From Candidatus Latescibacterota bacterium (GTDB lineage Bacteria > Latescibacterota > UBA2968 > UBA8231): 15,323 nt of DNA. A model generated the notes under the pieces. The model was not told the origin of the DNA and ran no database searches. It worked only from the letters and a program-made list of their open reading frames with translations. Where the stretch lies: positions 1 to 15,323 of the forward strand of contig JAJDYK010000199.1 of assembly GCA_022825185.1 (NCBI GenBank), given 5' to 3'. How positions within the stretch are numbered: the stretch's first letter is position 1; each line of letters starts with the position of its first letter. This document shows, piece after piece, positions 1 through 15,323 of the stretch. The translations under genes and the position numbers were made by a program.

Positions 1-1
1 G

Positions 2-214
2 TCCGTCGAGTCCTACGGCTTCAAGGGCGTGCCGCTGAGCTACCAGGAGGCGCGTATCTATCACTGGAACCAGGCTGCGGACCGCATGATCGGCATCGAG
101 AACATCCCGGAGGAGCTGCGCGTCGCCCAAGTCATCGGCGATGAGTGGATCTACCCCAACGATCCGCGCCTGGACCAGATGGCGGCGCTGGAATCCCGGC
201 GGCGGTCGGCTTGA
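2..214 (+). CDS. C-terminal part of an unrecognised protein (5' end outside window)
   Basis: The frame is open from the first complete codon to a TGA at 212-214, and the sense residues before the first possible internal start (GTG at 29) read naturally (SVESYGFKG), so I treat this as the tail of a longer protein rather than a 61-residue gene. The visible 70 residues are mixed in composition, with a segment rich in aromatic and acidic residues (YQEARIYHWNQAADRMIGIE, then VIGDEWIYPNDPRLDQM) and a basic tail, RRRSA. There is no signal peptide or membrane segment in the visible part. GC content is high, like the aminopeptidase and unlike the DUF262 gene that follows, so it probably belongs to the host backbone. 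I cannot name the family. Confidence 0.6.
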   Translation, partial: SVESYGFKGVPLSYQEARIYHWNQAADRMIGIENIPEELRVAQVIGDEWIYPNDPRLDQMAALESRRRSA

Positions 215-277
215 CTTCAATCCCTGCCTGTAGGATGCATTTCCGAGGGGATTACGAAGAACCGCAGAAGTTGCTCG

Positions 278-592
278 TTGCAGGTTGAAAAAGTGAAGTT
301 CAAAAGGGACACCAAAGGTCAGCTCTGCCTTGAGTGGAGTCACTTTCCGGATGGTAGTGGTCCGTGGAACAAGCGGGCGTATGTACAGCACAGAAGTGGC
401 AAGACGGATTGGGCGAAATGCCCCGACGGAAGATACATCGTGATTTGCTCACTCACGGATGGGAAAAATCCAGGTAGGGGACCGGATTTCCCTGTATTCA
501 ATGAGCAAATTTCCGATGAACAGGCACTGGTGGAGGTCGTAAGCGCCCTCAATGGAATCTTGGGTTGCAGCTTACCAAATCAGCTGAGTTGA
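278..592 (+). CDS. Small hypothetical protein, about 104 residues
   Basis: The frame is open from just after the upstream stop codon (215) to TGA at 590-592. The only reasonable starts are TTG at 278, preceded by a weak purine stretch (CAGAAG), and GTG at 293. The product would be soluble, with no membrane segment, and looks like a real small domain: alternating charged and aromatic residues (CLEWSHFPDGSGPW, KTDWAKCPDGRYIVICSL) and a final amphipathic helix (SDEQALVEVVSALNGIL). It has three cysteines without an obvious metal-binding spacing. I do not recognise a family. It sits between a host-like gene and the AT-richer DUF262 gene, converging on the latter, so it may be part of the same acquired segment. 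The lack of an ATG and of a strong ribosome site keeps confidence moderate. Confidence 0.5.
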   Translation: MQVEKVKFKRDTKGQLCLEWSHFPDGSGPWNKRAYVQHRSGKTDWAKCPDGRYIVICSLTDGKNPGRGPDFPVFNEQISDEQALVEVVSALNGILGCSLPNQLS

Positions 593-705
593 TCTCAGAC
601 TGATACCTATTTGCCGTTTTGGCGCATCTGCTGGAATGGATCTTGGACACACATGCCCCTCGGACTTTGGATGCGCCTAATATAGGTTTGATGTCACTTG
701 AGGGA

Positions 706-739
706 CATGCTCTTGCATGTGTCCACATGTCCTTCCATG
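706..739. repeat. Four CATG tetramers in exact 10-bp phase
   Basis: CATG begins at 706, 716, 726 and 736, so four copies recur at exactly one DNA helical turn. Three are followed by T (CATGT). GGACATG at 703-709 and CATGTCC at 726-732 also form a 7-bp inverted repeat. The array lies in the 254-bp gap between two converging genes. I see no convincing gene, promoter or terminator in this gap (593-846). The phased copies could be a protein-binding array on one face of the helix or chance; the sequence alone cannot decide. Confidence 0.5.
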
Positions 740-846
740 TGCTTTTGAGATGGGATTTGCTCACAGCATCCGTAACACCATGGGCGCGATGCGACTCGGT
801 GCAAGCATTTGAAGGACAGAAGAGCACCTGCTGGCCCTATGCCATT

Positions 847-2511
847 TCAACGCCTATTAGACCGACCTCGGGATGTCGGTGAATCCTCTCTTTTTATGGG
901 ATTCAGGGCATGATTCAGTGCAGCAGCTATTCTCTTTGCCCGCTTAGAAACAAACGTCTCGTAGTCGTCGTTAGATATGCCAAACTTGTCTATTGAGCCG
1001 ATGTAGTGACTCCTAAGAGTCTTCGATAAGTCCTGGTTTTCCTTTTGAAAGGACTTCATGTAGATGCTAGGCGCCTTTGCACCGATTACTCGTTTGTTCA
1101 AATGATCATCGACAAGGACGATGTTCACTATCGAGTTTGCTTCCCAGGGTTCATAACCTTCACGCTTTAGATGCGCTCTCGGGAAAAAGTGATGGTAGTT
1201 TTTGCTCGACGAAGCCTTTAGCCAGCTATTGTCTAGCTGCACTTGTCCGTTTGTGCTGAGTCGTTGAGGCTTTTTCTCCGACAGCAGACAAATGATTGCT
1301 CTGCACAGTGCGTTTCCCACGCTGAACCACGTCCATTCCAAGTCCTGTGCCCGGACGCTTAGCTCATAGTTGTCATACTTTGGCTGATTACCCGCTAAAA
1401 TAGCAGCCATCTTACCCAAGTCTGCCTCGATCTTCGTGCCAACTCCTGAGTTAAATCGGTTAGTTAGCGACGCCCAATAGAAATACTGTCGCAGGAGGCG
1501 GTGCTCTTTATTCGAGTAGCTTTTGCCCTTTTTCTTGTAGAAGAACCACGAAAAAGGGACAAGCAAGACATTGTAGGGGAGAATGCGAGAAACAGCTACG
1601 CCAAGGTGTGTACGCAGATAATCTATTGCTGAAAAGACTCCGCTCTTTGTCTCATCCCAAGCCTCAATGAACTCTGCTCGGTTGATGCGAAGGATATCCT
1701 GACGTCGAATTGAGTCACAAACGATTGCAGCGACGCATTGAAGAATCGTATCTGGTGGAATGGTGTCATATCCTGCAGTCTCCAAGCTCTTTTCGCCACC
1801 GTCTGATGACATCAACTGTCTATAGCGCTCAGCGAGGTCAAAGTCATGTTCCTGATCGTATGTTTTTGCAACCATAATCTCGAAGAGACTCAATTCTTCA
1901 CCGCCAGTATTGATTCTGGTAAACACTTCGCACGCGATGTCTATTGGATACTCGTCGATAATCACAACTGAGAAGTCATAGCGTTCCAAATTCTCCTTGT
2001 GTATTGACACGTTGTCTATGTGTTCGCGGTAGTCCTCTACTAGCTCGCTAACCGATGCGTTCAGCAACGTATGAACGGAAATGTAATCGTGTTCCTCGGG
2101 TGGCGTATCAAATACTAGGTCCTCGTCGCTTTCTGGGTCTATTGTCAAATCGATCGAAATATCCTTGTAGTTAATCTCGTGACCCTCTCTCGTTATCCGA
2201 GCTCCTTTACGGATAGCGTATAGAGAAGTGACGCGCTGCTGGCCGTCTAGAACATATTGGATGGGATCTCCCTTATCTGGTTCTTTGAGTTTAATGCCTG
2301 CGACGTCTCGCATATGCCGCAGGCGCTCCTTAGTTTTCCAGAGTATAAACGTTCCTATTGGAAAGCCCTTAAGGATACTGTCGACCAGAGTGGCGGTCTT
2401 AGCTTTTCCCCAGACAAACTCACGCTGGAACTGAGGAATCTTAATGCGGCCCTCGTCAATGTCGTGGAATAAAACAGAGTACTTTTTGCTTTGATTCTCT
2501 GGTTGCTTCAT
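847..2511 (-). CDS. DUF262 family protein with C-terminal HNH-like (DUF1524-type) motif, GmrSD-like
   Basis: A 554-residue protein starting at ATG 2511 and ending at TGA 847-849. The N-terminal DUF262 domain (ParB/Srx-like fold) shows PQFQREFVW at 26-34, the diagnostic DGQQR at 89-93, and FTRINTGGEELS near 197-208, which is the usual second motif of the family. The C-terminal half carries HHFFPRAHL at 440-448 followed by NIVLVDDHLNKRVIGAK at 463-479, the His-Asn pattern of the HNH/DUF1524 nuclease domain. Fused DUF262-DUF1524 proteins include GmrSD, a type IV restriction enzyme that cuts modified phage DNA using NTP. The fused single-chain layout and length fit that group. A line inside the gene is about 47% GC against about 62% in the neighbouring aminopeptidase, a sign of horizontal transfer. 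Restriction activity on modified DNA is inferred from the family. Confidence 0.85.
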   Translation of the reverse strand: MKQPENQSKKYSVLFHDIDEGRIKIPQFQREFVWGKAKTATLVDSILKGFPIGTFILWKTKERLRHMRDVAGIKLKEPDKGDPIQYVLDGQQRVTSLYAIRKGARITREGHEINYKDISIDLTIDPESDEDLVFDTPPEEHDYISVHTLLNASVSELVEDYREHIDNVSIHKENLERYDFSVVIIDEYPIDIACEVFTRINTGGEELSLFEIMVAKTYDQEHDFDLAERYRQLMSSDGGEKSLETAGYDTIPPDTILQCVAAIVCDSIRRQDILRINRAEFIEAWDETKSGVFSAIDYLRTHLGVAVSRILPYNVLLVPFSWFFYKKKGKSYSNKEHRLLRQYFYWASLTNRFNSGVGTKIEADLGKMAAILAGNQPKYDNYELSVRAQDLEWTWFSVGNALCRAIICLLSEKKPQRLSTNGQVQLDNSWLKASSSKNYHHFFPRAHLKREGYEPWEANSIVNIVLVDDHLNKRVIGAKAPSIYMKSFQKENQDLSKTLRSHYIGSIDKFGISNDDYETFVSKRAKRIAAALNHALNPIKREDSPTSRGRSNRR

Positions 2512-2584
2512 GCTAGCTACATCCGTTCTGGGTTTGCATTGTTAGATTTGTAATACAGGGTCTTATTCGGCCTTGGGCTGTGTG

Positions 2585-2620
2585 TTGGCGCAGCCAAAGC
2601 ACTGAGTGCAGAAATTTGGC
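2585..2620 (-). other. Nested inverted repeats just after the aminopeptidase stop codon
   Basis: GCCAAA (2593-2598) pairs with TTTGGC (2615-2620), enclosing the palindrome GCACTGAGTGC (2599-2609). An alternative perfect pairing, TTGGC (2585-2589) with GCCAA (2593-2597), shares an arm. The structure starts 3 bases after the stop of the aminopeptidase gene in its direction of transcription. There is no T-run after it, so it is not a standard intrinsic terminator; it may be a 3'-end hairpin. The rest of the 111-bp gap must hold the DUF262 promoter, but I see no clear -35/-10 pair. Confidence 0.35.
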
Positions 2621-2622
2621 CT

Positions 2623-3981
2623 TCAATCCCCGAAGCGCTGCTCCAAATGGCGGAACACCGCTCGCATGGCCATGGCTTCACCGCCTTCCGGGCGACCGGG
2701 GCGGTTGCGCACGTTGTAGCCCATGATGTCGAAGTGCGCCCAAGGGGTGCCGTTCACGAACTTTTCTAGGAACAGCGCCGCGGTGACCGCCCCGCCGTAG
2801 GGCGAGGCGGCGGAATTGAGGGTGTCGGCCACCTTGCTCCTCAGCAGGTGGTTGTAGTCGCCGTGTAGCGGCAGCCGCCAGAGGGGATCGTCCACGGCGC
2901 GGCCGGCTTCAAAGAGGCTGTTGGCCAGGTCGTCGTCGTTGCAGAACATCGCGGATAGTTCCGCGCCGACCGCGGTGCGGGCGGCGCCGGTCAGCGTGGC
3001 GAAGTCGATCATCAGTTTAGGTTTGTCCTCAGCGGCGAGCGCTAGGGCGTCGCAGAGGATGAGCCGTCCCTCAGCATCGGTGTTGTCCACCTCCACGCGC
3101 AGGCCGAGGTAGGTGTTGAGGATGTCGCCCGGACGGTAGGCGTTGCCAGCGACGGCGTTCTCCACCGCCGGAATCAGCAGCCTCAGGCGTACCGGCAGGG
3201 CTTCGGCCATGATGAGTTGGGCAAGCCCGAGGGCGGCAGCCGCCCCGCCCATGTCCTTTTTCATGTACCGCATGCCCCGGGCGGGCTTGAGGTTCAGACC
3301 ACCGCTGTCGAAGCAGACGCCCTTGCCCACCAAGGCGATGAGAGGACTGCTGGCCTCCCCCCAAGCGATGTCGATCAGGCGCGGCGCGTCCGCCGCCGCC
3401 CGCCCGACCGAGTGAATGGCCTCGAAGCCTTCGCTGAGCAGCTCGTCGCCCACCAGGATGCGGCAATCGGCACCGTGGACTTCCGCCACCTGAGCCGCTT
3501 CCTCCGCCAACACGCTGGGCAGCAGGTCGCCCGCCGGCGTGTTGATGAGGTCGCGGACCAATTGTACGGCGGAGACGAAGTTGCCAAGTCGCTCACGGTT
3601 TTCGCCTTCCGGCAGCACTAGTTGGGCCACGGGCCGGGCCTCGCTTCGATAGCGGGTGAACTGGTAGCAGCCAAGCCCCCAGCCGAGCAAATGGACTTCA
3701 TCCAGAGGTTCAGTAAGTCGATACGCGCCTTCGCCCAGCGTCATCGGTAGCCCGCCGAGGGCGCCGATGGCCGAAGCCCCGTCCCAGCCGGCTGCCACCC
3801 GAACGTTGTCCGTGCCATGGCCGAGCCAGCAAACCTGCCCGGCCTTTGCTTGGAAGCGGTGGCGCTCGGCCTGCTCCCGGTCCGCAGCGGACAGTGCGTT
3901 CAGCCACTCCACCCGGTTGCCGGTGCGCACCAACTCGATGGGAGTGGCGCTGGCGGCGCTCGACAGATAGGGATCAGCCAT
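2623..3981 (-). CDS. Leucyl aminopeptidase, M17 family
   Basis: A cytosolic metalloaminopeptidase releasing N-terminal residues from peptides, usually a hexamer with two metal ions per subunit. Numbered from ATG 3981 (452 residues), the metal ligands are K220 and D225 (VGKGVCFDSGG), D243 (KKDMGG), D302 and E304 (the M17 signature NTDAEGRL at 300-307). Their spacing of 5, 18, 59 and 2 residues is exactly that of E. coli PepA. R306 is the expected catalytic arginine. The N-terminal non-catalytic domain precedes these, as in the family. The frame stays open upstream, with other ATGs at 4038 and 4053; I prefer 3981 because the protein-like N-terminus (MADPYLSS) begins there, although no start has a good ribosome site. 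The gene is complete, high in GC, and looks like host backbone caught between two accessory regions. It is not PepA itself, so I give no symbol. Confidence 0.93.
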   Translation of the reverse strand: MADPYLSSAASATPIELVRTGNRVEWLNALSAADREQAERHRFQAKAGQVCWLGHGTDNVRVAAGWDGASAIGALGGLPMTLGEGAYRLTEPLDEVHLLGWGLGCYQFTRYRSEARPVAQLVLPEGENRERLGNFVSAVQLVRDLINTPAGDLLPSVLAEEAAQVAEVHGADCRILVGDELLSEGFEAIHSVGRAAADAPRLIDIAWGEASSPLIALVGKGVCFDSGGLNLKPARGMRYMKKDMGGAAAALGLAQLIMAEALPVRLRLLIPAVENAVAGNAYRPGDILNTYLGLRVEVDNTDAEGRLILCDALALAAEDKPKLMIDFATLTGAARTAVGAELSAMFCNDDDLANSLFEAGRAVDDPLWRLPLHGDYNHLLRSKVADTLNSAASPYGGAVTAALFLEKFVNGTPWAHFDIMGYNVRNRPGRPEGGEAMAMRAVFRHLEQRFGD

Positions 3982-4053
3982 GTGCAGTGAGGCTACGCGC
4001 TGAGTCAGGCTAGCGCAAGCCACTGCCACTGCTCGCATGCCGACTGAGGACAT

Positions 4054-4068
4054 ATCAAGAGCCTTGAT
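4054..4068. other. Short perfect inverted repeat upstream of the aminopeptidase
   Basis: ATCAAG and CTTGAT flank a three-base centre (AGC), 73 bp before the preferred aminopeptidase start and in the 198-bp gap to the DUF3800 gene. Its size fits a small operator dyad, but 6-bp arms can occur by chance. A nearby weaker 4-bp stem (CTCG/CGAG, 4156-4170) lies just past the DUF3800 stop. I found no clear -35/-10 pair in this gap. Confidence 0.25.
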
Positions 4069-4179
4069 GGCATGCGTTTAAGGTCTACCACGTCGCGGAC
4101 CGCTGAGGGTTGCAAGTGGCTAGGATGGCCCACTTTGAGAGAGACGGCGAGTTGGCTCGTGGTTTTCGAGTACATTTGG

Positions 4180-5256
4180 TCAATTGCGCGGGCCGAAGAG
4201 GACTTTGGCCATTCTGTCAACGCTGTCGGGCCCCGCACGTCGGCGTGGCGGTACCTGGTCTGGGAAAATGCAGTCAGGCCGAATCCCGTTGGAGTCGAGT
4301 GAAGAGAAGCCGGTTTCGAGCACTTGGTTGATGAGTTGGCGATTTTCCGGAGCGAGTTCGGGGTCGAAACGACGTGCGGCGAAGCCAGCACAGATGTCGC
4401 AAAACTGTACCGAGGGAGAATCAAGGGAGTCAACAGCGGACGTGGAGACGACGCGCAGTGGAAGCTGGACGGTGGTCCCGTCGCCCAAAGGGAAGGGCTC
4501 GGCCGGGCCGTGTTGGTCGGTCATACGTTTCCAAATGTCCAGATGGCGGAAGAAGTTGGCAGAGGAGTCGTGGACGATGGCAAAGTCCTCGTCAAAGACC
4601 TTTCGCCAGTGGGTAACGGACGCGAACATGCTCGCAACGTGTAGCTCGTCCGATCCGCGAAACGTGCTGAGGTTGTGGTACTGGTGGAAGAGGTCGGCGC
4701 CCAACGCCATTTGCTCCAAGAACACTTGGACCGGATCTTCGGCTCCGTCCGCGAGCGCCCTAAGGCGGAGTTGGAGAAGTCGGAGGGCGTTCTCAGAGGG
4801 GTTGCGACTGAATGCCTGATAGGCATTGAGTAGACGTTCAAGGGTGTCGGGCGGCGCGAATTGCGTCAGTCCGAAGTGTATGTAGTTGGTGTATTTCCAG
4901 CAGAACCCATCGGCGTAGAAGTCGAAGCCCGCGTCCGTGATGTATGGCTCGATCAGGAAGTCGACGATTTTCGTAAGGACGCAGAATCGCTTGTCGACCA
5001 TGTAAATGAATGTGTTGTAGTCGAGCGAATCGAAATGACGAGCGAAGTCGATGAGGCCTCGCTTGTTGCCGGAGCGCCAGAGGTTGCTGAACTTGAACTC
5101 GCTGCCTCGATACCGAGGGAAGGAGCGTTGCAGGATTTCCCGAGCGGCATCCGCAACGATGTCCGAACTGGCGAGCGCGAAGATGGGTTGCGCGGAATCC
5201 AATAGATTGTGGCCAGTGAATCCGGATTCGTCGAAGTAAAGAGTTCGGGTTGCCAT
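4180..5256 (-). CDS. DUF3800 domain protein (RNase H-like fold, putative nuclease)
   Basis: A 358-residue protein from ATG 5256. The frame extends back to a GTG at 5313, but the added residues (MASYAPRLVAGRPQ) look non-native and the family normally opens with a strand ending in D-E-S. DUF3800 marks are clear: TLYFDESGFTG at 5-15, SEFKFSN at 52-58, YMVDKRF at 85-91, IVHDSSANF at 227-235 and VQFCDICAGFAARR at 283-296. The acidic residues D9, E53, D230 and D287 are likely metal ligands of an RNase H-like active site; this follows from the family fold and is not proven. DUF3800 genes are frequent in mobile and defence regions and their substrate is unknown. This is the last gene of the minus-strand cluster, 169 bp after the ImmA-like gene, so it may have its own promoter; I saw only a weak candidate there. 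No SD precedes the ATG. Confidence 0.85.
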   Translation of the reverse strand: MATRTLYFDESGFTGHNLLDSAQPIFALASSDIVADAAREILQRSFPRYRGSEFKFSNLWRSGNKRGLIDFARHFDSLDYNTFIYMVDKRFCVLTKIVDFLIEPYITDAGFDFYADGFCWKYTNYIHFGLTQFAPPDTLERLLNAYQAFSRNPSENALRLLQLRLRALADGAEDPVQVFLEQMALGADLFHQYHNLSTFRGSDELHVASMFASVTHWRKVFDEDFAIVHDSSANFFRHLDIWKRMTDQHGPAEPFPLGDGTTVQLPLRVVSTSAVDSLDSPSVQFCDICAGFAARRFDPELAPENRQLINQVLETGFSSLDSNGIRPDCIFPDQVPPRRRAGPDSVDRMAKVLFGPRN

Positions 5257-5425
5257 GGCGTTGTGGTGTTGTTGTGGTCTTCCAGCCACAAGGCGGGGCG
5301 CGTAGCTTGCCACAGCGATAGGGAACTGACGATGAGAAATGTTAGGGATTGTTGGAGGTGATTGCTAAGCGCGAATCGGAATTGTAGGCGGAGGTCGAGA
5401 TGAGACCGTAGCAGGCCGATGGCGG

Positions 5426-6751
5426 CTAGGCAGCCTCAACCATTTGCTCGAAGGTCTCGCGGTTGATGACGTTGTGGTTAACGAAGGTGGTTTGGATTAG
5501 GCGTTCGGAAACGTGAAAGTGGCGGGCTGCGGCGTGGATATCATCGTCAGCGGGATCTTCGTTGGGGATGTAGGCTCGAAGGTCGTCAAAGGGGCACAGG
5601 AACTCCTGCGCGAAGGCGCGCTGGAATTTCTGACGGCCGGATTTGGCCGATGAAAGGGGGCCGAGAGCGTCGTTGCCGGACCAGATGATGTCGCCGAGGC
5701 TGCGGCAAAGTTCAAACCGCCGACTGTGCGACCAGCGCGATCTGAGCGCAAGTCTGTTGACGTTGCCGGACGCGTTGCGCAGGCGAAGGCCGTAGGGTAT
5801 CGAGCGTGGTGAGGTGGATTGCGTGGCGAGTCGATTTACGTTGATGTTGAGGACTTCGCTGAGACGTGGGTTCCGGATCGGTCCGGCCGGGACCCGCAGG
5901 AGCCGCCGTAGCTCGCGTGCAGCGCCAACGGCCAGTCTCCACGGAGGGTGGAGTGGGGAGTGGTCGAGTTTAATCTCGGCGATGGTGGGTGGCGTGCGGA
6001 GGGTCACTCTGGAATTCCTAGCGGCGCGGAGGATGTCTTGGAGTGCGCTGGTGGAGTGGTCCCCTTGTTGGGCGAGTGCGGCTTCCTCGATGCCGTCCGT
6101 GCCGAATCGCTTGGTCATGGATTCGTATTCGGATACCAAGGGTTCCGGTGCGGCGTCGGGGTCGAAGCCGAGCAGGGCTTCGAGGCGGCGCCAGCGACTG
6201 ACGGCGGGGTCCGCACGCTCGGCGCACAGATCTCGGTACTCCTCGTCGAGGCTGTCGCAGTCTGAGCCGACGTCCTGTAAGACGCGGCGAATGAACGAGT
6301 CGATCGCGTTCTCTGCAGTCTTGGCAGTAACATACTCAAGCGTGGGTTCGGCGACAAAGCGGACGGAGCGCTGGAGACTGTGCGCGTCCGCGTGGACCAT
6401 GACGGCACACCGGGGTCCTTCGCCCCACAGCGAGATGTTAGGCCAAGGATAGCCGGCTCCGACGGAGGGTAGATGGTGCGCGATACGCCAATGGGCCGGA
6501 AAGTCGCGTTGGGGTGGCGGCGGCTCGCAACGGATGCGCCACCAGTTGTCTAGAAACCAGAACGCGAGTGGAAGCGGAGGCGCTTCAAGGCAGTGGTCAG
6601 GCTGATCGCTGCTGCGGCGAATCAGGCGCGTGAGCCAGACGTCACCGAGGCGGACTGCCAGTCGGCGGGAGGCTGGGTCGCCGTCGGCCGACCGGGGTTC
6701 GACGAGAATCTGGAATCGCTCGGTCACTGGAATTCGTACCGAAGTCGACAT
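5426..6751 (-). CDS. ImmA/IrrE-like protein with degenerate zinc-peptidase site
   Basis: A 441-residue soluble protein from ATG 6751 to TAG 5426. The C-terminal third keeps the ImmA/IrrE (DUF955) framework: RRFELCRSLGDII at 344-356 matches the family's RRFTLAHELGHLL pattern, and QRAFAQEFLCP at 377-387 matches its ANRFAAELLMP pattern. The catalytic HExxH is replaced by RSLGD (350-354) and the third zinc ligand (Glu) is also absent, so metallopeptidase activity is very unlikely. The roughly 250-residue N-terminal region, with a Trp-rich segment (WFLDNWWRIRCEPPPP, 65-80) and GYPWPNISLWGEGP (100-113), is not a domain I can name. Active ImmA proteins cleave repressors; a dead version may instead bind peptides or scaffold. 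It overlaps the upstream small gene by 28 bp, so translation is probably coupled. Confidence 0.75.
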   Translation of the reverse strand: MSTSVRIPVTERFQILVEPRSADGDPASRRLAVRLGDVWLTRLIRRSSDQPDHCLEAPPLPLAFWFLDNWWRIRCEPPPPQRDFPAHWRIAHHLPSVGAGYPWPNISLWGEGPRCAVMVHADAHSLQRSVRFVAEPTLEYVTAKTAENAIDSFIRRVLQDVGSDCDSLDEEYRDLCAERADPAVSRWRRLEALLGFDPDAAPEPLVSEYESMTKRFGTDGIEEAALAQQGDHSTSALQDILRAARNSRVTLRTPPTIAEIKLDHSPLHPPWRLAVGAARELRRLLRVPAGPIRNPRLSEVLNINVNRLATQSTSPRSIPYGLRLRNASGNVNRLALRSRWSHSRRFELCRSLGDIIWSGNDALGPLSSAKSGRQKFQRAFAQEFLCPFDDLRAYIPNEDPADDDIHAAARHFHVSERLIQTTFVNHNVINRETFEQMVEAA

Positions 6752-7335
6752 GCAGTGACGGCGGAGCGGTCGGCGCTAGTGCCGCGGTGATTCGCCCAGT
6801 TCGCGAAGCGGTCGAACACGAGGCGGGCAATGGGTTCCTCGGGGAGGACAGGGTAGCCGTGGAACTCTGTGGTCTCACGGTTCGTTTCACGGGCTTCAAA
6901 GATCCACCCGTCGTCGGCCACGGTCCAGAGCAGACGTGCCGAGTGGCCGATTAGGCCGGCTTGGATTCCTCGTTGGATCAAAGCGGGAATCTCGTCGATT
7001 TGGTCGGGGTTAAAGTCAGCTTCGTCGCACAGGGTGGCGTCGTCCCGTTTGCCATTGAAAGGCTCAAGACCGAACAGATGTGGGTGTCGCTTATGTTTGG
7101 GACTGCCCTCGTAACGGACGTTGTGTAGCAACCGTTGGATGAGGTCATCGGCAGGGTTGGCCATGAGGCGCCGCTTCTCGTTGTGAGAGCCGCGGCGACG
7201 CGAGCGGCGGTGGCTGGGTTTCGGCACGGTTATGGAGTCCTGTGTCTTTGCGTTGTTGCGACTCCAGAGTTTGCTAAAGGCGGGAGTGGTGTGCAAGTAG
7301 GACGCGTCTGGGCGAGAGCGCTGGACTAGTGTCAT
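6724..7335 (-). CDS. Small protein of unknown family
   Basis: The frame runs from ATG 7335 to TGA 6724 (203 residues). Other possible starts are GTG 7227 and ATG 7164 (Met58). The first 57 residues are Arg/Ser-rich (PSHRRSRRRGSHNEKRR) and may be a nucleic-acid-binding tail. By hand count about 75% of third codon positions there are G or C, which argues for coding upstream of Met58, and only the longest form gives operon-like spacing (41 bp) to the preceding ATPase gene. The body looks well folded: HLFGLEPFNGKRDDATLCDE, LLWTVADDGWIFEARETN, and a helical FDRFANWANH segment. No membrane segment, no catalytic signature. Its stop overlaps the next gene by 28 bp. Its place in the cluster suggests it is a subunit or regulator of the same system; the function is unknown. 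Confidence 0.7.
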   Translation of the reverse strand: MTLVQRSRPDASYLHTTPAFSKLWSRNNAKTQDSITVPKPSHRRSRRRGSHNEKRRLMANPADDLIQRLLHNVRYEGSPKHKRHPHLFGLEPFNGKRDDATLCDEADFNPDQIDEIPALIQRGIQAGLIGHSARLLWTVADDGWIFEARETNRETTEFHGYPVLPEEPIARLVFDRFANWANHRGTSADRSAVTACRLRYEFQ

Positions 7336-7376
7336 ATCGTGGATGAATGGTGGTTCGAGAGGGAAGGACGGCGGCG

Positions 7377-8900
7377 TCAGCGGGGTGCAGGTGTGGGTTG
7401 ACGCGGCGTGTCGGGGCGCGCAGGGTCGAAAACACTCGCATTGGACAGTTGGTCGAGAATGGTTTCAATCAGTTCGAGCGCCGTGGCCGGGGACAGCGAC
7501 TGAGCGATGGTGGCGAACGCGGATTGGAGGGACTTGCGGGACTGGGTAGGGATCGCATCGAGCGCGGGGTGCGGAGCGAGGTCGATTGGGTTGAACTCGA
7601 TCGCGCAGACGGTGAGGTCGGGGAGGGGTTCGGTACGGAGGGGCTGTACATGGGCGAGCGTACGCCGGATTTCGGGAAGGCGCTCATGCTCGCGCTCGAT
7701 AAGGGCAGTGGCGTCGGCTGGGCGGAGGTAACCCGAATGGGCAAGTTGGCGTGTACTGTCCAAGCGCTGAATGGCGGCGTCGACGTTCCGCAGCTTGTTC
7801 CGTTGGGAAGAGGCGCGCCGGCATTGGGTGCTGATTTGCTGGGCGATGGCACCGATTTGGTTCTCGAGGTTGCGTAGGTGGGGGCTGGGCTCGAAGTAAT
7901 CCCGCCGACCATTGGGGACGATGCGGCTGTCGAGGACATGAACCTCGCCGACGCACCAGCCATTGAATCGGGGTTCTAGGAAGAGATGCTCAAAGATGCG
8001 ATCTGTGCCGATTTGCATGTTGCCGACTCGGGCGCGAAGACCGCGTACGCCGAGGCCGCGGGGGATCGATCCCGCGTACGGAGTGTGCGCGAGCCATAGC
8101 ACAGCTGCGGGCTGGCCGCCATCAGGGCGGTCAATGACCCGTGTATCGAGATCTTCAAACGGGGCGGCGAATCGATCGTGTATCGCGATTGCCTCAAGAA
8201 ACGGGCGTTTGATGGGGACTTGATCATCGTTGACCTTGATGTCGAATACGAAATGGTCGGTATGGGCGTTGATTAGCTCGCGAATCTCTGTGGAAAAAGG
8301 AAATCGGGCGCACATGGGTACAGGGCAGACTTCGCTGAGGTAGGAGCGGACGATCTCTTGATTGAGAAGTGTCGAGGCCGCGTGACGGCTGATGCGTTCG
8401 ATGGTGACTTGGAAAAAGCGATCTGGCCAATCTCCGCTTGAGAGTTGCGTCGTGGTGGTGCACTTCTGGATGGCGGTTTTCGCGTCGAGGTGTTGGAGGT
8501 CGAGTTTGCGGAGAGCCCGTGCGTCCCACGACACGCGAATTGGAGGGGTGTCTGTGGACGAGCGGGTCGTGAAATGCAACTCATCGGCGAATGCGAGGGC
8601 AGCGAGACGACCGATTCCGCGAAATCCACGGTCCACGGAGGGATTTTTGGGACTGCGACCGAGGTCGATGAGACGGTGGGCGGCCTCGTGTGGGGTCAAT
8701 CCAGGGCCATCGTCAAGTATCGTGATGCGGGAGCGAAGAGGGTCGATGGTGATGCGCACGCTGCCGCCATTCAATCTTTCGGCGGCGACCGCATCGGCGG
8801 AGTTTTGGATGTACTCGCGATAGAGTACCAGTGGATCGTCGTACATGCCGGCTGTGACGAGCCGAAGCAATTCTCCGCCGAGGACCGGTGAGAGGGACAT
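7377..8900 (-). CDS. GHKL (Hsp90/MORC-like) ATPase, second copy
   Basis: A 507-residue protein with an N-terminal Bergerat-fold ATPase: N-box YREYIQNSADA at 27-37 (E29, N33 and D36 for Mg-ATP), G1 LDDGPGL at 62-68, and G2 GFRGIGR at 92-98. A following S5-like transducer ends in GLRARVGNMQIG at 287-298 and GEVHVLDSRIVPNGRRDYFE at 318-337, where an Arg probably reaches the ATP gamma phosphate. A helical C-terminal part (about 340-490) and a Pro-rich tail follow. The same order is seen in the other ATPase of this cluster, so they are paralogs. Members of this superfamily dimerise on ATP binding and act as clamps or chaperones, including MutL/MORC types linked to DNA restriction. The start overlaps the radical SAM stop as TAATG, a sign of translational coupling. 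Confidence 0.85.
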   Translation of the reverse strand: MSLSPVLGGELLRLVTAGMYDDPLVLYREYIQNSADAVAAERLNGGSVRITIDPLRSRITILDDGPGLTPHEAAHRLIDLGRSPKNPSVDRGFRGIGRLAALAFADELHFTTRSSTDTPPIRVSWDARALRKLDLQHLDAKTAIQKCTTTTQLSSGDWPDRFFQVTIERISRHAASTLLNQEIVRSYLSEVCPVPMCARFPFSTEIRELINAHTDHFVFDIKVNDDQVPIKRPFLEAIAIHDRFAAPFEDLDTRVIDRPDGGQPAAVLWLAHTPYAGSIPRGLGVRGLRARVGNMQIGTDRIFEHLFLEPRFNGWCVGEVHVLDSRIVPNGRRDYFEPSPHLRNLENQIGAIAQQISTQCRRASSQRNKLRNVDAAIQRLDSTRQLAHSGYLRPADATALIEREHERLPEIRRTLAHVQPLRTEPLPDLTVCAIEFNPIDLAPHPALDAIPTQSRKSLQSAFATIAQSLSPATALELIETILDQLSNASVFDPARPDTPRQPTPAPR

Positions 8901-10540
8901 TAGACGGTGCCTGCTTGGAGTTGCTTTAGGAGAATGTGATCCGCACGTTGATCGTCAACGGGGTCGTAGAGTCCAGCGTCCTCTACGGTCACATCAGGTT
9001 CGGGAAGTAAGTGATCAGGTGTGAGTTCCGGGAAAACGTGTGCGATGTCGGTGACTCTAGCCGCCTTGGTGTCGATGGCGTGGAAACGGGCGAGCTCGCG
9101 CAGCACAGGAGTGAGGGATTTGTCTGAAACGAGCTTCAGATACGCTTCGCGGCGGGGCTTCGCACGAAGAGTATCGCTGAGTAGAGCGACAAGTTCGAGA
9201 CGTTGGGTAGGATTCAGGCGGCGCAGGAGCGCCTGATACTCGTCAAGGAGTGGTCGCCCGTCGCCATGCTCGAAAAAATCGCGTTCGAAGATGAACGCAT
9301 GCGGAAGAGCGAGTAGGCGCTCGAAATCTTCGAAGCAGTCGCCGAACGCCCTGTGGAAAAACTTATCGCTCCCGGAAACGACTCCATGGGTGGCCTGAAG
9401 CATGATTTGGAACGAGCGCAAGTAGTAGCGGTTCCAGTGTTTGCCGACATGGGAGCGGTCTTTCAGGGTGACGGGCAGGTAGCGCATCGGGAACGACCAG
9501 ATGCGTACGCCGAGACGCGCGTTGAGTTCGATGTTAATGCTCATGCGCTGGTAGAGGTCGCTGGGCGTGTCCATGAAGTTGTAGAGCATGTAGTTGGAGA
9601 GGGACTTCAGGCCGTAACTGGCGGCCATTTCAACGGAACGCTGGTAGACGCGGCGCATGCCGACGTGGTCGAACGCTATGCGTAGCGGGTCGATACAGAT
9701 TTTGGCCATCTCGCGGAGATACATCGGACTCTTGGCGAGAATGCGCGCGTCGACGCCTTGGTTGAAGTCGACGCGCCGTTTGGCGGGCGATGCACCGTCG
9801 CGCTCGAATACTGCTCCACGCTCGAAGCCAAGGTCGCGGATTTCGGCGACGACCTCTTGGTAGCGACTGCTCGCGGCGACGTTGTTGTCCATGAGAATGA
9901 GGTCCTTCTTAGGACCGAACTGCGCCTCGACGCCGAGGACTAGACCGCTTAGGGGCGGCATTTCACGCTGGGCGCCCTCAAGTTTCGGGACGCCGCAGAA
10001 TGAGCACTTGCGTACGCAACCGCGCGAGGCATAGCCGAAATAGGCGTCTCGTACTGGATAGACGTAGGGTGTGTGGTCGAGGATGCTGTAGTCCGGGACG
10101 AGTTCTTCGATGGGTGGGGCGGCGATGTCGTCGGCGCCGAAGTCCCCGTCCTCGCCGGAGAGTTCTAGCGAAACAGCTGGAGGTTGGTCAAGCAAACCCT
10201 TGATGAAGCGAACCCCGGCCCAGCGAGGTTCTCGGATGAACTCGTCGAACATCAATGTGGCGGCTATGCCACCGACAAAGACACGTTCGGCTTGTCCCCG
10301 TGCGGCGCGTAGTGCGAAGTCGATGGCGGCTGAGGTACGCTTCCACTCGAAGCTGAACAGCGTGGTCACATAGACTCGGTCCCAAGCGTGTTCGAGGGCT
10401 TCGGGTGCGTACCCCTTGACGAACTGCACATGGTCGTTGCGGCCGTGTGGGCCATGGTAGGAGGCGATCTTCATTAGGCCTAGCGGCGGGTACTTGTTAG
10501 GGTAACCGGGTTCGACCAGAAGGATGTTCTGCTTAGGCAT
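8900..10540 (-). CDS. Radical SAM protein of the B12-binding-type architecture
   Basis: A 546-residue protein from ATG 10540 to TAA 8900. The cluster-binding CxxxCxxC motif is CVRKCSFC at 175-182 (C175, C179, C182), preceded by YFGYASRG as in class-B-type radical SAM enzymes. The N-terminal domain opens with NILLVEPGYPNKYPPLGLMK, the Rossmann start of cobalamin-binding radical SAM proteins, but no DxHxxG cobalamin motif is visible, so B12 may not bind. The barrel continues with LILMDNN (214-220), VDFNQGVDARIL (257-268) and SNYMLYNFMDTPSDLYQRM (315-333). The substrate is unknown. It lacks the viperin pattern as far as I can see. It lies between two paralogous GHKL ATPase genes, 57 bp after the first and overlapping the second by one base, so it is an integral member of the cluster. 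A role in modifying DNA, nucleotides or a partner protein is inference. Confidence 0.87.
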   Translation of the reverse strand: MPKQNILLVEPGYPNKYPPLGLMKIASYHGPHGRNDHVQFVKGYAPEALEHAWDRVYVTTLFSFEWKRTSAAIDFALRAARGQAERVFVGGIAATLMFDEFIREPRWAGVRFIKGLLDQPPAVSLELSGEDGDFGADDIAAPPIEELVPDYSILDHTPYVYPVRDAYFGYASRGCVRKCSFCGVPKLEGAQREMPPLSGLVLGVEAQFGPKKDLILMDNNVAASSRYQEVVAEIRDLGFERGAVFERDGASPAKRRVDFNQGVDARILAKSPMYLREMAKICIDPLRIAFDHVGMRRVYQRSVEMAASYGLKSLSNYMLYNFMDTPSDLYQRMSINIELNARLGVRIWSFPMRYLPVTLKDRSHVGKHWNRYYLRSFQIMLQATHGVVSGSDKFFHRAFGDCFEDFERLLALPHAFIFERDFFEHGDGRPLLDEYQALLRRLNPTQRLELVALLSDTLRAKPRREAYLKLVSDKSLTPVLRELARFHAIDTKAARVTDIAHVFPELTPDHLLPEPDVTVEDAGLYDPVDDQRADHILLKQLQAGTV

Positions 10541-10562
10541 GGTGGGCTAGGGGGTCCAAATG

Positions 10563-10595
10563 GGGGGCATGTCAAGCTTCTCAGTCGGGGGCATG
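10563..10595. repeat. 9-bp direct repeat between ATPase and radical SAM genes
   Basis: GGGGGCATG occurs at 10563-10571 and again at 10587-10595, 24 bp apart, inside the only 57-bp gap of the central operon. In the transcript these read CATGCCCCC. They fall between the stop of the first ATPase and the start of the radical SAM gene, where no good Shine-Dalgarno site is seen. A role in processing or binding is possible, but the repeat is short. Confidence 0.3.
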
Positions 10596-10597
10596 CT

Positions 10598-12166
10598 TTA
10601 GCGGTGCTGATGGCCGGGCCGGAGCGCGGCGATCACATGCTGTTCAATGGTGGCAAAGCGCTCGTCGTCGTCGAGTTCCTGTTTGACGACGGCGAGAACC
10701 GTGCGGACTGCCAGGCGTGCCTGCTTGTTGAGGTGGGACATGGATGCGTCGGCGTCCGTACGCTGTACCTTTTTGATTTGCTCCTTGAGTTCCTTTACGG
10801 CGCGTAGCGCCCGTTCGAGTTGCTCGCGTTCGCCGTCCGTGCGGTTGCGTTGTTGAATTGTGTCGTTAAGGCGACCGGCTTCCTTGTCGAGCGTCTCGAG
10901 CAAGCGAGTTTTCTCGTTGTGCGATGTGAGCCCCTCTTCGAGCCGCTGGCGGGCTTGCTTGGCTGCACGGTTGGCTCGTTGGGTGATCTTGCGTACGGAG
11001 GTGTTGCGATCCTTGGACTCGTTGCGGATGTCCTTTTCGATGCGTCGCATCTCGTCTGCGAGCTGCTCGTGAAGTCGGGAGAGGGCATCGGAAGGCTCGA
11101 AGTCGTCTCGCTGAGAGTTCGGTACGAGAGCTGGGTCAACGACATGGATCTCGCCGAAGCACCACAAGGCGAGCGGGCGGCTGGTCCAGAGTGCCTGGAC
11201 GAGCGAGTGGTCGCCAATGGCGATGTTGTGCATGCGTACACGGAGGCCGCCGAATGGAACGTCGGCGAGAGCTCCTCGCCGCTGGTGGTGGGCGAGCCAG
11301 CCCCACCAGCCTGAGTATCCACCGTTTCTGGGGAGCGCAACTACATCGGTGACATCGACTCGTCTGGGGGCGCGTCCGAGCGCGTTGCGGGTGGTGAAAG
11401 AATCCTTGAACGGACGGTAGATCTCACGGAGGACGGCACCGTCGGGGCTGCAGATGTTGATCGAGACGGTGTCTAGGGACTCGGGATGGCCGGCGGCGTT
11501 GGCGAAGGTGCGAATCTTCTCCTGAAACTTCCATGTGGTGGGATCTTGGCGGACGGGAGCGGTCTGCTCAAGGTAGTTGGACAAGGCATCGACATCGAGC
11601 AGGGCGGGGTTGGTAACGCCATCGAGGGTGACCTGCAGGAACCCGGCGTCGACTTCGGACGGCCGCTCTTCGGGTGTGCAATTACGGTTGATCGCGTCGG
11701 CAATAGTGGTGGGTGCTTGGCCGGGGCGCGTGAGTTGGTTGATGGCGTGGGCATCAAACGTAACTGTGCAGGCCCGGTCATCACCGTCACTAGTGTCGAA
11801 GACCAGGCGGTTGCAGTAGCTGATACCAGCCATGCGGCCGATTCCACGGAAACCGGCATTGGCGGCGGCCGCATCGTTGGTGCTGGCCTTGCCGGAGTAG
11901 CCGATGTCGACGAGTTGGACGATAGCTTCCTCAGGGTTTAGGCCTGTCCCGTCGTCGCGGATCCGGAGTGTCTTGGCGTGCGGATCGATGATGATGTCGA
12001 TGCATCCCTCATCGGATGCGAGCAAGCCTCGACGGCGAGCTGTACGGACACTGTCAAACGCATTTTGGATGTACTCTCGGATGCAGTGCAGCGGCTCGCT
12101 GTACATGCCGAGTGTAATGGTTTCGAGAAGATGGACGCCGAGCTGGGTTTCATGATTCGGGGACAC
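10598..12166 (-). CDS. GHKL (Hsp90/MORC-like) ATPase with coiled-coil tail, first copy
   Basis: A 522-residue protein starting at GTG 12166 (GGGA lies about 10 bp before it; an out-of-frame ATG at 12153 is not usable) and ending at TAA 10598. Bergerat-fold motifs are in order: N-box REYIQNAFDSV at 30-40, G1 RDDGTGL at 70-76, G2 GFRGIGR at 105-111. The S5-like region carries WGWLAHHQRRG at 288-298, GLRVRMHNIAIG at 307-318 and GEIHVVDPALVPNSQRDDFE at 338-357, closely matching the second ATPase. Residues 365-470 are rich in Lys, Arg, Glu and Gln with heptad-like spacing and probably form a coiled coil, absent or shorter in the paralog. ATP-driven dimer closure is known for the superfamily; a heterodimer with the paralog is inference. 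It follows herA by only 5 bp. Confidence 0.87.
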   Translation of the reverse strand: MSPNHETQLGVHLLETITLGMYSEPLHCIREYIQNAFDSVRTARRRGLLASDEGCIDIIIDPHAKTLRIRDDGTGLNPEEAIVQLVDIGYSGKASTNDAAAANAGFRGIGRMAGISYCNRLVFDTSDGDDRACTVTFDAHAINQLTRPGQAPTTIADAINRNCTPEERPSEVDAGFLQVTLDGVTNPALLDVDALSNYLEQTAPVRQDPTTWKFQEKIRTFANAAGHPESLDTVSINICSPDGAVLREIYRPFKDSFTTRNALGRAPRRVDVTDVVALPRNGGYSGWWGWLAHHQRRGALADVPFGGLRVRMHNIAIGDHSLVQALWTSRPLALWCFGEIHVVDPALVPNSQRDDFEPSDALSRLHEQLADEMRRIEKDIRNESKDRNTSVRKITQRANRAAKQARQRLEEGLTSHNEKTRLLETLDKEAGRLNDTIQQRNRTDGEREQLERALRAVKELKEQIKKVQRTDADASMSHLNKQARLAVRTVLAVVKQELDDDERFATIEQHVIAALRPGHQHR

Positions 12167-12171
12167 GGTGT

Positions 12172-13842
12172 CTATCCCGGGCGGTACGCGTTGCGCGGAA
12201 AGCGGAGCTTCAGCGTTCCCGCGCTGAAACGTGTGTGGCTAACGAGGAGCTCGCCCTTGCGGAGGAAGGGAACCCGTTTAGATTGGGGACGCATTCTTAT
12301 CTCTTGGTCTTTCTGGGACTCGACGGCGGTGGTGCGTCCAAACACGTGCGTGCCCGAGTTGCCGGTAACACGGTCGTCGACGCTCGTGCGGAACTGCTCC
12401 GCACCGAACAGTATGATTCCCTCGGAGCGGCCGCGTTCGCTGATTTCCCGCAGATGTCCGGTAAGGGACCGCGCTCCACCATGCCTCGGAGCGAACTTGT
12501 TCAGTTCGTCGGCGAAGAGGACAACTGTGCCACGCTCCGTGACGGGAGCGCCCTCATTGTCGGGATGGGACGGGCGGGGGTCTCGCAGGGCGGCGATTAC
12601 GTCGCCGACAACGAAGGCCTGGAGGTAGTCAGGGAGTTGAGCGATATCGACAACGGCGACATCGCCGGGTTGGAGTAGGCGAAGGCGGTTGGATAAGCAG
12701 ACCTGTCGGTAGTCGGCAGCGTGCCGAGCCAGTTCGGTGAACATGGCATTACGCGTACGCTGGCCGAAGAGGCGGTAGAAGCGGCGCCAGGACACGACCG
12801 GTATGCGGCTCTTGTCTGGAGTGGAGTTGGCCCAATCCGAGACGTTGCTGCGGAGCGCGCTCCAAGGGGCTTCTCGGCGAACATTTTCGCGGCAATACTC
12901 GACGCAGCTGACTAGTGTCTGTGCCGGGTCGTCCATGTCCTCGAATAGGAGGTGAAGGCGTTCGAGCGCGTGCTCTACATCGTAGAAGTAGCGGTAGGCG
13001 CGTGCGGCATCGAAGTTGGCGGAGACCTCGTTCGAGGGGAGGGACGTTTGGGCCCGGCCGGGTTCATCGGTGCAGTAGGGATAGAAGTATGAGACGTTGG
13101 AGAGCGGCTCGCAGCGGAGGCCGCACCTCTCCCAGTCGCGCCGTGTGCGATCGTCTAGGTCTTGGGCGGGCTCGTGCAGGTGCAGTAGGTCTGAGCCCTT
13201 CACGTTCAGGACGACGAAGGCCGGTTTGGGGCCGGATTCCCACTGGTCGGCCTGCTGCTGGATGGCGGATAGGAGAAACATGGCGTATGAGGTTTTGGTC
13301 GCGAGGCCTGAGATGCCGGAGATGTTGAGGTGGGCACCTTCGGGGCCGACGAGGTAATCGGCGTCCATGTCCACGCTGATCACGATACTGGTGTCGTTGG
13401 GACCGGACATGGTGATGTATCCGGCGGGGGTGTTGCGGTGATATTCGTCAATGCCGAGGGCGCTGCGGACACCGTCTTCGTCGGGATAGTGGACGCGTGA
13501 ACCGTGGGGGACGGGCATTTCGATGTCGTTGGTGTTGTAAAGGACGGTGGCGTCGGCGTATGTGGTTACGACGCGGCCGACGCGGGGGGATTGGGAGGAA
13601 TTGCCGAAGTCGGAGGATATGAACCCGCTCAGCGGGCTCGGCTCGTCTGAGACTTGGTGGATTTCGTCGATGATCGCGTAGAAGCGGCCGATGTCGGCGT
13701 CGGAGTTTTCAGGCGGAAGGACCTGGACGAAGTCGAAGGGCTTGAGATTGACGCCGGCGGTCAACCAAAAACGGAAGGACCCGGTGGACGTCGGGTGGTT
13801 TTCTGTCGCGACGACGCGACCGATTGGTGAGTTGGCGCTCAT
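12172..13842 (-). CDS. HerA-like DNA translocase/ATPase
   Basis: A 556-residue protein from ATG 13842 to TAG 12172. An N-terminal HAS-barrel-like segment (about 5-100, beginning IGRVVATENHPTSTGSFRFW) precedes a FtsK-HerA RecA-type core. The P-loop is GISGLATKT at 176-184: the Lys-Thr pair (K183, T184) is kept but the usual Gly before Lys is Thr. Walker B is VVLFADELNKFAP at 440-452 (D445, E446). Further HerA-like marks are the segment GAEQFRTSVDD (480-490) and a C-terminal tail with KGELLVSHTRFSAGTLKLRF (529-548). HerA proteins form hexamers that pump DNA through a ring and drive a nuclease partner, classically NurA. The NurA-like gene is immediately upstream, 28 bp away, so the pair is expected to form the same kind of complex here. 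Confidence 0.87.
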   Translation of the reverse strand: MSANSPIGRVVATENHPTSTGSFRFWLTAGVNLKPFDFVQVLPPENSDADIGRFYAIIDEIHQVSDEPSPLSGFISSDFGNSSQSPRVGRVVTTYADATVLYNTNDIEMPVPHGSRVHYPDEDGVRSALGIDEYHRNTPAGYITMSGPNDTSIVISVDMDADYLVGPEGAHLNISGISGLATKTSYAMFLLSAIQQQADQWESGPKPAFVVLNVKGSDLLHLHEPAQDLDDRTRRDWERCGLRCEPLSNVSYFYPYCTDEPGRAQTSLPSNEVSANFDAARAYRYFYDVEHALERLHLLFEDMDDPAQTLVSCVEYCRENVRREAPWSALRSNVSDWANSTPDKSRIPVVSWRRFYRLFGQRTRNAMFTELARHAADYRQVCLSNRLRLLQPGDVAVVDIAQLPDYLQAFVVGDVIAALRDPRPSHPDNEGAPVTERGTVVLFADELNKFAPRHGGARSLTGHLREISERGRSEGIILFGAEQFRTSVDDRVTGNSGTHVFGRTTAVESQKDQEIRMRPQSKRVPFLRKGELLVSHTRFSAGTLKLRFPRNAYRPG

Positions 13843-13870
13843 GAGGGCGCTCTAGCTGTGCTGGGGATTG

Positions 13871-14965
13871 TCAGAGGCATGCGCGAATACTCCGGTCGTT
13901 GCGGAACTGAGTCTTGATATAGCGTTCGGTGACGTGGACGGGGTAGAGGTGACTGGCCCAGCGCGCGTCAGTGTTGGGGGTCGCCGGTGCACGAAGTGCG
14001 AGGACGTGTTCGCTGATTCGGCTGCAGCGGGCGGTATCCATCTTGGGAGAGTCGTGAGCGGGGTCGTCGGGGAAAACTTCGATCTTGACCACTCCGTCGG
14101 GGTATTCGAGGCTCGCCACGCGGCCTGGGTCGTGTAACCTTAGGTACCATGACGCGATCGTGAGGTTGCGGTGGGGTGACCCGCGAGCCGGAGTTCGATG
14201 GGCAGAGGGTAGGCGCGAGATGAGTGCGCCGACGCGCTCAGCGCCGCTCCCACTGACATATGGCCGGTGAAGGTCGAACGATTTGGCGACACCGACGACG
14301 TTGCGGAAGGCCTCTTTGTATCGGTCCATGTCGACGTAGAACTCAATGGAACCATCAATGAGGAGTAGCGCATCGCGGGAGATGTCGCCGGCCTTGGCAA
14401 GCTTTACGATGCGTTCCACCTCCATGCTATGCATTTTGTGGAGGACCCGAGCGCGCGCACGGTCCATTGGGGGTCTTTGATCGGTGTCGTCGACTTCGTA
14501 GCGATCGAAAGTGAGGTCGAGCGGGAGGCGGGAGGTCCGTGCGGCGCTGCAGGTAGCCGCTTCGGCGTCGGCAAGATCTTCGGCGGAAAACGAGTCAGGG
14601 AAGAACAAGGTGTTGTTGGCGTCGTAGTGCCTAATGTGCAGGCGTGAGTCCCGCAACTCCGTGGTTGCGACACCGATTTGTGCGATCAGGAGAGGAAGGT
14701 AACGGTTCTTGGTATCGACCACGTAGCCGGCGCTGGTGACGCGTTGGCTGCCGTCGATGAAGTATCGAAAGAGCAACGGGTCGTGGTTGGCAATCTCAGC
14801 AACCTCGAGAAAGCGGGTATCGGGGCGCGGTGTCTCCAGGAACTTGCCCCGGGGCGGACGTGTATCGCTGTCGTTGGGTACTGGGGAGAAGTCGACGTCG
14901 TTAACCCCAGCAGGCCCGTAGCAGGTGAACTTGCCCTCGCGCAGGGCGGCGAGGATGCCGGTCAT
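13871..14965 (-). CDS. NurA-like nuclease
   Basis: A 364-residue protein from ATG 14965 to TGA 13871. NurA domain marks: the first metal-binding motif YFIDGSQRV at 68-76 (D71), a conserved acidic residue in MEVERIVKLA near 181-190, the second DGS in LLLIDGSIEF at 200-209 (D204), the lysine of VGVAKSFDL at 224-232, and the C-terminal YPVHVTERYIKTQF at 341-354. NurA nucleases have an RNase H-like fold, need Mn or Mg, and degrade DNA ends together with HerA. The adjacent herA-like gene supports the call strongly. An extra stretch between about 230 and 330 has low similarity to what I remember of the family. No Shine-Dalgarno site precedes the ATG, which lies 66 bp after a leader-like ORF, so translation might depend on that ORF. 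Confidence 0.8.
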   Translation of the reverse strand: MTGILAALREGKFTCYGPAGVNDVDFSPVPNDSDTRPPRGKFLETPRPDTRFLEVAEIANHDPLLFRYFIDGSQRVTSAGYVVDTKNRYLPLLIAQIGVATTELRDSRLHIRHYDANNTLFFPDSFSAEDLADAEAATCSAARTSRLPLDLTFDRYEVDDTDQRPPMDRARARVLHKMHSMEVERIVKLAKAGDISRDALLLIDGSIEFYVDMDRYKEAFRNVVGVAKSFDLHRPYVSGSGAERVGALISRLPSAHRTPARGSPHRNLTIASWYLRLHDPGRVASLEYPDGVVKIEVFPDDPAHDSPKMDTARCSRISEHVLALRAPATPNTDARWASHLYPVHVTERYIKTQFRNDRSIRACL

Positions 14966-15031
14966 GAAACTGGGAAACTACGCGAAGCCTGTGTGGTGAC
15001 ATGGGCGTTTGGTGGGAAGATGAGGTGGCAG

Positions 15032-15124
15032 TTACGAATTGCCGTCATGGTTGCTACCGGCGTTGGTTGAGGCAGCAGGATCAGCCTTTTGGGCACGCGC
15101 AAGGCGTGTGGTTGATGTGCGCAT
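15032..15124 (-). CDS. 30-residue leader-like ORF heading the cluster
   Basis: ATG at 15122-15124 is preceded by a consensus ribosome site AGGAGGG (complement of 15133-15139) at ideal spacing (8 bases). The ORF runs 30 codons (MRTSTTRLARAQKADPAA..., Ser/Asn-rich end) to TAA at 15032. It is by far the best initiation signal in the cluster, and a plausible promoter ends about 28 bp before it. No rare-codon run, signal peptide or known regulatory-peptide sequence is obvious. It ends 66 bp before the NurA-like start. It could be a true micropeptide, a leader peptide controlling the operon, or a non-functional remnant. Confidence 0.45.
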   Translation of the reverse strand: MRTSTTRLARAQKADPAASTNAGSNHDGNS

Positions 15125-15151
15125 GAAAGCAGCCCTCCTAGGAACGGCCGG

Positions 15152-15180
15152 ATTCTAGATGAGGTGACTGAATTTGGCCA
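15152..15180 (-). promoter_or_regulatory. Putative sigma-70 promoter of the NurA-HerA cluster
   Basis: On the minus strand, TGGCCA (15175-15180, four of six matches to TTGACA) and TAGAAT (15152-15157, five of six matches to TATAAT) are separated by an ideal 17 bp. Initiation is expected near 15145, giving a leader of about 20 bases before the 30-codon ORF. An imperfect palindrome with CTAG at both ends spans 15138-15158, covering the -10 element and start point, and might be an operator. Confidence 0.5.
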
Positions 15181-15182
15181 CT

Positions 15183-15209
15183 GCCGCCCGAGCGGGGCTT
15201 CGAGGCGGC
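15183..15209 (-). other. GC-rich hairpin just upstream of the promoter
   Basis: GCCGCC (15183-15188) pairs with GGCGGC (15204-15209), and an inner CGA/TCG pairing extends the stem, leaving an 8-base loop. It begins 2 bp beyond the -35 element and lies about 49 bp after the stop of the partial gene at the right edge. It may be the 3' end hairpin of that upstream gene. No T-run follows, so it is not a standard terminator. Confidence 0.35.
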
Positions 15210-15257
15210 TCCAACGACTCCGGCTGGAAGGTAGCGCCGTTTCCACGGCGATGCCGG

Positions 15258-15323
15258 CTAGCGCCCCGGCCCGAACACGCCGTCGAGCGTCCCGGCGTCG
15301 AGGACGTTGTCCGCCCAAGTCTC
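15258..15323 (-). CDS. C-terminal codons of an unrecognised gene (5' end outside window)
   Basis: The minus strand is open from the window edge to TAG at 15258, giving 21 residues ending WADNVLDAGTLDGVFGPGR. The composition reads like an ordinary protein end, and the stop is followed by a hairpin and then the promoter of the cluster, as expected at a gene boundary. Too short to name a family, and an open frame of this length can occur by chance in GC-rich DNA. Confidence 0.4.
   Translation of the reverse strand, partial: ETWADNVLDAGTLDGVFGPGR

What the first reader, a model, noticed from the sequence alone, without database searches (positions are those of the whole stretch)
4180..15124. Candidate undescribed system: NurA + HerA + two GHKL ATPases + radical SAM + dead ImmA + DUF3800
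Seven co-directional protein genes from NurA-like to ImmA-like are spaced 5-57 bp apart or overlap, with DUF3800 following after 169 bp. Two members (NurA, HerA) are a known DNA-processing pair, but I do not know a named defence or repair system joining them to paired Hsp90/MORC-like ATPases, a radical SAM enzyme and an inactive ImmA-like protein. Proximity to a GmrSD-like DUF262 gene supports a defence-island setting. The functional assignment is inference.
Basis: partly seen in the sequence, partly recalled or inferred. Interest (0 to 1): 0.88.

Follow-up and report, generated by a model that had tools for sequence, protein, structure and literature searches.

The report
Radical-SAM restriction-like defence gene cluster
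A bacterial gene cluster joins a DNA-shredding motor to a radical-chemistry enzyme paired with Hsp90-like ATPases; its relatives suggest a restriction system that may mark its own DNA in a way not seen before, but this is untested.

The parts
13871..14965 (-). NurA-like nuclease (364 aa), first gene of the operon
   Evidence: Pfam NurA 15 bits, E 0.018, below cut-off; profile to 7f6d NurA E 0.015; D204/G205 invariant and D71/G72 nearly invariant in 10 aligned relatives
12172..13842 (-). HerA-like translocase ATPase (556 aa)
   Evidence: profile to 7f6d HerA E 1.9e-52; most of the Walker A region 173-186 and DELNK 445-449 invariant in 11 relatives
10598..12166 (-). GHKL-A ATPase (522 aa, GTG start), Hsp90-like
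   Evidence: HATPase_c_3 37 bits; E31, N35, D71, G73, G75, G105-G110 conserved in at least 90% of 28
8900..10540 (-). Radical SAM enzyme (546 aa): N-terminal cobalamin-type Rossmann domain plus rSAM barrel, one CxxxCxxC cluster (C175, C179, C182)
7377..8900 (-). GHKL-B ATPase (507 aa), usual downstream partner of the radical SAM gene
   Evidence: HATPase_c_3 41.2 bits; directly downstream of rSAM in 78 of 80 loci; model like Hsp90/TRAP1 N+M domains and MORC4
6724..7335 (-). p6, small unknown protein (146 aa from the conserved ATG at 7164); optional
   Evidence: no family hit; paired with the ImmA-like gene in L024 too
5426..6751 (-). Inactive ImmA-like protein (441 aa); optional accessory
   Evidence: no HExxH in the window or in the L024 relative; 3 of 15 genomes tested
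4180..5313 (-). DUF3800 protein (358 aa from the ATG at 5256); optional neighbour
   Evidence: PF12686 26.6 bits, cut-off 21
847..2511 (-). DUF262/GmrSD-like gene, flank, not part of the unit
   Evidence: PF03235 E 4e-30; PADLOC PDC-M55C E 1.2e-56; outside the block shared with L008

Best explanation
A restriction-modification-like defence system with two exchangeable halves. SHOWN by comparison: a near-constant pair (radical SAM enzyme plus Hsp90-like GHKL ATPase) combines with one of several alternative DNA-attacking modules; in the window that is NurA-HerA, with a second GHKL. INFERRED: the radical SAM-GHKL pair takes the place of the DNA methyltransferase. The GHKL dimers close around DNA on ATP binding and present a site; the radical SAM enzyme, with a cobalamin-type domain, writes a chemical mark there (most likely a methyl or methylthio group on a carbon that ordinary methyltransferases cannot reach). 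The HerA motor and NurA nuclease translocate along and destroy DNA that lacks the mark. p6/ImmA-like and DUF3800 are optional regulators or passengers.
Against: No modification, defence phenotype or target is shown. On the HerA chassis the MTase/rSAM exchange is one event (HerA tree), so those counts are not independent. The pair is not absolute: Marinitoga camini virus 1 has NurA-HerA plus a short rSAM but no GHKL in 53 kb, two virus records (L095, L097) have a longer rSAM and no GHKL, and L202 has rSAM with Pbe genes but no GHKL. One rSAM locus (L058) does have a IIG-like MTase within the fetched stretch, and one DISARM-like locus (L082) an ORF with a motif-IV-like string 5 kb away. That DISARM normally carries methylases is recalled; for Pbe/CxC systems it was seen in passages of PMC10853773, which also say only some of them have methylases. 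Cobalamin binding is not shown. Radical SAM enzymes are oxygen-sensitive (recalled), yet many carriers are aerobes (recalled).
Confidence: 0.52

Rival explanations
1. The radical SAM-GHKL pair is a sensor or trigger, not a self-marker: it senses phage DNA or replication stress and, by a radical reaction on a nucleotide, peptide or partner protein, switches on whichever nuclease module is next to it.
For: The pair joins very different nuclease modules; a GHKL domain is proposed to control the nuclease of another defence protein (VcSduA, passages of PMC12137116); a radical SAM enzyme that modifies a peptide effector was proposed for other conflict systems (passage of PMC7159879).
Against: MTases occupy the matching place in sister HerA-NurA loci; a lone pair without a nuclease module on a prophage-like contig.
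Confidence: 0.25
2. DNA repair or end-resection cassette: HerA-NurA resects, GHKL acts like MutL, the radical SAM enzyme repairs damaged bases (as spore photoproduct lyase does).
Against: Patchy distribution: rSAM in 5 of 398 Pseudomonadota genomes, two of the five only partial or short, and in 19 of 398 of the Clostridia phylum, most of them short. Plasmid and phage carriage; exchange with DISARM and Pbe parts and with MTases.
Confidence: 0.12
3. All eight genes, including the dead ImmA-like protein and DUF3800, form one obligate system.
For: Tight spacing; the block NurA to DUF3800 is shared with L008 (L010 is the same contig).
Against: p6 and ImmA-like were not seen in the stretches fetched around the other 14 NurA-HerA-rSAM loci, though several of these end soon after the operon (L017, L087, L204, L207). 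The ImmA-like gene occurs in 3 of 15 genomes, once (G127:C3) on another contig than the system.
Confidence: 0.08
4. Coincidental packing of unrelated defence-island genes.
For: Neighbouring DUF262 gene.
Against: Same gene set in 15 NurA-HerA loci and 78 of 80 rSAM-GHKL pairs.
Confidence: 0.03

Closest known systems
HerA-NurA complexes (PDB 7f6d)
   Same: HerA profile E 1.9e-52 and NurA E 0.015 to 7f6d; same gene pair
   Different: Here in one operon with GHKL ATPases and a radical SAM enzyme
HerA-NurA plus type IIG/N4-N6 methyltransferase loci (L225-L232, this study)
   Same: Same HerA family, sister clade
   Different: MTases in place of GHKL-rSAM; no GHKL and no rSAM found in the fetched stretch
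DISARM
   Same: In Clostridia loci L076-L078 and L080-L083 DrmA and DrmB sit in one operon with the rSAM-GHKL pair
   Different: The window has no DrmA or DrmB; in those operons no MTase was seen in the genes scanned
Pbe / CxC-DndE phosphorothioate-linked systems and Dnd
   Same: L200-L202 carry PbeA, PbeC/DndD-like and dnd_assoc_4-like genes beside rSAM (L201 scanned; L200 and L202 by profile)
   Different: The window lacks them; the passages of PMC10853773 that I saw do not mention such a radical SAM pair
Dpd (7-deazaguanine) system
   Same: DpdB/DndB-like DGQHR protein next to rSAM in many loci; the SNF2 helicase resembles DpdE and ZorD
   Different: No PADLOC hit to Dpd proteins in the window
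Cobalamin-type radical SAM enzymes (MgmA, AprD4, CysS, TsrM, OxsB; MiaB/RimO)
   Different: 11-15% identity in those alignments; no NCBIfam cut-off reached; substrate unknown
Hsp90/HtpG, MORC, MutL GHKL ATPases
   Same: N-terminal ATPase and middle domain, Foldseek E 4.9e-15 to GRP94, 4.6e-13 to MORC4; GHKL motifs
   Different: Far below the HtpG cut-off (29.4 and 17.2 of 371 bits); C-terminal part is helical

Membership tests
HerA | HerA-type P-loop ATPase with Walker A and B and homology to solved HerA | tested here: met
   Walker A region mostly invariant and DELNK invariant in 11 relatives; 7f6d E 1.9e-52
NurA | NurA fold/profile match | tested here: inconclusive
   Pfam 15 bits, below cut-off 21; 7f6d_H E 0.015
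NurA | conserved acidic residues and pairing with HerA | tested here: met
   D204 invariant, D71 nearly so, L030 being short at its start; HerA next to it in the 15 loci
Radical SAM superfamily | CxxxCxxC and radical SAM barrel | tested here: met
   3 Cys in 74 of 74; fold; Pfam 20.2 bits, below cut-off 29.5
Cobalamin-dependent radical SAM methylase | N-terminal cobalamin-type Rossmann domain | tested here: met
   Alignment from residue 1-5 onward to MgmA, OxsB, TsrM; N-terminal part to AerR and photocobilins
Cobalamin-dependent radical SAM methylase | cobalamin bound and methyl transferred | not testable with these tools
   Needs purified protein
GHKL ATPase | N-box E/N, DxGxG and G-rich ATP lid | tested here: met
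   GHKL-B E29, N33, D63, G65, G67, G92, G95, G97; GHKL-A E31, N35, D71, G73, G75, G105, G108, G110
Hsp90/HtpG | HtpG equivalog cut-off | tested here: not met
   29.4 and 17.2 of 371 bits
ImmA/IrrE metalloprotease | HExxH zinc motif | tested here: not met
   RRFELCRSLGDIIW in the window and RRFELCRTLGDAIW in L024; no ImmA Pfam hit
DISARM | DrmA and DrmB | tested here: not met
   No such PADLOC match among the ten window genes scanned
Dnd/Pbe | DndD/PbeC ABC ATPase with DndE and sulfur genes | tested here: not met
   The only PbeC hits are 9.4 and 6.2 bits to the GHKL-A coiled coil
Dpd | DpdA TGT, DpdB | tested here: not met
   No DpdA or DpdB hit among the ten window genes scanned
Restriction-modification (works like) | DNA-modifying enzyme protecting host from the paired nuclease | not testable with these tools
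   Only positional replacement of MTases shown
GmrSD/DUF262 (flank gene) | GmrSD_N domain | tested here: met
   105.8 bits, cut-off 33.2

The most novel reading that the evidence does not exclude
The radical SAM-GHKL pair is a new class of DNA-modification writer: a cobalamin-type radical SAM enzyme loaded on DNA by an Hsp90/MORC-like clamp places a carbon-centred mark on genomic DNA. This one writer serves as the self-label for at least four different restriction chassis (HerA-NurA, DISARM DrmAB, Pbe/DndD and the SNF2-ParB/DGQHR type), and phages carry it alone to protect themselves.
Probability: 0.42. Interest if true: 0.96.

Novelty: new variant of a known kind. Interest (0 to 1): 0.86.

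Why it matters
If right, bacteria write a self-mark on DNA by radical chemistry, which methylome calling tuned to m6A, m4C and m5C may miss, and one writer has been wired into several restriction machines. It gives a concrete candidate for the possibility raised in PMC10853773 (passage) that some DndDE-type systems lacking the sulfur genes mediate entirely different modifications. It also makes the question testable: plasmid pNL1 of cultured Novosphingobium aromaticivorans carries a PIN-GHKL-DGQHR-rSAM-GHKL locus. Hsp90-like ATPases as regular partners of a radical SAM enzyme would be a surprise on their own.

Tried and rejected
Considered and dropped: a chance cluster (refuted by recurrence); obligate ImmA-like and DUF3800; membership in DISARM, Dnd, Pbe or Dpd. 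ImmA-like and DUF3800 against the PDB gave nothing useful. HerA in viral contigs as a single sequence gave no relative. rSAM in E. coli genomes by megablast: no match. No p-value is given for the MTase/rSAM exclusion because the HerA tree shows one exchange. I did not identify which contig numbers hold L011, L012, L017 and L023, so for them the absence of an MTase rests on the locus scan. That scan found one ORF with an SPPY string among 15 NurA-HerA loci (L087, 505 aa), which PADLOC places with pAgo/Aga-like proteins. Among the other rSAM loci, L058 has one IIG-like MTase match, and ORFs with a motif-IV-like string occur in L013, L019, L020, L054, L082, L090, L092 and L096, of which those in L019 and L020 at 540 aa are the rSAM genes themselves. 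The rSAM tree has long branches (L203, L095, L202, L204) whose places are unsure.

Rows dropped before counts: L001, L002, L008, L009 (copies), where L010 (copy of the window contig) stayed in beside the window. L010 and other copies were dropped; four rows under 380 aa (L007, L070, L075, L096) before the tree; L232 (HerA only 314 aa) before the HerA tree. One search used score cut-offs that I chose. Scans of MTase profiles and of p6/ImmA-like profiles saw only the fetched stretches.

Literature: ten searches found no paper describing this set in their listings. Only open-licence PMC papers were searched. Papers seen as passages only: PMC10853773, PMC10250203, PMC12137116, PMC7159879, PMC4158269, PMC2292703, PMC7641849, PMC13331322; PMC12839542 by a term search that returned no passage. 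PMC12977600: search listing and start of abstract only.
Full report
WHAT IS THERE. The window holds eight co-directional minus-strand genes from 14965 to 4180, followed by an M17 aminopeptidase (4053-2623) and a DUF262/GmrSD-like gene (2511-847) (gaps). Pfam confirms the two GHKL ATPases, DUF3800 and the DUF262 gene above cut-off. NurA and Radical_SAM are below cut-off, and HerA and p6 have no hit. PADLOC and NCBIfam name none of the core genes. A profile of 11 HerA relatives finds the HerA of the solved HerA-NurA complex 7f6d at E 1.9e-52; the NurA profile finds its NurA at E 0.015. A contig of the nearest held genome (G001:C6, L008, the same record as L010) is 99.84% identical over window 4019-15323 and stops abruptly at 4019, so the NurA-to-DUF3800 block sits in two different left-hand contexts or at an assembly joint.

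THE NEAR-CONSTANT PAIR. I fetched 74 loci of named genomes by the radical SAM protein and added plasmid records. After dropping copies, 80 loci were clustered (the window and its near-copy L010 both counted). A GHKL gene lies directly downstream of the radical SAM gene in 78 of 80; the two misses are a distant plasmid protein (L007) and a broken radical SAM gene (L070). In a wider set of 100 loci, 94 have a GHKL (misses L007, L070, L095, L096, L097, L202). In the six NurA-HerA loci from the Clostridia phylum and from virus records (L087, L098, L099, L203-L205) there is one GHKL and it lies directly upstream. Hosts span Pseudomonadota, Acidobacteriota, Gemmatimonadota, Chloroflexota, Nitrospirota, Verrucomicrobiota, Bacillota and others (titles, groups). 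In 11 genomes searched whole, the best GHKL-B match is the one at the fetched locus, and in six of them (G458, G462-G466) the next match lies within 15 kb of it.

THE EXCHANGEABLE PART. Beside the pair lies one of several modules: NurA-HerA with a GHKL (window type), a SNF2 helicase with a 149-aa protein and two paralogous ParB-like proteins, a DpdB/DndB-like DGQHR protein with or without PIN plus GHKL, DrmA plus DrmB plus a NERD helicase with a second GHKL in Clostridia, or PbeA plus PbeC/DndD plus a dnd_assoc_4-like gene. Among 100 loci, NurA-HerA (15), ParB-SNF2 (49), Drm (7) and Pbe (3) never overlap. The other 26 have none of these four: 13 have DGQHR and/or PIN, and 13 have no recognised module, six of them with the rSAM gene within 1.4 kb of the start of the stretch held. 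On the radical SAM tree (96 rows) the NurA-HerA label needs 8 changes, at least 6 of them forced by well-supported branches; the window's gene groups with two NurA-HerA types and one ParB-SNF2 type. The four-gene order NurA-HerA-GHKL-rSAM recurs at 38-44% radical SAM identity in L087, L098 and L099 and in L203-L205, from a sample of 398 genomes of the phylum of an uncultured Clostridia. Marinitoga camini virus 1 carries NurA, HerA and a short radical SAM gene of the same families at 27-30% identity, but no GHKL in the whole record.

THE METHYLTRANSFERASE CONTRAST. I asked the reverse question with HerA. In 398 Pseudomonadota genomes, 3 have this HerA, all 3 with NurA-GHKL-rSAM. In 398 genomes of the Clostridia phylum, 11 have it. 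Three (G467, G555, G721) have GHKL-rSAM. The other eight show no GHKL or radical SAM gene in the 14-20 kb fetched but carry a roughly 1090-aa type IIG/Eco57I methyltransferase and, in six of the eight, a roughly 310-430-aa N4/N6 methyltransferase (in L232 the large gene is in pieces). Profiles built from these methyltransferases match none of the 15 NurA-HerA-rSAM loci. Genome searches with PF02384, PF01555 and PF00145 place no hit on the system contig in G001, G127, G223, G467, G721, G462, G465, G484 or G639:C6; in G555, G787 and G466 the nearest hits are about 242, 124 and 26 kb away. The HerA tree puts the rSAM type (15) and the MTase type (7) in two sister groups, so this is one exchange and the counts are not independent tests. 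In the DISARM-like and Pbe-like loci no methyltransferase was seen among the operon genes scanned with Pfam; not every gene of every locus was scanned. Against the pattern, L058 has a IIG-like methyltransferase in its stretch.

MOBILITY. Loci lie on plasmids, beside a recombinase-like gene (L099, judged by eye) and in virus records. One prophage-like contig (L088; integrase and tail genes judged by eye from the sequences) carries the rSAM-GHKL-B pair alone, with none of my nuclease-module or MTase profiles matching in its 28.9 kb (MTase profiles). The contig end lies 2.2 kb upstream of the pair, so a missing part cannot be excluded.

HOW IT MOST LIKELY WORKS. Shown: a near-constant pair, exchangeable DNA-attacking modules, and methyltransferases in the matching place of sister loci. 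Inferred: the pair writes a protective mark on DNA, GHKL acting as the ATP-gated clamp and the radical SAM enzyme as the writer, while HerA-NurA destroys unmarked DNA. The main rival is a sensor or trigger role. I found no report of a DNA mark or of phage protection for it in the ten searches named under Tried and rejected.

ACCESSORIES. p6 and the dead ImmA-like protein also sit together, inverted, beside a ParB-SNF2 type system in L024, and equal contig lengths hint at three more linked cases. They were not seen beside the other NurA-HerA loci, some of which are cut soon after the operon. A DUF3800 gene also follows the methyltransferase in the HerA locus L226, but it is at best distantly similar to the window's (E 0.094).

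Noticed in passing
L225-L232 (e.g. L227 5505-12998): NurA-HerA with a type IIG/Eco57I methyltransferase and usually an N4/N6 methyltransferase: an apparently separate HerA-NurA restriction-modification type, 8 of 398 genomes of the Clostridia phylum.
   Followed up: partly
L209 3856-19595; L210: Clostridia operon GHKL-UvrD-like helicase-unknown-DrmA-DrmB-NERD helicase-rSAM-GHKL: a DISARM-like operon with a radical SAM pair.
   Followed up: partly
L004 6941-10880 and other ParB-SNF2 loci: Module of ParB-like, 149-aa unknown, SNF2 helicase and second ParB-like paralogue; no family scanned names it as a unit.
   Followed up: partly
L085 8809-9726, L086 8524-9555 and many viral loci: Short (about 300 aa) relatives of the radical SAM protein occur without GHKL in many phage records; in L085 one lies near Dam-like methylase and PAPS-reductase-like genes.
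   Followed up: no
G127:C4 about 23294-25509: A short radical SAM relative lies just downstream of a C5-methyltransferase match.
   Followed up: no
window 4019: Abrupt end of 99.84% identity to L008 inside the start of the M17 aminopeptidase gene: island edge or assembly joint.
   Followed up: partly
window 847-2511: DUF262/GmrSD-like gene, strong match to PADLOC candidate PDC-M55C.
   Followed up: no
L087 6797-8314: A 505-aa protein with matches to pAgo/Aga-associated models follows the NurA-HerA-GHKL-rSAM operon.
   Followed up: no
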